Shown here one piece after another: positions 1 through 64,000 of a stretch of DNA of 64,000 bases. The position numbers and the translations under genes were made by a program. Within the stretch, counting starts at the first letter, position 1. Every line of letters starts with the position of its first letter. The notes below the pieces were generated by a model. The model was given only the letters and a program-made list of their open reading frames with translations, made no database searches and was not told where the DNA came from. This DNA comes from Bradyrhizobium diazoefficiens (lineage in GTDB: Bacteria > Pseudomonadota > Alphaproteobacteria > Rhizobiales > Xanthobacteraceae), in contig NZ_JAENXS010000001.1 of assembly GCF_016612535.1 (NCBI RefSeq), forward strand, positions 1,389,501-1,453,500, written 5' to 3'.

Positions 1-279
1 GATGCCGTGAGAGGCCAGCAGATCGAGTTTTTGCACAACGCCGACGCCGGCGGGCACGAACAGCAGCGAGAGATGAGCCAGCAGGCCCTTGCTCGCCGTC
101 TCCACGCCGTCGTTACGCAACGGCCCCTGCGCGAGCAGCGCAAAGCGGTCGCGGGCGAGCAGGAGGATCAGAAGCAGCAGCAGACCGAGCACAGGTCCCG
201 GCAGCGGCAGGCCGAGACCGCGGACCACGGCCTCGCCGATCAATTGGCAGAGCAGGATGAGACCGAGACTAGCAAGCAT
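1..279 (-). CDS. CidA/LrgA family holin-like membrane protein, 3' end cut by window edge
   Basis: The 93 visible residues are mostly hydrophobic and show the family hallmarks: a first membrane segment at residues 2-15, the PLPGPVLG turn at 25-32, a leucine-rich second segment at 33-40, and LSLLFVPAGVGVV at 69-81. Family members are small inner-membrane proteins that usually pair with a CidB/LrgB partner; that partner would lie left of position 1 and cannot be checked. The ATG at 279 begins the conserved part. A role in murein hydrolase export or overflow metabolism is family knowledge, not shown here. The stop codon is outside the window. Confidence 0.85.
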   Translation of the reverse strand, partial: MLASLGLILLCQLIGEAVVRGLGLPLPGPVLGLLLLLILLLARDRFALLAQGPLRNDGVETASKGLLAHLSLLFVPAGVGVVQKLDLLASHGI

Positions 280-421
280 GATGCATCAAGGAATGCGCCG
301 CAGGGCTTGTCAATTGCCGCTATACCCTGGACGCACGCGCTCCGTGCGAAGCCGCAACGCGGGGCAGCATCGCCATCAGCGTTCCGGTCATGGTGGCGAT
401 GAGCGTGGTCTTGCCCCCGCG

Positions 422-820
422 CTCGGCAAAAGCTTTGGCCTCGCAGAAGGCGAAGGACGCTCGGCATCAATTGCGCAGCAGACCAGCCTCGACGGCGAGC
501 CACCCCGCGAGCGGCTGAAGGCGGTGATCCAGCTCTATTCGGAGCGACTCAATCCGGACGGCATGGCGATCGAGCTCGCGATCCGGCAGTGGGCGCGCTC
601 CGACGGGACCGCCGCGGCGGCGGTCGCGAGCGTGGACGCGGCGCGGCTCAAGCACGTCGCCGAGCTTTATCGCGCAACGGGCCTCGACGCCGAAGAAGCT
701 GAGGCTCAAGCTTTCCTGTTCTATTGCTTCATCTTCGGCCAGAGTCTGTTGTTCGACGAGCGCGGCCCGCGCAAGCGCTCGCAGCTCGTCGCGAAGCCTG
801 CCGAGAAATTGCTGAACTAG
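422..820 (+). pseudogene. TetR/AcrR-type regulator remnant (C-terminal ligand-binding part only)
   Basis: The frame reads a helical segment with RERLKAVIQLYSERLNPDG, then an alanine-rich stretch with ELAIRQWARSDG and FLFYCFIFGQSLLF, which resembles the C-terminal ligand-binding domain of TetR-family repressors. No helix-turn-helix part (normally the first 50-60 residues) is found upstream in any frame, and there is no convincing start codon. The TAG stop at 818-820 shares its last base with the left inverted repeat of the adjacent insertion sequence, so the true C-terminus may be lost as well. I infer a decayed gene, with the insertion sequence a plausible cause of part of the damage. Confidence 0.55.
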
Positions 821-836
821 GGTCTGTTGAGATTCA
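820..836 (+). repeat. IS left terminal inverted repeat
   Basis: GGGTCTGTTGAGATTCA, matched base for base by the reverse complement at 1636-1652. Confidence 0.93.
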
Positions 837-886
837 GGATTCACAGAACGGAATGTCCGTGATTCAAGCTCCGAGAGGAGTTTGGC

Positions 887-1638
887 ATGCCCCGATTCGT
901 TCTGACAGATGCTCAATGGGCGAAGATGGAGCCGGTTTGTTTGGGCAAGCCGAGGGACCCCGGCCGCAGTGGAAGCGATAACCGTCTGTTTCTGGAAGCT
1001 GTACTGTGGATCGCCCGCACGGGCAGCCCATGGCGGGATCTGCCGCCGACGTTCGGCAACTGGAATACCGTGTTCAAACGCTATCGCGACTGGGTGAAAG
1101 CCGGTGTTTTCAAGCGGATCTTCGATGCCGTATCGGATGATCCGGACATGGAGTTCGCCATGGTCGACGCGACCATCGTCAAGGTTCACCGCCACGGGCA
1201 GGGAGCAAAAGGGGGACCAAAAATCAGGCCATCGGCAAGTCAAAAGGCGGCTGGACCACCAAAATCCTCGCGCTGACTGACGCGCTCGGGAATCTGGTGC
1301 GGTTCATCCTGCTCCCCGGCCATCGCTTTGACACCGTCGGCGTCGTGCCCCTGATCAAGGATATCGAGTTCGGTGGCTTGATCGCCGACAAGGCTTTTGA
1401 TTCCAACTGGATCATCGAAGACTTGAACGAACGCAAGGCCAAGATCGTCATCTCGCAACATCAAAGGCGCGCTCAGCCTCTCGACATCGACAAAGACATT
1501 TACAAATGGCGTCACTTGATCGAAAATTTCTTCGGCAAGCTCAAGGAATTCAAACGCATAGCAATGCGTTGCGACAAGACAGACAGCAGTTTCGAGGCCA
1601 TGATTTACCTCGCCACCGCTGTAATCCATTCCAGATGA
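887..1638 (+). CDS. IS5-family transposase, two frames joined by a -1 frameshift
   Basis: The first frame (887-1276) begins MPRFVLTDAQWAKMEP and carries the N-terminal helix-turn-helix region and the first catalytic Asp (AMVDATIVKVHRHGQGAKGG). The second frame runs on to 1638 with GGWTTKILALTDALGNLVRF, LIADKAFDSNW (second Asp region) and RHLIENFFGKLKEFKRIAMR (the Y/R-E region of DDE transposases). The frames overlap near 1206-1276. A run AAAAGGGGG at 1207-1215 is a natural slippage point: re-reading one G restores KGGTKNQAIGKSKGGW. Programmed -1 frameshifting is known in this IS subgroup, so the element may be active rather than mutated. Confidence 0.9.
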
Positions 1639-1652
1639 ATCTCAACAGACCC
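1636..1652 (-). repeat. IS right terminal inverted repeat
   Basis: Reverse complement of the left repeat, 17 of 17 bases. It overlaps the last codons of the transposase. Confidence 0.93.
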
Positions 1653-1661
1653 TTAAAGCAA

Positions 1662-1686
1662 GAGGCCGGAGCTTGGCTCCGGCCTC
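1662..1686 (-). terminator. Intrinsic terminator of the secreted protein gene at 1704-2204
   Basis: Perfect 11-bp stem GAGGCCGGAGC / GCTCCGGCCTC with a 3-nt loop, followed on the minus strand by a T-rich stretch (TTGCTTT). It lies 17 nt after the stop codon. Confidence 0.85.
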
Positions 1687-1703
1687 GGCCTCAGCTTGAA
1701 GCC

Positions 1704-2204
1704 TCAGGTAGCGCCCTTCAGCTTCTTGTTGCATTCGCTGTAATAGCCGCCGCCCTTCTCGATCCACTTCATGCCGCCATTACCGTTGGTGGTCTTGTTG
1801 GCATTGTACTGGTCGACACAGGTGTGCAGGCGCGCCTTGCCGGCACTCTCCTTGGCGTATTTCGCATCGACCGCGCTCGGGAAGACGGCGTTGCCCATCG
1901 GCATCGTCGGTCCCGGAGCAGCAGCGGGGGCAGCCTCCTTCTTCGCCGCCGTCTTGGGCTCGGCAGCAGGCGGAGGCGCAGCCGGGGCGGCCGCGGTCGG
2001 TGCAGCTGCGGGCGTTGCATCGGCGCCGCACTGGGCCTTGCGGAAGTCATTCCACTTCATGGTACCGAGCGAGCCGTCCTTCTTGGCGGCCTGATATTTC
2101 GCGCTGCACTCCTGCGAGGTCAGCGCCTGGGCCGGCGCGCTCGCCACCAGCACGGCAACGCCCGACACCGCAATTGCACACAACAATTTGGCTTGAATGG
2201 TCAT
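1704..2204 (-). CDS. Secreted cysteine-containing hypothetical protein
   Basis: A 166-residue protein with a typical Sec signal peptide (residues 1-27, ending APAQA). Two short modules follow, separated by an alanine/proline-rich linker (about residues 63-98). The first is a CxxKYQAAKKDGSLGTMKWN-type segment closed by a second Cys, and the second reads CVDQYNANKTTNGNGGMKW and again ends with Cys. This points to two small disulfide-closed units in the periplasm. The module recalls PsiF-like repeats but I do not assign a family. GGGAGACCAAGG just before the ATG at 2204 serves as ribosome binding site. Monocistronic, with its own terminator. Confidence 0.8.
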   Translation of the reverse strand: MTIQAKLLCAIAVSGVAVLVASAPAQALTSQECSAKYQAAKKDGSLGTMKWNDFRKAQCGADATPAAAPTAAAPAAPPPAAEPKTAAKKEAAPAAAPGPTMPMGNAVFPSAVDAKYAKESAGKARLHTCVDQYNANKTTNGNGGMKWIEKGGGYYSECNKKLKGAT

Positions 2205-2391
2205 CCTTGGTCTCCCTCAGGGAAGCAAAACGAGGACTGCTATCCTAGCGTGCCGGGGACGTCCGACAAGGAAGCGATGGCGTTCGGCGCTAAAATATAG
2301 TGACCACAATGTTCAGGTTTATTCATGTCGCGTTCAGCAACGCAGGCCGAGGTTCGCGGCCCTCCGCAACTCTCGCAAGAAGAGCAACATC

Positions 2392-2667
2392 ATGACCCTC
2401 GCCTCCCGCCTCGCCATCGTTGCGATCGCCTCCCTGTTCGCCACCGGCACCGCCTTCGCGCAGACCGCGGCGCCGGCCGCGAAGACCGATGCCACCACGA
2501 CCACCGACAAGAAGGCACCGAAGGAGCACTCGGCCGAGTCGCTCGAATGCTCCAAGCAGGCGGACGCCAAGGGCCTGCATGGCAAGGAGCGCAAGAAATT
2601 CCGTTCCGAGTGCATCAAGACGGCCAAGGGCGGAATGGCTGCACCGGCTGCCGCCGACAAGAAGTAA
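2392..2667 (+). CDS. PsiF-repeat secreted protein
   Basis: A 91-residue protein with a signal peptide (MTLASRLAIVAIASLFATG, cleavage near FAQ-TAA), a Lys/Thr-rich spacer and one PsiF repeat: ECSKQADAKGLHGKERKKF followed by a second Cys. PsiF proteins are small periplasmic proteins; the E. coli member belongs to the phosphate-starvation regulon, but no phosphate operator was identified here. The ATG at 2392 is preferred over longer frames because the signal peptide begins there. The divergent gene at 2204 encodes a protein of similar style, so the two may share ancestry or regulation. Confidence 0.85.
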   Translation: MTLASRLAIVAIASLFATGTAFAQTAAPAAKTDATTTTDKKAPKEHSAESLECSKQADAKGLHGKERKKFRSECIKTAKGGMAAPAAADKK

Positions 2668-2767
2668 ATCCGTCACAATCTTTCCCTCGCCTTTGACGGG
2701 AGGCGCGCGCATTGCGGCATGACGTAGCCGCAATTGTGCGCCTCTCGCCGATTTGCAATAAGGTGGT

Positions 2768-3853
2768 GTGAAGCAAATCACCGCCTCCCTGCCGTTCGAA
2801 TGGCCAAGCCGCGCCAAGCTCTTGCGCACGGCGGAGACGCTCGTCATCGGCGCCGCCGGCGGCCTTACGTTCCTGGCTGCGGGCCTTCCGGGCGGCTTGA
2901 TCTCGGGATCGATGATCGCGGTCGGGATAGCCGCCATCGCCGGGCGCCAGCTTTCGGTGCCGCCGCTCCTGACCCAGACAGTGCTGGTGCTGCTCGGCAT
3001 TTCGCTGGGCTCCGTCGTGTCGCGCCATTTGATTGAGCAGGTCAGTGCCTATCCGCTGACCATCGGACTATTAGCGCTCGCCACCTTCTGCTCCACTTTC
3101 GGCTCGAGCTATTACCTCCAGCGCGCCCATGGCTGGGACCGCACCTCGGCCTTCCTCGCCGGCAGCCCGGGGGCGCTGTCGCAGATCACGATCCTGGCGG
3201 TCGAGCGCGGCGCCGATCTGCCGGGCATCGCGGTGGTACAGACCATGCGTGTCATCATCCTCACCGCGGCACTGCCGATGGTGCTGGCGATTGCGGGCGT
3301 CGCGCCCTCCGTCGCGCCGTCGCTCACGACGGCGATTGCCTCGCCACTCGATCTTCTCGAACTGGTTGCCGCTTCGCTGGCGGCTTCGCTCCTGCTGCGG
3401 CTGATCAAATTTCCGGCGAGTTGGATGTTCGGCGCGATGATCGGCTCCAGCGTGCTGCACGGCGCAGGCTGGGTCGAGGGCGGCCTGCCGAACTGGGTGC
3501 GCGGCGTCGCGCTGGTCGGCATCGGCGCACTGATCGGCAGCCGCTTCGCCCGGATGCGGATCAAGACGCTGGCTGGCCACATCAACGCAGCGCTGGGCTC
3601 GTTTGCGGTCGCCATCGCCGTTTCCGCGATCTTCGTCGGCATCGCCGCGCTCACCACGCAGGTGAAATTTTCCGACGTCGTCGTCGCCTTCGCGCCCGGC
3701 GCGATGGACGCGATGCTGGCGCTGGCCCTCACGCTGCATATCGACCCGATCTTCGTCGGCGCCCACCACCTCTCACGCTTCGTGTTCGTGACGATCGCCA
3801 CCCCGGGCATCGTGCACCTGTTCGGCCGCACGCAGGACGACGTGGACGATTAG
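2768..3853 (+). CDS. AbrB-family integral membrane protein (putative ammonia monooxygenase-like transporter)
   Basis: A 361-residue protein with about ten hydrophobic helices in two similar halves, each carrying a GG-rich turn (GAAGGLTFLAAGLPGGLISGS; FPASWMFGAMIGSS), as in the duplicated AbrB family of bacterial membrane proteins. The family is often labelled ammonia monooxygenase, but that name is historical and enzymatic activity is not supported; a transport role is likelier. The start is GTG at 2768. The stop codon overlaps that of the convergent gene at 3850-4482 by four bases. Confidence 0.85.
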   Translation: MKQITASLPFEWPSRAKLLRTAETLVIGAAGGLTFLAAGLPGGLISGSMIAVGIAAIAGRQLSVPPLLTQTVLVLLGISLGSVVSRHLIEQVSAYPLTIGLLALATFCSTFGSSYYLQRAHGWDRTSAFLAGSPGALSQITILAVERGADLPGIAVVQTMRVIILTAALPMVLAIAGVAPSVAPSLTTAIASPLDLLELVAASLAASLLLRLIKFPASWMFGAMIGSSVLHGAGWVEGGLPNWVRGVALVGIGALIGSRFARMRIKTLAGHINAALGSFAVAIAVSAIFVGIAALTTQVKFSDVVVAFAPGAMDAMLALALTLHIDPIFVGAHHLSRFVFVTIATPGIVHLFGRTQDDVDD

Positions 3854-4482
3854 CCCTCCTCTCGCGTCGCTTGCCCTTTCAGCGCCGCAACCTGCGCCTC
3901 GAGCTCCGCAATCCGTTGATCCCGCGCCGCTAACGCCGCCGCCACATCGGGGGCGTCGAACTTCTGCGGAATGTGCTGCGGGCAGTTGGTGTCCCACGCC
4001 GCGATCTTGAACACGATCACCTGCTCGGGCCGTGCCCTATATCCTTTCGGCATCAGGGAGTCCGTCAGCGCATCGTCGTCCTCGACCACACGCGCCTCGC
4101 CCCAGATCTTCACCCGGCGGCGATGGGCGTAGTCCATCATGAAGATGTAGGCCTTGGGGTTCTCAGAGAGGTTTCCCTGAGTCAGGTATTGCTGGTTGCC
4201 GGCATAGTCGGCAAAGGCGAGCGTCTGCTTGTCCAGCACCTTCAGAAAACCCTTCGGGCCGCCGCGATGCTGGATGTAAGGCTGGCCGTCCGCTGAGGCA
4301 GTGGCGAAATAGAAGCTGTTGGCATCGGAGAGGAAGGTCGCCAGGCTCTCGTCGACCTCGGTGCGCCAGCCGCGCTGCTCGGCGCAGGCATATCCCTCGC
4401 GCGAACCTTTGCGGGTCTGGATCGATTTGACGGCCGGCGTGAAGGCGACATCGCTCGCATAAACGTGTGCTGCTGCTGTCAT
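3850..4482 (-). CDS. Pyridoxamine 5'-phosphate oxidase-fold flavin protein
   Basis: A 210-residue protein with the split beta-barrel flavin-binding fold: SFYFATASADGQPYIQHRGG, KTLAFADYAGNQQYLTQGNL and KAYIFMMDYAHRRRVKIWG match the strands and FMN-contacting segments of the PNPOx-like family. A coiled-coil-like tail follows (ALAARDQRIAELEAQVAALK). Family members of this size are usually FMN-dependent reductases or stress proteins rather than true PNPOx. ATG 4482 fits the AGGAGATGTTCCG leader. It is divergent from the LysR gene at 4606, the usual arrangement for a regulator and its target. Confidence 0.88.
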   Translation of the reverse strand: MTAAAHVYASDVAFTPAVKSIQTRKGSREGYACAEQRGWRTEVDESLATFLSDANSFYFATASADGQPYIQHRGGPKGFLKVLDKQTLAFADYAGNQQYLTQGNLSENPKAYIFMMDYAHRRRVKIWGEARVVEDDDALTDSLMPKGYRARPEQVIVFKIAAWDTNCPQHIPQKFDAPDVAAALAARDQRIAELEAQVAALKGQATREEG

Positions 4483-4605
4483 CGGAACATCTCCTGAGAA
4501 TTCCTGCGCATGTCTGCGTCTTTCGAGGACTAAAGTGGATCTTCCGGCTATCAAAACAATCAGTCCACTTGACACTTCATCATTGCGTTATATGCAATAG
4601 TTGCC

Positions 4606-5490
4606 ATGGACCGCCTCGAAGCCATGCATGTCTTCGTCACCGTCGCCGATCTGCGCGGCTTTGCGCCGGCGGCTCGAAAACTGAGGCTGTCGCCCTCGGC
4701 CGTGACAAGGCTGATCGCGGCACTTGAGGAGCATCTTGGTGCGCGGCTGCTGCAGCGAACCACCCGGCAGGTGAGATTGACCGACGTCGGCACGCGCTAT
4801 CTGGAACGCGCGCGGCGGATCCTGGCCGACGTCGAGGAGGCCGACGGCTCGGCGCGGGAGGAGCGCAACCGGCCGAGCGGACGGCTCGTGGTATCGGCAC
4901 CGGTCGGCTTCGGCCGGCTTCATGTCGGCCCAGTCATGACCGCCTATCTCAAGCGGTATCCAGAGGTGGCCAGCGAACTCAGGCTGTCGGATAACCTCGT
5001 CAATCTCGTGGAAGACGCCGTCGACGCCGCAGTACGGATCGGCCATCTCGCCGACTCCTCGCTGGTCGCGCGCCAGGTCGGCGAGATGCGGCGGATCACG
5101 GTGGCCACGCCAGGCTATCTGAAGCGCCACGGCGAGCCGAAGACGCCGGAAGCGCTGCTCGCGCATCAGACCATCCGGTTCGGCCCCGCGCCGGCGTGGC
5201 GTTTCGCGCAGGATGGCCGCGATATCGAGGTGACACCGTCTCCACGCTTCACCAGCAACAGTGCCGACGCTGCCCTGCAATATGCCGAGGCCGGCGGCGG
5301 TGTGACGCGCGTGCTGGCCTATCAAGCCGCCGATGGCTTGAAACGTGGGCGGCTGAAGATCCTGCTGGCGAAATACGAGCAGCCGGCGCTGCCGATCCAC
5401 ATCGTCTATCCAACCTCGCGCCTGCTCTCGGCCAAGGTGCGCGCGTTCATCGATCTCGTGGTGGAGACGGCGGATTGGAGGTTCGGGTAA
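4606..5490 (+). CDS. LysR-family transcriptional regulator
   Basis: A 294-residue protein with an N-terminal winged helix (MDRLEAMHVFVTVADLRGFA through the SPSAVTRLIAALEEHLGARL recognition region, residues 1-60) and a type 2 periplasmic-binding-fold effector domain behind it (residues 90-290). It belongs to the large group with RRTTR-like wings, here LLQRTTRQVRLTDVGTRYL. Its 123-bp divergent promoter region with the flavin-protein gene contains the AT-rich GTTATATGCAATAG just before the start. The effector is unknown. Confidence 0.93.
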   Translation: MDRLEAMHVFVTVADLRGFAPAARKLRLSPSAVTRLIAALEEHLGARLLQRTTRQVRLTDVGTRYLERARRILADVEEADGSAREERNRPSGRLVVSAPVGFGRLHVGPVMTAYLKRYPEVASELRLSDNLVNLVEDAVDAAVRIGHLADSSLVARQVGEMRRITVATPGYLKRHGEPKTPEALLAHQTIRFGPAPAWRFAQDGRDIEVTPSPRFTSNSADAALQYAEAGGGVTRVLAYQAADGLKRGRLKILLAKYEQPALPIHIVYPTSRLLSAKVRAFIDLVVETADWRFG

Positions 5491-5515
5491 GCGCTCGCGT
5501 CCCGGGCACGAGAGA

Positions 5516-5935
5516 CTACGTTCTCTTCGGCACCACCCGGAACGTCCCGCTCGCCCGCGCGATGACGGCATCGTCGGCCATCGCCAGGCACTGCGCGAAG
5601 CAGATCGTGCTGCCCGTCCTGATGACGTCGCTTTCGACCGCGAGCCACTGGCCAATTTCGGCGGAGCCGACGAAATCCACCGAAAGCGAGATCGTCACGA
5701 ACGATGTGGTCCAGTTCGTCGCCTGCGCGCAGCTATAGCCCATGGCATTGTCGGCGAGCGCGGCGATCAGGCCTCCGTGGATCAGGCCGCGGCCGTTGGT
5801 GTGCGGTCTTGCGAGCCGCAGGCCAATGATGACGGCCTTGTCGGTTTTCTTCGCGTAGAGCGGCTTCCACGGCTCGGTGAGCGGGCTCTCGCGCAGATGC
5901 GGCTGGAAGCCTTCGGGAACGTCGGTGTCGGTCAT
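5516..5935 (-). CDS. PaaI-type hotdog thioesterase
   Basis: A 139-residue hotdog-fold protein. The family motif is visible as NGRGLIHGGLIAALADNAMG (residues about 47-66), the central helix of PaaI-like acyl-CoA thioesterases, followed by SLSVDFVGSAEIGQWLAVES strands. Such enzymes hydrolyse aryl- or acyl-CoA esters in the cytoplasm. It lies between the LysR gene and the aromatic block but is not in an evident operon. Substrate unknown. Confidence 0.87.
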   Translation of the reverse strand: MTDTDVPEGFQPHLRESPLTEPWKPLYAKKTDKAVIIGLRLARPHTNGRGLIHGGLIAALADNAMGYSCAQATNWTTSFVTISLSVDFVGSAEIGQWLAVESDVIRTGSTICFAQCLAMADDAVIARASGTFRVVPKRT

Positions 5936-6071
5936 GGCATTCTCGCGTCACTGAGGGGTCGTCAGCATTGAACGCGATGTGGATGGCAGTTTCACCGCCT
6001 ACAAAGTTTTAAACGGAATTTGCGTGGATGTTTGAAACGGGCACTCTCGCGAGTAGCGCAACGGCCATGGG

Positions 6072-6156
6072 GTAGGTTAGCCGAAGGCGTAACCCACCGC
6101 TGTCCGTCACCGCAGAAACAAAAGATGGTGGGTTACGCTGCGCTAACCCACCCTAC
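6072..6156. repeat. Intergenic inverted-repeat element (REP-like)
   Basis: Two arms, 6072-6098 and 6127-6156, are near-complementary: the left reads GTAGGTTAGCC...GCGTAACCCACC and the right GGTGGGTTACGC...GCTAACCCACCCTAC. The motif GGTGGGTTACGC resembles intergenic repeats common in Bradyrhizobium genomes (from memory). It sits just after the pobA stop and may also act as a bidirectional terminator. Confidence 0.75.
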
Positions 6157-6175
6157 AGCACCGACGCCACCGTCC

Positions 6176-7600
<1,425 letters not shown>

Positions 7601-8617
7601 ATGAGGAAAGCTTGTCTGGCTTTGCTGCTGGCAGCAAGCGTGACGCCTGCACTCGCGCAGGACAAGACCGTCGACCTGAAGGTCTCGCACTGGGTGCCGG
7701 CGTCCCACCCGCTACAGAAATCTTTGGAAGACTGGGTCGCCGCGGTGAACAAGGATTCTGGCGGCACCATCACTGGTAAAGTGTTTCCGGCCCAGCAGCT
7801 CGGCAAGGCGTTCGATCATTACGACATGGCGCGCGACGGCATTGCCGACGTCACCTACGTCAATCCCGGCTACCAGCCCGGACGCTTTCCGATCATCGGT
7901 GCCGGCGAATTGCCGTTCCTGATCTCGGACGCCAAGGGCGGTTCGGAGGGCCTGGACGCCTGGTATCGCAAATATGCCGAGAAGGAGATGAAGGACGTCA
8001 AATACTGCCTCGCTTTCGTCCACTCGCCCTCCTCGTTCCACTCCCGCACCAAGAAGATCGTGATGCCGGAGGACGTGAAGGGGATGAAGATCCGTCCCGC
8101 ACACGCCACCATGGCGAATTTCGTCACCTCGCTTGGCGGCACCAACGTGCAGTCGTCTGCACCCGAAGTGCGCGACATCATCGAGCGCGGCGTCGCCGAC
8201 GCCGTCACTTTCCCGTGGGGCTCGCTGGTGCTGTTCGGCATCGACAAGGTGACCAAGTACGACATGGACGCGCCGCTCTACACCACGACCTTCGTGTTCG
8301 TAATGAACAAGGACAAATACAATGCGATGTCCGACAAGCAGAAGGCCGCGATCGACAAGAACTGCTCGACCGAGATGGCCGGCGTGGTCGGCGAGCATTG
8401 GGGCAAGTTCGAGGACGCCGGCATCGACAAGGTGAAGGCGGAAGCAGGTCACGAGGTCTACAAGCTGACCCCCGACCAGACCGCCGCCTGGAAGAAGGCC
8501 GCCGAGCCGCTGGTCAGGACCTGGGCCGACGGCGCCAAGAAGGCCGGCGCCGATCCAGATGCCGCACTTGCGGACCTCAAGGCGTCGCTGAAGAAGTACA
8601 ACGCGCTGGCGGAGTAG
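7601..8617 (+). CDS. TRAP transporter substrate-binding protein, DctP family
   Basis: A 338-residue periplasmic protein with signal peptide MRKACLALLLAASVTPALAQ. DctP-family features include LKVSHWVPASHPLQ at the start of the mature domain, the hinge region with KGMKIRP (the Arg that salt-bridges carboxylates in DctP proteins) and the segment DAVTFPWGSL. It captures an organic acid and delivers it to the two permease subunits downstream. GTG 7598 and ATG 7601 are both possible; ATG fits the GAGGGAGAG leader better. Divergence from pobA suggests an aromatic or related acid as ligand (inference). Confidence 0.93.
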   Translation: MRKACLALLLAASVTPALAQDKTVDLKVSHWVPASHPLQKSLEDWVAAVNKDSGGTITGKVFPAQQLGKAFDHYDMARDGIADVTYVNPGYQPGRFPIIGAGELPFLISDAKGGSEGLDAWYRKYAEKEMKDVKYCLAFVHSPSSFHSRTKKIVMPEDVKGMKIRPAHATMANFVTSLGGTNVQSSAPEVRDIIERGVADAVTFPWGSLVLFGIDKVTKYDMDAPLYTTTFVFVMNKDKYNAMSDKQKAAIDKNCSTEMAGVVGEHWGKFEDAGIDKVKAEAGHEVYKLTPDQTAAWKKAAEPLVRTWADGAKKAGADPDAALADLKASLKKYNALAE

Positions 8618-8632
8618 TTTTCACTGAAACAG

Positions 8633-8668
8633 AAGCGGCGGCGGGAATCCTCTCGCCGCCGCTTTCCT
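8633..8668 (+). terminator. GC-rich hairpin between TRAP binding-protein and permease genes
   Basis: Perfect 11-bp stem AAGCGGCGGCG / CGCCGCCGCTT with a 10-nt loop, then TTTCC. It lies 15 nt after the binding-protein stop and before the permease ribosome binding site. It could stop part of the transcripts or protect the upstream mRNA, giving more binding protein than permease. Confidence 0.65.
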
Positions 8669-8691
8669 GCAAATTTGAGGACCCTCCACCC

Positions 8692-9198
8692 ATGAAGCGC
8701 TGGATGGATCGCGTCATCGACTCGATCGAATGGATCGCGGCAGCCTTCGTCGGCATCGTCGCGCTCGACATCTTCCTGTCGGTGCTGCTGCGCAACACGC
8801 TGAACTATTCGATCCCCGACAGCTTCGACATCGGCCGCATGCTGCTCGGTATCCTCATTTTCTGGGGCATCGCCGCGACCTCCTATCGCGGCACCCACAT
8901 CACGGTCGACCTGGTCTGGGGCAATGTCGGCCCGCGCCATCAGCGTTGGATCGACGTGTTCGCGACGCTGGTGCTGCTGTTCGTCGTCAGCGTGCAGACC
9001 TGGACGCTGTTCGACAAGGTCCGCGGCACCTACAATGACAACGTTGAGACCTTCGACATGCACATGCCGACCTGGCCGTTCTTCGCGATTGCCTGGATCG
9101 GCGATGTCTCCGCCGTGCTGCTGATCGCGATCCGCACTTACCGGCTGATCTTCCATCCCGAAGAGATGCACGACCCCAAGCTGAAGGCGACGGAGTAA
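8692..9198 (+). CDS. TRAP transporter small permease, DctQ family
   Basis: A 168-residue inner-membrane protein with four hydrophobic helices (about residues 14-35, 50-68, 88-106, 126-148), the DctQ architecture. FWGIAATSYRGTHITVDLVW matches the conserved helix 2-3 region. It pairs with the DctM-type subunit whose ATG follows the stop by two bases, so translation is probably coupled. Confidence 0.92.
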   Translation: MKRWMDRVIDSIEWIAAAFVGIVALDIFLSVLLRNTLNYSIPDSFDIGRMLLGILIFWGIAATSYRGTHITVDLVWGNVGPRHQRWIDVFATLVLLFVVSVQTWTLFDKVRGTYNDNVETFDMHMPTWPFFAIAWIGDVSAVLLIAIRTYRLIFHPEEMHDPKLKATE

Positions 9199-9200
9199 TC

Positions 9201-10520
9201 ATGAGCACCGATGCCGTCGCCGTCCTCGGCTTCGTTTCCCTGTTCGCATTGATGCTGCTGCGCGTGCCGGTCGGCATGGCCATGGGCCTCGTCGGTGTGT
9301 CCGGCTTCACCTATCTCGTCGGCGCGACGCCGGCGCTGAAACTGGTCGGCCAGACCTCGATGCGCACGGTCACCGACTACACCTTCGGCGTCATCCCGAT
9401 GTTCCTGCTGATGGGCTCCTTCGTCAGCAATTCCGGCATGAGCCGCGAGTTGTTCCGCGCCGCCAACGGCTTTGTCGGGCACTTGCGCGGGGGCCTCGGC
9501 ATTGCCACCATCGGCGCCTGCGGCGGTTTTGCCGCGATCTGCGGGTCGTCGGTGGCAACCGCCGCAACCTTCTCCGCCGTCGCCTACCCCGAGATGCGCC
9601 GCTTCGGCTATCCGCAATCCTTCGCCACCGGAGTGATTGCGGCGGGCGGCACGCTGGGCGCGATGCTGCCGCCCTCTACCGTGCTTGCGGTCTACGGCAT
9701 CATCACCGAGCAGGACATCGGCAAGCTTTTCATCGCCGGCATCATTCCAGGCTTGCTGGCGATGACCATGTACATGATCACGATCTTCCTGATCGGATAT
9801 TTCCGTCCCGACTTCCTGCCCAAGGGCAAGGTGCTGCCCTGGCGCGAGCGCTTCGCCGGATTGAAGGAGATCTGGGCGCCGGTGCTGCTGTTCGTGTTCG
9901 TCATCGGCGGCCTCTACGGCCTGCCCTTCCTGCCGCGCTTCACCCCGACCGAAGCCGGCGGCGTCGGCGCCACCGGCGCCTTCATTATCGGCGTGCTGAC
10001 CGGCCGGCTCGACCGGGAGAAGGTGCTGGCCTCACTGCTCCAGGCGACGCGCACGGCGGCAGCAGTGTTCACCGTGCTGATCGGTGCGCTGATCTTCGGC
10101 TATTTCCTCACGGTGACGCAGACCCCGCAGAAGGTGACGGAATTCCTCACCGGCCTCGGCCTCGGTCCCTACGGCGTGCTCGCGCTGATCATGTTGATGT
10201 ATCTGGTGCTCGGCTGCCTGATGGACGCGATGGCGATGATCATCCTCACCGTGCCGATCATCTTCCCCGTCATCACGCATCTCGGTTTCGATCCGATCTG
10301 GTTCGGCGTCATCATCGTGATGACGGTCGAGCTCGGCCTGATTCATCCGCCGGTCGGCATGAACGTCTTTGTCATCAAGAGCGTGGTGAAGGATGTGTCG
10401 TTCTCCACCATCTTCAAGGGCGTGATCCCGTTCGTTGCGACGGATCTGGTACGGCTCGTGATCCTGATCGTCTTCCCGCTGCTGGCGACGTGGCTGCCGA
10501 CCAGGATGATGGCGCATTGA
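9201..10520 (+). CDS. TRAP transporter large permease, DctM family
   Basis: A 439-residue protein with about twelve hydrophobic helices. DctM motifs include GACGGFAAICGSSVATAATF and GGTLGAMLPPSTVLAVYGII in the first half, with LGCLMDAMAMIILTVPI and ELGLIHPPVGMNVFVI repeating the pattern in the second. This is the ion-coupled transport channel. The next gene begins 11 nt after its stop, so a DUF3237 protein is probably co-transcribed. Confidence 0.95.
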   Translation: MSTDAVAVLGFVSLFALMLLRVPVGMAMGLVGVSGFTYLVGATPALKLVGQTSMRTVTDYTFGVIPMFLLMGSFVSNSGMSRELFRAANGFVGHLRGGLGIATIGACGGFAAICGSSVATAATFSAVAYPEMRRFGYPQSFATGVIAAGGTLGAMLPPSTVLAVYGIITEQDIGKLFIAGIIPGLLAMTMYMITIFLIGYFRPDFLPKGKVLPWRERFAGLKEIWAPVLLFVFVIGGLYGLPFLPRFTPTEAGGVGATGAFIIGVLTGRLDREKVLASLLQATRTAAAVFTVLIGALIFGYFLTVTQTPQKVTEFLTGLGLGPYGVLALIMLMYLVLGCLMDAMAMIILTVPIIFPVITHLGFDPIWFGVIIVMTVELGLIHPPVGMNVFVIKSVVKDVSFSTIFKGVIPFVATDLVRLVILIVFPLLATWLPTRMMAH

Positions 10521-10531
10521 GAGGCCAGGCA

Positions 10532-10993
10532 ATGACCCCACCGACGCTCGAAACCAGATACGTCTTCACCATCACGGCAAAAATCGGCAATGTCGTCACC
10601 GCCGGCGAGACCGGCATCGGCATCCGCCGCATCATCCCGATCATCGGCGGCGAGGTGAAAGGTGCGATCACCGGCAAGGTGCTGCCGTTCGGGGCGGACT
10701 TCCAGACCATCCGCTCCAACGAACTGATCGACCTCGAGGCCAAATACGCCTTCGAGACCGACGATGGTGCCGTCGTCTATGTCGAGAACAAGGGCATGCG
10801 CTTCGGCCCGGTTGAGCTGTTGCAAAAGCTCAAGCGCGGTGAGCCGGTCGATCCGAAGCTGATCTACTTCCGCACCGTGCCGCGGTTCGAGACCGGGCAC
10901 GAGAAGTATCGCTGGTTGATGGAGCACATCTTTGTCGGCTCGGCGGCCCGACATGCAGACCGGGTGGTGATCGACGTGCATGAAGTCATGTGA
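10532..10993 (+). CDS. DUF3237 family protein
   Basis: A 153-residue soluble protein with the DUF3237 pattern: an N-terminal beta strand pair (LETRYVFTITAKIGNVVTAG), then RRIIPIIGGEVKGAITGKVL, then DFQTIRSNELIDLEAKYAFE and the late YFRTVPRFETG segment. The family is a small beta-barrel of unknown function often found beside catabolic genes. ATG 10532 follows GAGAGGCCAGGC. Co-location with the TRAP importer suggests a part in catabolism of the imported acid (inference). Confidence 0.85.
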   Translation: MTPPTLETRYVFTITAKIGNVVTAGETGIGIRRIIPIIGGEVKGAITGKVLPFGADFQTIRSNELIDLEAKYAFETDDGAVVYVENKGMRFGPVELLQKLKRGEPVDPKLIYFRTVPRFETGHEKYRWLMEHIFVGSAARHADRVVIDVHEVM

Positions 10994-11002
10994 CCCATTT
11001 TG

Positions 11003-11036
11003 TTGACGGGCCTCTATAAATGTGTATAAATACACA
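11003..11036 (+). promoter_or_regulatory. hicAB promoter with operator palindrome over the -10 box
   Basis: TTGACG at 11003-11008 and TATAAA at 11025-11030 are separated by 16 bp. The inverted repeat TGTGTAT-AA-ATACACA at 11021-11036 covers the -10 box and ends 2 nt before the hicA ATG, so the message would be nearly leaderless and a bound HicB would block initiation. Confidence 0.75.
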
Positions 11037-11038
11037 CC

Positions 11039-11227
11039 ATGGATAGCCGAGAAACTATCTCGGCCCTTCAAAGCGACGGATGGTTTCAAGTGGCTCAGAA
11101 GGGCAGCCACATCCAGTTCAAGCACCCGACGAGAAAGGGTCGCGTTACTGTCCCCCATCCGAAGCGGGACGTCCCGCTCGGGACCCTGAAGAGTATTGAA
11201 CGCCAATCCGGCCTGAAGCTGAGGTGA
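11039..11227 (+). CDS. hicA: HicA-type mRNA interferase toxin
   Basis: A 62-residue protein with the double-stranded-RNA-binding-like HicA fold: SRETISALQSDGWFQVAQKG, then the catalytic His in GSHIQFKHP, and VTVPHPKRDVPLGTLKSIER. HicA toxins cleave mRNA during translation and are neutralised by HicB. The ATG at 11039 is the only good start; it has no Shine-Dalgarno sequence because the promoter runs up to it. Full length for the family. Confidence 0.94.
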   Translation: MDSRETISALQSDGWFQVAQKGSHIQFKHPTRKGRVTVPHPKRDVPLGTLKSIERQSGLKLR

Positions 11228-11232
11228 GCGCC

Positions 11233-11631
11233 ATGCGTCATTACATTGGTCTGATCCATAAGGATGCCCACAGCGATTTCGGCGTGTCGTTTCCCGATTT
11301 GCCAGGCCTCGTGACCGCAGGGACCACGCTCGACGAAGCGCGGGACATGGCTGAGGAAGCGCTGGCGTTTCACCTCGAAGGCATCGCGGAAGACGGAGAA
11401 GCAATCCCAGACCCTTCTTCGCTGGAAGAGATCATGTCGGATCGTGAGAACCGCTCCGGCGTCGCCATACTGGTGTCGGTCAAGGCCGACCAGCCAAAGG
11501 TCGTGCGCGTCAACGTCACCTTGCCCGGCGATGTCCTGGAGCAAATCGACAAATATGCCGAGGCGCATGGCTACACGCGATCAGGCCTGCTTGCTCAGGC
11601 CGCGAAGAAACTGATGACCGAAGCCGCCTGA
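11233..11631 (+). CDS. hicB: HicB-type antitoxin
   Basis: A 132-residue protein with two domains: an N-terminal partial RNase H-like fold (HYIGLIHKDAHSDFGVSFPD, then PGLVTAGTTLDEARDMAEEA) that binds the toxin, and a C-terminal ribbon-helix-helix (KVVRVNVTLPGDVLEQIDKY through SGLLAQAAKKLM) that binds DNA. ATG 11233 follows GAGGTGA; a GTG at 11224 overlapping the hicA stop is less likely. The palindrome at 11021-11036 is its probable operator. Confidence 0.94.
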   Translation: MRHYIGLIHKDAHSDFGVSFPDLPGLVTAGTTLDEARDMAEEALAFHLEGIAEDGEAIPDPSSLEEIMSDRENRSGVAILVSVKADQPKVVRVNVTLPGDVLEQIDKYAEAHGYTRSGLLAQAAKKLMTEAA

Positions 11632-11732
11632 GGCGCTTCCGCGCATTGCGCGCCACGCGGCGCTCATTTGCCTGGAAACAGTCCCGTCCAGAGAAACCTT
11701 CTCAACGGCAATTGCAGAGATTGCCCTCCTTG

Positions 11733-11765
11733 TTGACTCCCCGAAAATTCGTTATACAACATAAC
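11733..11765 (+). promoter_or_regulatory. Candidate promoter/operator of the hydroxycinnamate operon
   Basis: TTGACT at 11733-11738 is followed by the inverted repeat GTTAT-ACAAC-ATAAC at 11751-11765, 20 bp before the crotonase start. The repeat lies where the -10 box should be, which suits repression. GTTATA also occurs in the AT-rich palindrome upstream of pobA. Confidence 0.5.
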
Positions 11766-11784
11766 TATTCTGACAAGGACGCAA

Positions 11785-12594
11785 ATGACACAGGGAAACG
11801 CCGAAACCGCAGACGCGGGCGCCTCTGGGCTGTTGAGGATCGAGCGGGCGGACCGGGTTCTGACCGTGGGTCTGAACCGGCCGGCCAAGCGCAATGCGCT
11901 CAACGACGGCATCATCCTGGAAATCGGCGAGTGTTTTGCGTCGCTGCCCGAGGATGTCGGCGCGGTCGTGATCCACGGCATCGGCGATCATTTCTCCTCC
12001 GGCCTCGATCTCTCCGAACTCCAGGACCATGACGCAACCGGCGGGCTGCTGCATTCGCAGATGTGGCACCGGGTGTTCGATCGCATCCAGTACAGCCGCG
12101 TGCCCGTCATCGCCGCGCTGAAGGGCGCGGTGATCGGCGGCGGGCTGGAGCTTGCATGCTCCGCTCATATCCGCGTGGCCGAGCCTTCGACCTATTTCGC
12201 GCTGCCTGAGGGGCAGCGCGGCATCTTCGTCGGCGGCGGCGGCTCGGTGCGGCTGCCGCGGCTGATCGGCGTGGCGCGGATGGTGGACATGATGCTGACG
12301 GGCCGCGTCTATTCCGCGACCGAAGGCGCTTCGTACGGCTTTGCGCAATATGTCACGGACGCCGGCAGCGGCCTCACCAAGGCACTGGAGCTTGCGGCCA
12401 AGGTCGCCTCCAACGCGCCGCTGACGAATTTCGCCGTGCTCCAGGCGCTGCCGATGATCGCGGAGGCCAATCCGCAGACCGGCCTGTTGATGGAATCGCT
12501 GATGGCTACCGTCGCGCAGAGCGACAAAGAGGCAAAACGCAGGATTCGCGAATTCCTCGAGCACAAGACCGCCAAGGTGAAGCCGAAATCATGA
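11785..12594 (+). CDS. Enoyl-CoA hydratase/isomerase (crotonase) family protein
   Basis: A 269-residue crotonase-fold enzyme: NRPAKRNALNDGI, the oxyanion-hole segment GIGDHFSSGLDLSEL, the second oxyanion segment KGAVIGGGLELACSAHIRVA, and the active-site ALPEGQRGIFVGGGGS with a Glu at the position used by hydratases. It would hydrate a cinnamoyl-type CoA ester made by the next gene product; whether it also cleaves it to an aldehyde (lyase activity) cannot be read from sequence. Its TGA overlaps the next ATG by four bases. Confidence 0.9.
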   Translation: MTQGNAETADAGASGLLRIERADRVLTVGLNRPAKRNALNDGIILEIGECFASLPEDVGAVVIHGIGDHFSSGLDLSELQDHDATGGLLHSQMWHRVFDRIQYSRVPVIAALKGAVIGGGLELACSAHIRVAEPSTYFALPEGQRGIFVGGGGSVRLPRLIGVARMVDMMLTGRVYSATEGASYGFAQYVTDAGSGLTKALELAAKVASNAPLTNFAVLQALPMIAEANPQTGLLMESLMATVAQSDKEAKRRIREFLEHKTAKVKPKS

Positions 12595-14474
12595 GCGCCC
12601 AGCCGTCCTCTTCCAGCACAGAGCGCGGCGCGAGCACTTCTCCGCTGCGGCCGATCTCATTCGGCGATCCCGCCATCAATATCGAACGGCGCGACGACGG
12701 CACGATTTATTTGCGGCCGAAGCAGCCGCTCGGCGATTACCCCATCCGCATCACCGACCGCCTGCAACACTGGGCGACGACGACGCCGGACCGCGTGTTC
12801 ATGGCGGAACGCGACGGCGGCCGCGGCTGGCGCAAGATCACTTATGCCGAGTTGCTCACGGCAAGCCGGCACATTGCGTCCGCGCTGATCCAACGTGGCC
12901 TATCGGCGGAGCGGCCGGTCGTGATTCTCTCCGGCAATTCGATCGACCACGCATTGCTCGCGTTCGGCGCCTTTTATGCCGGCGTTCCGTTCTGTCCGGT
13001 GTCGCCGGCCTATTCGCTGGTGTCGAAGGATTACAGCAAGCTCTCATATCTGATGAAGCTGCTGACGCCAGGCCTGGTGTTCGCCGAGGACGCCGACAAG
13101 TTCGCGGACGCGCTCACTGCCAATGTCTCGCTCGGCACCGAGATTGCCGCGTCCTACGGCCATGTGCCGGGCCGCGACGTCACCCTGCTCGCCGACCTCA
13201 TGGCAACGCCGGTCCGCGGCGATCTCGGCGCGGTGCACGAAAAGATCGGTCCCGACACGATCGCAAAATTCCTGCTGACGTCGGGCTCGACCGGCAACCC
13301 CAAGGCCGTCATCAACACCCAGCGCATGATCTGCGCCAACCAGGTAATGCTGCGCGAGACGCTCGCCTTCCTCAAGGACGAGCCGCCGGTCATCATCGAC
13401 TGGTTGCCCTGGAATCACACTTTTGGCGGCAACCACAATATCGGGCTGACGCTCTATAACGGCGGCTCGATGTATCTCGACGCCGGCAAGCCGATGCCGG
13501 GCGGGATCGAGGAGACAGTACGCAATCTCCAGGAGATCTCGCCGACGGTCTATTTCAACGTGCCCAAGGGCTATGAATCGCTGCTGCCCTATTTGCGCGA
13601 CGACCATGGCCTGCGCGCAAAGTTCTTTGACCGGCTGCACGCGATGTTCTTCTCGGGCGCGGCGCTCTCGCCCTTCGTCTGGAACAGCCTCGACGAGCTC
13701 GCTGTGAAAGAAAAAGGCTATCGCGTGCCGATGCTGACCGGCCTCGGCGCCACCGAAACAGCGCCATTCTTCATGTCGGTCAATCCGCGCACCAGCCGCT
13801 CCGGCCACGTCGGACTGCCGGTGTCAGGCAACGACGCCAAGCTGGTGCCGAACAACGGCAAGATGGAAGTGCGCTGCAAGGGGCCGAACGTGATGCCCGG
13901 CTACTGGCGTCAACCCGACATCACCGCGAAATCCTTCGACGAAGAAGGGTTTTACAAGCTCGGCGATGCGCTCAAGCCCACCGACCCCGACGATCTCAAC
14001 GCCGGCTTCGATTTCGACGGCCGTATTGGCGAGGATTTCAAGCTCGGCAGCGGCACCTGGGTGAGCGTTGGTCCCTTGCGGGCGCGCTTTGTTGCGGCCT
14101 GCGCGCCGCTGGTGCGCGACGTCATCATCGCCGGCATCAACCGCGACGAGATCTCTGCGCTGGTGCTGCTCGATCTCGACGGCTGCCGGCTGATCAACCC
14201 GACGCTCCCCGCCGACAATCTCACCGTCACTGCCCGCGACCGGCTGGTGCGCGAAGCTTTCCGCGTGCGCCTGTCCCAGTTCCTCTCTTCAGCGACGGGA
14301 TCCTCGACGCGGATCACCCGCGCGATCCTGCTGGATACGCCGCTGTCGATCGACAAGGGCGAGGTGACCGACAAGGGCTCGGTCAACCAGCGCGCTGTGC
14401 TCGAGCATCGCGGCGCGTTGATCGAGGAGCTCTACGCTGCCAATCCATCGGACCGTGTGATAACGGTCGGCTAA
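12591..14474 (+). CDS. Feruloyl/p-coumaroyl-CoA synthetase (acyl-adenylate-forming)
   Basis: A 627-residue ANL-superfamily ligase, the length typical of bacterial feruloyl-CoA synthases. Motifs: P-loop-like LLTSGSTGNPKAVINTQRM, DWLPWNHTFGGNHN, TGLGATETAPFF, hinge KLGDALKPTDPDD then FDGRIGEDFKLGSGTWVSVG, and the C-terminal catalytic Lys in DKGEVTDKGSVNQRAVLE. It activates a hydroxycinnamic acid with ATP and CoA. The pairing with a crotonase, dehydrogenase and 4HBT-type thioesterase supports a p-coumarate or ferulate substrate over a fatty acid (inference). Confidence 0.9.
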   Translation: MSAQPSSSSTERGASTSPLRPISFGDPAINIERRDDGTIYLRPKQPLGDYPIRITDRLQHWATTTPDRVFMAERDGGRGWRKITYAELLTASRHIASALIQRGLSAERPVVILSGNSIDHALLAFGAFYAGVPFCPVSPAYSLVSKDYSKLSYLMKLLTPGLVFAEDADKFADALTANVSLGTEIAASYGHVPGRDVTLLADLMATPVRGDLGAVHEKIGPDTIAKFLLTSGSTGNPKAVINTQRMICANQVMLRETLAFLKDEPPVIIDWLPWNHTFGGNHNIGLTLYNGGSMYLDAGKPMPGGIEETVRNLQEISPTVYFNVPKGYESLLPYLRDDHGLRAKFFDRLHAMFFSGAALSPFVWNSLDELAVKEKGYRVPMLTGLGATETAPFFMSVNPRTSRSGHVGLPVSGNDAKLVPNNGKMEVRCKGPNVMPGYWRQPDITAKSFDEEGFYKLGDALKPTDPDDLNAGFDFDGRIGEDFKLGSGTWVSVGPLRARFVAACAPLVRDVIIAGINRDEISALVLLDLDGCRLINPTLPADNLTVTARDRLVREAFRVRLSQFLSSATGSSTRITRAILLDTPLSIDKGEVTDKGSVNQRAVLEHRGALIEELYAANPSDRVITVG

Positions 14475-14492
14475 GAAATCAGGGAGAACGCC

Positions 14493-15254
14493 ATGTTGTT
14501 AAAAGATCAGCCAGCCATCGTCACCGGCGGCGCATCGGGACTGGGCGCGGCCACTGCGCGAAAGCTGGCGGCGCAGGGCGCCAAGGTCGCGGTGTTCGAT
14601 CTCAACGCCAAGCTCGCGGAAACCGTCGCCGCCGAGATCAAGGGCGTGGCCGTGACCTGCGACGTCTCCGACGCCGCCTCGGCTGAGGCCGCGATTGCGC
14701 AGGCCACCAAGGCCCATGGTCCGGCGCGCGTGCTGGTCAACTGCGCCGGCATCGGCGTCGCAAAACGCGTCGTCGGTCGCGACGGGCCGATGGCGCTTGC
14801 CGATTTCGACAAGGTCATCAAGGTCAATTTGATCGGCACGTTCAACATGCTGCGCCTCGCGGCCACCGAGATGTCGAAGCTCGAGCCGCAGGCGACCGGC
14901 GAGCGCGGCGTCATCATCAACACCGCCTCCGTCGCCGCCTACGACGGCCAGATCGGACAGTCGGCCTATTCCGCTTCCAAGGGCGGCATCGTCGGCATGA
15001 CGCTGCCGATCGCGCGCGAGCTGGCGCAGTTCGGCGTCCGCGTGCTGACCATAGCGCCCGGCCTATTCCTCACCCCGCTGCTCGCCAATTTACCGCAGGA
15101 AGCCCAGGACTCGCTGGCCGCCGCGATCCCCTTCCCGCGCCGGCTCGGCCATGCCGACGAGTTCGCCGCACTTGCCCTGCACATGGTCGAGAATTCCTAT
15201 CTCAATGGCGAGGTCGTGCGCCTCGACGGCTCGCTGCGTATGGCGCCGAAGTAA
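14493..15254 (+). CDS. Short-chain dehydrogenase, 3-hydroxyacyl-CoA dehydrogenase type
   Basis: A 253-residue Rossmann protein: nucleotide-binding [15 protein letters not shown] (residues 11-25), the NCAGIG motif, catalytic Ser in [11 protein letters not shown] and YSASKGG for the Tyr/Lys pair. It closely resembles type-II 3-hydroxyacyl-CoA dehydrogenases (SDR type), consistent with oxidation of the hydroxy-CoA product of the crotonase. It lies 18 nt after the ligase gene in the same operon, preceded by AGGGAGAA. Confidence 0.9.
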
Positions 15255-15266
15255 GACGAGAACCGC

Positions 15267-15686
15267 ATGTTCGTGAACCGGCGCGACGTCCAGATCCAGT
15301 GGGGTGATTGCGACCCCGCCAACATCGTCTACTACCCGCGCTATTTCGCGATGTTCGACGATTCGACGTCGACCCTGTTCGAGGTCGCCGGGTTCTCCAA
15401 GCAGGATTTGGTCCGCAAATACGGCTTCGTGGGTATTCCCATGGTCGATACGCGGGCCAAGTTCTACATCCCCTCGACCTATGGCGACTGGGTCACCATC
15501 GAGACGAAGATCGAGAGCATCAAGCGCTCGAGCTTCGAGGTGAAGCACAACATCTACAAGGGCGAGGCGCTGGCGATCGAAGGTTTCGAGACCCGCGTCC
15601 TGGTCGGCCGCGATCCCGTTAACCCCGACAAGCTGAAATCCGCGCCGTTTCCGCCGGAAATGGTAGCGAAATTCGTAGGCAATTAG
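15267..15686 (+). CDS. 4-hydroxybenzoyl-CoA thioesterase family protein
   Basis: A 139-residue hotdog enzyme. The N-terminal segment QWGDCDPANIVYYPRYF carries the Asp (residue 16) equivalent to the catalytic Asp of the Pseudomonas 4-hydroxybenzoyl-CoA thioesterase. It would release 4-hydroxybenzoate, the substrate of PobA encoded 8 kb away. Twelve nucleotides separate it from the dehydrogenase gene. The substrate is inferred from motif and operon; other aryl-CoAs are possible. Confidence 0.88.
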   Translation: MFVNRRDVQIQWGDCDPANIVYYPRYFAMFDDSTSTLFEVAGFSKQDLVRKYGFVGIPMVDTRAKFYIPSTYGDWVTIETKIESIKRSSFEVKHNIYKGEALAIEGFETRVLVGRDPVNPDKLKSAPFPPEMVAKFVGN

Positions 15687-15777
15687 ATTCCGGAGCTAAA
15701 TCGCCGCATCACCAAAAGACGGGGCTGAATTCACCGCCGATTTCTGCTTTCAAAGAAACACGTAAAGGGAGGAACAA

Positions 15778-16929
15778 ATGAAACGCTTTTACCTGACCGC
15801 CGCCATCGCCGCGGCTACACTCAGCTTGCCGGCGCTGCCCGCGCTCGCCCAGACCAACGCAATTACCATCGGCATCACCACCACGACGACCGGCCCCGGC
15901 GCCGCTCTCGGCATTCCCGAGCGCAACGCGCTGGAATTCGTGCCGAAGGAGATCGGCGGCGTGCCGCTGAAGGTGATCGTGCTTGACGACGGCGGCGATC
16001 CCACCACCGCCACCACCAACGCCCGCCGTTTCGTCACCGAATCCAAGGCCGACATCATCATGGGCTCGGCCCTGACACCGTCGACCATTGCAGTCTCGAA
16101 CGTCGCCAACGAAGCCGGCATTCCGCATTTCGGCCTCGCGCCATTCCCGATCACCCCGGAACGCATGAAGTGGTCGGTGGCGATGCCGCAGCCGATCCCG
16201 ATCATGGGCAAGGTGCTCTACCAGCACATGAAGGCGCACAACGTGAAGACGGTCGGCTATATCGGCTATTCCGATAGCTACGGCGACCTCTGGTTCAACG
16301 ACTTCAAGGCCCAGGGCGTGCCGATGGGCATGACCCTGGCCGACGAGGAGCGCTTTGCGCGTCCCGACACGTCGGTGACCGGACAGGTGCTGAAGCTCGT
16401 CGCCGCCAATCCCGATGCAATCCTGATCGGCGCCTCCGGCACCGCGGCGGCATTGCCGCAGACCGAGTTGCGCGAGCGCGGCTATCAGGGTCTGATCTAC
16501 CAGACCCATGGCGCGGCAAGCATGGACTTCATCCGCATCGCGGGTAAGGCCGCGGAAGGCGTCCTGATGGCCTCGGGCCCGGTGATGGACCCCGAGGATC
16601 AGCCGGACGAGGCGGCGACCAAGAAGCCGGGCCTTGCGCTCAACACGGCATACGAGGCCAAGTACGGCCCGCACAGCCGCAGCCAGTTCGCCGGCCACTC
16701 CTACGACGCCTTCGAGGTTCTGAAGCGGGTCATCCCGGTGGCGCTGAAGACAGCAAAACCCGGCACGCCGGAATTCCGCGAGGCGATCCGCCAGGCTTTG
16801 CTGTCGGAGCGAGAAATCGCCGCGAGCCAGGGCGTCTACAATTTCACCGAAAAGGATCGCTACGGCCTCGACGACCGCTCGCGCATCCTGCTCACGGTCA
16901 AGGATGGCAAATACACGCTCGTGAAGTAA
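15778..16929 (+). CDS. ABC transporter substrate-binding protein, branched-chain/aromatic acid type
   Basis: A 383-residue type I periplasmic binding protein with signal peptide MKRFYLTAAIAAATLSLPAL (cleavage near ALAQ-TNA). GITTTTTGPGAALGIPERNA, VGYIGYSDSYGDLWFNDF and the C-terminal YNFTEKDRYGLDDRSR match the LivK/aromatic-acid-binding class, which includes CouP-like proteins that bind p-coumarate. It closes the operon; no ABC permease or ATPase gene is near, so it must borrow a transporter encoded elsewhere. GGGAGGAACAA precedes the ATG. Confidence 0.9.
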   Translation: MKRFYLTAAIAAATLSLPALPALAQTNAITIGITTTTTGPGAALGIPERNALEFVPKEIGGVPLKVIVLDDGGDPTTATTNARRFVTESKADIIMGSALTPSTIAVSNVANEAGIPHFGLAPFPITPERMKWSVAMPQPIPIMGKVLYQHMKAHNVKTVGYIGYSDSYGDLWFNDFKAQGVPMGMTLADEERFARPDTSVTGQVLKLVAANPDAILIGASGTAAALPQTELRERGYQGLIYQTHGAASMDFIRIAGKAAEGVLMASGPVMDPEDQPDEAATKKPGLALNTAYEAKYGPHSRSQFAGHSYDAFEVLKRVIPVALKTAKPGTPEFREAIRQALLSEREIAASQGVYNFTEKDRYGLDDRSRILLTVKDGKYTLVK

Positions 16930-16954
16930 GCGCGGCGTCAGTCTTGAGATGACG

Positions 16955-16987
16955 AGAGCCGGCCCGTGGGGCCGGCTCTTTTGTTTT
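16955..16987 (+). terminator. Intrinsic terminator of the hydroxycinnamate operon
   Basis: Perfect stem AGAGCCGGCCC / GGGCCGGCTCT with loop GTG, followed by TTTGTTTTG; 25 nt after the binding-protein stop. Confidence 0.93.
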
Positions 16988-17006
16988 GCGATCGACTTGA
17001 GCGACG

Positions 17007-17735
17007 TCAGGCCGCCTGCCGCAGCGGCGTCCAGGCGAATTCGGGATAATACGCGTCCATCATGCGATCGACATAGGCGGTGAGATTCGGAAATCCTTCG
17101 GCGCGCTCGCGCAAGCGGGAGTCGAAGAACGGCGTCAAAATTCCGGCGAGCGCGCCGAAGGCGGTCGCGTCGACACCGCAGGGCTTGCCGCCCATCAGAT
17201 AGGACTTGTCACCGAGCTGCACCGACAGCGCGAACAGCGAACGCACGGCGAGATCGACGTCGTCATCGGGCCCATGGCGACCAAGACCTGACAGTAGATA
17301 GTTCTCGGCGACGCGAAATTGCGCGTCCTCGCGCAGCTTCTCGCGATTGTGCTCCGGCGCGCCGTCGAAGAAATGCGCCGGGCCTTTGGCGAAATTGACC
17401 GGATCAACCCAGCGCGCACCGACCAGCGACCAGTAGACGTGATGCTCGATCATGCGCTCGAACGCCCATGCCTGTGCGCGCTCCTGAAGGTTGAGGCCGG
17501 CGTCGAAATCAAACCCGTAACAGCGCTCGATATGGGCGCGGATGAAGGTGGAATCGGCCACCGCCTCGCCGCCGTCGTCGATGAACGGCAACTGTCCCTT
17601 CGGAGAAGCCGGCGGCATCGCACGCTCCTTCCGGTACGGCAGTCCTGCCATCTTGAGCTGCACCTCCGTCTTGGTGACGAAGGGGCTGATTTCCGGCAGG
17701 CCAAAGCCCGTGCCAAAGCCGTAAAGCGTGATCAT
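17007..17735 (-). CDS. Glutathione S-transferase-like protein (metaxin/FAXC type)
   Basis: A 242-residue protein with a thioredoxin-like N-terminal domain (MITLYGFGTGFGLPEISPFV, then KGQLPFIDDGGEAVADSTFI) and an all-helical C-terminal domain. The SPFVTKTEVQLKMAGLPY segment and the AYVDRMMDAYYPEF tail resemble the FAXC/metaxin-like branch rather than classical detoxifying GSTs. ATG 17735 follows AGGAGAG. Glutathione conjugation is not established for this branch. Confidence 0.85.
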   Translation of the reverse strand: MITLYGFGTGFGLPEISPFVTKTEVQLKMAGLPYRKERAMPPASPKGQLPFIDDGGEAVADSTFIRAHIERCYGFDFDAGLNLQERAQAWAFERMIEHHVYWSLVGARWVDPVNFAKGPAHFFDGAPEHNREKLREDAQFRVAENYLLSGLGRHGPDDDVDLAVRSLFALSVQLGDKSYLMGGKPCGVDATAFGALAGILTPFFDSRLRERAEGFPNLTAYVDRMMDAYYPEFAWTPLRQAA

Positions 17736-17772
17736 GAAAGCTCTCCTGAACGACCGAAAGAGTTGACGGAAC

Positions 17773-18060
17773 CTACCTGTCGGCTGCTGCCAGCATGGTG
17801 GCAGCAGCCGTGATATGTTGTGCAAAACGGGCCCCTCGCCAGGCGCGGCCCATGAAACTACGGACGACATGGCGGACCAGCGCGTCCGCGGCCTGGACCA
17901 GCGAGCGTGTCACCATGGTCGCGAGCGCAATGCGGAGGTCGACGACGGTGAGATCGAAAGACACGAGACGGTTGAAGGCGCGAGCATACAGCAGGGTGTG
18001 CAGCGAGGTCTGGGCCCGCCACAACGGACCCGCGGGACCAAAATGGGTCGGAATGATCAT
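17773..18060 (-). CDS. Hypothetical small protein upstream of the GST-like gene
   Basis: A 95-residue basic protein with no family I recognise. The start ATG 18060 is supported by GAAGAGGA eight bases upstream. The middle (LRIALATMVTRSLVQAADAL) is amphipathic-to-hydrophobic and could be membrane-associated. It is followed after 37 nt by the GST-like gene on the same strand and is divergent from a WYL regulator, so the three may form one regulatory unit. A GGCTGCTGCCA / TGGCAGCAGCC hairpin lies in its last codons (about 17782-17809). Confidence 0.55.
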   Translation of the reverse strand: MIIPTHFGPAGPLWRAQTSLHTLLYARAFNRLVSFDLTVVDLRIALATMVTRSLVQAADALVRHVVRSFMGRAWRGARFAQHITAAATMLAAADR

Positions 18061-18172
18061 GGACAAATCCTCTTCAGTCGATGTGTTGTCCCGGTATAGA
18101 ACCTCCCTGCTGCCAACATCCTGTCAGCATCCACGCGCCGTTGTCTGACCCGCCACCGATAAGAGAACTGTC

Positions 18173-18871
18173 ATGAGACGCGCCGACCGGCTGTTTCAGA
18201 TCATCCAGGTGCTGAGGCGCACTCGTAAACCGCTGACGGCGGATGCAATTGCGGCCGAGCTCGAAACTTCGAAGCGCACGATCTACCGCGACATCGCAAC
18301 GCTGATCGGCCAGCGCGTGCCGATCCGCGGCGAAGCCGGCATGGGCTACATCCTGGAGAAGGGTTTCGACCTGCCGCCCTTGATGCTGACACCCGACGAA
18401 ATCGAGGCGGCGGTGCTGGGCGCGCAATGGGTCGCAGGCCATGCCGACTCCACACTGGCGCGCGCGGCCGAAGATTTGATGGCCAAGATCGCCGACACCG
18501 TCCCCGAGCGCCTGCGCCCGTTCGTGCTGGAGCCGGCGAGCCGCGCGCGGCCAAGCTGGAACCGGGAGCCGGACCGCCTGGACATGGCGCGCACGCGCAC
18601 CCAGATCCACGAAGGCAAGAAGATCATGCTGCGCTATCGCGACGAGCAGGGTCGCCCCAGCGAGCGCATGGTCTGGCCGATCTCGGTCGGCTATCTCGAA
18701 GCGGTCCGCCTGCTCGCGGCTTGGTGCGAGCTGCGCAGCGACTTCCGCAGCTTCCGCACCGACAGGGTGGTGGATGCGACGTATCTCGACGAAAGATATC
18801 CGGAGCGGCGCGACGTGCTGCGCGCGAGATGGCGGCAGAGCCTGGTCTGGGGCCCGCCCAAGGATACGTGA
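18173..18871 (+). CDS. YafY-type transcriptional regulator (HTH + WYL domain)
   Basis: A 232-residue protein: N-terminal winged helix (RRADRLFQIIQVLRRTRKPL through TSKRTIYRDIATLIGQRV), followed by a WYL-type ligand-binding domain (about residues 130-225) with WPISVGYLEAVRLLAAWC and FRSFRTDRVVDATYL. WYL regulators sense small ligands or nucleic acids and often control a divergent neighbour, here the genes at 18060 and 17735. The 112-bp intergenic region contains paired CTGCTGCCAACATCC / CTGTCAGCATCC blocks at about 18108-18133. Confidence 0.9.
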   Translation: MRRADRLFQIIQVLRRTRKPLTADAIAAELETSKRTIYRDIATLIGQRVPIRGEAGMGYILEKGFDLPPLMLTPDEIEAAVLGAQWVAGHADSTLARAAEDLMAKIADTVPERLRPFVLEPASRARPSWNREPDRLDMARTRTQIHEGKKIMLRYRDEQGRPSERMVWPISVGYLEAVRLLAAWCELRSDFRSFRTDRVVDATYLDERYPERRDVLRARWRQSLVWGPPKDT

Positions 18872-18887
18872 AGGACACGTGACGACG

Positions 18888-19202
18888 ATGGAAGAGATTG
18901 ATCTGTCGAGCTGTTGCCAGAGCTGCGGCGCCTGCTGCGGTTATTCGCAAAACTGGCCGCGCTTCTCGATCGAGAGCGACGAGGAGCTTGCGTCGATCCC
19001 GGAGACTCTCGTCAACGCGCGCCAATCCGGCATGCGCTGCGAGGGCGATCGCTGTTCGGCCTTGCAGGGCGAGATCGGGAAGGCAACGGCCTGCGGCGTC
19101 TATTCGGTGCGACCGGAGGTGTGCCGCACCTGCATGCCGGGCGACGCCGAATGCGCGATGGCGCGGCGGAAGTTCGGGCTGCCGCTGATAGGCGCCGTTT
19201 AG
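18888..19202 (+). CDS. YkgJ-family cysteine cluster protein
   Basis: A 104-residue protein with the zinc/iron-chelating cluster pattern: CCQSCGACCGY near residues 9-19, a central CEGDRCSAL, then ACGVYSVRPEVCRTC and the closing DAEC. This is the short form of the YkgJ family (metal-binding, function uncertain). ATG 18888 is chosen; GTG 18879 is also in frame. It follows the WYL regulator by 16 nt, so the two are probably co-transcribed. The stop overlaps the convergent gene's stop by four bases. Confidence 0.88.
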   Translation: MEEIDLSSCCQSCGACCGYSQNWPRFSIESDEELASIPETLVNARQSGMRCEGDRCSALQGEIGKATACGVYSVRPEVCRTCMPGDAECAMARRKFGLPLIGAV

Positions 19203-19597
19203 GCGGGGACAGCTTCGCTGATTTCGTCGTCGAGCTCGTCGTCCAGCGGTGCAAGCACCGAGAGCGGCTTGGTCGACAGTGTGATCGGCTTGCGGCCGCT
19301 CGAGTGCGACGGCGTCGATTTGGCCGAGCCCGCGCGCGACAGCGCGTAGAGCGTCGAGCCGACACGGCCGCCGTTCTCGATTAGATCGCGCTCGCTGCAG
19401 CTCGCCGCGATCGCAACCGCCAGCGAATGCAAATGGCTGCGGCGATAGCAGAACAGCGCCAGCATGGCGCGGGCGTCAGGGGAAACACTCTCAACCAACC
19501 GCGGCAGGCCACTCTCACTGGCGCGATACATTTCGCCAAGGAGTTCGTCGCGAACCGGGCAGAAATCGCTTTCAAAAGCGTCACGGCTTGAAAACAT
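19199..19597 (-). CDS. Conserved hypothetical protein
   Basis: A 132-residue protein without a recognised domain. The first 80 residues are predicted helical (LLGEMYRASESGLPRLVESV, DARAMLALFCYRRSHLHSLA), and the C-terminus is Ser/Pro-rich and acidic (DDELDDEISEAVPA), probably disordered. CGAGGGAGAA upstream of ATG 19597 is a good ribosome binding site, and codon use matches its neighbours. Cytoplasmic; function unknown. Confidence 0.65.
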   Translation of the reverse strand: MFSSRDAFESDFCPVRDELLGEMYRASESGLPRLVESVSPDARAMLALFCYRRSHLHSLAVAIAASCSERDLIENGGRVGSTLYALSRAGSAKSTPSHSSGRKPITLSTKPLSVLAPLDDELDDEISEAVPA

Positions 19598-19746
19598 TGC
19601 AATTCTCCCTCGTGTGGGGAAGATGCAGCGCAATTCTCTAATGAAAGGTTAACCACACTGGGCGGTAGTCACCCGGGGTCCTTGCGCGCCATCCGCGAAT
19701 CAGCCGGCCCCGGCGGGCCGAGGACCGCAGACGCAGACAGCCAGCC

Positions 19747-20148
19747 TCAGTTCGCCCCCATGAAGATGGAAAGGCCGAAGCCGGTGAGGTGGTGCAGCGC
19801 CTGGTCGACGCCGATCAGGGTCCAGAACCAGGGGTGCTCCTGGTTGACGCCGAAGTTGGCCGAGACGAGTCCCTTGGCGCGATCAATCGTGATGTGGATG
19901 ACGAAATCGATCAGCGCCACGAACCAGAATCGCGGCGCCACGATCAGGATCAGCGGCAGCGCAACCGCAAGATGAATCAGGCAATGCACCAGAAGCGGCA
20001 AAGCCCAGCCGTGCTTCTGGTCCTTGCCTTGCGCCATCCAGGCGGTTTGCAAAACGAAATCGGCGATGATGTGCTTGAAGGTGAGCAGCAACATCCAGCC
20101 AATGAGCGCTTCGACCGGAACCGCCGATGACAGGGGTGGAAACGACAA
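19747..20148 (-). CDS. DUF3307 membrane protein
   Basis: A 133-residue protein with three to four hydrophobic helices. The family pattern is clear: FKHIIADFVLQTAWMAQGK near the start, then HCLIHLAVALPLILIV, FVALIDFVIHITIDRAKG and the C-terminal WTLIGVDQALHHLTGFGL. The conserved His and Asp residues within membrane segments are typical of DUF3307. Function unknown. Confidence 0.88.
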   Translation of the reverse strand: MSFPPLSSAVPVEALIGWMLLLTFKHIIADFVLQTAWMAQGKDQKHGWALPLLVHCLIHLAVALPLILIVAPRFWFVALIDFVIHITIDRAKGLVSANFGVNQEHPWFWTLIGVDQALHHLTGFGLSIFMGAN

Positions 20149-20497
20149 AACTGACGCCCTCGTTGACTTGATAAGAAAAAATGGAGCGTTCAGCGCAACT
20201 TCTTCTTGGACCCGTCAGATCATCGGGACGGATGATTTATGACATCTCCCGCGACGGAATGCAGCCGGGGGAACTGGAAAATCGCCAACTGTGGCTAAAC
20301 GGTGATAGCATGACCAAACGGCGCGGATCGGTCGAGTAAGGTTACCTTCGGCGCAGAATTTGCATTCTCTCGTTGGAGCGCTATCATCCTCAGGTAGAGG
20401 ATTATCGTTCTTTTTTCAGACGCTTACGAAATTTTCGAGCGTGCCGCCGGCGATCACCGTGCCGCCCGCAATATCAGAATAAGGCCAGAGTGCTGCC
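20149..20497. other. Intergenic region with a terminator-like hairpin
   Basis: No gene seen. At 20386-20402 a small hairpin ATCCTC-AGGTA-GAGGAT is followed by TATCGTTCTTTTTT. It lies 80 bp upstream of the next gene and points rightward, so it could end a short transcript or act as a leader attenuator. Confidence 0.4.
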
Positions 20498-21934
20498 ATG
20501 AGTGCTGAAGGCCCTACCTCGTCGAGAGAAGCGCCGCCCCGGCGTCCCAAGGTGATCAAGACCAATCAGCAGCAGGTTCTGCTGTATGTCGTGCTGACCC
20601 TGCTGCTGTCGCTTGCCACCGTCTGGGCCGGCCGCGCGTGGTTGCACAATTCAGAGACGCTGACCTTTGCCGTCGGCGCTCCCACCAGCGACGAAGCACT
20701 GTTCGCGACCAAGCTCGCCACACTGCTGAAGAACAACGCCTCGCGTTTCCGGATCAAGATCGTCAACAATGCCGACAATGCCAAGGCGCTCGCCCAGTTC
20801 GATCACAAGCAGGCCGATCTTGCAGTCCTGCGCACCGACGCCAAGGTGCCGCTGCGGGCGCGCACGCTCGCGATCCTGGAGCACGATCTCGTGCTCCTGC
20901 TCGGCCCCGGCAACAAGAAGATCAAGTCGCTGGCCGAGCTGAAGAAGAAGAAGGTCGCGGTTCTCGCCGAGAACGAATCCTCGCTCGCCTTCGTCCGCAA
21001 CATCCTCGACATCCCCGACGGACCGGACGCTGTGAAGATTCAAATGGCGCCGCAAGGCGCGACGCTGGACAAGCTGTTTGCACCGGCAAGTGGCTTCAGC
21101 GCGGTGATCGCCATCGTCCACACCTCGAAGGCGGTGCGGGACAAGGCCTATGAACAAGTCGCCAAGCGCGGCGGCTTCACGCTGAACGCGATCGACGAAG
21201 CCAAGGCGCTGGCGCGCAAATTCCCCGGCATTTCCGACGAAACGCTGACCGCCGGCACGCTGTCCGTTTCGCCGGAGATTCCCGACGACGACCTCGACAC
21301 GATCGGGCTCGAATGGTTGCTGGTCGCGCAATCCAAGATGTCGGCGACCATTGCCGGCGACATCGCGCGCATCGTCTACGAGAACAAGTCCGCACTCGGG
21401 CTCGACAGCGGCTTCGCGACCCACATCGAGCCGGCCTCCGTCGAGAAGGACGCCTTCGTGATGGCGCATCAGGGGGCAGCCGACTACATCAACGACGACA
21501 CCAAGTCGTTCATGGATAAGTACAGCGACCTGATGTATCTGGGCGCCGCCGCGCTCAGCGTCATCGGCTCGATCTTCGCCGCGATCTACGCCAAGATTAC
21601 CCGGATCGCGCCGGAGAAGGCTGGCCAGCTCTCCACCGCCGTCCTCGATATCGGCGAGCGTATCGAGCACGCCCATTCGCTGGACCAGCTCGAATGTCTC
21701 CAGGACGAACTCGAGAGCATCCTGCGCGGCGCCGTCATCGGCCTGCGTGACGGCACGATCAGTACCGACGGGCTCGATACCTTCAAGCTCGGCTACGAAT
21801 TCGTCCGCGACGAGATCGGCATGCGCCGTGACTACCTGAAGCGCCACGCCGGCGAGGTCGAGAAGATCGCCGCCCCCCTCCCCCCACCCGAAGACAGCAA
21901 TGTCGTGGTGGTGAAGACAGCTCAGAGCGCCTGA
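20498..21934 (+). CDS. Membrane-anchored TAXI-family solute-receptor-like protein
   Basis: A 478-residue protein. An N-terminal membrane anchor (residues 27-46, VLLYVVLTLLLSLATVWAG) precedes a TAXI-type periplasmic binding fold (about 55-330: TLTFAVGAPTSDEALFATKL, ADLAVLRTDAKVPLRARTLA, KKVAVLAENESSLAFVRNIL). A second membrane helix (LMYLGAAALSVIGSIFAAIY, about 344-363) and a helical cytoplasmic tail follow. Ordinary TAXI receptors are free periplasmic proteins of about 320 residues; here the domain sits between two membrane helices and no TRAP permease is near. A sensory rather than transport role is possible (inference). Confidence 0.82.
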   Translation: MSAEGPTSSREAPPRRPKVIKTNQQQVLLYVVLTLLLSLATVWAGRAWLHNSETLTFAVGAPTSDEALFATKLATLLKNNASRFRIKIVNNADNAKALAQFDHKQADLAVLRTDAKVPLRARTLAILEHDLVLLLGPGNKKIKSLAELKKKKVAVLAENESSLAFVRNILDIPDGPDAVKIQMAPQGATLDKLFAPASGFSAVIAIVHTSKAVRDKAYEQVAKRGGFTLNAIDEAKALARKFPGISDETLTAGTLSVSPEIPDDDLDTIGLEWLLVAQSKMSATIAGDIARIVYENKSALGLDSGFATHIEPASVEKDAFVMAHQGAADYINDDTKSFMDKYSDLMYLGAAALSVIGSIFAAIYAKITRIAPEKAGQLSTAVLDIGERIEHAHSLDQLECLQDELESILRGAVIGLRDGTISTDGLDTFKLGYEFVRDEIGMRRDYLKRHAGEVEKIAAPLPPPEDSNVVVVKTAQSA

Positions 21935-22055
21935 CCTATCGATTCGCGACTCAGGACCGGCTCGTTCAGCTTTTTAGCGCGAATCGCAGCGCCGACCCTG
22001 GAACCGTTTCCCCGGTGCAACCGTTGGTTCTCCTAGCACAACCGGAGAACGCACC

Positions 22056-22274
22056 ATGCGTATGCTCCTTCTCATCATCATGCTGGGAATGCTGGTTGCG
22101 GTTGGTTACTTCGCCTACTCGGCCATGGCGGTCGGGGGCGACCCGATCCCGACGGAAGGTTACGTGGCGCTGGCGTTGGGCGCGGGGTTCTCCGTCGTCG
22201 TTGGCATCGGCTTGATGATGCTGCTGTTTTTGAGCAGCCGGCGCGGCTACGACGAGCCGCCGCACTTCAAATAG
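22056..22274 (+). CDS. Small two-helix membrane protein
   Basis: A 72-residue protein with two membrane helices (residues 3-24 and 36-59) and a polar tail SSRRGYDEPPHFK. CCGGAGAACGCACC before the ATG is a good ribosome binding site. No family recognised. It stands alone between the TAXI-like gene and the potassium channel gene. Confidence 0.7.
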   Translation: MRMLLLIIMLGMLVAVGYFAYSAMAVGGDPIPTEGYVALALGAGFSVVVGIGLMMLLFLSSRRGYDEPPHFK

Positions 22275-22415
22275 CCGCTGAGTCTGGTCCTGCGTCGGAC
22301 GCCGTGCTGAGTGCTCCTGTTGCCCCTGCCGTCGTTGACGGCCTCGGTGCGGGCAGGCACTTTGACGCCGAAGTCCCAGCCGGGACGCAAGCACCAGACT
22401 GAGCCGCCATCCCGC

Positions 22416-23525
22416 ATGCCCAAGCCGATGTTTCCCGCTCTGGCCCAGTTCGTGGCCGCTACGGCCGGCCGCAACATGACCAAGGCCGCCTATGTGGCCG
22501 TGACCGTCGGTGTGCTCAGCATGGTGCTGTTGACTGTCGATCCAGCCTACGAGACGGCGCACCGATGGGTCGACCTGCTGCTATGGGCCTGCCTCGCCTA
22601 TTTCGTGTTTGAATGGGTGGTCCGGTTGCGCCACATGGCGCTGCAGCACCGACTGGCACTCTACATGTCCTCCTCCGCCGGCCTGGTCGATGCCGTCGGG
22701 GCGCTGGCGGTGCCGGCCGCGCTGATTCTGGGCGCCGAACCCAAGACGGCCTGGTTGTTCAGCGTGCTCTGGGTGCTGAAGGTGGTGCCCGGCATTCCTG
22801 GCCTGCGCCAGCTTCGCCGGGTACTGGCGTTCGAATGGGGCCCGCTGCTCAGCGTGCTCGTGATCTTCCTGATGGTGGTGTTCCTCGCCTCCGTCGCCGA
22901 ATATTTTCTCGAGCGGGACGTGCAGCCGCAGACCTTCGGCAGCGTGCCGGCCGCGCTGTGGTGGGCGGTGGTGACCTTGACGACGACCGGCTACGGCGAC
23001 GCCGTGCCGGTCACACCGCTCGGGCGTATTGTGGCCGCGCTGGTGATGATCTCCGGCCTCGGCGTGTTCGGCCTCTGGACCGGTATCCTGGCGACCGGCT
23101 TCGCCGCCGAGACCCGACGCGACAATTTCCTCAAGACTTGGGAATCCGTCAGCAAGGTGCCGTTCTTCGCAGCGCTTGGGCCTGCGGCCATTGCCGACGT
23201 CACGCACATGCTCCGCACCATGGAACTGCCCGCGCGCACCATGATCATCCGGAAGGGCCAGCAGGGCGACTGCATGTATTTCATCGCCGCCGGCGAGGTC
23301 GCGGTCGACTTGCCCGGCAAGAAGGTGCATCTCGGCGAGGGTGCTTTCTTCGGCGAGATGGCGCTGCTCGGCAACAACATGCGCGGCGCCAATGTCTCGA
23401 CCACGAAGGTGTCGCGGCTGCTGGTGCTCGATCTCGTCGACTTCCGCGTGCTGATGGCGCGGCACCCCGATCTCGCCGAGACCATCGACGCGGAAGCCAG
23501 GCGGCGCACGCTCGAAAACAGATAA
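22416..23525 (+). CDS. Cyclic-nucleotide-gated potassium channel (MlotiK1-like)
   Basis: About 369 residues with six membrane helices, the selectivity filter TTTGYGD near residue 190, a C-linker (RRDNFLKTWESVSKVPFF) and a cyclic-nucleotide-binding domain (about 258-360) with GEGAFFGEMALLGNNMRGAN, whose Arg contacts the cyclic phosphate in homologues. MlotiK1 of Mesorhizobium has the same layout with a four-residue S4-S5 difference in style. ATG 22416 is the first plausible start; no strong ribosome binding site is seen, so 22428 is an alternative. cAMP may come from cyclases such as the one at 42314-45352. Confidence 0.93.
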   Translation: MPKPMFPALAQFVAATAGRNMTKAAYVAVTVGVLSMVLLTVDPAYETAHRWVDLLLWACLAYFVFEWVVRLRHMALQHRLALYMSSSAGLVDAVGALAVPAALILGAEPKTAWLFSVLWVLKVVPGIPGLRQLRRVLAFEWGPLLSVLVIFLMVVFLASVAEYFLERDVQPQTFGSVPAALWWAVVTLTTTGYGDAVPVTPLGRIVAALVMISGLGVFGLWTGILATGFAAETRRDNFLKTWESVSKVPFFAALGPAAIADVTHMLRTMELPARTMIIRKGQQGDCMYFIAAGEVAVDLPGKKVHLGEGAFFGEMALLGNNMRGANVSTTKVSRLLVLDLVDFRVLMARHPDLAETIDAEARRRTLENR

Positions 23526-23537
23526 ATGGAGACAACA

Positions 23538-24323
23538 ATGTCGGAGACCACTGAGGCGGCCAGTGGCCCCGTGCTCGAAATCAATGGTGCACGCGCCACC
23601 ATCCGCTTGAACCGGCCAAAGCATCTGAACCGGCTCCAGGCGGAGGATCTCGGCGAACTGGTAAAGCTGTTCGACCGGGTGGAGGCCGATCCCGCGATCC
23701 GCGTGCTGGTGCTGACGGGTACGGGCCGCGCATTCTCGGCAGGCTACGATTTGAATTCGGTCGCCGAGCGGGCAGTGAGCGCCAACGAGCAGCAGAGCGC
23801 GGGCTCGGCCTTCGAAGTCGTCGTCAACCGGCTGGAGGACCTCGGCCTGCCGACGATCTGCCGGCTCAATGGCGGCGTCTATGGCGGCTCGACCGACCTC
23901 GCACTCGCCTGCGATTTCCGCATCGGAATCGACACCGCCGAGATGTTCATGCCGGCGGCGCGACTCGGGCTGCATTATTACAGGAGCGGCATCAAGCGCT
24001 ACGTGACGCGGCTCGGCGTCGACAATGCGAAGAAGCTGTTCCTGACAGCGCAGAAGATCACCGCCTCGGAGATGCTGCGTATCGGCTATCTCACCGCCAT
24101 GGTGGCGGTGGAATTTCTGGACGAGGAAGTCGACAAGCTCGCCAACATTCTCGCCGGCAATGCTCCGAACGCGATGCGCGGCATGAAGCGTGCGATCAAC
24201 GAATTCGCCCGCGGCGAGCTGGACGAGCAGGCCACCGACCAGCGTCACCGCGACAGCATGCGCGGCGACGAAATCAAGGAAGGCATCGAAGCGTTCGGGG
24301 AGAAGAGGGCTCCAAGATTCTGA
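23538..24323 (+). CDS. Crotonase-family enoyl-CoA hydratase/isomerase
   Basis: A 261-residue crotonase-fold protein: ATIRLNRPKHLNRLQAEDL, oxyanion-hole TGTGRAFSAGYDLNSVAE, RLNGGVYGGSTDLALACDFR, and MPAARLGLHYYRSGIKRYVT in the active-site region, where the usual catalytic Glu pair is not obvious, so a hydratase reaction is uncertain. ATG 23538 is chosen because GGAGA lies six bases upstream; ATG 23526 directly follows the channel's stop codon. The tight spacing suggests co-transcription with the channel. Confidence 0.87.
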   Translation: MSETTEAASGPVLEINGARATIRLNRPKHLNRLQAEDLGELVKLFDRVEADPAIRVLVLTGTGRAFSAGYDLNSVAERAVSANEQQSAGSAFEVVVNRLEDLGLPTICRLNGGVYGGSTDLALACDFRIGIDTAEMFMPAARLGLHYYRSGIKRYVTRLGVDNAKKLFLTAQKITASEMLRIGYLTAMVAVEFLDEEVDKLANILAGNAPNAMRGMKRAINEFARGELDEQATDQRHRDSMRGDEIKEGIEAFGEKRAPRF

Positions 24324-24758
24324 TCACGCCCGCTTCGACCGCATCGCGCGCACCTGCGTGAGCTTGGGATCGCGGGCGAGCGACTGGTAGCGCTTGCTGT
24401 CGATGGCGTAGATCGCGATCCGGCCCTCACTGTCGGCATGAACGCCCCAGCCGAAGCGCTTGCCCAGGCTCGACGCCCTCATGCACGCCTGCCCGCGGGA
24501 GAAGAACGCTTCACGGGCCGCATGCTTCTCCGTTTTCGTCGCCTTCACATCGAGCTCGCGTCCCGACGCAGAGGTCGCGAAGATCACGTCGTCGGACGTG
24601 TATTTGTACGGTGCCTTGGCGATCATCCCGTATTGCAGGCACGCCACCGTCGGCTTTCCCGCGCGCAGCGGGGGCTCCTCGCCAGTACGCGCAGGACAGT
24701 CTTCGGCAACCCGGATGAAGGTGTTGAAGCAGTTGGTCGTATGCATCGGCTTCGTCAT
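24324..24758 (-). CDS. DUF6157 family protein
   Basis: A 144-residue soluble protein matching DUF6157: MHTTNCFNTFIRVAEDCPAR, the central CLQYGMIAKAPYKYTSDDVI and SLGKRFGWGVHADSEGRIA followed by a YAIDS motif. Function unknown. It lies 17 nt after the GST gene on the same strand, so probably in one operon. ATG 24746 (MHTTN) is an alternative start. Confidence 0.85.
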   Translation of the reverse strand: MTKPMHTTNCFNTFIRVAEDCPARTGEEPPLRAGKPTVACLQYGMIAKAPYKYTSDDVIFATSASGRELDVKATKTEKHAAREAFFSRGQACMRASSLGKRFGWGVHADSEGRIAIYAIDSKRYQSLARDPKLTQVRAMRSKRA

Positions 24759-24775
24759 CTGCAACCCCGGATCAT

Positions 24776-25420
24776 TCACCCGCCAGCCGCCGCGGCATGC
24801 TGCGCGGCCATCTCGGCGTCGGCCGCAGTGATCCGCTGGAACGCCGGCCGCGAGGTCATGCGGTCGGCGTAGCGGGCAAAAACGTCCTTCTTCGGCACGA
24901 TCCCGAACATCATGGTCCAGCTGAACGCGATACCCCACAGCACATCGGCGGCGGTCATGCGCTCGCCGAGCAGATACGGTCCCTCCGACAATTGCGTCTC
25001 GAGCGCGCCGAGCATCGTGTCGTAGTCGGCATAGGGCGACTGCGTGATCGGCGCCGGCTCGCGCTGCATGAACTTGTCGATCAGGGCGGGCTCGAACGAG
25101 GAGCCGTAATAGGCGGTCCAGCGCAAATAGGGGCCGCGCAGCGGATCGCTCAGCGCGGGCGTCAGCCCCGCCTGGGGAAACAGATCGGCGAGATAGATGG
25201 TGATCGCGACCTGCTCGGTCACGAGCGCCTCGCCATGGCGGATCGCCGGCACCTTGCCGAGCGGATTGATGGCGAGATAGGCGGGCTGGCGCTGCTCGCT
25301 TGCCTTCATGTTGAGAACGTGGAGATCGTAGGGCGCCCCCAGCTCCTCCAGCAGCACCCGCGTGCCAGTGGCGCGGCTCTGCGGCGAATAATACAGCGTG
25401 ATGCGGTTCGGATCGGTCAT
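24776..25420 (-). CDS. Glutathione S-transferase family protein
   Basis: A 214-residue GST: N-terminal thioredoxin fold (ITLYYSPQSRATGTRVLLEE, with cis-Pro GKVPAIRHGE and VTEQVAITIYLADLFP) and a helical C-terminal domain with the N-capping motif MTAADVLWGIAFSW. The Ser in YSPQSRA could serve as the catalytic residue. CGAGGGAGACC precedes ATG 25420. It is divergent from a WYL regulator with a strong palindrome between them. Confidence 0.92.
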   Translation of the reverse strand: MTDPNRITLYYSPQSRATGTRVLLEELGAPYDLHVLNMKASEQRQPAYLAINPLGKVPAIRHGEALVTEQVAITIYLADLFPQAGLTPALSDPLRGPYLRWTAYYGSSFEPALIDKFMQREPAPITQSPYADYDTMLGALETQLSEGPYLLGERMTAADVLWGIAFSWTMMFGIVPKKDVFARYADRMTSRPAFQRITAADAEMAAQHAAAAGG

Positions 25421-25469
25421 GGCGGTCTCCCTCGGGCGGGCTTGCAATGGCACATCTTGTAGCGGCGGA

Positions 25470-25492
25470 TACCTGACATCTTGTGTCAGGTA
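25470..25492. promoter_or_regulatory. Palindromic operator between the GST operon and its WYL regulator
   Basis: Perfect 9-bp arms TACCTGACA / TGTCAGGTA with a 5-bp centre, 14 bp before the regulator start and 50 bp before the GST start. Its position makes the YafY-type regulator the likely binder, controlling both genes. Confidence 0.75.
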
Positions 25493-25506
25493 TGGTTTAA
25501 GGGATC

Positions 25507-26487
25507 ATGCGCGCGAGCCGGATGCTGTCGATCCTCACCACCCTCCAAGCCAAGGGGCAGGTCACCGCGCCCGAGCTTGCCGAGGCCTGCGAGGTGTCGG
25601 TGCGCACAATCTATCGCGACATCGACGCGCTCGCAGCATCCGGTGTCCCCGTCTATGCCGATCGCGGCGCGGAAGGCGGTTATCGGCTGCTCGACGGCTA
25701 TCGCGTGCGCCTGAATGGGTTGTCGCAGAGCGAAGCGGGCGCGCTGTTCCTCGCGGGCCTCCCGGGCCCGGCAGCGGCGCTCGGGCTGGATGCCGCGATG
25801 ATCGCCGCGCGGAACAAGCTGATGGCGGCGCTGCCCGCGAACTTGCGCGAAGATGCCGGGCGCATGCAGGAACGTTTTCACCTGGACGCGCCGGGCTGGT
25901 TCGGCGAAGCGGAAGAACCCAAACATCTGCGCGCGATTGCCGGCGCAGCTCTCCGCGGAACGCTCATCAAAATCCGCTACCAGAGCTGGCGCGCCGAGAA
26001 GCAGCGCCGTGTCGCGCCGCTCGGCCTCGTGCTGAAGGGCGGCAGCTGGTATCTCGCGGGGCAAGTCGACGGCAGCGTGCGCACCTATCGCGTCGCGCGC
26101 GTGCTCGACTGCACGGCACTCGACGAGCGCATCGATCGTCCCGCCGATTTCGATCTCGCCACCTATTGGCAGAACGCGACGCTGCGGCTCGAAGCCGAGA
26201 TGCATCCGAACGTCGCGATCGTGCGGCTGTCGCCAATCGGCGTCAAGCTGCTCGATGCGCTGAGCCAGCCTTATGTCAGGGCGCGCACGCAGATCGACGA
26301 GACCACCGATGCCGACGGCTGGCGCATCGCCAGAGTACCGACCGGCAAGACCTCATGGCATGCCGCGGCCGAGTTGCTGCGGCTCGGGGCCGAGGCCGAA
26401 GTGCTGGAACCCGCGGACCTCCGCGAGAAGATGGCCGAGATGACGCAGGCGATGGCCGCGCGCTATCGCGCGGCGCGGAAAGCCTGA
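25507..26487 (+). CDS. YafY-type transcriptional regulator with WYL domain
   Basis: A 326-residue protein: winged helix RASRMLSILTTLQAKGQVTA through CEVSVRTIYRDIDALAASGV (residues 1-60), the wing GGYRLLDGYRVRLNGLS, then the WYL domain with KIRYQSWRAEKQRRVAPLGL and LKGGSWYLAGQVDGSVRTYR, and a WCX-type C-terminal extension (residues 235-320). It probably represses the divergent GST operon through the palindrome at 25470-25492. Confidence 0.93.
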   Translation: MRASRMLSILTTLQAKGQVTAPELAEACEVSVRTIYRDIDALAASGVPVYADRGAEGGYRLLDGYRVRLNGLSQSEAGALFLAGLPGPAAALGLDAAMIAARNKLMAALPANLREDAGRMQERFHLDAPGWFGEAEEPKHLRAIAGAALRGTLIKIRYQSWRAEKQRRVAPLGLVLKGGSWYLAGQVDGSVRTYRVARVLDCTALDERIDRPADFDLATYWQNATLRLEAEMHPNVAIVRLSPIGVKLLDALSQPYVRARTQIDETTDADGWRIARVPTGKTSWHAAAELLRLGAEAEVLEPADLREKMAEMTQAMAARYRAARKA

Positions 26488-26624
26488 CGGCGGCGCATTC
26501 CGCCGCAGACCGCGAAACGATCCTGAAACACGATTCTCGCCTCACCATGTGAACGCGTTCGCGCGTCGCCTCGACCGAGAAGCAGGGACACAACAACGGC
26601 TTCGCGCCACACTGGAGAATGAGA

Positions 26625-26855
26625 ATGTTTCGTAAGCTTGCACTTGGTCTGATCGCCGCCGGTTCGCTCGGCGCCGCCGCACTCGCGCCCACCGCCGCAT
26701 CGGCCCACGGCTTCCACCACTGGGGCCCCGGCTGGGGCTTCGGCGGCGTCTACGTCAACACCAGCGTCAGCAACTGCTACCAGGAGCGCGTCATCCAGAC
26801 CCGCCACGGCGCACGCGTGCGCGTCGTGAATGTCTGCGCCTACGGGATCTATTGA
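26625..26855 (+). CDS. Small secreted protein
   Basis: A 76-residue protein with a Sec signal peptide (MFRKLALGLIAAGSLGAAAL, cleavage near ASA-HGF). The mature part of about 47 residues is rich in Gly, Trp and His (HGFHHWGPGWGFGGVYV), followed by a two-Cys segment CYQERVIQTRHGARVRVVNVC. ATG 26625 is preferred over 26619 because CTGGAG then sits seven bases upstream. A terminator follows. No function can be assigned. Confidence 0.75.
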   Translation: MFRKLALGLIAAGSLGAAALAPTAASAHGFHHWGPGWGFGGVYVNTSVSNCYQERVIQTRHGARVRVVNVCAYGIY

Positions 26856-26876
26856 TATCCTGCCTTCACGACAAAG

Positions 26877-26903
26877 CTCCGGTCGCGCTGCGGCCGGAGT
26901 TTT
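26877..26903 (+). terminator. Intrinsic terminator after the small secreted protein
   Basis: Stem CTCCGGTCGC / GCGGCCGGAG (one G-T pair), loop GCT, then TTTT. Confidence 0.8.
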
Positions 26904-26916
26904 GCATTTGGCTAGA

Positions 26917-27864
26917 CTAAGCACTCTTCCGCTGCCGGCGAAACCAGGCCCAGGTCTCGCGCGTCGTTCTGATGTAGCCGCGGCCGCGATAGACGATCTC
27001 GCCGTCGACGATTCCGTTCAGCTTCGGTAGCGCGTGAAACGGGATCGAGGGATAGGCGTGGTGCTCGACGTGATAGGGCATGTTCCACGCAAACCATTTG
27101 ACGAGCGCACCGGTATAGGTGGTGCGGGTGTTCTGGAACGCGCTGCGGGTCCGCTCGCAGCCGGTGTGCTCGGCATAGAGATAGGGCCTCAGGAAGAACT
27201 GCCCGACGATCAGCGGGACGATCCAGACCCAGAGCAGCAGCGCTGACGAGAACCACAGCGAGAGCGCAAGCAGCAGGGCATAAAGTGCGGCATAGGTGCG
27301 AGCTTCGGTCACGATAATGGCGCGCTTGTTCTCGGGGATCCAGCGCACGACGACCTGGCCTGTGACGGCATGGCCGAGCATCAGCCAGAGACGGCCGGCG
27401 ACCTGGAGCAGGCCGCTATAAGCGATCGCGAGTTGCGTGTCGGATTTAGGCTTCACGCCGACGATCAGCTCCGGGTCGTTGTCCGGATCCTGGGTGTAGC
27501 GGTGGTGGTCCCAGTGAAACAGGCAGTAATATTCGTAAGGCAGTCCGATGATGAAGGCTGAGGGATAGCCGACCGCGAGGTTGAGGCCGCGGCTTTTGAA
27601 CGCCGTCTTGTGCGCAGTCTCGTGCACCGCCATGAACAGGAAGGCGACGAAATAGCCCTGCACCACCATTAACGGCAACGCCCAGAGCACACTCCAGGTC
27701 GATGAGACCTTCCAGATCAGCGCGCCGACCAGCACGACCAGACCGTAATGACTGAAGCTTTGCGCGGCGCCCTTGAGGTTGGATCGCACGGACAAGTCGC
27801 GCAGCATCGCCGGCGTCAACGGCTTCAGGCGATGGCCCGGCTCTGAAACGGTAGCGTCAGTCAT
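26917..27864 (-). CDS. Fatty acid desaturase family membrane protein
   Basis: A 315-residue membrane protein with the three His boxes of diiron desaturases/hydroxylases: HETAHKT near residue 81, HWDHHRYTQ near 117 and HVEHHAYP near 273, set between pairs of membrane helices. It introduces double bonds or hydroxyls into an acyl chain or related substrate. The upstream gene on the same strand ends 13 nt before it, so it is the second gene of an operon with a MetX-like alpha/beta hydrolase. Confidence 0.93.
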   Translation of the reverse strand: MTDATVSEPGHRLKPLTPAMLRDLSVRSNLKGAAQSFSHYGLVVLVGALIWKVSSTWSVLWALPLMVVQGYFVAFLFMAVHETAHKTAFKSRGLNLAVGYPSAFIIGLPYEYYCLFHWDHHRYTQDPDNDPELIVGVKPKSDTQLAIAYSGLLQVAGRLWLMLGHAVTGQVVVRWIPENKRAIIVTEARTYAALYALLLALSLWFSSALLLWVWIVPLIVGQFFLRPYLYAEHTGCERTRSAFQNTRTTYTGALVKWFAWNMPYHVEHHAYPSIPFHALPKLNGIVDGEIVYRGRGYIRTTRETWAWFRRQRKSA

Positions 27865-27877
27865 GGCGGGGCCTACC

Positions 27878-28894
27878 CTATTTGCTGAGGAGTGCGGCGA
27901 TCTCGGCCTTGAGGAAGGCGTGATCGGGCGGGTTGTTGACGGGGTTGCCGGCGCGGTGGCCGTGCACCGAGGGAATCGGATGGAGCATGGCGGATTTCGC
28001 GTTGGTCAGCTTGCCGACTTCGTCTTCGTTGTCACGAACATCGAAATAGCGGTCGGTGGCACCCGGCATCAGCAGCATGTGGGCCTTGATCGCGCCAAGC
28101 GCCCGATCGAAATCGTCGCTAAACGTCGCGCAGCGGCTGATGTTGCCACGCTGCCAGATGCCGACCTGCGCCAGGAGATCATTGGCGTCGCGCCGGGCGA
28201 AGGTCGCATCCCAGGCGCGGGCGAGATAATCCTCGAGGGAGGTGAAGCCCGCCTCGCGCCAGACCTCGTCGCGATAAAAGGCATGCGACATCGCCCAGCC
28301 GGCATAGACGCGCCCCATCGCGCGATATCCGGCGGCAGGCTTTTCGACGAAACGTCCGTCGCGGAACGCGGGATCGCCGGTTAACGCGGCCTTTACGCCT
28401 TCGAGGAAAACGTAATTGTATGGCGCGCAGCGCGCGCTGCCGCAGACCACCGCAGCGCGCTCGACCATATCGGGATGGAGGGCCGCCCAGTGATAGGCCT
28501 GCATGCCGCCCATCGACCAGCCATAGACCAGCGCAAGCTTTGAGATGCCGAAGCACTCAGTGAGCAGCCTGTGCTGAACCGCGATAGCGTCGTGATAAGT
28601 CATTTGCGGGAACGGAGCGACGGTATTCGACGGCGAGGACGAAAGACCGTTGCCGAACAGGTTCGGGATAACGATGAAGTAGCGCTCGGGATCGAGCACG
28701 CCGCCGGACTGGATCAGCCACTCGGTGTCATAGTGCTGCGCGCTGAACGAGGTCGGATAGAGGATGACGTTGTCCTTGGCCGGGTTCAGCGTACCGAAGG
28801 TTTTGTAAGCGAGCTTCAGCGCAGGAAAGACGGCGCCGGATTGGAGCGCAACATCGCCAGCCTCGAAGATCTCGTAATCTCGCTGCTCCGTCAT
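27878..28894 (-). CDS. MetX-like alpha/beta-hydrolase (homoserine O-acetyltransferase family)
   Basis: A 338-residue alpha/beta hydrolase. LAYKTFGTLNPAKDNVILYP opens the domain, the nucleophile Ser is in LVYGWSMGGMQAYHWAALHP, and the late MLLMPGATDRYFDVRDNEDE and HPIPSVHGHRAGNP carry the Asp and His. This is the homoserine O-acetyltransferase superfamily, but sequences of this branch are often annotated only as alpha/beta-fold hydrolases and the methionine role is unproven. ATG 28894 begins the homologous region. First gene of an operon with the desaturase. Confidence 0.87.
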   Translation of the reverse strand: MTEQRDYEIFEAGDVALQSGAVFPALKLAYKTFGTLNPAKDNVILYPTSFSAQHYDTEWLIQSGGVLDPERYFIVIPNLFGNGLSSSPSNTVAPFPQMTYHDAIAVQHRLLTECFGISKLALVYGWSMGGMQAYHWAALHPDMVERAAVVCGSARCAPYNYVFLEGVKAALTGDPAFRDGRFVEKPAAGYRAMGRVYAGWAMSHAFYRDEVWREAGFTSLEDYLARAWDATFARRDANDLLAQVGIWQRGNISRCATFSDDFDRALGAIKAHMLLMPGATDRYFDVRDNEDEVGKLTNAKSAMLHPIPSVHGHRAGNPVNNPPDHAFLKAEIAALLSK

Positions 28895-28988
28895 GCCCAA
28901 CTCCCGCTCATGCGGCCGCAGAGCGCGCCGCTGAAACAACGATGCATCGATCGTGCCGGGCGGGCAAACGCATCGTTGCGTCGCGCTC

Positions 28989-29015
28989 AATAACTGGACG
29001 TTTAGTACAGTTATT
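28989..29015. promoter_or_regulatory. Long palindrome upstream of the MetX-like/desaturase operon
   Basis: Arms AATAACTG (28989-28996) and CAGTTATT (29008-29015) are exact reverse complements around an 11-bp centre, 95 bp upstream of the operon start. This fits a TetR-type operator; no regulator gene is adjacent. Confidence 0.6.
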
Positions 29016-29052
29016 AGATGAAGGCAAGGAAGTTTCGGGGACGTCGCTCAGA

Positions 29053-29856
29053 TCAGGCGATGGCCGCGATATATCGCCCCACCGACGCCGCGAAGGCGGC
29101 CTTGGCGCCTGAGGCGATGTTGCGGCCCCACCAGGCGCCATAGATGCGATCGAAGGCGAGCGGCTCGACGGCCGCCGCGATCCGCCGTACCGCTGCCGCG
29201 CTCAACGGCATGTAATTCGGATAGGAGTACATGAAGCTGACGAAGCGGCGGTCCATCGTCACCTGTGCGATATCGCCAGTCAGCAGCGCGCCCTTGCCGT
29301 CGGCACCGTGCGCATCGTGCAACATGGTGGCACCCGCGAAATGACCGCCCGTGCGGAGCAGCAGGACGTCGGCCGAGATGCGATGATGATCGCCGGTCCA
29401 ATACACGATCGGGGAGTGCTGCCGCGTCACCCATTGGCGGTCATCGGCGTGAAGATAGACCGGCACACCGCCGAAAGCGTCGCTCCAGTCTGCGAGCGCG
29501 CCATAATAATGCGGATGCGAGATCGCGATCGCTGTCAGGCCGCCGAGCGATTTGACATAAGTGATAGCTTCCGGTGTTGCCAGCGGAATGCAGTCCCACA
29601 TCGCGCATCCCTTGCCATCGGGGACCAGCAGCGCGCGCTGCCCGATCGCAAAGCTCGGCTCGAGCGCGATACCGGTGAGACCGAGATCGTCGCGCCAGAC
29701 GAGCCGGCAGCGTCCGGCGAGCGCCTCGCGAGCCAGGAACGTCTGCCCTTTCCAGTTCACATATTGCCGCTCGTCCTCGCAGATCGGACAGGATACGGGC
29801 GGCTTTCCGCTGTCTGAAAATTGGGCGCCGCAGGTTTCGCAGGTCCAGAGGGGCAT
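29053..29856 (-). CDS. Metallo-beta-lactamase-fold hydrolase with N-terminal zinc ribbon
   Basis: A 267-residue protein. The N-terminus LWTCETCGAQFSDSGKPPVS followed by CPIC is a rubredoxin-like zinc ribbon. The rest resembles an MBL fold, with the degenerate metal motif AIAISHPHYYGALADWSDAF in place of HxHxDH, then LLRTGGHFAGATMLH and LLTGDIAQVTMDRR. ATG 29856 is chosen because the Cys pairs follow at once. The altered His motif makes the metal content and reaction uncertain. Confidence 0.85.
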   Translation of the reverse strand: MPLWTCETCGAQFSDSGKPPVSCPICEDERQYVNWKGQTFLAREALAGRCRLVWRDDLGLTGIALEPSFAIGQRALLVPDGKGCAMWDCIPLATPEAITYVKSLGGLTAIAISHPHYYGALADWSDAFGGVPVYLHADDRQWVTRQHSPIVYWTGDHHRISADVLLLRTGGHFAGATMLHDAHGADGKGALLTGDIAQVTMDRRFVSFMYSYPNYMPLSAAAVRRIAAAVEPLAFDRIYGAWWGRNIASGAKAAFAASVGRYIAAIA

Positions 29857-30042
29857 GGCCTTGATCCAGAAATGAGACGGTCGCAAAGAAGAAATGACAT
29901 CGCGGTCCCGCGATCGCAAGTCCGATCGGAACCAAGGCGGTTAGCGCAGGTTACTTTCCGGTCCGCCCCGGCACAAACGGCCGGCCATGTCCGCCTGCGC
30001 GCGAGACCACAGTCGACCGGCAGCATCACGTTTAGCGTCTCG

Positions 30043-31242
30043 ATGACATCGCGCCCGCCCTCCCCCCGTCTCTGGCCCCTGTACGCCATCAACTTCTTCA
30101 TGGCCGACATGCAGTCGGGCATCGGGCCCTTCGTCGGCGTGTTCCTGCAGGAACGCGGCTGGGCGAGCGGGTTGATCGGCACCGCCATGACCATCGGCAA
30201 TGTCGCGGGCATGCTGGTCACGACGCCAATCGGCGGCTTCATCGATTCCAGCCGCAACAAGCGGCTGTGGGTCGTCATCCCCGGTATTTGCGTGGTGCTG
30301 GCCTCCGCCATCATCCTGATCTCGCAAAATTTCTGGGCGGTGACGTTCTCGCAAGTGGCGCAATCGCTGGCGAGCGCCGCGATCGTGCCGGCGGTCACCG
30401 GCATCTCGCTCGGCATCGCCAAGCAAAAGGGGTTCAATGCGCTGAACGGGCGCAATCAGGCTTTCAACCATGCGGGCAACATGGTCGGCGCGGCGCTATC
30501 GGGCTATCTCGGCTACAAATTCGGCTACGTCTGGGTATTCGTTTTGGCTGCCGTGTTCGGCGCCGTCGCGGTGGCTTGCGTCTTGATGATTCCGGCCAAG
30601 GCCATCGATGACCGCCAGGCCCGCGGCAGCAAGGAAGATGAGAGCAAAAACCCGCCGGCAGGTCTCTCCGTTCTCTTCAGGCACAAGCCGCTGCTGGTGC
30701 TGGCGCTGGCATTGGCCATCTTTCATCTCGGCAACGCCGCCATCGTGCCGCTCTATGGCCTTGCCGCGGTGAGCGCGGGTCAGGCCAACGGCCCAAGCTT
30801 CGTTGCGACCATTGTCATCATTGCGCAGGGCGTGATGGTCGTGACGTCCCTGATCGGCATGCAGGTCGCGGGGAAACGCAACTATTGGCCGGTGATCCTG
30901 GTTTCCTTCATGTTCCTGCCCGTCCGCGGTGTGCTGGCGTATTTTCTCAGCGGCTGGTGGGGTGTTGTGCCCGTACAAGTGCTCGACGGCATCGGCACCG
31001 GGCTCCAAACGGTCGCCGTCCCCGGCATGGTTGCCCGCTCGCTTGACGGCACCGGCCGCATCAATCTCGGCCAGGGTGCCGTCATCACCGTGCAAGGCGT
31101 CGGGGCAAGCCTCAGTCCAGCACTCGGCGGCTGGATCGCGGAATGGATCGGCTACGGCCCGACCTTCCTGCTGCTTGGCGGCTTTGGCCTTGCATCGGTG
31201 GCGCTCTGGTTGGCGTTCGGCATGCACGTGAAGAAGTATTGA
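30043..31242 (+). CDS. MFS transporter
   Basis: A 399-residue protein with twelve predicted membrane helices. It starts RLWPLYAINFFMADMQSGIG, has the loop 2-3 segment GGFIDSSRNKRLWVVIPG (a weak form of motif A) and a central cytoplasmic loop near residues 188-210. It is probably a drug- or metabolite-efflux type; the substrate is unknown. ATG 30043 precedes the first helix. It is divergent from the MBL gene. Confidence 0.92.
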   Translation: MTSRPPSPRLWPLYAINFFMADMQSGIGPFVGVFLQERGWASGLIGTAMTIGNVAGMLVTTPIGGFIDSSRNKRLWVVIPGICVVLASAIILISQNFWAVTFSQVAQSLASAAIVPAVTGISLGIAKQKGFNALNGRNQAFNHAGNMVGAALSGYLGYKFGYVWVFVLAAVFGAVAVACVLMIPAKAIDDRQARGSKEDESKNPPAGLSVLFRHKPLLVLALALAIFHLGNAAIVPLYGLAAVSAGQANGPSFVATIVIIAQGVMVVTSLIGMQVAGKRNYWPVILVSFMFLPVRGVLAYFLSGWWGVVPVQVLDGIGTGLQTVAVPGMVARSLDGTGRINLGQGAVITVQGVGASLSPALGGWIAEWIGYGPTFLLLGGFGLASVALWLAFGMHVKKY

Positions 31243-31294
31243 GCTAGTCTAGAATTCCTCTCTCCTCCTGCTTGCCGGAAGAGGCGAAGAGCAC

Positions 31295-32908
31295 TCAGGG
31301 CCCAAAGTTCTTCTGGACCGCCTTGTCGAGCGCCTCGCCGCCGACGAAGCGCTGGCGCAGTTCGCGCTTGAGCAGCTTGCCACTCGGGTTCTTCGGCAGG
31401 CTGTCGACGAAGATCACGCGCTTCGGCACCTTGAAATGCGCCATCTGGCCGGCGCAATGTTCCACCACGGCGTCCTCGTCGAGCGTCGCGCCAGTCTTGA
31501 CTACGACGATGGCTGTGACCGCCTCAATCCAGCGCGGGTCGGGCAGGCCGACCACGGCGACCTCGGAGACCGCAGGGATGCGATAGACCATCTCCTCGAC
31601 CTCGCGGCTCGCGACATTCTCGCCGCCGGTCTTGATCATGTCCTTGACCCGGTCGACTACGGTGATGTGGCCCTCGTCATCGACGGTGGCGAGATCGCCG
31701 GAGTGAAACCAGCCGCCGGCAAACGCCGCCGCGGTCTTGACGGAATCGTTGTAATAGCCGGACAACAGATGCGGCGAGCGGTGGACGATCTCGCCGACCT
31801 CGCCCACTTTCACATCCTCCATCGCCGTATTGACCACGCGCGTCTCGACATTGAGCACCGGCTTGCCGGCCGAGCCGGCCTTGCGCAGCTGGTCCTCGGG
31901 CCGCAGCACCGTCGCGAGCGGCGCGATCTCGGTCTGGCCGTAGAAGTTCCAGAATTTTACGGCGGGCAGGCGACGCTGGAGCTCGAGCAGAACTTCCACC
32001 GGCATGATCGAGGCGCCGTAATAGCCCTTCTGCAGCGTCGACAGGTCTGTCTTGTCGAGATTCGGCGAGCGCAGCATCGCGATCCAGATCGTTGGCGGCG
32101 CAAAGAACGAGGTGATCCTGTGCGCATGGATCAGCGCCAGGATGTTGTCGGCGGTCGGCTTGCCCGTGATGACGCCGGAGGCACCAAGATAGAGCTGCGG
32201 CCCCAGGAACACGTCGAGCTGGGCACAGTGATAGAGCGGCAATGCGTGCAGGAATTTGTCGTCCACGCTCATGCCGCCGTCGATGATGCAGCTGACATAC
32301 TGCCACATCACGGCTTCATGGGTCAGCATCGCGCCCTTGGGCAGGGATTCCGTGCCGCTGGTGTAGACGATCTGCGCGAGGTCGCGGCTGTCGACGGAGG
32401 CCTCGAGGCACGAGCCGTCGGCATGAAGGAGAGCGTCGAAGCTGGTGAGGCCGGCGGGCGCGGTGGCGGGATCTTCGCCCGGCAGCCAGATCATCTTCTC
32501 GACCGCGCAATCCTTGGCGCTTGCGGCCTTGGCCGGCTCGACGAAATCCGGCCCCGTCGCAAGGAGCTTTGCGCCTGAGCTCTTGAGGATAAAATTGATC
32601 TCGTCCGGATTGAGCATGAAGTTGATCGGCACCAGCACCGCGCCAATCCGCGCCAACGCGAAGCGCAGCACGGCAAAGGCGTGCGAATTGCGCGAGAGCA
32701 CCGCAACGCGATCGCCCTTCTTCACCCCGAGGCCGAGCAGGCCGCGGCCGAGCCGGTTGCAGATGGCGTCCATCTCGGCAAAGGTCCAGCTCACATTGCC
32801 GCAGCTCACCGCAAGCTTGCTCGGCTCGCGGCTGCCTGCGCGGCGCAGGAGATCGCCGATGGAATGCTCGCGCGCTTTCGAGATGGTGGCTGCGATGTCG
32901 CTCGACAT
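31295..32908 (-). CDS. Acyl-CoA synthetase (AMP-forming)
   Basis: A 537-residue ANL ligase: QIVYTSGTESLPKGAMLTHE (P-loop), NFYGQTEIAPLATVL, GDLATVDDEGHITVVDRVKD then MIKTGGENVASREVE, and the C-terminal Lys in PKNPSGKLLKREL. Length and motifs match FadD-like medium/long-chain acyl-CoA synthetases; the exact acid is unknown. GGGGGACGGAA precedes ATG 32908. It is convergent with the MFS gene. Confidence 0.92.
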   Translation of the reverse strand: MSSDIAATISKAREHSIGDLLRRAGSREPSKLAVSCGNVSWTFAEMDAICNRLGRGLLGLGVKKGDRVAVLSRNSHAFAVLRFALARIGAVLVPINFMLNPDEINFILKSSGAKLLATGPDFVEPAKAASAKDCAVEKMIWLPGEDPATAPAGLTSFDALLHADGSCLEASVDSRDLAQIVYTSGTESLPKGAMLTHEAVMWQYVSCIIDGGMSVDDKFLHALPLYHCAQLDVFLGPQLYLGASGVITGKPTADNILALIHAHRITSFFAPPTIWIAMLRSPNLDKTDLSTLQKGYYGASIMPVEVLLELQRRLPAVKFWNFYGQTEIAPLATVLRPEDQLRKAGSAGKPVLNVETRVVNTAMEDVKVGEVGEIVHRSPHLLSGYYNDSVKTAAAFAGGWFHSGDLATVDDEGHITVVDRVKDMIKTGGENVASREVEEMVYRIPAVSEVAVVGLPDPRWIEAVTAIVVVKTGATLDEDAVVEHCAGQMAHFKVPKRVIFVDSLPKNPSGKLLKRELRQRFVGGEALDKAVQKNFGP

Positions 32909-33521
32909 TTCCGTCCCCCGGGAATTGGCGATTTGCGTGAAGATCGGCCCGGGCACTGATCAGGCTATCGCTCTCACGCATTTTCGAGTTTACACAAAGC
33001 GTAATCGGCGCAACCTGCCACGTCAAATCCAGTTGGGACCGTGGCGCCGTCACGCAAGAATTGACGCTTCAGAGAAGCAAATCTAGGCTGGCGCACAACA
33101 TCGCCCGAAAATAAGAGCGAGCGCTCTCTCAGAAAATTCTGGCCGCCCCCTGTCCGGCAGCCACTCTCTGCGCTACGAATGACGAACAAGGGCGCAAAGC
33201 CCACGCCCGGACCATAACAACGCAAAAAGGTCCGGGACGAAATTTGGGGAGGCAGCGTGAATCTCGCGCGCCGGCGACTGTGGACGAACGCATTCCCGAT
33301 GGAAGCGCTGCGCACGCGCATCGAATGCCATCGTGCCTCCACCATCGCACAGAGGCAGCCCCCCGGCCTCGACGATTTCGATGTACCGTTCGATAGCAAG
33401 CTCCCGGTTGCTACTGATCATTCTCTTCGCGGCGGCGGCGCCCGGTGTGCTTACGGCACTCTCCCAGGCCCAATCAACGCCACGACAAATGGCGCGCCCA
33501 TGATTTGCAGGAAGGACCGCG
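32909..33521. other. Long intergenic region upstream of the ABC/beta-propeller operon
   Basis: About 610 bp in which I see no convincing coding sequence on either strand. It holds the divergent promoters of the acyl-CoA synthetase and the ABC operon. GCAGGAAGGACCGCG directly before 33522 is the permease ribosome binding site. No clear palindrome was found by eye. Confidence 0.5.
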
Positions 33522-34493
33522 ATGAAGCATTTCCGATTTAACCAACAGGAGATCGTCTTCGCCGTCTTCGCGCTGCTGTTCCTCGTGTTCTCGATCTTCC
33601 TGAACGGCTTCCTGACGGCGGACAACATGCTGACACTGCTCCAGAACGTGGCGGTGCTCGGCATCCTCGGCCTGGCCATGGCGATCGTCGTGATCGGCCG
33701 CGGCATCGACATCTCGCTGATCGCGGCGCTCGCGGTGCCCCCGGGACTCGTGCTTCAGATGGTGCAGAACGGTCATTCGCTGCCGTTATCGCTGCTGACC
33801 GCCGTGCTGCTCACGATCGCCTTCGGCCTCGTCAATGGCTGGCTGATCGCCTATGCCGAGGTGCCCTCGCTGTTTGCGACGCTGGCGACAGGCCTGTTGC
33901 TTGCCGGGCTTGGGCAAGCCGCCCTGTTCCAGCTCGACGTCGTACAATGGAGTCCGGGCATGAACGGCTTCGAGCGGCTCGGACAGGGCACGATTCTCGG
34001 CATTCCCACCTCGATCGTGATGTTCGCGATCGCCTGTATCGTGGTCGCGTTCCTGCTGCGCCAGACCCGCTGGGGCGCCTATATCTACGCGATCGGGGAT
34101 AATCCTTACGCCGCGCGTGTCACCGGCATTCCGTCCCGCCCGATCATCGTGCTGCAATATGTGGTCGCCGCCCTGATCGGCTGCTTCGCCGGCCTGGTGA
34201 TGGCCGCATCCGTCAATTCCATGCCGACCCGCGTCTTCAACTCGACGCTGATCTACGATGTGATCCTCGTCGTCGTGCTGGGTGGCATCGGGCTCTCAGG
34301 CGGTCGTGGCGGCGTGCTGAACGTGATCATCGGCACGCTGCTGATCGGTACCATGCTCAACGGCATGACCATCATGGACATCTCCTACGCCGGACAAAAT
34401 CTCATCAAGGGCGTGGTCCTGCTGCTCGCCGTCCTCACGGATTCCTTCCTGAATCCGCGCAACGAAGAAACGGCACAGCAGGGCGATATCTGA
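33522..34493 (+). CDS. Ribose-type ABC transporter permease (first)
   Basis: A 323-residue inner-membrane protein of the RbsC family: about ten helices, the VVIGRGIDISLIAALAVPPG segment (GGIDLS motif with a GRGIDIS variant) and the cytoplasmic coupling region GIPSRPIIVLQYVVAALIG before VLGGIGLSGGRGG. It forms the channel with the second permease and is energised by the ATPase at 38844. First gene of a five-gene operon. No regulator is adjacent. Confidence 0.93.
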   Translation: MKHFRFNQQEIVFAVFALLFLVFSIFLNGFLTADNMLTLLQNVAVLGILGLAMAIVVIGRGIDISLIAALAVPPGLVLQMVQNGHSLPLSLLTAVLLTIAFGLVNGWLIAYAEVPSLFATLATGLLLAGLGQAALFQLDVVQWSPGMNGFERLGQGTILGIPTSIVMFAIACIVVAFLLRQTRWGAYIYAIGDNPYAARVTGIPSRPIIVLQYVVAALIGCFAGLVMAASVNSMPTRVFNSTLIYDVILVVVLGGIGLSGGRGGVLNVIIGTLLIGTMLNGMTIMDISYAGQNLIKGVVLLLAVLTDSFLNPRNEETAQQGDI

Positions 34494-34533
34494 ACGACGG
34501 ACAAGAACGACAATTACAACCAAGGAGGAAGCA

Positions 34534-35550
34534 ATGACGACCTTTGGCAACACGACAAGGGTGACCCTCGCCGCACTGACTCTCGTGGCACTGACCGGAC
34601 CGGCTCTCGCCCAGCAGGGTCTGGACGAGCCGTTCCAGAAGCCGTTCAAGGAAGCGCTCGCCGGCAAGACCGTGGCCTACGTGCCGGTCGCGATGAACTT
34701 CGACCTAACCGAGGGCTGGTATGCCGGGCTGAAAAAAGAACTCGAGCCATTCGGCGTCAAGTTCGTCATCCGCGACGCCAACTGGAACACCAATGCTGGC
34801 GCGCAGGCCGTCACCTCGCTCATCTCCGAGAAACCGGCCGTGATGGTGGTCCACAATCCGGACGTGCAGACCTATGCCAAGCTGCTGCAGCGGGCCGAGA
34901 ACGAGGGCATCTACGTCATCCAAATCAACATGGGTTCTGCCTATCGCAGCTCCGCCTTCGTCGGCGCCAACTGGGTCGAGATCGGCGAACGTCAGACCGA
35001 AGCCGTGGTCAAGGCCTGCGAGGGCAAGTCGAACAAGATCGCGATCATCCAGGGCGCACTGTCGGCGGCCGCGAGCGCCTATACGCTCAAAGGCGTCGAG
35101 AACGTGCTCGCCAAGCACCCCGAGATCAAGGTGGTGTCGAGCCAGGCGGCCGATTGGGACGCCGCCAAGGCCAAGGCGATCACGCAAACCGTCCTGAAAC
35201 AGAATCCCGACCTCTGCGGCATCGTCGGCTTCTGGGACGGCATGGACATCGGCACGGCAGCAGCCGTCAAGGAAGCCGGCCTCACCGGCAAGGTGTTCCT
35301 CACAACATCCGGCGGCGGCGAGCGCAAGGGCGCCTGCGAATTGGTGAAGTCCGGCGCCTTCGATCTCAACATGAGTTACGACGTGCCGACTCAGGCGGCG
35401 CAGATGGCGGGCACGATCAAATGGCTGCTGTCGTCGGGCGTCAAGCCCGGCTCGGTCAAGGGCTCGGAGTACACGACGTTGATTCCGATCACCAAGGAGA
35501 ACGCCGACAGCCAGACGGCCTGCTGGAATCTCAGCGACCTCAAGAAATAA
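34534..35550 (+). CDS. Sugar-type ABC transporter substrate-binding protein
   Basis: A 338-residue periplasmic protein with signal peptide (cleavage near ALA-QQG) and a type I binding fold: KTVAYVPVAMNFDLTEGWYA, EGIYVIQINMGSAYRSSAFV, KIAIIQGALSAAASAYTLKG, CGIVGFWDGMDIGTAAAVKE. It is of the RbsB/xylitol-binding class, but the sugar is not recognisable. 40 nt after the first permease; AAGGAGGAAGCA is a strong ribosome binding site, fitting high expression. Confidence 0.92.
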   Translation: MTTFGNTTRVTLAALTLVALTGPALAQQGLDEPFQKPFKEALAGKTVAYVPVAMNFDLTEGWYAGLKKELEPFGVKFVIRDANWNTNAGAQAVTSLISEKPAVMVVHNPDVQTYAKLLQRAENEGIYVIQINMGSAYRSSAFVGANWVEIGERQTEAVVKACEGKSNKIAIIQGALSAAASAYTLKGVENVLAKHPEIKVVSSQAADWDAAKAKAITQTVLKQNPDLCGIVGFWDGMDIGTAAAVKEAGLTGKVFLTTSGGGERKGACELVKSGAFDLNMSYDVPTQAAQMAGTIKWLLSSGVKPGSVKGSEYTTLIPITKENADSQTACWNLSDLKK

Positions 35551-35635
35551 TCCGACGACGACGCGTGCGGTCCTCGGGACACTCCGGTCTCGGGGACCTC
35601 GTTCCCAACATTGTCCATGCACTGCTGGAATGCCG

Positions 35636-37753
35636 ATGCGCGATACCCTGACAAGCCTGCGTTACCGCTACTGGCCTGATCATCTGCTCGGCGAAATCCT
35701 GTCCAAGCGATGGACCGAGACAGCCATTCCGGTCATCCTTCTCCTGATCGTCGGCTTTGCGTTCAGCCGATCCATCGACAACTTCCTGTCGCCGGCGAGC
35801 CTCGCCGACACCGCGCGTCAGGCCGGAGAGATCGGCTTCATTGCGCTCGGGCTGGCGCTGGTCGTCATCGTTGGCGGCATCGATCTGTCCGTCGGTTCGA
35901 TCTTTGCACTGACGGATTTTTGCGCCCTCTATTTGCTCGACGTGCTGGGCTGGCCGGTACCCGCGGTGGTCGTCGCCACGCTGCTCTGCGGCGCGCTGCT
36001 CGGCGCCGTCAACGGCGTCCTGGTCGGATATCTGCGGCTGCGCGCCTTCATCACCACGCTGATCACCCTGATCATCTACCGCTCGGCCTACGATCTCCTG
36101 ATCCAGCGTTACTCCAACGCCATCGCCTCGGCCTTCCCCGACATCCCGTCATGGGATTTCATCGGCGCCGGCTCTGTCTTCGGCGTTCCGACGGTGGCGC
36201 TCGTCTATATCGTCATCGCCATCTTCGGCCATATCTTCCTGACGCGGCTGCGCCCAGGCTGGCATATCACCGCAATCGGCGGTTCGCGCCGCTCGGCGTA
36301 CAATTCGGGCATTCCCGTTCGTCGTACGATCGCGCTCTGCTACGTCGCAAGCGGCGTGCTGACCAGCATCGGCGCGCTGTTCTTCGCCTCTCGTCTTGGA
36401 ACCGTCGGCGGCGACATCGGTGTCGGACTTGAGGTGATCGTGCTGACCGCGACGGTGCTGGGCGGCATCACGCTCGGCGGCGGCAAGGGCTCGGTCGCCA
36501 AATCGGCGGTCGGGGTGCTGATTGTCCTGCTGATCACCAACGGCCTGACGACGATGAACGCACGCGGCGGCGTCAACCGCATGGCGCTCGCCGGCATTCT
36601 GCTGGTCGCTGCGATGGTCGATATCCGCTGGCAGAAGAACCGAACCCGCATCATCAGCAAGGTCTATGTCGCGCCGACCTACCACGCGCTGCCGCCACCT
36701 CCGCCAACAGAAATCGGGCAAGGCGGGCCATTCGAGCAGAACGACAAGCTGCGCAACGTCGAGTCGATCGGTCTCGGACGGATCGAGGCGCCGGAAGACG
36801 TCATCCTAGATCGTCACGACAATCTCTATGCAGGCTCGCGTCACGGCGACATCATCCGCTTCCTTGCGCCCGACTACCAGAAGATGGAAGTGTTCGCTCA
36901 TATCGGCGGCCAGCCGCTCGGCATGGCCTTCGACCGCGAGGACAATCTCTACGTCTGCATCGGCGGTATGGGGCTCTATCGTATCAAGCCTGATGGCACG
37001 GTTGAGAAAGCCACCGACGAGACCAACCGCAGCATGCGTTCGGTCAACGACGACAGCCGCCTGCGACTCGCCGATGACCTCGACATCACCGACGACGGGC
37101 TGATCTTCTTCTCCGAAGCGACCGTGCGTTACGAGATGGACGAGTGGCCGATCGACGGACTGGAAGCGCGCGGCAACGGCCGCATCATCTCCTACGACAC
37201 CAAGACCGGCGCGACGCGCACAGAATTGCGCGGGCTCAAATTCCCCAACGGCATCTGCGTCGCCAGCGATGGTCACTCGATCCTGTTCGCCGAGACGTTT
37301 GGCTGCTCGATCAAGCGCTATTGGTTCGCTGGCGCGAAGAAGGGCGCGATCGAGATCGTGATGGATAATCTGCCGGGCTACCCTGACAACATCAACCTCG
37401 CCTCCGACGGCAACTACTGGCTGGCACTGGTCGGCATGCGCAGTCCCTCACTCGACCTCGCCTGGAAGATGCCGGGCTTCCGCCGTCGCATGGCCAAGCG
37501 TGTCCCGGTCGACGAGTGGCTGTTCCCTAACATCAACACCGGCTGCGTGGTCAAGTTCAACGAGCAGGGCAAGATCGTCGAATCGTTCTGGGATCTGCAC
37601 GGCGAGAACCATCCGATGATCACCTCGATGCGCGAGCATCGCGGCTATCTCTATCTGGGCGGCATCCTCAACAACCGGATCGGCCGCTATAAGCTCGACA
37701 ACGCCGATCCGAACTTCGTCCAGTATGACAAGCGATGGGGGAAGCTGTCGTGA
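35636..37753 (+). CDS. Ribose-type ABC permease fused to a strictosidine-synthase-like beta-propeller
   Basis: About 705 residues. Residues 1-340 form an RbsC-type permease (IVGGIDLSVGSIFALTDFCA, TLGGGKGSVAKSAVGVL). A proline-rich linker (HALPPPPPTEIGQGG, about 348-362) leads to a six-bladed-propeller domain (about 375-700) with RIISYDTKTGATRTELRGLK, FPNGICVASDGHSILFAETF, YPDNINLASDGNYWLAL and MPGFRRRMAKRVP, the pattern of strictosidine-synthase/APMAP proteins. RbsC-type permeases have both ends in the cytoplasm, so the propeller is probably cytoplasmic. ATG 35636 is chosen, 35630 is possible. Its stop overlaps the next start. Confidence 0.93.
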   Translation: MRDTLTSLRYRYWPDHLLGEILSKRWTETAIPVILLLIVGFAFSRSIDNFLSPASLADTARQAGEIGFIALGLALVVIVGGIDLSVGSIFALTDFCALYLLDVLGWPVPAVVVATLLCGALLGAVNGVLVGYLRLRAFITTLITLIIYRSAYDLLIQRYSNAIASAFPDIPSWDFIGAGSVFGVPTVALVYIVIAIFGHIFLTRLRPGWHITAIGGSRRSAYNSGIPVRRTIALCYVASGVLTSIGALFFASRLGTVGGDIGVGLEVIVLTATVLGGITLGGGKGSVAKSAVGVLIVLLITNGLTTMNARGGVNRMALAGILLVAAMVDIRWQKNRTRIISKVYVAPTYHALPPPPPTEIGQGGPFEQNDKLRNVESIGLGRIEAPEDVILDRHDNLYAGSRHGDIIRFLAPDYQKMEVFAHIGGQPLGMAFDREDNLYVCIGGMGLYRIKPDGTVEKATDETNRSMRSVNDDSRLRLADDLDITDDGLIFFSEATVRYEMDEWPIDGLEARGNGRIISYDTKTGATRTELRGLKFPNGICVASDGHSILFAETFGCSIKRYWFAGAKKGAIEIVMDNLPGYPDNINLASDGNYWLALVGMRSPSLDLAWKMPGFRRRMAKRVPVDEWLFPNINTGCVVKFNEQGKIVESFWDLHGENHPMITSMREHRGYLYLGGILNNRIGRYKLDNADPNFVQYDKRWGKLS

Positions 37754-38847
37754 TCGCGGCCGTCAGGGAGTTCGCCAACCGCTTTCTCGGGCGCGGCGAT
37801 GCCACCATCACCGTGCCGTCGTTCGACGGCGCATTGAAACCGAACCAGAGGCTGGAATCGGCCGAGACCTTGCTGACATGCGAGGCGCCGGAAGACGTTG
37901 CCACCGACGGAAGCAACCTCTTCATCGCGGATGGCCAGCGACTGATGTGCCTGAACGGCGGCATGGCATCTGAAGTGCGCAGCTTCGAGCGGCCCATATC
38001 GGCGCTATGTGCCCTGCCTGGCGGCGGCCTTGCCGTCGCGCTGGGGGGACGCGAGGTGCGTGTTTACGCAAGCCCCTCGGCCGAGCAGCCGAGCGTGACG
38101 TTTTCCGATGCGGCGTTCAACGCCGTCAACGCGCTGGCGCTGGCGGACGACAACACCTTGATTGCGACGGACGGCTCGGCGACAAGCGGGGTCGACGATT
38201 GGGCGCGCGACCTCCTCGAGCTCAATCGGACCGGACGGGTATTCAAGCTGGATCCCGGTAGCAAAACCGTGACACGATTGGGCCAGGGACTCGGTTACGC
38301 TTTCGGCGCCTGCGCACATCGTAACGGCATGCTGGTCAGCGAGAGCTGGCGCCACCGCCTCGTTCTCGTGGCATCAGGCGCATCGCCAAAGATCGTACTT
38401 GCTCACCTCCCGGTCTATCCATCGCGACTGTCGAAGGCGTCCGGCGGCGGTTACTGGCTCACCGCCTTCACCGCGCGGACCCAACTCGTCGAGTTCGTGT
38501 TGCGCGAGCCCGGCTATCGGCGGCGCATGATGGCCGAGATCGATCCGGCCTATTGGGTTGCGCCGCGCCTGCGCTCCGGGCGATCGTTCAAGGAGCCGAT
38601 GCAGGGCGCACACATCAAGACCATGGGCGTCATCAAGCCCTGGGCGCCACCACGTTCCTATGGCCTCGTCATCCGTCTCGATGCCGACAGCCAGCCGCTG
38701 TATTCACTGCACAGCCGGGTCGACGGCATCAATCACGGAATCGTCGCCGCCATCGAAGTGGGCAACGATCTCGTCCTGATCGCGAAGGGGCCGGGCCGTG
38801 TCCTGAAGCTGCCCCTTGCTGGCCTTGCCGAGGAGTTTCGGACATGA
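37750..38847 (+). CDS. Free strictosidine-synthase/SMP-30-like beta-propeller protein
   Basis: About 365 residues with the same propeller pattern as the fused domain: TCEAPEDVATDGSNLFIADG, ALADDNTLIATDGSATSG, ACAHRNGMLVSESWRHRLVL, then LAHLPVYPSRLSKASGGGYW and EPGYRRRMMAEI. No signal peptide, so cytoplasmic like the fused copy. GTG 37750 overlaps the previous TGA and follows GGGGAAG; ATG 37735 is the alternative. Family members are lactonases or hydrolases with a central metal; the activity here is unknown. It may act on the imported compound (inference). Confidence 0.87.
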   Translation: MIAAVREFANRFLGRGDATITVPSFDGALKPNQRLESAETLLTCEAPEDVATDGSNLFIADGQRLMCLNGGMASEVRSFERPISALCALPGGGLAVALGGREVRVYASPSAEQPSVTFSDAAFNAVNALALADDNTLIATDGSATSGVDDWARDLLELNRTGRVFKLDPGSKTVTRLGQGLGYAFGACAHRNGMLVSESWRHRLVLVASGASPKIVLAHLPVYPSRLSKASGGGYWLTAFTARTQLVEFVLREPGYRRRMMAEIDPAYWVAPRLRSGRSFKEPMQGAHIKTMGVIKPWAPPRSYGLVIRLDADSQPLYSLHSRVDGINHGIVAAIEVGNDLVLIAKGPGRVLKLPLAGLAEEFRT

Positions 38848-40340
38848 GCGACATCGCACTCTCGCTGCGCAAGGCCACAAAACTCTACGCGGGCGTGCCG
38901 GCTATCGACGGGGTCGACTTCGACCTCCGCCGCGGCGAGATCCACGCACTGGTCGGCGAGAACGGTGCCGGCAAGTCGACCCTGACCAAGGTGATGGCGG
39001 GCGTCGTGACGCTGACCTCGGGGACCATGAGTGTCGACGGCGTCGATGTCGCGCCGAAGACGCCGCTGGAGGCGCGTAATCTCGGTATCGCCATGGTGTT
39101 CCAGGAGAACAGCCTGGTACCGACCATGACGGTGGCGCAGAATTTGTTTCTCGGGCAGGAGAAGTTTTACAACCGTCTGCGCGGCATCTACATCGCTGCG
39201 CAGCAGTTTTTGCAGTCGCTCAATTTCGACGTCACGCCGACCGCAACCGTCAGCGGCCTTGGCGCGGCCAAGAAACAGATGGTGGAGATCGCGCGCGCGG
39301 TCCTGCACCGCGCCAAGGTCATCATCTTCGACGAACCGACCGCATCGCTGACGCCGGAGGAGAAGAAGTACTTCTTCGACCTCGTCCGCGACCTCAAGAA
39401 GCGCGGCGTCTCGATCGTCTTCATTTCGCACGCCCTGGAGGAGGCCCTACTGCTCGCCGACCGCATCACGGTGCTGCGCGACGGCAAGCATGTCGTGACC
39501 GACGACGTCGCCAAATTCGACCGCACCGCGATCGTGCAGGCCATGGTCGGTCGTGATCTCTCCAATACGCTCTACGGTGCGCGGAAGAGCAGCGTGCGGC
39601 CGGTCGGCGCGCGCGTTCTCACGGTGCAGAATTTGAAGATGGCGCCGATGGTGAAGAACAATTCGCTGTCGGTCTTCGCGGGGCAAATCACCGGCGTGTT
39701 CGGCCTCGTCGGCGCGGGCCGCACCGAAACCTTCAAGATCGTCGCCGGCGTGCTCAAGCGCGACTTCTTCCATGGCGGCGAGATCCTGCTGCACGACCAG
39801 CCGGTGCGCTACCGGGTGCCGGCACCGGCGGTCAAGGCCGGCATCGCCTATGTCACCGAGGACCGCAAGGTCGAGGGCTTCTTCGAGACCTCCTCGATCG
39901 CGCGCAACATCTACCTCGGCCTGCTGTCGAAATTTCCCAGGGGACGGATGATGCTGTCGCGGCGGGAGGCCGATGCGGTCGGCAAGACCTGGATCGAGAA
40001 GCTCAAGGTTCGCGCCATCGGCGACAACGGCAAGGTGGTCGAGCTGTCCGGCGGCAATCAGCAGAAGGTCGTGATCGCCAAGTCGCTGGTGCAGGAGCCC
40101 GACCTGATCATCTTCGACGAGCCGACCCGCGGCGTCGACGTCGGCGCCATCGTCGAGATCCACGAGCTGATCAACCGGCTCGCCGACGAGGGCAAGGCGG
40201 TCGTGGTCATCTCGTCCTATCTGCCCGAGATCATGGCGCTGTCCGACCGCATCCTGGTCTCGCGCCAGGGCAAGGTCGTGGAGGAATTCTCTGCACTTGA
40301 GGCGACGGAGGAGAAGATCATGTACGCAGCGATCCACTAA
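38844..40340 (+). CDS. Sugar-type ABC transporter ATPase with two nucleotide-binding domains
   Basis: A 498-residue RbsA/XylG-type protein with two ABC cassettes. The first has Walker A GENGAGKSTLTKV, an unusual signature region VSGLGAAKKQMVEIARAV and Walker B VIIFDEPTASL. The second has a degenerate P-loop (GLVGAGRTETFK, normal for the class), signature ELSGGNQQKVVIAKSL and LIIFDEPTRGVDVGA. Its ATG overlaps the stop of the propeller gene, so translation is coupled. It completes the importer with the two permeases and the binding protein. Confidence 0.95.
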   Translation: MSDIALSLRKATKLYAGVPAIDGVDFDLRRGEIHALVGENGAGKSTLTKVMAGVVTLTSGTMSVDGVDVAPKTPLEARNLGIAMVFQENSLVPTMTVAQNLFLGQEKFYNRLRGIYIAAQQFLQSLNFDVTPTATVSGLGAAKKQMVEIARAVLHRAKVIIFDEPTASLTPEEKKYFFDLVRDLKKRGVSIVFISHALEEALLLADRITVLRDGKHVVTDDVAKFDRTAIVQAMVGRDLSNTLYGARKSSVRPVGARVLTVQNLKMAPMVKNNSLSVFAGQITGVFGLVGAGRTETFKIVAGVLKRDFFHGGEILLHDQPVRYRVPAPAVKAGIAYVTEDRKVEGFFETSSIARNIYLGLLSKFPRGRMMLSRREADAVGKTWIEKLKVRAIGDNGKVVELSGGNQQKVVIAKSLVQEPDLIIFDEPTRGVDVGAIVEIHELINRLADEGKAVVVISSYLPEIMALSDRILVSRQGKVVEEFSALEATEEKIMYAAIH

Positions 40341-40349
40341 GGACGACCG

Positions 40350-40838
40350 CTACAGCTTGTGCCCTTTCTGGCGCAGCGCTTCGATCAGGCGCTGCTTCAA
40401 TTGGTCGGCGGCCTTCTGGCCGACATCCTGGCCGATCTGCGTGCTCGCCTGCGCCAGTGCATCCGACTGCGCCAGAAGCTTCTGCCCGGCTGGCTGGGCG
40501 TAGAATGCCTCGATCTGGCGCAGTTCGTCCAGGGTGAAGCTCGCGGCATAGACGGCGGCGATCTGGTCGACCATCGCGGTAAAGAACGGGGCGTAGATCT
40601 CGGCGCCGGGCGCCGTCATCGCGTCATAATCGTGCTCAATCTCCGGCCTGTCCTGCGCCACCACCGGCCGCAGCTTGAGCAGGAGCTGCGGCAGCAGCGC
40701 GCGATACTGATCGGCGATCTTCAGCGTGACGACGAGCTTGCGGGCCGCATTCAGAGCCTCCGGCGACGGCACCTGTGCGGACGCGCCATAAGCGAGGAGC
40801 AGGAGAATGCCGGCGATCGTCAACAACCGTCTGGACAT
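40350..40838 (-). CDS. DUF2059 secreted protein
   Basis: A 162-residue protein with signal peptide MSRRLLTIAGILLLLAYGAS (cleavage near ASA-QVP). The DUF2059 region is all-helical: LNAARKLVVTLKIADQYRAL, FFTAMVDQIAAVYAASFTLD and ELRQIEAFYAQPAGQKLL. Periplasmic, function unknown. GGAGAGGTCC precedes ATG 40838. It follows the OpgC gene by 12 nt and is convergent with the ABC operon. Confidence 0.88.
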   Translation of the reverse strand: MSRRLLTIAGILLLLAYGASAQVPSPEALNAARKLVVTLKIADQYRALLPQLLLKLRPVVAQDRPEIEHDYDAMTAPGAEIYAPFFTAMVDQIAAVYAASFTLDELRQIEAFYAQPAGQKLLAQSDALAQASTQIGQDVGQKAADQLKQRLIEALRQKGHKL

Positions 40839-40850
40839 GGACCTCTCCAC

Positions 40851-42044
40851 TCAATGGCCCGCAGGCGCGATCTCGATGGCGGCTTCGGGCTCCTCGACCT
40901 CCGTCACCTTAACGAACAGGTTCGGCACCCGCTCGGCGCGATCGAGCAACCATGCGGCACCGATCATGATGACGATGCCGAGGAGCGAGACGGCGAGCTG
41001 CTCCCAGACGCCCTTGGTGTATTGCGTCAGGATCCAGTGCGCCGAGAACGACAGGAAGACGCCGAGGCAGAAGATTGGCAGCGAATGCTGGCCGCAGAGA
41101 ATGACGGGACGCAGCCATGCGGTATGCAGCGCCCGCCATTTGCGCGACACGAAATGCGGCACCCAGAGGGCCAGCGCCAGGAAGTGCGTGAAGCGCAGCA
41201 TGTCGAGGTCGGTCTTGTCGATCGGGTAGATCGCCTTGATCGTCCATTTCGGGATCAGGGCCTCGAGGGCGGGGACATGCCAGGTCATGACGATCACGAG
41301 GGCGAAGACGAGCCAGGCCGCGGCCACCGCCATCGTCGCCTTCGACCACACCCATTGGCCGATCTTGTCGATCTGGCCGATGCCGCACCAGGCGGCGAAC
41401 ACGAACATCAGCTGCCAGCAGAACGGGTTGAAGTACCAGGTCGTACCGGGCGGATAGGAGGCGACGTTCCAGTCGAACCAGCGCGACAGCACATAGAGCA
41501 CCACGGACGCGGCGAGCGTCAGGTTCGGCCGGCGCACCAGGCACCAGACGATGAAGGGCGCGGCGAACACCAGCGTGATGTAGAGCGGCAGCACGTCGAG
41601 ATTGACCGGTTTGTATTTCAGCAGGATCGCCTGCCCGATCAGCTCGTCCGGATGCGCGAGAAAATTGAACACGTTGAACTCGTGCTCGTACATCGGATTA
41701 TCGAAGCGGCGCGCGGTGCGGGCGATCTGCGCCGTGAACAGCAGGAACAGCATGATGTGCGCGACATACATTTCCGCCGCCCGCCGCCACAGCCGCTTCA
41801 GCGCGGCGAGAAACCAGCCGCCGGCGACGATCGGCCCGTAGATCCAGCCGACCAGATAGCCGGAGATGAAGACGAAGAACTCGGCGGCATCGCTGAAGCC
41901 GCAATTGCGCAAGGTCAGCCAGGCCACGACGTCGTGCGGGATATGGTCGAGGAAGATCATCCACAGCCCGATCCCGCGGAAGAGGTCGAGCCGCAAATCG
42001 CGCTCGACCGGCGCCAACAGTGCTGCCTGGTCTCGTATGATCAT
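40851..42044 (-). CDS. OpgC-family membrane acyltransferase
   Basis: A 397-residue protein with about ten membrane helices. RDLRLDLFRGIGLWMIFLDH near the start is the OpgC/acyltransferase-3 signature with the key Arg-Asp and His, followed by SDAAEFFVFISGYLVGWIYG. OpgC of E. coli transfers succinyl groups to osmoregulated periplasmic glucans; rhizobial relatives modify cyclic glucans. ATG 42044 is chosen; an upstream in-frame ATG at 42104 lacks homology. Probably co-transcribed with the DUF2059 gene. Confidence 0.9.
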   Translation of the reverse strand: MIIRDQAALLAPVERDLRLDLFRGIGLWMIFLDHIPHDVVAWLTLRNCGFSDAAEFFVFISGYLVGWIYGPIVAGGWFLAALKRLWRRAAEMYVAHIMLFLLFTAQIARTARRFDNPMYEHEFNVFNFLAHPDELIGQAILLKYKPVNLDVLPLYITLVFAAPFIVWCLVRRPNLTLAASVVLYVLSRWFDWNVASYPPGTTWYFNPFCWQLMFVFAAWCGIGQIDKIGQWVWSKATMAVAAAWLVFALVIVMTWHVPALEALIPKWTIKAIYPIDKTDLDMLRFTHFLALALWVPHFVSRKWRALHTAWLRPVILCGQHSLPIFCLGVFLSFSAHWILTQYTKGVWEQLAVSLLGIVIMIGAAWLLDRAERVPNLFVKVTEVEEPEAAIEIAPAGH

Positions 42045-42313
42045 GGCCCCCGCCTCGTCCGGTGGGCGTCGCGCCGTCGCGGCGCCGATGAAATCGGATG
42101 CCAAAAAAGATCAAACAAATCGTCACCTGCCCCAACGGCTGGCAGGCCGACGGTAGCCGACCTCGGCGCCCGCGCAAGGGACTTGTCATCACGACGCAAC
42201 GCGGCCTCGCGCAAAGCGGCGAAAACAACCCCATGCACAGTAGCCAAGCCCTTGCATTCCCTGAGAAATTCACTTGCCCCGTCGGGCAATATCCCGGCTG
42301 ACGCAGCCTCGTC
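42045..42313. other. Intergenic segment resembling a Bradyrhizobium dispersed repeat
   Basis: 269 bp without a supported gene. It includes TTGCCCCGTCGGGCAA at about 42272-42287, a short palindrome, and a stretch that by memory resembles a repeated intergenic sequence in Bradyrhizobium genomes. This is recollection, not a search. Confidence 0.35.
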
Positions 42314-45300
42314 TCAAGCGAACTCGTGGCCCTCAGCAAGCATCCCGTTCAGCATCGCCTCGGCCTTCTGCAGCAGCGGCTTCGCGCCGCTCTCGGAGGC
42401 GATCGCGATCGCGGCGCGCAAGGCGGAGAGGATGATGGTCCGGTTCTCCTCGCTCGATGGCGGCGTCACCACGGCCTCGCCGAACAGGGCCTCGGCCTCG
42501 AGGCCGGAAAAGCCCTGCTGGCGCGCGGTATTGCGCGCCTCGCGCAACATGTTCTGGGCCGCCTGGACATCGCCGAGCCGGTTGGTCGCCAGCGCAAGGT
42601 AGATCGACGAGCGCAGCACCGCGGAGGTGTAGCCGACGGCGCGCGCCTCTTCGCGCGCCTCGGCCAGCATGCCGCACGCCCGATCGTACAGCCCCTGCTC
42701 CAGATAGGCGATGCCGAGATGGCAGGCGAGCACCGGCACGAACAGCCGGATGCCGTGTTTCTGCGCCAGCACGAAACCGCCCTCGAGAATGGATGCGGCC
42801 ACGGCCGGATCGCCCCGGCCAAGCATCAGCCAGCCGCCGCTATAGGCAGCGGCAACGCGGTCATAGGGACGGCTGGTCTCGTCCGCAATCGCAGCGGCCT
42901 CCCGCTGGAGCTGCTCGGCGGCGTCGAGCTCACCCATGACGGTATGATTGATGCTGCCCATCATGCAGCAAAGCAGCAACGCGAATTTCGGTGTCGTCCC
43001 GAAGGGCGCACTCGCCTCCGGTCCCATCAATTGGGCGCAGGCCCGCGCAAACAACCCATCGGCTTCACGATAGCGGCCAGAAAGGAAATACACCTGACCG
43101 AGACCGTATTGCGCAGCGTTGAGCCAACCCGAATTGTCTGATTGCTCAGCGAGGCCCACGACCTCTTCATTGAGCGTGATCGCCTCCACCGGCGCACCAT
43201 AGAAGTTCTGCGCCGCCGCCACGACCGTCATGGCAGCCACCTTCCGCCCGATGTCGTTGATCGCGTCGGCGCGACGCTGGGCCTCCTTGCCGAGGTTCAG
43301 CCATTCGGAAATATGGCCGGACCCGATGAACGCCGCGCGCGCCTCGATGCGAATATCGACGGCCTTGGCTTCCCGCACAGGATTTTCCGGCGTCTTATCC
43401 AGCGATCGCATCGCGGCCTCGAAATAATCCGCGGCATCGGTAAAGGCGGACCGCGCCAGGCATTTCCGCGCCGAGGCCCGACCGTAACCGAACGCCTTGT
43501 CCCAGTCCTTCGCCCGCGTGGCGTGATAGCAGAGCTTGTCGGGATCCTCAGCCTCGCTGCGTTCGAGTGCTGCCAGAATGCGCGCATGGATGTCCTCGCG
43601 CACCTTCTCGACCATCGAATCGTAGGTCACCTGGCGAACCATCTCGTGCCGAAACTCCAGCGAATCCTCCAATTCGCTGTCGATCCGAACCAGCAGCTCG
43701 GCGCGATCGAGCGAGACGAGGCAGCCGCGCAGGGCATCTTCCGGCTGAATCGCAATCTTCCGCAGCAAGGCCTCGCTCGAACGCGCCCCCAAGGCCGCTG
43801 CGACCTGCAAGACAGAGCGTTCCTGCTTTGACACACGGTCGAGGCGCGCAGCGATCACGCCCTGAATGCTGGTGGGAATACCGAGCTCGTCAATCGGGCG
43901 CACCAGAGCAAGGTCGCCCCACTCGCCGCGCAGGGTGCCGCTCTCCTTCAAGCCGCGGCAGACCTCCTCGATGAACAGCGGCACGTTGGCCGTATGGGAG
44001 ATGATCCGGCTCTTCAGATCGGCATTGGTCTCGGACGATCCGAGCATGTCGGACAGCATTTCCAGCCCCGAATCGTCGTCGAGCGGCCGCATCGCGACGA
44101 CCTCCGCGTGGCAGCGCGCGATCCAGACCGGCATGCCGTTCGGGCGGGAAGTCAGCAGCACCAGGAGATCGGGCACCGCCAGCGAGGCAATGGCGGCCAC
44201 GACGACGTCGCTGGCCCGGTCGATCCAGTGCAGGTCCTCCAACAGGAGGACCGTCCGCTGGCGGCTGGCCAGGCTCTGGATGACGGCGCAGCTCGCATCG
44301 GAGATGACGCGTCCGCGGGCATGAGGCTCGAGCTCGTCCCATTGCGGGTTCGCGATCGGTACATCGAGCACCGCGTCGAGGGCGCTCTGCTGGATCGCGG
44401 ACAGGTCCTTCAGAGGGTCGCCGGGGTCCCTCGCGGCTGTGTCCATGCCCGACAGCAGGATTCGCTTGAGCGTGCTGAAGGGCGCTCCTTGCAGATTCGG
44501 GCTGCACTCGGCGTCGATCAGCCGCCAGCCCTCGGCCCTGAGCTTCTGGGCAAACTCATGCGCCAGCCGTGATTTGCCGATGCCGGCATCCCCGAGCAGC
44601 AGGACGGTCTGTCGGCTGGCCCTGGCCTGCCCGGCCGCGCGATCCAGCAAGTCCCGCTCGGTGGTGCGATCGACGAACCGGGAGACGCTGCGGGCGCGTC
44701 GCACACGCCAGCTCGACAGGTCGCTGGCACCGACGATCCGGTAGACCGGCACGGGCTGACTGAAGCCGCGCAGGGATTTGTCGCCGAGGTGCTCGAACCG
44801 GACATGCCCGTCGGCGAGATTGTGACAGGCCTCCGAGACGTAGATCTGATTCGCCTCGGCCTCCTGCTCCAGCCGCGCGGCCAGATGCTGGGCGGCGCCG
44901 CCGATCTCGTAGACCTTGGAGAATTCGCTGGCGACCATGTAGGCGACGACATGGCCGGAGTGCAGTCCGACCCGGACCTGAAGCCCGGGATCACCGAGGC
45001 TTGCGACGCGCCGGACCAGCTCGATCGCGGCATGACACGCCAGCGGCGCGTGGTTGTCGTCCGCGATCGGGGCGCCGAACACAGCGGAGAGCCCGTCGCC
45101 CAGCTCCTTGCTGACAATACCGCTGAACTGACGGACGGAGGCCCTCATGGCGGCCAGCGCCGGCTCGAGGCGCGAGACCGCCTCCTCTGGATCCAATTCA
45201 GCAACAAGACCCGTGGAGTCGATGACGTCAGCACGAAGAATCGTCACAAAGCGACGTTCGCTGTCGGGGTCGGACCGCCGGACGGCCGCGCCGCATTTGC

Positions 45301-45352
45301 GGCACCGGCTGTCGCCTGGGTCGATCGGCGACTGACATGCAGCGCAATGCAT
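42314..45352 (-). CDS. Class III nucleotide cyclase / AAA-type ATPase / TPR-like regulatory protein
   Basis: About 1012 residues. A short zinc ribbon (CAACQS and CRKCGA, residues 3-22) precedes a class III cyclase domain (about 34-205): FVTILRADVIDSTGLVAEL has the first metal Asp and KELGDGLSAVFGAP the second. A STAND/AAA-type ATPase follows (Walker A GDAGIGKSRLAHEF, Walker B VLLLEDLHWID), then a long helical repeat region of TPR type (about 600-1010). Such proteins are common in Bradyrhizobium and couple ATP-dependent switching to cyclase output. ATG 45352 with GAGAG upstream is preferred; GTG 45382 is possible. No partner gene is adjacent. Confidence 0.9.
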   Translation of the reverse strand: MHCAACQSPIDPGDSRCRKCGAAVRRSDPDSERRFVTILRADVIDSTGLVAELDPEEAVSRLEPALAAMRASVRQFSGIVSKELGDGLSAVFGAPIADDNHAPLACHAAIELVRRVASLGDPGLQVRVGLHSGHVVAYMVASEFSKVYEIGGAAQHLAARLEQEAEANQIYVSEACHNLADGHVRFEHLGDKSLRGFSQPVPVYRIVGASDLSSWRVRRARSVSRFVDRTTERDLLDRAAGQARASRQTVLLLGDAGIGKSRLAHEFAQKLRAEGWRLIDAECSPNLQGAPFSTLKRILLSGMDTAARDPGDPLKDLSAIQQSALDAVLDVPIANPQWDELEPHARGRVISDASCAVIQSLASRQRTVLLLEDLHWIDRASDVVVAAIASLAVPDLLVLLTSRPNGMPVWIARCHAEVVAMRPLDDDSGLEMLSDMLGSSETNADLKSRIISHTANVPLFIEEVCRGLKESGTLRGEWGDLALVRPIDELGIPTSIQGVIAARLDRVSKQERSVLQVAAALGARSSEALLRKIAIQPEDALRGCLVSLDRAELLVRIDSELEDSLEFRHEMVRQVTYDSMVEKVREDIHARILAALERSEAEDPDKLCYHATRAKDWDKAFGYGRASARKCLARSAFTDAADYFEAAMRSLDKTPENPVREAKAVDIRIEARAAFIGSGHISEWLNLGKEAQRRADAINDIGRKVAAMTVVAAAQNFYGAPVEAITLNEEVVGLAEQSDNSGWLNAAQYGLGQVYFLSGRYREADGLFARACAQLMGPEASAPFGTTPKFALLLCCMMGSINHTVMGELDAAEQLQREAAAIADETSRPYDRVAAAYSGGWLMLGRGDPAVAASILEGGFVLAQKHGIRLFVPVLACHLGIAYLEQGLYDRACGMLAEAREEARAVGYTSAVLRSSIYLALATNRLGDVQAAQNMLREARNTARQQGFSGLEAEALFGEAVVTPPSSEENRTIILSALRAAIAIASESGAKPLLQKAEAMLNGMLAEGHEFA

Positions 45353-45657
45353 TCCCGTGCTCTCAAGTGATTCCAAAGGCACTGTCGATCGGGCCCCCGC
45401 GCGCGGATCGCAACAAGATCGCTTATCGAACCTTGCTTAGCAACGCCTAGTAACAGGGCAGGCGATCCATCCCCGGCGGAGTGCCGCCAACGCGGTTGCT
45501 GATCTGGACGATTCACAGTCTCTGGTGGTAGCCTTATTAATGTCGCGCGAGAAAGAGGCTTCGAATCGAGAGCTGCCAGGCTTTCGTTCCGGCCTGCGAG
45601 TTTCGCAGAGCGGCATATTTCCCGGGGACGCCAAGGGACTCATTGAGGGGCAAACAT
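45353..45657. other. Divergent intergenic region
   Basis: About 300 bp between the cyclase gene and the hypothetical gene at 45658. No gene seen; it should carry both promoters. TGAGGGGCAAACAT immediately before 45658 is the ribosome binding site of the rightward gene. Confidence 0.4.
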
Positions 45658-46158
45658 ATGGGCATGCGAGTTTATACGGGCCGACCATTTAAGGACCTGA
45701 TGAATGCGAACTACTTTCCTTTGGAGAACATGAAGAAGAGCGTCAAGAAGCTCAAAGCGTCGGAAAACATTCACCTGCCGACGCTGGAATACGGCCAGTA
45801 TCACCTGATTTTGACTCCGAAGAGCAAGTGGCCGCAGGGCAGCGCGAAGCACTGGCAGAAGGAGAAGGGCCGTGCTCGCCTCGATCTCACCACCCAGCCG
45901 AACACCACCCCGCTGTCCAGGGACGAGCCCAAAGTCGTTCCGCTGACCCGATGCGCGCTGCTCGACGCTTGCGTGCGGAAATGCTTCAACGCGGAGCCGC
46001 CGATCCCGATGAAGACCAACATCATCACGCATGAGCCGACCGACCGTAACGCCGACCGGCATGAGATCCGGCTGGAGTGGGAGTACGACGGCGACAGCAA
46101 GACGCCGAAGCTGCTCAACCTGACGATGGTCTGCCCGCACAAGCCCGCGAAAGGCTGA
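45658..46158 (+). CDS. Hypothetical protein, family not recognised
   Basis: A 166-residue soluble, basic protein (MGMRVYTGRPFKDLMNANYF at the start). The middle reads HLPTLEYGQYHLILTPKSKW and RARLDLTTQPNTTPLS; a central CALLDACVRKC holds three Cys, and the C-terminus ends RHEIRLEWEYDGDS and a VCPHKPAKG tail. There is no signal peptide or membrane segment. A strong ribosome binding site (GAGGGG) and a following terminator support a real gene. No function is proposed. Confidence 0.65.
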   Translation: MGMRVYTGRPFKDLMNANYFPLENMKKSVKKLKASENIHLPTLEYGQYHLILTPKSKWPQGSAKHWQKEKGRARLDLTTQPNTTPLSRDEPKVVPLTRCALLDACVRKCFNAEPPIPMKTNIITHEPTDRNADRHEIRLEWEYDGDSKTPKLLNLTMVCPHKPAKG

Positions 46159-46199
46159 GCCCGAGCAAGATCGCAACTGCATCATCTGATCTGAACGAC

Positions 46200-46231
46200 G
46201 CGGGCCGGCACTTTGCCAGCCCGCTTTTTTT
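46200..46231 (+). terminator. Intrinsic terminator after the gene at 45658-46158
   Basis: Stem GCGGGCCGGCA / TGCCAGCCCGC (one mismatch), loop CTT, then seven T. Confidence 0.9.
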
Positions 46232-46389
46232 CGGCGTGTGGTGGACGCGCAGCAAACCCGCACTGCGGCGGTGTGTCTCCACACCTTCTCCCGTCATGGG
46301 CCTGTCGTACGAAGATGGTCCGCTGCCTTCGATTGCGTGTGCGAGTCGCCTTGTCGAAGCGGCCGCCAACTCATGTGGAGGAGCGACCC

Positions 46390-47427
46390 ATGCCCGTTGG
46401 ATTGCTGGAGGTCGAAGGCACCATCGAGGTCAGCCAGTTCTGGCCGGAGGGACGCTCGGACGCCGACACCACGAAGGTCGTGGTGAACGTCGCCTCTGAC
46501 GCTATCCGCTTCCGCAAGAACGATTCATCGCCCTCCCAGCCGACCCACGTTTTCGACAATGCCAAGGTCAAGGGACGAACCAATACCGCGCCGATCAAGA
46601 ACGGCAAGCTCACCATCCGCCTCCAGGGCATCGACGCCCCCGAGCTGCACTATCAGCCCTCGCCGCTCTCGGCCGCCGAGAAGAAGGGGCTGACGGACGC
46701 CAAGCGGCAGGCCTATCACGAGGTCACGCATTCCTATCGGCAGTTCCTCGGCGCAACCTCGACCAAGGCGCTGCATGATCTCCTCAGCAGCACCGGCGAG
46801 GCAACGCTCGCCTGCCGGGTGTTCACCCATGTCGATGCGCCGAACGAGGTGTTCGACACCTATGGACGGCTGGTCGGCGACATCGAGGTGACGGTCGCGA
46901 ACCAGACGGTCGACATCAACCATTGGCTGGTCGAGCAGGGCTTTGCCTATCCGACGTTCTACTCCTCGATGAACGACGACGAAATCCAGGCCTTGCTGGC
47001 GCTGACCAAGACCGCGCGAACGAAGAAGCTGCCGGTCTGGAAGAACCTCGCCAAAACCATTCCCGCCTTCGACTTCGACCTGCGCGAGCCCAAAAAGAAC
47101 GAGACCGACGTGCTCGCGACCGACAACGGCCCGGTGATCCTGCCAAAGCTCTTCCGCCGCTATACCAACTGGTCGGCGCGCAAGAAAGCGAAGATCACGA
47201 GCCAGAACTTCCAGAAGTTTTTGGGCGAAGGCTCCGGCGGCAAGCCTGACACCTGTTACGAGATCGACGACTTCCTCGCCAACGGCGTGCACTCGGCGAC
47301 GCCGCGCAATTTCGCGGAGTTCGTCGAGGGCGGGAAGACGATCAAGTTTCAGCCGGATGGGCTGGTGTTCGGGGAAGCGCCGTCGACGCTGGTGGGGGCG
47401 GATGGGAAGGTGATTACGGCGTTTTGA
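46390..47427 (+). CDS. Staphylococcal-nuclease-like (SNase) domain protein
   Basis: A 345-residue protein with an SNase-like OB fold at about residues 60-215: LTIRLQGIDAPELHYQPSPL (first catalytic Arg region and GIDAPE), CRVFTHVDAPNEVFDTYGRL then VGDIEV, and INHWLVEQGFAYPTFYSS. Secreted SNases have a signal peptide; this one has none, and a long C-terminal region (about 215-345: KLFRRYTNWSARKKAKITSQ, FLGEGSGGKPDTCYEIDDFL) is added. An insertion separates GIDAPE from the second Arg region. GGAGGAGC precedes ATG 46390. Nuclease activity is unproven. Confidence 0.82.
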   Translation: MPVGLLEVEGTIEVSQFWPEGRSDADTTKVVVNVASDAIRFRKNDSSPSQPTHVFDNAKVKGRTNTAPIKNGKLTIRLQGIDAPELHYQPSPLSAAEKKGLTDAKRQAYHEVTHSYRQFLGATSTKALHDLLSSTGEATLACRVFTHVDAPNEVFDTYGRLVGDIEVTVANQTVDINHWLVEQGFAYPTFYSSMNDDEIQALLALTKTARTKKLPVWKNLAKTIPAFDFDLREPKKNETDVLATDNGPVILPKLFRRYTNWSARKKAKITSQNFQKFLGEGSGGKPDTCYEIDDFLANGVHSATPRNFAEFVEGGKTIKFQPDGLVFGEAPSTLVGADGKVITAF

Positions 47428-47429
47428 GA

Positions 47430-47497
47430 GTTACGGTGGACAGAGAGTTACAGTGCAATGAATTTGGCACGAATATTTAGTGCACTGTCACCGTAAC
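47430..47497. repeat. Nested inverted repeats after the SNase-like gene
   Basis: GTTACGGTG (47430-47438) pairs with CACCGTAAC (47489-47497), and CAGTGCA (47451-47457) pairs with TGCACTG (47481-47487). The four blocks nest in the correct order to form one long, interrupted stem, directly after the stop codon. Confidence 0.6.
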
Positions 47498-47669
47498 AAG
47501 AGGTCACGTCGACGTGGCCGACGGCTACGAGAAAGCCACTGCCATCGCACAAGAGAAGGCAGGCAGGTTCAACCGCTCTGCATTCGTCGGAGATACCAGA
47601 CACCCATACTGGTGGGGCCACGATACGGACGCACCGGAAATACATCGATATGTGATCCAGGCCTCATAG
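47481..47669 (+). pseudogene. Short protein-like fragment, probable gene remnant
   Basis: An open frame of 62 residues with no start codon that reads like protein: DVADGYEKATAIAQEKAGRF, then FVGDTRHPYWWGHDTDAPEI and HRYVIQAS before TAG. Codon use is GC3-biased like real genes, but there is no ATG and the upstream in-frame stop abuts an inverted repeat. I infer the C-terminal relic of a lost gene; its family is unknown. Confidence 0.35.
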
Positions 47670-47772
47670 AACTCCGCTCAGTCCAGAGTACACAGACTCG
47701 CCAACATTGTATTGGGCTTGTCTTACGCGCCGCCTATCCAATAAGGTACTCCAAACCAAAGGAGACGCGACA

Positions 47773-48555
47773 TTGAGATGGCACGCTTACGTGATATTCG
47801 TCGGTCTTGCTGTCGGGACGACGAATTCCGCTTTCGGACAACAAATCAATTGTGGACCGCCTCCTACGCTTGACCAAAAGCTGCAAAATGATGAGTCCAT
47901 CAAAGGCAATTTGCAGGGTAAAGCACAGTTGCTATCGAAATATGTTGGACAGGCAGATCTTGGCGGTCAGATCGATGCGGTTAAAAAAGAGATCTATACT
48001 CAATCCAAGGACTATTATCCTGCACAGCAGGAAGCCTATTTGAACTATCTCTTCTGTTCGATTATCAGCGCTGACACCAAACTCAGCACGCTCGAAAAGC
48101 TCGATGCGCTTGCGAAATTCAAGGCAACTCGTCAGCAAGGCTCATCAAATGACCAGCAGCCCTGCGTGCCTACGGTCCTGAAAAACATCCCGCTGCCGAA
48201 TGTGCCAACCCTGGACGGAACCGGCAATCATGTTGGCGATCTATCTGGCATCGCTGTGAGTGTTATTCAGGAATGCCAGACGCCCACGGTACCTAAACAG
48301 CGTGTGCATCTAACATTTGCCTATTATAATGGATCAGGAACGTGGAGAGGCGAACAGCATTTAATATTGGTACTAAAGTCAAGCGAAGGAGCCGTCCTGA
48401 AGTCGCCAACGTTCTCCCTCGACCGTTCTCGCTGCATTTACGGCCACACAGAACAACGCAACGCGGACGACATGCTTGAGGGTGGCATAGGCTATCTCGT
48501 GAGTACGGCTGAACTAACTGTGTCGCGCGTCTCCGGCACTCAAACCCCTTGTTAG
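47773..48555 (+). CDS. Hypothetical secreted protein in low-GC accessory sequence
   Basis: A 260-residue protein with a signal peptide (residues 1-22, ending NSAFG-QQ). The start is TTG 47773, since AAAGGAGACG lies eight bases upstream. The mature part has several Cys (INCGPPPTLDQKL, FCSIISADTKLS, QPCVPTV, QECQTP, RCIYGH, TQTPC), suggesting disulfides. Codon use is visibly less GC-rich than elsewhere in the window, which points to recent transfer. No family recognised. Confidence 0.65.
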   Translation: MRWHAYVIFVGLAVGTTNSAFGQQINCGPPPTLDQKLQNDESIKGNLQGKAQLLSKYVGQADLGGQIDAVKKEIYTQSKDYYPAQQEAYLNYLFCSIISADTKLSTLEKLDALAKFKATRQQGSSNDQQPCVPTVLKNIPLPNVPTLDGTGNHVGDLSGIAVSVIQECQTPTVPKQRVHLTFAYYNGSGTWRGEQHLILVLKSSEGAVLKSPTFSLDRSRCIYGHTEQRNADDMLEGGIGYLVSTAELTVSRVSGTQTPC

Positions 48556-48676
48556 AGTTACTCCGCGTAGCCGTCATCTTAGAGTCTTAGACTTCTACAC
48601 CCGTTCCCGATTTCACGTTCGAATATGCTCAGACGGACTTTCATTTCAGATTATCGCTATTCAAGGGACATTGCGG

Positions 48677-49936
48677 ATGGCTGGCCCACGGCGCCGAGAC
48701 GGTAGACCTCAGTGGATCAACGGCGAGATTAGCACTGCAAGCACGTTGGCGCGCATTGACCTCAGTGGCAAGGCGGGATCTCGGTTCGATGAGGCCTGGC
48801 TACAGGAGCTTCTCTATCGACGACCAGAGCTCTTCCCTATCGAGCAAATCGAGCCAGGTTTCGGCGATCTTGTTCCTGTGTGCCGGGAATTGCCTGTCAC
48901 GTTCGGCGGCGGTCGCTCCGGAGCGTTGGACAATCTCTATGTAACGAGTACCGGCGGCCTGATCTTGGTCGAAACGAAGCTGTGGCGTAATCCGGAAGCG
49001 CGCCGTTCAGCCGTCGCGCAGGCGATGGAGTATGCGGCTGCGATCTTCGCGATGTCATATGACGAACTGGATGCGGCCGCGGTCAGATCACGAACGAAAT
49101 CTGAGAAACCGGTCCGTTCGATGGCGGACTTGTTCATTGCCGATCCCGAGTTCGATGAAGCAGAATTTGTTGATGCGCTAACCCGCAATCTTTTGCGCGG
49201 GAGGGCGATTATTGCGATCGTCGGTGACGGCATTCGCGAGGATATCTTGCCTCTGACCGAATTGCTGCAATCGCATGCCGGACATCGCTTTACGTTCGCT
49301 CTTGTAGAGTTGGCCGTTTACGAAGCGCCAATTGAAGGGATCAAGCTGGTCATACCGTCGGTATTGGCCAAGACCGTTCTGATTGAGCGTGGAGTCGTGC
49401 AGATCGACCAAAAAAATCAAGCGCTTGTAATTGATGTCCCCACCGGCAGCGCGGGCGGATCAGCTCTTTCTTCGCCAAAGCGAGGGGTGAGCATTAGTGA
49501 AGACGAGTTTTACGACGTGCTTGCCCGAAAAGATCAACGTTGGCCAGTCTTATTGAAGGGCTTGCTTGCCGAGGCGGAGAAACTGGGCCTCTACGTCGAG
49601 CGAAAGGGCGGGCTTAATCTTAAGCATCCTTCCCCCGAGGGGCAGCCATTAAATCTCGGAACAATCTCTAAAGATGGCTTGGTAGAAACCAGTCCCTCGA
49701 CATGGTGGGGGCGCACCGAAGTTGGACGCAAGTACAACGAAACCTTAGCGAGAGCCATCGGGGGGCAGGTGGGAGAGATTAAGCAGGGCACTGAATCCGC
49801 GCTGCGAACGTCCACCGGAAATATGCCTCGCATCTCGGACCTGCTTCCTGCCCACCAACAAGAATGGTTAGATGCCATTCAGGAGTATGTAGAGTCCATG
49901 TTCAAAAGGGCCGAAGGCAGAACGGACAAGTCTTGA
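48677..49936 (+). CDS. PD-(D/E)XK nuclease-like protein
   Basis: A 419-residue protein. The N-terminal half holds a nuclease-like core: FDEAWLQELLYRRPELFPIE, then ALDNLYVTSTGGLILVETKL, whose D...ETK spacing is the PD-(D/E)XK motif, followed by QAMEYAAAIFAMSYDELDAA. The C-terminal half (about 240-419) has a basic and partly helical region of unknown role. ATG 48677 follows AAGGGACATTGCGG; TTG 48671 is an alternative. It is convergent with a second nuclease-like gene. Defence or repair is possible, not shown. Confidence 0.78.
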   Translation: MAGPRRRDGRPQWINGEISTASTLARIDLSGKAGSRFDEAWLQELLYRRPELFPIEQIEPGFGDLVPVCRELPVTFGGGRSGALDNLYVTSTGGLILVETKLWRNPEARRSAVAQAMEYAAAIFAMSYDELDAAAVRSRTKSEKPVRSMADLFIADPEFDEAEFVDALTRNLLRGRAIIAIVGDGIREDILPLTELLQSHAGHRFTFALVELAVYEAPIEGIKLVIPSVLAKTVLIERGVVQIDQKNQALVIDVPTGSAGGSALSSPKRGVSISEDEFYDVLARKDQRWPVLLKGLLAEAEKLGLYVERKGGLNLKHPSPEGQPLNLGTISKDGLVETSPSTWWGRTEVGRKYNETLARAIGGQVGEIKQGTESALRTSTGNMPRISDLLPAHQQEWLDAIQEYVESMFKRAEGRTDKS

Positions 49937-50049
49937 TCCGCTGTTCACTATTCGGCGTGTGACAGCAACGCGCGCCTCGGCAGAACCGGGCACAAAGAGA
50001 AGACATCTTGTAGTGCGGCTTGTCTGACTGAAGGGAAATTGGGACGACG

Positions 50050-51051
50050 CTACGGCCAAGCGTCCGCGATGTTTGGCGTTTCGATGTCTTCAAAGGTCAC
50101 GGGCTTGCCGGCATCAAGGAGCGCCTTGGCTTTCTGCACGGCCTGAGCGGTAAGAGGCCAGTAGCCGAGGTTGGACACTATGCGGGGGACGCGAACCCGC
50201 GTCACGACCGTCAGAGGCTCTTTGGTCTGAAGGTGCGACAAAGCGTCCTCTGAAGTGACGAGCTGGAGCGTCAAAGGACCTTTGATCTCATCGAACTTCG
50301 CTGAGATGTGCAGACGATCAATTTCGCCCGTTCCCGTATCCTTCAAGATGCTGCGGGTAAACGTGCCGGGCACGGACGCGGTCCAGCCGGTCACGCTCGC
50401 ATCAGCGATCACACGCCATGTCGCTTCGGGGTTCTTCGGCCTGAGAAGGATGTGATGTTCGTCGATCTTGGCTGGAATAACGTCAGATACCCATAATTCC
50501 CACAAACGAGTCATAATCTGTGTGAACGATGGCTCGTTCTCAGAGTCTAGCACCGCATTGATGAACCGGGGGTCACCACCGCCAGCATCTGGAACATAGG
50601 GAAACCTGCTGAGATTGGATTGCGAGACCAGTAAATAAACGATGGACTGGAGGGCCGCGTTTATCTCGTGGCCGAGGCGATCGGCACTGAGGCCTTCGAA
50701 GACGAGCGTTCGCATCCCACGCCAGTCGGCGGCGTCCTGAGAGTCTCGCGTATATCCCTTGACACTGACGAGAATTCCTTGCTGCCAAGGGATGCCCACT
50801 TCGGTCAGGATGCCAGCGAAGATGTCGACGTCCGTCGTGCCGAGTGTCTTGGCTTCGTTCTTACATCCGAGCACGATTTGTACAGGATAGCCCGCGACGT
50901 CGGACGCGATCAGAATGTCAACTTCGCGGCTGCGCTTTACCTTGCCTTTGACGACGGGAAGCTTCTTCCGCGTTTCGACACGAAGGCCGGGTACCTTATG
51001 CATCATCGCTACGAGGTCTTCTAGGATGTTTCCCTTAGCTTTCGCGGTCAT
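50050..51051 (-). CDS. Restriction-endonuclease-like protein with altered active-site motif
   Basis: A 333-residue protein whose N-terminal 150 residues match Mrr/restriction-like PD-(D/E)XK folds: LEDLVAMMHKVPGLRVETRK, REVDILIASDVAGYPVQIVL (motif Asp), GCKNEAKTLGTTDVDIFAGI, QQGILVSVKGYTRDSQDAAD. In relatives the strand reads ECK or QCK before the catalytic Lys; here it reads GCK, so one acidic or polar active-site residue appears replaced. The C-terminal half resembles no domain I know. ATG 51051. Confidence 0.75.
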   Translation of the reverse strand: MTAKAKGNILEDLVAMMHKVPGLRVETRKKLPVVKGKVKRSREVDILIASDVAGYPVQIVLGCKNEAKTLGTTDVDIFAGILTEVGIPWQQGILVSVKGYTRDSQDAADWRGMRTLVFEGLSADRLGHEINAALQSIVYLLVSQSNLSRFPYVPDAGGGDPRFINAVLDSENEPSFTQIMTRLWELWVSDVIPAKIDEHHILLRPKNPEATWRVIADASVTGWTASVPGTFTRSILKDTGTGEIDRLHISAKFDEIKGPLTLQLVTSEDALSHLQTKEPLTVVTRVRVPRIVSNLGYWPLTAQAVQKAKALLDAGKPVTFEDIETPNIADAWP

Positions 51052-51271
51052 CTTGCCGCCTGGTCCTTGATTAGCGCCAATGGCCGTAGGTGCGGCCCTC
51101 AATCAAGCTAGGGAGCCGATGGGGGTCGAATCTGCGACGGTCCACTGACGTTATTGTACCATGGGTGCGCGACGGATCTATCTCGTATTACGGTGTACTC
51201 AATTGGAATCCGCCGATTGCGGTGAGATCTCGCTCGACCGCGGGGGAACGCGACATGTGCCACACCTCAGC

Positions 51272-51985
51272 CTAACTCTCAAAGAAGCCGGGATGCTTCT
51301 CCACGAAGGCATGCAGCTCGCGCGCGACGCGGTCGAGATGGTTGGTCATCTCGCCCTTGGCCCGGTCCGGATCGCGATCTGCAATCCCGCGGTAGATCGC
51401 CTCGTGCTCCATGTAAGTTCCTTTGGGCCGGCCCGGCTCGGGCAGCAGCGTGCGGCGAACGCGTTCAAGGTGAGTTCGGATCGTGTCGAGAGATTCACCA
51501 ACGCGCGTGAGGCCCAGGCTCTCGGTCATCTGGCGATGAAACCTGGTATCGAGCTCGTGGAATCCTTCGAGGTCTCCGCTCGCAATCGCGACCTTTTGAT
51601 AGGCGAGATTCTGGCTGAGCGCAGTGATCGCATCGTCCGACATGCTGGCCGCGCAGACGCCGACGACCTCGACCTCCAGCGCGCGACGCATCAGCATCCA
51701 CTGCCGGACGTCCTCGAGATGAATCCTGGCGACGTAGGAGCCGCGCTGGGGCTCGACCACGACGAGTCCTTCAAAGGCGAGCCTGTTGATTGCCGTCGTA
51801 ATCGACAGCTTCGACACTTCAAAGCGCGCGCACCACCCGTTCTTGTCGATCGGAGTTTCGGGCGCGAGCGTGCCTGAGACGATGGCGCGCTTCAGAGCAA
51901 GGTAGGCCTGATCGACTTTCGACCCGCCTGCGCTGCGCCCGCGCGCTGGCCTCGCGCCGCCACTGAACCCGCCGACTGAATGCAT
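51272..51985 (-). CDS. GntR-family (FCD-type) transcriptional regulator
   Basis: A 237-residue protein: winged helix VDQAYLALKRAIVSGTLAPE to FEVSKLSITTAINRLAFEGL and QRGSYVARI (residues 22-88), then an all-helical FCD ligand-binding domain (about 95-225) with MLMRRALEVEVVGVCAASMS, LDTRFHRQMTESLG and the metal-type His in YMEHEAIYRGIADRD. It is divergent from a sugar ABC operon with a palindrome in between, so it most likely represses that operon. Confidence 0.93.
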   Translation of the reverse strand: MHSVGGFSGGARPARGRSAGGSKVDQAYLALKRAIVSGTLAPETPIDKNGWCARFEVSKLSITTAINRLAFEGLVVVEPQRGSYVARIHLEDVRQWMLMRRALEVEVVGVCAASMSDDAITALSQNLAYQKVAIASGDLEGFHELDTRFHRQMTESLGLTRVGESLDTIRTHLERVRRTLLPEPGRPKGTYMEHEAIYRGIADRDPDRAKGEMTNHLDRVARELHAFVEKHPGFFES

Positions 51986-52063
51986 GCTGTGTTCCCCCGG
52001 CCGATCTACACATTTCGATGCCGCGACGCCAATGGCGCGGCCAAAAGGCTTGACGAGCGTCAG

Positions 52064-52084
52064 CTGATATAACTAGCATATCAG
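52064..52084. promoter_or_regulatory. Palindromic operator between the GntR gene and the ABC operon
   Basis: Exact arms CTGATAT / ATATCAG around a 7-bp centre, 70 bp before the ABC ATPase start and 79 bp before the GntR start. TTGACG at 52050-52055 fits a rightward -35 box, so the palindrome would overlap the promoter. Confidence 0.65.
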
Positions 52085-52153
52085 TCAATCAATAGACGGT
52101 CACCTGCGGCTCGATGTCTTCAAGGACTGACGGCACGCCGGGAGGAAAACCCA

Positions 52154-53794
52154 ATGGAGACACGCTACGGAGCGCTCGGGGCGGACGACGAGCGCGATGC
52201 GCCGCGCGCCTCTCGCGTGGTCGAACTTGGCAGCCGTGCCGGCGTGCCGGGCGGACAGGCCGTCCTCTGCGCGGAGCGGGTCTCCAAATCCTTTGCCGGG
52301 GTGAAGGCGCTCCACGACGTCGACTTCGAACTTCGCTACGGCGAAGTGCATGCGCTGATGGGCGAGAACGGTGCCGGCAAGAGCACCCTGATGAAGATCC
52401 TTGCCGGCGTGCACACGAGCTACGACGGCACCATTCTGGTCGAGGGCCAAGCAGCGTCATTCAGCGGCGTGCGCGACGCTGAAGAGGCCGGCGTCGCCAT
52501 CATCCACCAGGAGCTGAACCTCGTTCCCGAGCTGAGCGTCGCCGACAATATCTTCCTTGGCCGAGAGCCGCTGATCGGCGGCGTATTGATCGACCGGCGC
52601 CGGATGGCCAGAGCCGCCGAGCGCCTGCTGGCCCGCCTCGGCGTAACGATCGCGCCTGACACCAGGATTGCCGGCCTGCGCGTCGGCGAGCAGCAGCTCG
52701 TCGAGATCGCCAAGGCGCTATCACTCAATGCGCGCATCCTCATCATGGACGAGCCGACCTCGGCGCTGTCGTCGTCGGAGTGTGACACGCTGTTCAAGAT
52801 CGTGCGCCAGCTCGCGAGCGAGGGCGTCGCCATCATCTACACGTCGCATCGCATCGAGGAGGTGCTGGAGCTTGCCGACCGCGTCACCGTGCTGCGCGAT
52901 GGCCGGCGCGTGGTGACGGCGCGAATCGACGAACTCTCGCGCGCAGCCATCATCTCGGCGATGGTCGGCCGCGAGATGGCCGCGAACGCGCGCGGCGCAA
53001 CCGCGCAGGACGGCGCGGCCGTCCTCTCGGTGCAGGACCTGACGCTGGATACGCTCGGTCCGCACGGATGGCGGCGGACGCTGCACGGCGTGAGTTTCGA
53101 GCTGAAGCGCGGCGAGATCCTCGGTATCGGCGGCCTGCTCGGGTCCGGCCGGACGGAGATCCTGGAGTCGATCTTCGGTGTGGCGCGTGGCTGGCGGACC
53201 GGCAGCATCGCGATCGACGGTGCTGCGGTCGACATCAACTCTCCCTCCGACGCCTATCATCTCGGCGTCGCGCTCGTCAGCGAGGACCGCAAGGAGCGCG
53301 GCCTGCATCTGGCGGCCTCGATCTGCGACAATGTCGCGCTGCCCTCGATCGGCGCGCTCTCGCGATTTGGCCTGCGCGCTTTCACCCGCGAACGCGCACT
53401 CGCCGCCGACATGGTCAAGCGGCTCTCGGTTCGCTGCACCGGCATCGGCCAAGAGACCGCTGCGCTGTCCGGCGGCAACCAGCAAAAGGTCGTGATCGGC
53501 AAATGGCTGGCGACCGAGCCGCGCATCCTGCTGCTCGACGAGCCAACCCGCGGCATCGACATCGGCGCCAAACTGGAGATCTACCGATTGATCTTCGATC
53601 TCGCCGCGCAGGGGCTCGGCATCATCGTGGTCACCTCGGAAATGCCCGAACTCCTGCTGTTGTCCGACCGCATCCTCGTCATGTGCGAGGGACGCCAGAC
53701 CGGCATCCTCGCACGCGAGAACGCGACGCAGGAGACGGTGATGCGCCTTGCGGCACCAGGGATGGCGAAATGGTCGCAGGAAGCGGCATCATGA
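52154..53794 (+). CDS. Sugar-type ABC transporter ATPase with two nucleotide-binding domains
   Basis: A 546-residue RbsA/XylG-class protein: Walker A MGENGAGKSTLMKILAG, signature-region RIAGLRVGEQQLVEIAKALS and Walker B ILIMDEPTSALSSSE in the first cassette; GLLGSGRTEILE, ALSGGNQQKVVIGKWLA and LLLDEPTRGIDIGA in the second. The first 38 residues are an extra hydrophilic extension. CGGGAGGAAAACCCA precedes ATG 52154. First gene of an operon with permease, binding protein and DUF1349 genes. Its TGA overlaps the permease ATG. Confidence 0.95.
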   Translation: METRYGALGADDERDAPRASRVVELGSRAGVPGGQAVLCAERVSKSFAGVKALHDVDFELRYGEVHALMGENGAGKSTLMKILAGVHTSYDGTILVEGQAASFSGVRDAEEAGVAIIHQELNLVPELSVADNIFLGREPLIGGVLIDRRRMARAAERLLARLGVTIAPDTRIAGLRVGEQQLVEIAKALSLNARILIMDEPTSALSSSECDTLFKIVRQLASEGVAIIYTSHRIEEVLELADRVTVLRDGRRVVTARIDELSRAAIISAMVGREMAANARGATAQDGAAVLSVQDLTLDTLGPHGWRRTLHGVSFELKRGEILGIGGLLGSGRTEILESIFGVARGWRTGSIAIDGAAVDINSPSDAYHLGVALVSEDRKERGLHLAASICDNVALPSIGALSRFGLRAFTRERALAADMVKRLSVRCTGIGQETAALSGGNQQKVVIGKWLATEPRILLLDEPTRGIDIGAKLEIYRLIFDLAAQGLGIIVVTSEMPELLLLSDRILVMCEGRQTGILARENATQETVMRLAAPGMAKWSQEAAS

Positions 53795-55128
53795 AAGCCC
53801 TGTTCCGCCTGCTCTCCCGCACCAAGCTCTATTGGGGGCTCCTGCTGATCTGCCTGATCGGCGCTGTTGTTTCGCCGCATACGTCATCGGGCCACAACAT
53901 CTTCCTGTCCTACGGCAATTTGACCGACGTGCTGCGCCAGGTCTCGATCACCGGACTGGTCGCGACCGGAATGACCATGGTCATCCTGCTCGGCGGCATC
54001 GACCTGTCGGTCGGCTCGGTGATGGGCTTCTCGACGGTGATCTGCGCCATGCTGTTGACCAAGCCCGGCTGGACCTCGGCGTCTGTCCTGGGCGTCCCGG
54101 CGGCAATCCTCGTCAGCGGCGCTGCCGTGGCGCTGGCTGCACGCTTCGTGTTCGCCGGCCTCGCGCGTGGCCGCGATGTCAGTGCCGGACGACGACGAGA
54201 GATCTCGCTGACGCACTGGCAGCGCACGGGCATACCGGGATTGCTGGGCCTCGCCGCCGCCATCGCAATCGGGTGGTGGACGATGGGCCAGGTGCCGGCC
54301 AAATTCGGCGTTCTCGGTGTCCTGGTGATCGCGCCCTGCCTCGCGATGGTGCTTGGCGGCATCAACGGGCTCTTGATCGTCGCCGGTCGGCTGCAGCCCT
54401 TCATCGCGACGCTCGCGATGATGGTCAGCGCACTCGGCATCGCGCGATTGACGGCCGGGTCCGACAATGCCGTGGTACCGGTCTACACCGGCACCAATGC
54501 GACCGAGGCCTTCGAGCTGCTGCGTTCGATGCTGTGGGGCGTGCTGCCTGTGCCAAGTGTCTTCTTCCTCGCGGCGATCTGCCTGTTCGGCGCGATCCTG
54601 CGCTTCACCACCTTCGGGCGCTATGCTTACGCGATCGGCGGCAACATCGAGGCCGCGAAGCTTTCCGGCATCAAGGTCGCGCAGGTGCAGCTCACGGCCT
54701 ACCTGCTGTCGAGCCTTCTCGCGGGGATCGCCGGCGTGCTGTTCGTCGCGCAGTACCGCCAGGGCAAGCCCGACGCGGGCACCGGCCTCGAGCTCGACGC
54801 GATCGCCGCCGTCGTGATCGGCGGCACCAGCCTGATGGGCGGTCGCGGCGGCCTCGCCGGCACATTCGTTGGCGTCCTGATCTTCGGCCTGCTCTCCGAC
54901 ATTCTTCAGCTTCAGAACATCGACTCCAATGTCCAGCTCGTGATGAAGGGGCTGATCATCGTCTGCACCGTGCTGGTGCAGGAACAGAATCTCGGCCAGC
55001 TCGTCGCGCGATGGCGGTTCCGCCGATCGGGCGAAGCACAGGCCGATCCGAGAACGGCCGAACCCCATCGGCCGCCAAGCGCCGCAAAGGCAGAATTCGC
55101 AAGGGAGGATCTCGATGAAGCGTCGTGA
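53791..55128 (+). CDS. Xylose/ribose-type ABC transporter permease
   Basis: A 445-residue membrane protein of the RbsC/XylH family with MVILLGGIDLSVGSVMGFST, the coupling loop region TTFGRYAYAIGGNIEAAKLS and VIGGTSLMGGRGGLAGTFVG. It is longer than RbsC because of an inserted segment at about residues 125-165 (RRREISLTHWQRTG) as in XylH-type permeases. A hydrophilic C-terminal tail of about 40 residues is unusual. It overlaps both neighbours (4 nt and 14 nt). Confidence 0.94.
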   Translation: MKALFRLLSRTKLYWGLLLICLIGAVVSPHTSSGHNIFLSYGNLTDVLRQVSITGLVATGMTMVILLGGIDLSVGSVMGFSTVICAMLLTKPGWTSASVLGVPAAILVSGAAVALAARFVFAGLARGRDVSAGRRREISLTHWQRTGIPGLLGLAAAIAIGWWTMGQVPAKFGVLGVLVIAPCLAMVLGGINGLLIVAGRLQPFIATLAMMVSALGIARLTAGSDNAVVPVYTGTNATEAFELLRSMLWGVLPVPSVFFLAAICLFGAILRFTTFGRYAYAIGGNIEAAKLSGIKVAQVQLTAYLLSSLLAGIAGVLFVAQYRQGKPDAGTGLELDAIAAVVIGGTSLMGGRGGLAGTFVGVLIFGLLSDILQLQNIDSNVQLVMKGLIIVCTVLVQEQNLGQLVARWRFRRSGEAQADPRTAEPHRPPSAAKAEFAREDLDEAS

Positions 55129-56083
55129 ATTCTTGAAGTTGTCGACCACCGCGGCGGGTGCCGCAATGACCATCTATCTGCCGGCCGGTTGGACGCCTGC
55201 AAGGGCCGCGGGCAGGTCGAAAGTCGGCTTCAGCCAGTGCACCACGCTGGAGCCGTGGCGCGTGCAGTTCAACAAGGACATCCAGGCCGAGGCGAAGAAC
55301 CATCCGGATATCGACCTCATCATTACGGACGGCCAGGACAAGACCGAGAAGCAGGTCGCCGATTGCGACAATTTGATCGTACAGCAGGTCAACGTGCTCC
55401 TTGTCTCGCCCAAGGAATCGGCCGGCCTGACCGGCGTGGTCGAAAAGGCGATCGACGCCAAGATTCCCGTCATCGTGCTCGACCGCAACGTCGACACCAA
55501 GCGCATCACCCAGTTCATCGGTGGCGACAACGTTGCGATCGGCAAGGCGGCCGGCGAGCACGCGGTGAAGCTGCTCGGCGGTCCGGGCAAGGCGGCCGGC
55601 AACGTCGTCGAAATCTGGGGCGGCATGGGCACTCAACCCGCGCACGACCGGCACGACGGCTTCCATGCCTTCACCGACAAGGAGCCCGGCATCAAGTACC
55701 TGCTCAACAACCAGTCGGGCGACTGGAAGCAGGACAAGGCCTACGACATCATGACAACGGCGCTTCGCAACAACGAGAAGATCGACATGGTCTACGGTCA
55801 TAACGATCCGATGGCCTATGGCGCATATCTCGCCGCCAAGGACGCCGGCCGCGACAAGGATATCAAGTTCATCATCGGCATCGACGGATTGCCGGACGAA
55901 GGCGTCACCTGGGTCTCCAAGGGCCAGCTTACCGCGACGTTCCTCTACGCAACGCCCGGCGCCGAAGGATTGAGGCAGGCGGCAAAGCTGCTCAAGGGCG
56001 AGAAGCTCAAGCCAGTCATCACCTTGCCAACAATGCTGATCACCAAGGAGAATGCGTCGGAGATCCTGAAGAAGAACGGATAG
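55115..56083 (+). CDS. Sugar-type ABC substrate-binding protein with Tat-like signal
   Basis: A 322-residue type I binding protein. The N-terminus MKRREFLKLSTTAAGAAMTI has the twin-arginine pattern, suggesting folded export. Mature motifs: KVGFSQCTTLEPWRVQFNKD, QQVNVLLVSPKESAGLTGVV, VIVLDRNVDTKRITQFIGGD, VYGHNDPMAYGAYLAAKDAG. The class is RbsB/YtfQ-like; the sugar is unknown. The start lies within the permease's last codons. Confidence 0.93.
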   Translation: MKRREFLKLSTTAAGAAMTIYLPAGWTPARAAGRSKVGFSQCTTLEPWRVQFNKDIQAEAKNHPDIDLIITDGQDKTEKQVADCDNLIVQQVNVLLVSPKESAGLTGVVEKAIDAKIPVIVLDRNVDTKRITQFIGGDNVAIGKAAGEHAVKLLGGPGKAAGNVVEIWGGMGTQPAHDRHDGFHAFTDKEPGIKYLLNNQSGDWKQDKAYDIMTTALRNNEKIDMVYGHNDPMAYGAYLAAKDAGRDKDIKFIIGIDGLPDEGVTWVSKGQLTATFLYATPGAEGLRQAAKLLKGEKLKPVITLPTMLITKENASEILKKNG

Positions 56084-56223
56084 CCTTGATCTGGCTTCAC
56101 CGATGTAGCGCCCACGAGAGCCAGGTGCGTCAAATCCCGCACCGGGCTCTCCGTTCGCGGCGCGGCTGCCTATTGCGCCAGATCGAGATCCGGCGGAATC
56201 GGCAACTTTCTTTGAGGTTTGAC

Positions 56224-56820
56224 ATGAGCGCTGCCGTCTTCGCCAGGCAGGATGGTGTCTGGCTGAACGAACCGGAACGATGGACCACCGCACAGGACGA
56301 CAGCCTCGAGATCGTCACCGACCAGGCCACCGATTTCTGGCAGAAAACTCACTACGGGTTCCACCGCGACAGCGGCCACTTTCTGGGTTTTCGGACCGCA
56401 GAGGCTTTTACTGCCGAGTTGCGCGTCCAGTGCGATTTTCGAGAACTCTACGATCAAGCCGGCATCATGGTGCGCGTCGACGCGGAGCATTGGGTCAAAG
56501 CCGGAATCGAATTTTCGGACGGGCGCGCCATGCTCTCGAGCGTATTGACCAACGGGCAGTCGGATTGGGCAACAGCCCCCTATGAGCACGATGCCGGCGA
56601 TTTCCGGATGCGCGTCACGATCGCGGGCGGCGTTCTGCGATTGCAGGCCTCGGCTGATGGCAAAATCTGGCCACTCGTCCGATTGGCTCCTTTCACCACG
56701 GCGCAATCCTACCGGGTCGGACCAATGGCTTGCACACCCGAACGAGGGGGATTGCCGGTCACGTTCACGAGATTTTCCCTGAAACCGCCGCTCGGCAAGG
56801 ATCTGCACGATCTCAGTTAG
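56224..56820 (+). CDS. DUF1349 concanavalin-like protein
   Basis: A 198-residue soluble beta-rich protein of the DUF1349 family: FWQKTHYGFHRDSGHFLGFR, QCDFRELYDQAGIMVRVDAE, WVKAGIEFSDGRAMLSSVLT and VTFTRFSLKP match the jelly-roll pattern. Members bind or act on carbohydrates in several genomes. 140 nt after the binding protein, it is probably the last gene of the operon and could process the imported sugar (inference). ATG 56224 follows TTTGAGG, a weak site. Confidence 0.85.
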   Translation: MSAAVFARQDGVWLNEPERWTTAQDDSLEIVTDQATDFWQKTHYGFHRDSGHFLGFRTAEAFTAELRVQCDFRELYDQAGIMVRVDAEHWVKAGIEFSDGRAMLSSVLTNGQSDWATAPYEHDAGDFRMRVTIAGGVLRLQASADGKIWPLVRLAPFTTAQSYRVGPMACTPERGGLPVTFTRFSLKPPLGKDLHDLS

Positions 56821-57051
56821 AGCTGATGCACGCCATGGCTCAGCAGAGGCGGAAATTTGGCTCTGACGCCATTCGGACCAGGGGCGCGAACTTTGAATTT
56901 GAGTAAGGAGGCGATCGCAGTCCGTCTGTCGTCACCTTTCGAAGGGGCGAGGCGGCTTTCCGTCGGCTTTGCGCGCTACCGCCACGTTGAATCTCGGCCC
57001 GGCCGGGTGACGCATCTGCGCGAGTTGAGTCGCATGCGGACATGCCGACGC

Positions 57052-58038
57052 CTAATCAAGCTTCAGCTCGATCGCTCTTATTACCGGCGTCCAGCGTGCA
57101 ACCGCTTCTTCAATTGCTTGCGCCGTCTTTTGCGGATTGGAATCAAGTTCAGGTTCCATCCCGTCGGCCATCAGCATCTCGCGGAAATTCGGGTCAGCCA
57201 TCACGTCGCGTGTCGCATCCGCAATGTGCTCTATTGCGGCACCCGGTGTCCCCTTCGGAGCAAGCAGCGCCAGCCAACTTTCGGCTTTCAAATCCGGCAG
57301 GCCGGACTGAATGGCCGTTGGCACATCGGGCGCGCCTGGAAGACGATGCTGGCTGGTCATCGCCAGAATTCTGATCTTTCCGGCCCTGTGCAATTCGAGC
57401 AGCTGGCCCGTGCAGGACATAAACATGATTGGAATATGCCCGCCGATCAGGTCGTTGGTAGCCGGCGCAGCACCGCGATAGGGCACATGCCTCAGATCCT
57501 TGATGCCGCTCTGCAGTTTGAACATTTCGCCGGCGAGATGGTTCATGGTGCCCACGCCGGCTGAGGCATATGAAAGCTGGCCTGGATGTTCCTTGGCATA
57601 GGCAACGAGCTCGCCCAGATTGGTGACCGGCAGCGCAGGGTGCACGACTATGGCGAGCGCCGTGCTCACCAGCCGATAGATCGGCTCGAAATCGGCCGCC
57701 CCGTACAATGGATGCGCAGATGCGATCGGCGTGATGATGAGGTTACCGACGTTCCCCATCACGATGGTGTAGCCGTCGGCTTGCGCATGAGCTGCCATAT
57801 CGAGACCCAACGCTCCACCGGCACCACCCACATTCTGGATCACGACACCACCAAGCAGCGGTCGCACCCTTTCCGCCCATGGACGGCCAACCGCATCGTT
57901 GATGCCGCCGGCGGCATAGGGGATGACAAGGTGGATCGGTCGCGTGGAAGGGGTTTCCGACCGCGCCGCGCGCGGCAATGTCGCAGACACGGCTGCACTG
58001 CCTGCGATCTGAAGAAAATGACGACGAGAAACCGACAT
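57052..58038 (-). CDS. Bug-family (tripartite tricarboxylate-type) substrate-binding protein
   Basis: A 328-residue periplasmic protein with a twin-arginine leader (SVSRRHFLQIAGSAAVSATL) and Bug-family motifs: IHLVIPYAAGGINDAVGRPW, VVIQNVGGAGGALGLDMAAH, GVGTMNHLAGEMFKLQSG, HVPYRGAAPATNDLIGGHIP and the late FREMLMADGMEPELDSNPQK. Bug proteins capture carboxylates for TctAB permeases or for sensing. No TctA/TctB genes are near. ATG 58038 is chosen because GGAG lies six bases upstream; 58050 is also in frame. It sits 58 nt downstream of a paralogue fused to a LuxR-type regulator. Confidence 0.95.
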   Translation of the reverse strand: MSVSRRHFLQIAGSAAVSATLPRAARSETPSTRPIHLVIPYAAGGINDAVGRPWAERVRPLLGGVVIQNVGGAGGALGLDMAAHAQADGYTIVMGNVGNLIITPIASAHPLYGAADFEPIYRLVSTALAIVVHPALPVTNLGELVAYAKEHPGQLSYASAGVGTMNHLAGEMFKLQSGIKDLRHVPYRGAAPATNDLIGGHIPIMFMSCTGQLLELHRAGKIRILAMTSQHRLPGAPDVPTAIQSGLPDLKAESWLALLAPKGTPGAAIEHIADATRDVMADPNFREMLMADGMEPELDSNPQKTAQAIEEAVARWTPVIRAIELKLD

Positions 58039-58093
58039 TTCGCGCTCCATCCGTCGAAGTTCGCAAGGACGATATCGCCGACCGAAACAGACC

Positions 58094-58114
58094 GCCTCAC
58101 CCGATATGGTGACC
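58094..58114. promoter_or_regulatory. Candidate operator upstream of the Bug binding-protein gene
   Basis: TCACC-CGATAT-GGTGA at 58097-58112 within GCCTCACCCGATATGGTGA, 56 bp before the binding-protein start and overlapping the stop codon of the regulator gene. It closely resembles the palindrome at 59871-59892. Confidence 0.65.
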
Positions 58115-59749
58115 GACGCCGCGATTTTTCAAATCTGCTGCGACGGATGGCAAGCAAAAGTGGTTCATGGCGAGAGCCGTGAGCAACATCGCCAACTGGA
58201 CCTGGCCTGAGGTCCCGGTCTTTACGAAGATACGTCGCATATGGGTTTTGATGGTATTCGGCGACAGCCCAAGATCGCGAGCGGTCCGCGTCATCGGCAA
58301 TCCGTGGGTGACGGCGATCGCGATTCTTGCTTCCGCCTCCGTCAAGCCATAGGCATCGATCAGGCTTTTGACCGAAACCGAGGTGCCGATCCTCGGATCG
58401 CTTATGTGCAGAATGGCCGCAACGGAGTCCGTGTGCGGGCTTGAAAAAGCAGAGATATCCTTGCCCCGCACGGAGCTGATACGAATATGCAAGGAGCGAC
58501 TGTCGCCGCTCAGCGGGAGCAACAAGTGGTTCGAGACCACACCGGCTGCGGCCCTCCGGATGAGCCGCCCGAGCAGCGCCGTGTGCGGCGGCGAGTTTGT
58601 CTTGATCTCGGCGCCGCTGATGCGCAATGGGCTTCGGTCCTGCGCGAGCATTCGGGCCGCCGCGTTCGCAAACAAAACCTTTCCTTCGCGATCAACCAGA
58701 ATGACGCCATTTGCGAAGCGGTCGAGAATTTCATGCTCGACGCGCTGCAGCGAGCGATTTTGGTCGATGTTCGGCACGATCGCTCTGATCACGGGTGCCC
58801 AGCGCGCAATATCGCCCTTGAGGATGCGGAGCATCTGCTCCGGGCTTGAACGCAGATCGGGCTCCATGCCCGCGGTGAGCAGCGTCTGTAGAAACGCCGG
58901 ATCATCCATGCCCTCGCTCGTCGCATGCGCGATGTGGTCGATGATCGTGCGAGGCGTTGCTTTTGGTGCGAACAGCCCAAGCCAGCTTTGCGCGTTGAGT
59001 TCGGGCATCCTCGATTCGATTGCCGTCGGAATATCGCGCGCCGCGTCGAGCCGGGTTGGCGTCGTGACGGCAAGAATCCTGATCTTGCCGGCTCTGTGAA
59101 GATCGATGAGTTGTCCGGTCGCGACCGCTACCAGCAATTGGGCCTCGCCCGCAACAAGATCGGCCGTCGCAGGCCCCGCTCCGAAATATGGCACGTGCCG
59201 GAGGTCCGGCAGGCCGGCCTGCAGCTTCAATGTCTCGACCACCAGGTGATTGATGGTACCAACTCCTGCCGTCGCACAGGAAACCCCGCTGGGACGGGTC
59301 CGCGCGTACGCCACAAGCTCGCTCAAGTTGCCAACAGGCAGCGCCGGATGAACAGCAATGAAGAAGCCGGTCATCGCCAGGCGACGGATTGGCTCGAAAT
59401 CGTGAAGCCGATCGTAGAGCGGTGATGTCGCAGCCATGGGGGCGACAATCTGATTGCCGACGTTTCCGAGCAGGATGGTGTAGCCATCAGGCCGCGCCCT
59501 CGCCGCGGCGCTGACGCCAACCGCTCCGCCCGCGCCGCCGATATTGTCGATGATGATCGTAGCGAGCATCGAGCGCATCTTGTCCGCCCATGGACGGGCC
59601 AAAGCATCGTTCGAACCGCCCGGTGCGTAGGGAATCACAAGATGGATCGGCCTGGTCGCAAAACCACGCGGTGGCGCCGGGCGCGAGAGGCCGGTTGCAC
59701 CAATTCCAGCTCCAACAGGCTGAGACAGATGAGACTGTGAAACTGCCAT
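58097..59749 (-). CDS. Fusion regulator: Bug-type binding domain + PAS-like domain + LuxR-type HTH
   Basis: A 550-residue protein. Residues 33-328 align throughout with the neighbouring Bug protein (IHLVIPYAPGGSNDALARPW, NIGGAGGAVGVSAAARARPD, GVGTINHLVVETLKLQAGLP). The join follows the natural Bug C-terminus (ARWAPVIRAIVPNID). Residues 332-450 form a PAS-like domain (RFANGVILVDREGKVLFANA). Residues 486-545 are a LuxR/GerE helix-turn-helix (GLTEAEARIAIAVTHGLPMT, LGLSPNTIKTHMRRIFVKTG). The N-terminus is alignable with the paralogue's export leader but lacks the Arg pair and hydrophobic core, so the Bug domain should be cytoplasmic. ATG 59749 follows GAGGCGAAA. A one-component regulator is inferred. 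Confidence 0.92.
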   Translation of the reverse strand: MAVSQSHLSQPVGAGIGATGLSRPAPPRGFATRPIHLVIPYAPGGSNDALARPWADKMRSMLATIIIDNIGGAGGAVGVSAAARARPDGYTILLGNVGNQIVAPMAATSPLYDRLHDFEPIRRLAMTGFFIAVHPALPVGNLSELVAYARTRPSGVSCATAGVGTINHLVVETLKLQAGLPDLRHVPYFGAGPATADLVAGEAQLLVAVATGQLIDLHRAGKIRILAVTTPTRLDAARDIPTAIESRMPELNAQSWLGLFAPKATPRTIIDHIAHATSEGMDDPAFLQTLLTAGMEPDLRSSPEQMLRILKGDIARWAPVIRAIVPNIDQNRSLQRVEHEILDRFANGVILVDREGKVLFANAAARMLAQDRSPLRISGAEIKTNSPPHTALLGRLIRRAAAGVVSNHLLLPLSGDSRSLHIRISSVRGKDISAFSSPHTDSVAAILHISDPRIGTSVSVKSLIDAYGLTEAEARIAIAVTHGLPMTRTARDLGLSPNTIKTHMRRIFVKTGTSGQVQLAMLLTALAMNHFCLPSVAADLKNRGVGHHIG

Positions 59750-59870
59750 TTTCGCCTCGCTACAACTTGTGAAAATTTGCGCGCAGCCACCAATAGCCGC
59801 GCTCGGCGCCTCGACCCAAGAATAGCCGACCTTGTCGGATTGCAAATTCTAGCGTGCGCCCGCAGGCGCA

Positions 59871-59892
59871 GCCTCACCCGATCGGGTGAGGC
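59871..59892. promoter_or_regulatory. Perfect 22-bp palindrome upstream of the Bug-PAS-LuxR gene
   Basis: Halves GCCTCACCCGA / TCGGGTGAGGC, exact, centred about 132 bp before the regulator start. Length and symmetry fit a LuxR-type operator, and the core TCACC-N6-GGTGA recurs at 58097-58112. Confidence 0.7.
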
Positions 59893-60545
59893 AGGGACAT
59901 GGCCGCCAGCGCGCGGCCCATGGCGACTGTCAGGGAAGGACCCACGAGCTTTGCTGGGCACGGCCGCCCGTGCCGGACCGCCGAAGGCCTGTCAAGCCGC
60001 CAGCCGCGAAGGTTTAATGATGACCAGAGATCGCAAATCGCCTGTGCCAAACGGCGCCGTCCGCTCGGTTCGTCGTGGCCGGAGATGGTCGGCAAGCATC
60101 TCACAAATCAAAAATGGCCCGCGCGATGCGGGCCATTTCGTATCGGAACTGGTGAAGTCCGAATTTGGTTGCGGGGACACGCAACACCCGATCCCGGCGA
60201 AATGGAACGCCTGTTCCTGGGACCGGGGTTTCGCAAGTATCGTTGGTGGCGGGGGCTCGCAACGCCCGATTCTTGCGATTGGTAGAGAGGACCGTACCAA
60301 AGCTAGCCGCATAACTGCTTGCCACCGAATGCAGTATGGCAGGTTTGGGAATCCACTTGCAGTCGTGAGGTATGCCGCTCCCGCATGGGCCGATCCATGC
60401 GAGGGGTACCTACAGATCCAACCGGGCGTCCGACCTCGTGGTGGCTCACTGCAAGATCAAATCAAGGAGCACCGGCCACCTCCTTCGCATGCCCGGGAAC
60501 GCTGAAGGGGGCAATTGATGCTGGCCTCATCACCCTTGACCGAAC
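59893..60545. other. Intergenic region with a terminator-like hairpin and a repeated element
   Basis: About 650 bp without a supported gene. At 60112-60138 the perfect stem AAATGGCCCGC / GCGGGCCATTT could terminate transcripts in both directions. At 60167-60192 and 60245-60270 two 26-bp copies (22 identical) of a sequence starting GGTTGCGGGG / GGTGGCGGGG occur; the first contains GTTGCG...CGCAAC as a small stem. No tRNA could be folded by eye. Confidence 0.55.
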
Positions 60546-60561
60546 ATAGCTTGGAAGCTAT
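60546..60561. promoter_or_regulatory. Palindromic operator at the start of the HigBA-SIR2 operon
   Basis: ATAGCTT-GG-AAGCTAT, exact 7-bp arms, directly abutting the toxin ATG at 60562. TTGACC at 60536-60541 is a plausible -35 box. The site suits autoregulation by the antitoxin. Confidence 0.65.
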
Positions 60562-60927
60562 ATGAGTTGGGATGTCAGACTTCACAACGCCTTCGGGGCG
60601 GAGTTTCTGGCTTTCGAGCGCGGTGTTCAGACCGAACTTCTGGCCGTCGCGGTGCTGCTTGCCGAATTCGGCTTGCAGCTCGGTCGCCCCTACGTCGGCA
60701 CGCTTAAAGGCTAGAAACACGCCAACATGAAGGAGATGCGTTTCTCCGCTGCGGACGGCGAATGGCGTGCAGCCTTCGCGTTCGATCCGGAGAGGAACGC
60801 CATCGTTCTGGTCGCGGGCGACAAGTCGGGCGGTAGCCAAAAGCGCTTCTACAAGCAGCTTATTGCCAAGGCGGACAGCCGGTTTTCCGACCATCTGGAA
60901 AATCTGAAATCCGTAAAGAAGGGATGA
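60562..60927 (+). pseudogene. HigB/RelE-type toxin gene interrupted by an amber codon
   Basis: The frame from ATG 60562 to TGA 60925-60927 encodes a Gp49-like/HigB toxin of about 121 residues: MSWDVRLHNAFGAEFLAFER, ELLAVAVLLAEFGLQLGRPY, then MKEMRFSAADGEWRAAFAFD, IVLVAGDKSGGSQKRFYKQL. Codon 51 (60712-60714) is TAG in the LKG-x-KHANMKEMRF segment, where homologues carry Ser (from memory), so a TCG to TAG change is the simplest explanation. The rest is intact, with no other stops. The toxin is therefore truncated before its RNase core unless amber readthrough occurs. Confidence 0.85.
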
Positions 60928-60931
60928 TCCT

Positions 60932-61303
60932 ATGGGACGGAGCATCGATCAGGTCATAGCTTCCCTGCCCCGCGACCAGCAGGAGCAGATCGAAGCGCGC
61001 TATGACGAACTCCGGCAGGAGGTCGAAGGGCTGCGCGAGCTGCGCCAGATCGCCGGCAAGGCCCAGGAAGATGTCGCGGCCGCCCTGAACATTAAGCAAC
61101 CGTCAGTTTCCAAGATCGAGAACCAGGCGGACATGTATCTCTCGACACTCCGCGGCTATGTCGAAGCGATCGGTGGCAAACTCGAACTGACGGTGAAGCT
61201 GCCGGCCCGGCCGCCTGTGAGGATCGAACATCTCGGCGACTCAACTCAGCCGGCGGCGAAACCGCCAGGTCGGCGAGCTGGTTCTCGGCGGAGGCTTGCT
61301 TGA
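60932..61303 (+). CDS. HigA-type antitoxin, XRE family
   Basis: A 123-residue protein: helical N-terminal part (SIDQVIASLPRDQQEQIEAR), then an XRE helix-turn-helix GKAQEDVAAALNIKQPSVSK followed by IENQADMYLSTLRGYVEAIG, typical of antitoxins in the HigB-upstream, HigA-downstream order. The last 25 residues (EHLGDSTQPAAKPPGRRAGS and beyond) extend past the usual end; this DNA carries the ribosome binding site of the next gene. AAGGGATGATCCT precedes ATG 60932, four bases after the toxin stop. Confidence 0.9.
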   Translation: MGRSIDQVIASLPRDQQEQIEARYDELRQEVEGLRELRQIAGKAQEDVAAALNIKQPSVSKIENQADMYLSTLRGYVEAIGGKLELTVKLPARPPVRIEHLGDSTQPAAKPPGRRAGSRRRLA

Positions 61304-62619
61304 CGCCTGAGACAATCACTCGACTGCTAGCCTCTATTAACGCCGGCCGCCTTCTGGTGGTCTGCGGCGCCGGGCTGTCGATGGCGCCACCCAGTAGCCT
61401 GCCGTCGGCCCGTGCGGTCACCGAGCGGTGCTTCGACAAATACCGTCTCGAATCTGACCCGAACTGCGACGTCGGTCTTCGGGACAATCTCGAGGCACTC
61501 GCCGAGCACTTTGCAGGCCTCAACACCCTGCAATCGGTCTTCATCGAACATCTCGTGCCTTGGCCCGCTTTTGTGCGACCGTCGAACACGGGGCATGCTG
61601 CGATAGCGGATTTCCTCATCACTCGCGCCGCCGTTGCCGGCATATCGAGCAACTACGATACGCTCATCGAGAGACGCGCTTGGGATTATGGGGCGGACTT
61701 CCGCGGTTCGCTCGATGGAGATGAAGCAACCGTCGATTCAGTGCGCCAAGCACCTTTGCTGAAATTCCATGGCTGCTCTCACCGCGATCGGCCATCCACG
61801 GTCTGGGCGCCTTCGCAGCTCCACGATCCGACCATCTCAGCTCGAATTGCGCGAAGCAAAGTGTGGATGGCTGCCAACCTTCGGCAAAAGGACCTGCTCG
61901 TCGTCGGCTTCTGGTCGGATTGGGAATACCTCAACGCCGTGATCGGCGAAGCGCTGATCGATGTGCAGCCGCTGTCCGTGACCGTGATTGACCTCTCGCC
62001 GACAAACGGGCTCGAGCAGAAAGCCCCGCAGCTCTGGGAGATAGCGCACGCACAAAACGTGACGTTCGAACATGTCCAAGAGTCCGGGGCTGCGGCGCTC
62101 GACGAGCTTCGTCGCGCGTTCTCATCGAACTACCTTCGTCAGGTCTTGGACGCCGGACGGGCCGCCTTTGAACACGCCATCGGAGTCCAGTGCGACCCAG
62201 CTTGGCTCAACGTCGGCAACTTCGACAGCGAAGCTCTGTATGGTCTGAGGCGCGATGCCGAAGGCGTCTCAGCGGCAGAGCCGGCCAAACTCCTGCGCCC
62301 TGCAAATCCGGAAGCCCTCGGCTTTTTCCACTTGCTGCTCCGTCAGGCTGGGGCTGTTGAACGGGCTGACGGTTATGATCTGAACGGCCGGACCATCCGC
62401 GTCCTCAACGGAGCTCAATCCGTCCTCGGAACGCTTCGTGGGAAGTTCGTCGAGCCGCCTGCCGCGATGCAGTCTGACATCGTTGTAGCAGTGGGCGCGA
62501 CAGACCTGGGCGTCCCGGACAACGTCGTGCGCAGCGGACGCGCCGGCGACGTCATTCGTCCTGATCCAGCGGGCGAATGGTACGACCTCCCTGGGGCAAG
62601 AGCGGCGTTGGGCATCTGA
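61300..62619 (+). CDS. SIR2-like NAD-binding domain protein
   Basis: A 439-residue protein with a SIR2-type Rossmann domain in the first 270 residues: LLVVCGAGLSMAPPSSLPSA (GAGxS motif, residues 23-27), AGISSNYDTLIERRAWDYGA (Asn118-Tyr-Asp120) and APLLKFHGCSHRDR (His157). These are the NAD-binding and catalytic residues of SIR2-like NADases in phage-defence proteins. The C-terminal 170 residues (ending GEWYDLPGARAALGI) are unassigned. TTG 61300 overlaps the antitoxin stop (TTGA), with GGAGG five bases upstream, so translation is coupled. Its TGA overlaps the next ATG. Not a deacetylase of the CobB type: the zinc-finger Cys residues are missing. Confidence 0.87.
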   Translation: MTPETITRLLASINAGRLLVVCGAGLSMAPPSSLPSARAVTERCFDKYRLESDPNCDVGLRDNLEALAEHFAGLNTLQSVFIEHLVPWPAFVRPSNTGHAAIADFLITRAAVAGISSNYDTLIERRAWDYGADFRGSLDGDEATVDSVRQAPLLKFHGCSHRDRPSTVWAPSQLHDPTISARIARSKVWMAANLRQKDLLVVGFWSDWEYLNAVIGEALIDVQPLSVTVIDLSPTNGLEQKAPQLWEIAHAQNVTFEHVQESGAAALDELRRAFSSNYLRQVLDAGRAAFEHAIGVQCDPAWLNVGNFDSEALYGLRRDAEGVSAAEPAKLLRPANPEALGFFHLLLRQAGAVERADGYDLNGRTIRVLNGAQSVLGTLRGKFVEPPAAMQSDIVVAVGATDLGVPDNVVRSGRAGDVIRPDPAGEWYDLPGARAALGI

Positions 62620-62964
62620 TGGACATCTTCACACAAGCCGAAATCCTCCTTCGCGACGCCCAGTATGAGACCTGGACGTGGACTGGCTCAGCCGGCCCCG
62701 TGACCTGTTTCGAAAACGCGGCGCTCATGGGATTCGTCCACGTCTTCGACACCGCCCTATCTGCTGCCCGACGATCTTCGAGAAACCATCACCGTCACCG
62801 TTTCGTTCGTCGACGACAGCGGTGCTCCCGCCGGCCAGCGAAGCCGCGCGGACGCGAGAATCCGGGCGGGCCATCGAGGGCGGCCGAAATCGACGAGGTC
62901 CTGCCCGAACACGTGCCGAAGAGCGGGCCCTGAAATCGTCGATGTGCGAAGCGGTGGCCCATGA
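62619..62964 (+). pseudogene. Frameshifted or truncated gene coupled to the SIR2-like gene
   Basis: The ATG overlaps the SIR2 stop (TGATG). The frame begins well (MDIFTQAEILLRDAQYETWT, SAGPVTCFENAALMGFVHVF) but loses protein character near 62757. Removing one C in GCCCTA there would continue into another frame as YLLPDDLRETITVTVSFVDD, which runs to TGA 62962-62964. I infer a 1-bp insertion in the second gene of a SIR2 module, or a junction with foreign sequence. Family unknown. Confidence 0.5.
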
Positions 62965-63406
62965 CCGGGATTTCACAATCGACGAGCGGGCGAACCAGCG
63001 GCGAGCCCTGGCCATCAGCCATGCCCGCCTCATCGAATTCCGCGGTCGGCGGCGGCTTCCGAACCTTCCAATGCACCGAGCGCGCCACCGCCCCAAATTC
63101 GTGCGCGGGTCAAAGAGAAATCCTCTTCGAGGCGGCGCTCGAGCATGGCGCGGTTGTGGCGTCCGGATCAACTTCGGACGCGGCCACGAGCGGCACCTTC
63201 CAGGGCGAGGAGATCCTGCCTTCCAGGACCAACGCAAAGCAGCCGGCCTCTTCAGGGGAGGTGGCGAAGGTGGAGGCGCTGGCCGCGGCGCGGCGACGGA
63301 TTACATCATTGGCGTCGGGCCGCCGCGCTCAGCCTGGATCTCACCGGCGCCTTGCGGCTGCTCGGGGACGCGTCGCTGCTTCAAACAGAGCGGCTGCGTC
63401 ACGCGT
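62965..63406. other. Degraded region between the SIR2 module and the decayed dehydrogenase
   Basis: No intact gene is supported. One rightward frame ends with LDLTGALRLLGDASLLQTER and HAFNSLF before TGA at 63421-63423, which looks protein-like and may be the tail of a lost gene. Confidence 0.4.
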
Positions 63407-64000
63407 TCAACAGCCTGTTCTGAACTGTGTCGTTTCGAAGTTGGACGCGCCGAGCAGCGCATCGTCGGAACAAATCCGACTCGCTTGCCAGTGGCTCATC
63501 GGAGATCCCCTTCCCGCATCGGCGGCGGCGTGCGCGCCGCCCATTTCGGTCCGGACCAAACCGGGGGCCGGTATTCCCACCAGCACGCCGTCGCCAGCCC
63601 ATTCGCGCGAGAGCTCCGCATGCCGCTTGTTGAGCGCTGCCTTCGAGGCCCGATACGCATATCTATTGATGTCGGCGCTGGCGGCGCCGATATAACCGAG
63701 ACTGGTGGAGCCCAAGCCGCTGCTGCACCCAGCTTCTTCTCGGAGCCACGCCTCGAGTTCTCCTTCAGCGCCTCGACAATGAGTACGGGACCAAGGGCGT
63801 TGACACGCAGGGTAGTCATCCAGCCCTCGGCTTCGATGCAGGCGGCCGACTGGCCGATCGGGCCGATGATTCCCGCGTTGTTGATGATGATGTCGATCGG
63901 TTGATCGACAAGAGCGTGCTTGAGGCGCGCGATGGAGGCTTGGTCAGCTGCATCGAGCGCCATGCACCGACGCCGGATACTTCTACGTTACATAGTTGCG
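63407..64000 (-). pseudogene. Short-chain dehydrogenase pseudogene, cut by window edge
   Basis: Pieces of an SDR are spread over frames. 63963 down to about 63740 reads ALDAADQASIARLKHALVDQ, IDIIINNAGIIGPIGQSAAC and TLRVNALGPVLIVEALKENS. From 63715 a second frame reads MGSTSLGYIGAASADINRYA, YRASKAALNKRHAELSREWA (catalytic YxxxK) and VRTEMGGAHAAADAG. At least one frameshift separates them, near 63740. Upstream of 63963 the N-terminal nucleotide-binding part is out of frame and leaves the window. The C-terminus lacks the usual last residues. Confidence 0.8.

Follow-up and report, generated by a model that had tools for sequence, protein, structure and literature searches.

Proteins of the Bug/TctC family (BugD, Bug27, TphC, AdpC and MatC; 2dvz is presumably BugE) are exported receptors. 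Cytoplasmic regulators with periplasmic-binding-protein folds are widespread in the LacI and LysR families, which use other DNA-binding domains and, to our knowledge, have no PAS domain. VqmA, which was solved with the autoinducer DPO, joins a PAS domain to a LuxR-type domain and lacks a solute-binding domain. PMC11452294 presents Bug proteins as abundant and, for the most part, lacking an assigned function. PMC9602780 states that kinases and regulators can carry domains with solute-binding profiles as their sensors; it also describes BctC-BctE of Bordetella, in which the Bug protein BctC takes part in carboxylate signalling by contacting, and acting on, a separate sensor kinase from the periplasm. 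In the SgrR/DsvR regulators, as presented in PMC13060122, a solute-binding domain (SBP_bac_5) is joined to an N-terminal helix-turn-helix (HTH). Solute-binding sensor domains have thus already been described, and the principle is known.

The locus presented here lies in a 64,000-nucleotide stretch of DNA (the window) and encodes a single chain in which a Bug domain is followed by a PAS-like domain and a GerE (LuxR-type) DNA-binding domain. Unlike the exported Bug receptors, the fusion lacks an export signal and carries a DNA-binding end. It resembles VqmA in its PAS-like and LuxR-type domains, the SgrR/DsvR regulators in the joining of a solute-binding to a DNA-binding domain, although the order is reversed and GerE is C-terminal, and BctC in the presumed use of a Bug domain for carboxylate signalling, although BctC is a periplasmic protein with a separate partner. 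The stand-alone GAF-PAS-GerE regulators of Bradyrhizobium share the PAS-GerE half of the fusion, but their N-terminal domain is GAF-like instead of Bug. The literature searched, which covered a minority of subscription papers, yielded no PAS-LuxR regulator that combines a Bug domain with shared operators, and no TctC-LuxR domain fusion; the original prediction likewise knew of no described example.

The features of the locus (Table 1) are best explained, with a probability of roughly 0.65, by a cytoplasmic one-component regulator that would sense a carboxylate-like ligand through a captured Bug domain and control both its own gene and an exported sister. With a Bug receptor fused to a gene switch and matching sites before both genes, the locus looks like a home-made nutrient sensor. 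The original prediction had proposed a one-component regulator with a cytoplasmic Bug sensor and the partner as a possible target, and its interpretation is supported; ligand sensing, DNA binding and cytoplasmic location are what we infer from the sequence.

Table 1 Features of the fusion locus (window coordinates).
Feature	Codons	Coordinates	Strand	Remarks
Partner Bug/TctC gene		57052..58050	-	Tat-like leader; proposed target
Bug-PAS-GerE fusion gene		58097..59749	-	550 aa; single open frame, ATG start
Degenerate export leader	1-32	59654..59749	-	Arg pair lost; gap-free against neighbour's leader
Bug/TctC domain	33-328	58766..59653	-	
PAS-like domain	340-450	58400..58732	-	PAS_4 just under cut-off; model and fold match
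GerE (LuxR-type) DNA-binding domain	469-522	58184..58345	-	Pfam 29.9 bits, cut-off 23.5
Site 1, operator candidate		59872..59891	.	Perfect 20-bp palindrome; 122 nt from fusion ATG
Site 2, operator candidate		58097..58112	.	Palindrome including fusion stop codon

Domain architecture and N-terminus of the fusion

A Pfam scan of the fusion protein matched TctC (PF03401) to residues 51-324 with 177.4 bits (cut-off 27) and placed GerE above its cut-off, while PAS_4, matching residues 343-428 with 21.4 bits, fell slightly under its cut-off of 23.1. The scan detected no SBP_bac_5, HTH_1, LysR_substrate or receiver domain. Modelling of residues 327-550 gave a PAS-like fold, and the arrangement of Bug, PAS-like and GerE domains in one chain, first proposed from the sequence alone, is confirmed by the profiles and fold models. 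The type II solute-binding fold of the Bug/TctC family spans residues ~30 to 329. The whole-chain structure prediction, proposed earlier as a check, has low confidence at ~331 to 460 and after 510. The last Bug helix extends to residue 344 in this model, with low confidence past 330. When the stand-alone regulators were aligned by tblastn with the uncut DNA of the locus, the match began at residue 328, where the Bug domain ends. This agrees with the claim that the Bug domain was joined at its natural C-terminus, and implies that it occupies the place of the GAF-like domain, which is absent from the fusion.

The partner gene encodes a Bug protein with 54% identity. Its leader matches the TAT_signal profile with 17.4 bits, under the cut-off of 22.7, and aligns with the fusion N-terminus over 37 residues without a gap when the partner is counted from an inner ATG at 58038. 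The spacing of 58 nt between the two genes given originally is right for this inner ATG; for the ATG at 58050 it is 46 nt. The Arg pair at positions 5-6 of the partner leader is replaced by Gln-Ser in the fusion, as expected from the predicted loss of the twin Arg, and the first Lys or Arg of the fusion does not occur before residue 23, so that a search for a working export signal found none. Arg-Arg is present within the first 20 residues in 107 of 117 Bug relatives. The best 15-residue hydropathy within the first 45 residues is 0.73 for the fusion and 1.23 for the partner, against a median of 1.57 for the 117 relatives (partner included); the proposed loss of the hydrophobic core is thus a fair description but a graded one, as two of the 117 relatives are equally low. 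An earlier TTG start would add 32 residues, in which no signal was evident by eye. By these comparisons the export leader of the fusion is eroded, and the DNA-binding end also argues for a cytoplasmic location. The second fusion described below, P0003, lacks the first 37 residues, and the loss of the leader is therefore known from one species only.

A tree of 56 Bug sequences pairs the Bug domain of the fusion with the partner Bug protein as its sister (support 96/71), the partner being flagged as a long branch. This placement fits a tandem duplication of a Bug gene, without proving it. The genome contains 3 TctA and 17 TctC places, and no TctA gene was found in the 64-kb window.

A second fusion and conservation of the Bug domain

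The search for the same fusion in other genomes, suggested in the original prediction, yielded P0003, a protein from a 1,934-base metagenome contig, whose JGI name covers both fusion parts. It is 89% identical to the window fusion across 513 residues, with no internal gap or stop. Identical residues number 260/291 in the Bug part, 107/122 in the PAS part and 90/100 in the remainder; the two halves are conserved about equally. A frameshift or an assembly join, which would have made the fusion an artefact, was rejected because this independent fusion exists on another contig.

The fusion is rare. A collection of 5.8 billion proteins was searched with two queries, ~8,000 candidates with the most common words being scored in each, and two clusters spanning both halves occurred among the matches listed (the best 120 of 536 for the whole protein, all 106 for the PAS-GerE half). 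Among the matches listed for 265 genomes of the genus, with five candidates per genome scored, only the window's own genome had a full-length match. One pattern scan of limited sensitivity, run over an 84,980-species collection, found three relatives, all of them partial, and no plasmid record had a single place covering 80% of the fusion query (818 records had partial matches).

Of 66 strongly conserved Bug columns, 54 are kept in the fusion and 12 are changed. Eight of the changed columns lie in the Bug body, four of them in residues 154-171, and all eight changes are found in P0003 as well. By an approximate placement, residues 154-171 would lie around the stretch that matches the pocket residues TphC 150-156, the Bug pocket being described in PMC8556258 and PMC11452294. 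With changed columns this near the presumed pocket, ligand binding could be altered or lost; the fusion and its partner may have different ligands, or the fusion may bind its ligand more weakly. The Bug loop motif P-F-x-A-G-G-x-x-D, taken from PMC8556258, corresponds to P40-Y-A-P-G-G-S-N-D48 in the fusion, where four of the six named positions are kept, F is replaced by Y and A by P; most of the aligned Bug relatives, too, have P in place of this A. The genes near the fusion, for a sugar-type ABC transporter and a DUF1349 protein, gave no pointer to the ligand.

Differences between the two fusions fall at 8 of 136 conserved (70%) columns and 23 of 155 others in the Bug part (p 0.014), and at 12 of 117 conserved (70%) columns and 13 of 107 others in the PAS-GerE part (p 0.68). 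They thus appear to avoid conserved columns in Bug and not in PAS-GerE, so the evidence for constraint is mixed.

The first part of this result bears on the proposal that the protein is a DNA-binding regulator in which Bug no longer binds a ligand and serves as a dimerization or spacer part, the PAS domain being the sensor as in VqmA. The changes in 154-171 would agree with this, and so would the fact that VqmA turned up when the PAS-GerE model was compared with known folds, though at an rmsd of 10.8-13.9. Since most conserved Bug positions are nevertheless kept, and the differences between the fusions avoid them, we regard loss of ligand binding as unlikely. The second part of the result would suit a recent accidental fusion on its way to decay that makes no working regulator, as would the rarity of the fusion, with two clusters among the matches listed and one genome of 265. 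Such decay is hard to reconcile with two fusions that are 89% identical, open throughout and about equally kept in both halves, or with the presence of both operator-like sites, and we consider it improbable.

Stand-alone regulators and palindromic sites

For the PAS-GerE half of the fusion, identity to stand-alone regulators reaches 46%. These regulators have ~380 residues and consist of GAF-like, PAS-like and GerE domains, their GAF (GAF_2) and PAS profiles scoring below cut-off. A match at E 1e-30 was obtained in 24 of 257 genomes, the own genome included, and 25 loci from 23 other genomes were taken as the stand-alone set (35-44% identity). The recognition helix of the fusion is nearly identical to that of this family. 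Queries that recovered the Bug genes of the window and of four control loci detected none in the stand-alone loci, 12 long and 25 short, which suggests that the tie of the regulator to a Bug target arrived with the fusion. The stand-alone regulator at L105:5332-6828 (genome G016) is possibly broken, since its match is split into several pieces that overlap.

Two palindromic sites, which the original prediction had not reported, flank the fusion gene. The core of site 1, upstream of the gene, is 59874-59889, and site 2 precedes the partner Bug gene by 46 or 58 nt, depending on the start codon. At no more than one mismatch, TCACCNNATNNGGTGA, a pattern drawn from the sites themselves, matches nowhere else in the window (0.05 expected). 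In the 89.7 kb of the 25 stand-alone loci, TCACC-N6-GGTGA has 24 exact-arm sites, where 0.12 would be expected. With the regulator start set by alignment, 14 loci carry such a site at -160..-60 and five carry one just behind the stop; five sites lie elsewhere. These loci are related and their counts are thus not independent. Eleven of the 25 have no exact-arm site upstream, including the five less similar loci L086-L090. The palindrome starts at -98 to -118 in the 14 loci and, by the same measure, at -140 for site 1 of the fusion. This off-position, together with the null result of the PAS-GerE constraint test, weighs slightly against regulation by the fusion and in favour of decay.

A site matrix was built from the 14 upstream sites of stand-alone regulators in other genomes, with the window excluded. 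Its best score in the 64-kb window was at 59874 (26.3), followed by 58097 (19.0) and a third place at 9.9; the best of 20 random windows reached 16.1. Over the whole genome, TCACCCGATNNGGTGA at no more than two mismatches matched 63 times when the strands were counted separately, so that a palindrome counts twice, and its backward control matched 10 times. In three of seven stand-alone loci (L099, L101 and L102) the interval between the regulator and a small same-strand gene contains an exact-arm palindrome; in L099 and L101 this gene is YgjV-like, below Pfam's cut-off. The layout of the window matches that of these loci, with the partner Bug gene apparently in the place of the small gene. The proposal that the partner is a target of the fusion gains support from the operator-like site 2 between the two genes, detected by a matrix trained only on stand-alone loci of other genomes. 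The palindrome may thus be a predicted operator for the whole GAF-PAS-GerE family; no description of TCACC-N6-GGTGA was found in a narrow literature search.

Repeated elements were rejected as an explanation of the palindromes because the exact 16-mer is so rare: it has two occurrences in the 8-Mb genome and is present in 4 of 117 genomes, of which the own genome is one. Exact 16-mers with no family regulator within 1.5 kb are found at C1:1031309 of the own genome, C1:2267940 of G025 and C1:5314716 of G191. Terminators are an unlikely explanation, as the dyads have no loop or T run and site 1 is upstream of the gene. A weak plus-strand hairpin (58107-58121) overlaps the edge of site 2, and one terminator-like hairpin (59838-59826) lies between site 1 and the fusion ATG, which counts against the proposed regulator; there are six terminator-like sites in all, against 2.1 expected. 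The sole promoter match, near site 2 at 58153-58124, is weak, with 0.5 expected by chance.

The own genome also contains a stand-alone GAF-PAS-GerE paralogue, located on contig C2 behind a TauE/SafE gene with a palindrome in front; this paralogue (L053) has no palindrome at its own start. It may bind the same sites as the fusion. One could go further and suppose that the palindromes are real operators worked by the paralogue, the fusion gene being a target and no regulator; the same kind of palindrome in front of the gene next to the paralogue is in keeping with this. The retention of the family recognition helix by the fusion, and its position between two sites, as seen for some stand-alone regulators at their own loci, make this supposition very improbable. 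That the protein is exported, or that the fusion is a misjoined gene pair, would be suggested by the oddity of the layout alone and, given the lack of an export signal and the independent second fusion, has a negligible probability.

Copies of the palindrome also occur beside other genes. It adjoins YgjV-like (below cut-off) and TauE/SafE membrane protein genes at L099:6193-6208, L101:7467-7482, L104:5788-5803 and L062:6399-6414, and the neighbourhood of these genes with GAF-PAS-GerE regulators suggests a putative regulator-plus-membrane-protein module in the genus. A perfect 16-bp copy at L061:6310-6325 lies between LysR-type and UvrB-like genes, before a short open frame (6415-6642) and with no family regulator within 1.5 kb.

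Proposed mechanism and neighbouring genes

For the fusion as a carboxylate-sensing regulator, the following sequence of events is envisaged. A small carboxylate would close the Bug domain, and the movement would reach a GerE dimer by way of the helix at the join and then the PAS domain. The dimer would then bind or leave both palindromes and alter transcription, by activation or repression, of the fusion gene itself and of the exported sister Bug gene, whose product would catch that compound, or a similar one, outside the cell. As to its origin, there is perhaps an even chance that a Bug gene was duplicated in tandem and that one copy, without its leader, replaced the sensor of a GAF-PAS-GerE regulator, so that it now reads inside the cell the acid that its sister binds and sets the supply of the catcher.

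If so, the locus would show the swapping of a sensor, with a Bug domain recruited for use in the cytoplasm and the likely donor (the sister Bug gene), the acceptor family, the operators and the target all still visible. As these parts can be identified, domain recruitment could be tested here step by step. Promoter control by a Bug domain would also lend itself to use as a reporter in the search for Bug-family ligands.

Several other genes of the window were noted. A sugar-type ABC transporter (ATPase, permease and binding protein) followed by the DUF1349 gene occupies 52154-56820 and is convergent with the fusion locus. The protein encoded at 50050-51102 has a marginal match to Mrr-type restriction endonucleases (21.4 bits, cut-off 21). 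At 60932-62619 a small HTH gene precedes one whose product has a weak match to SIR2-like proteins (22.3 bits, cut-off 24.5); the two may form a defence-type pair.
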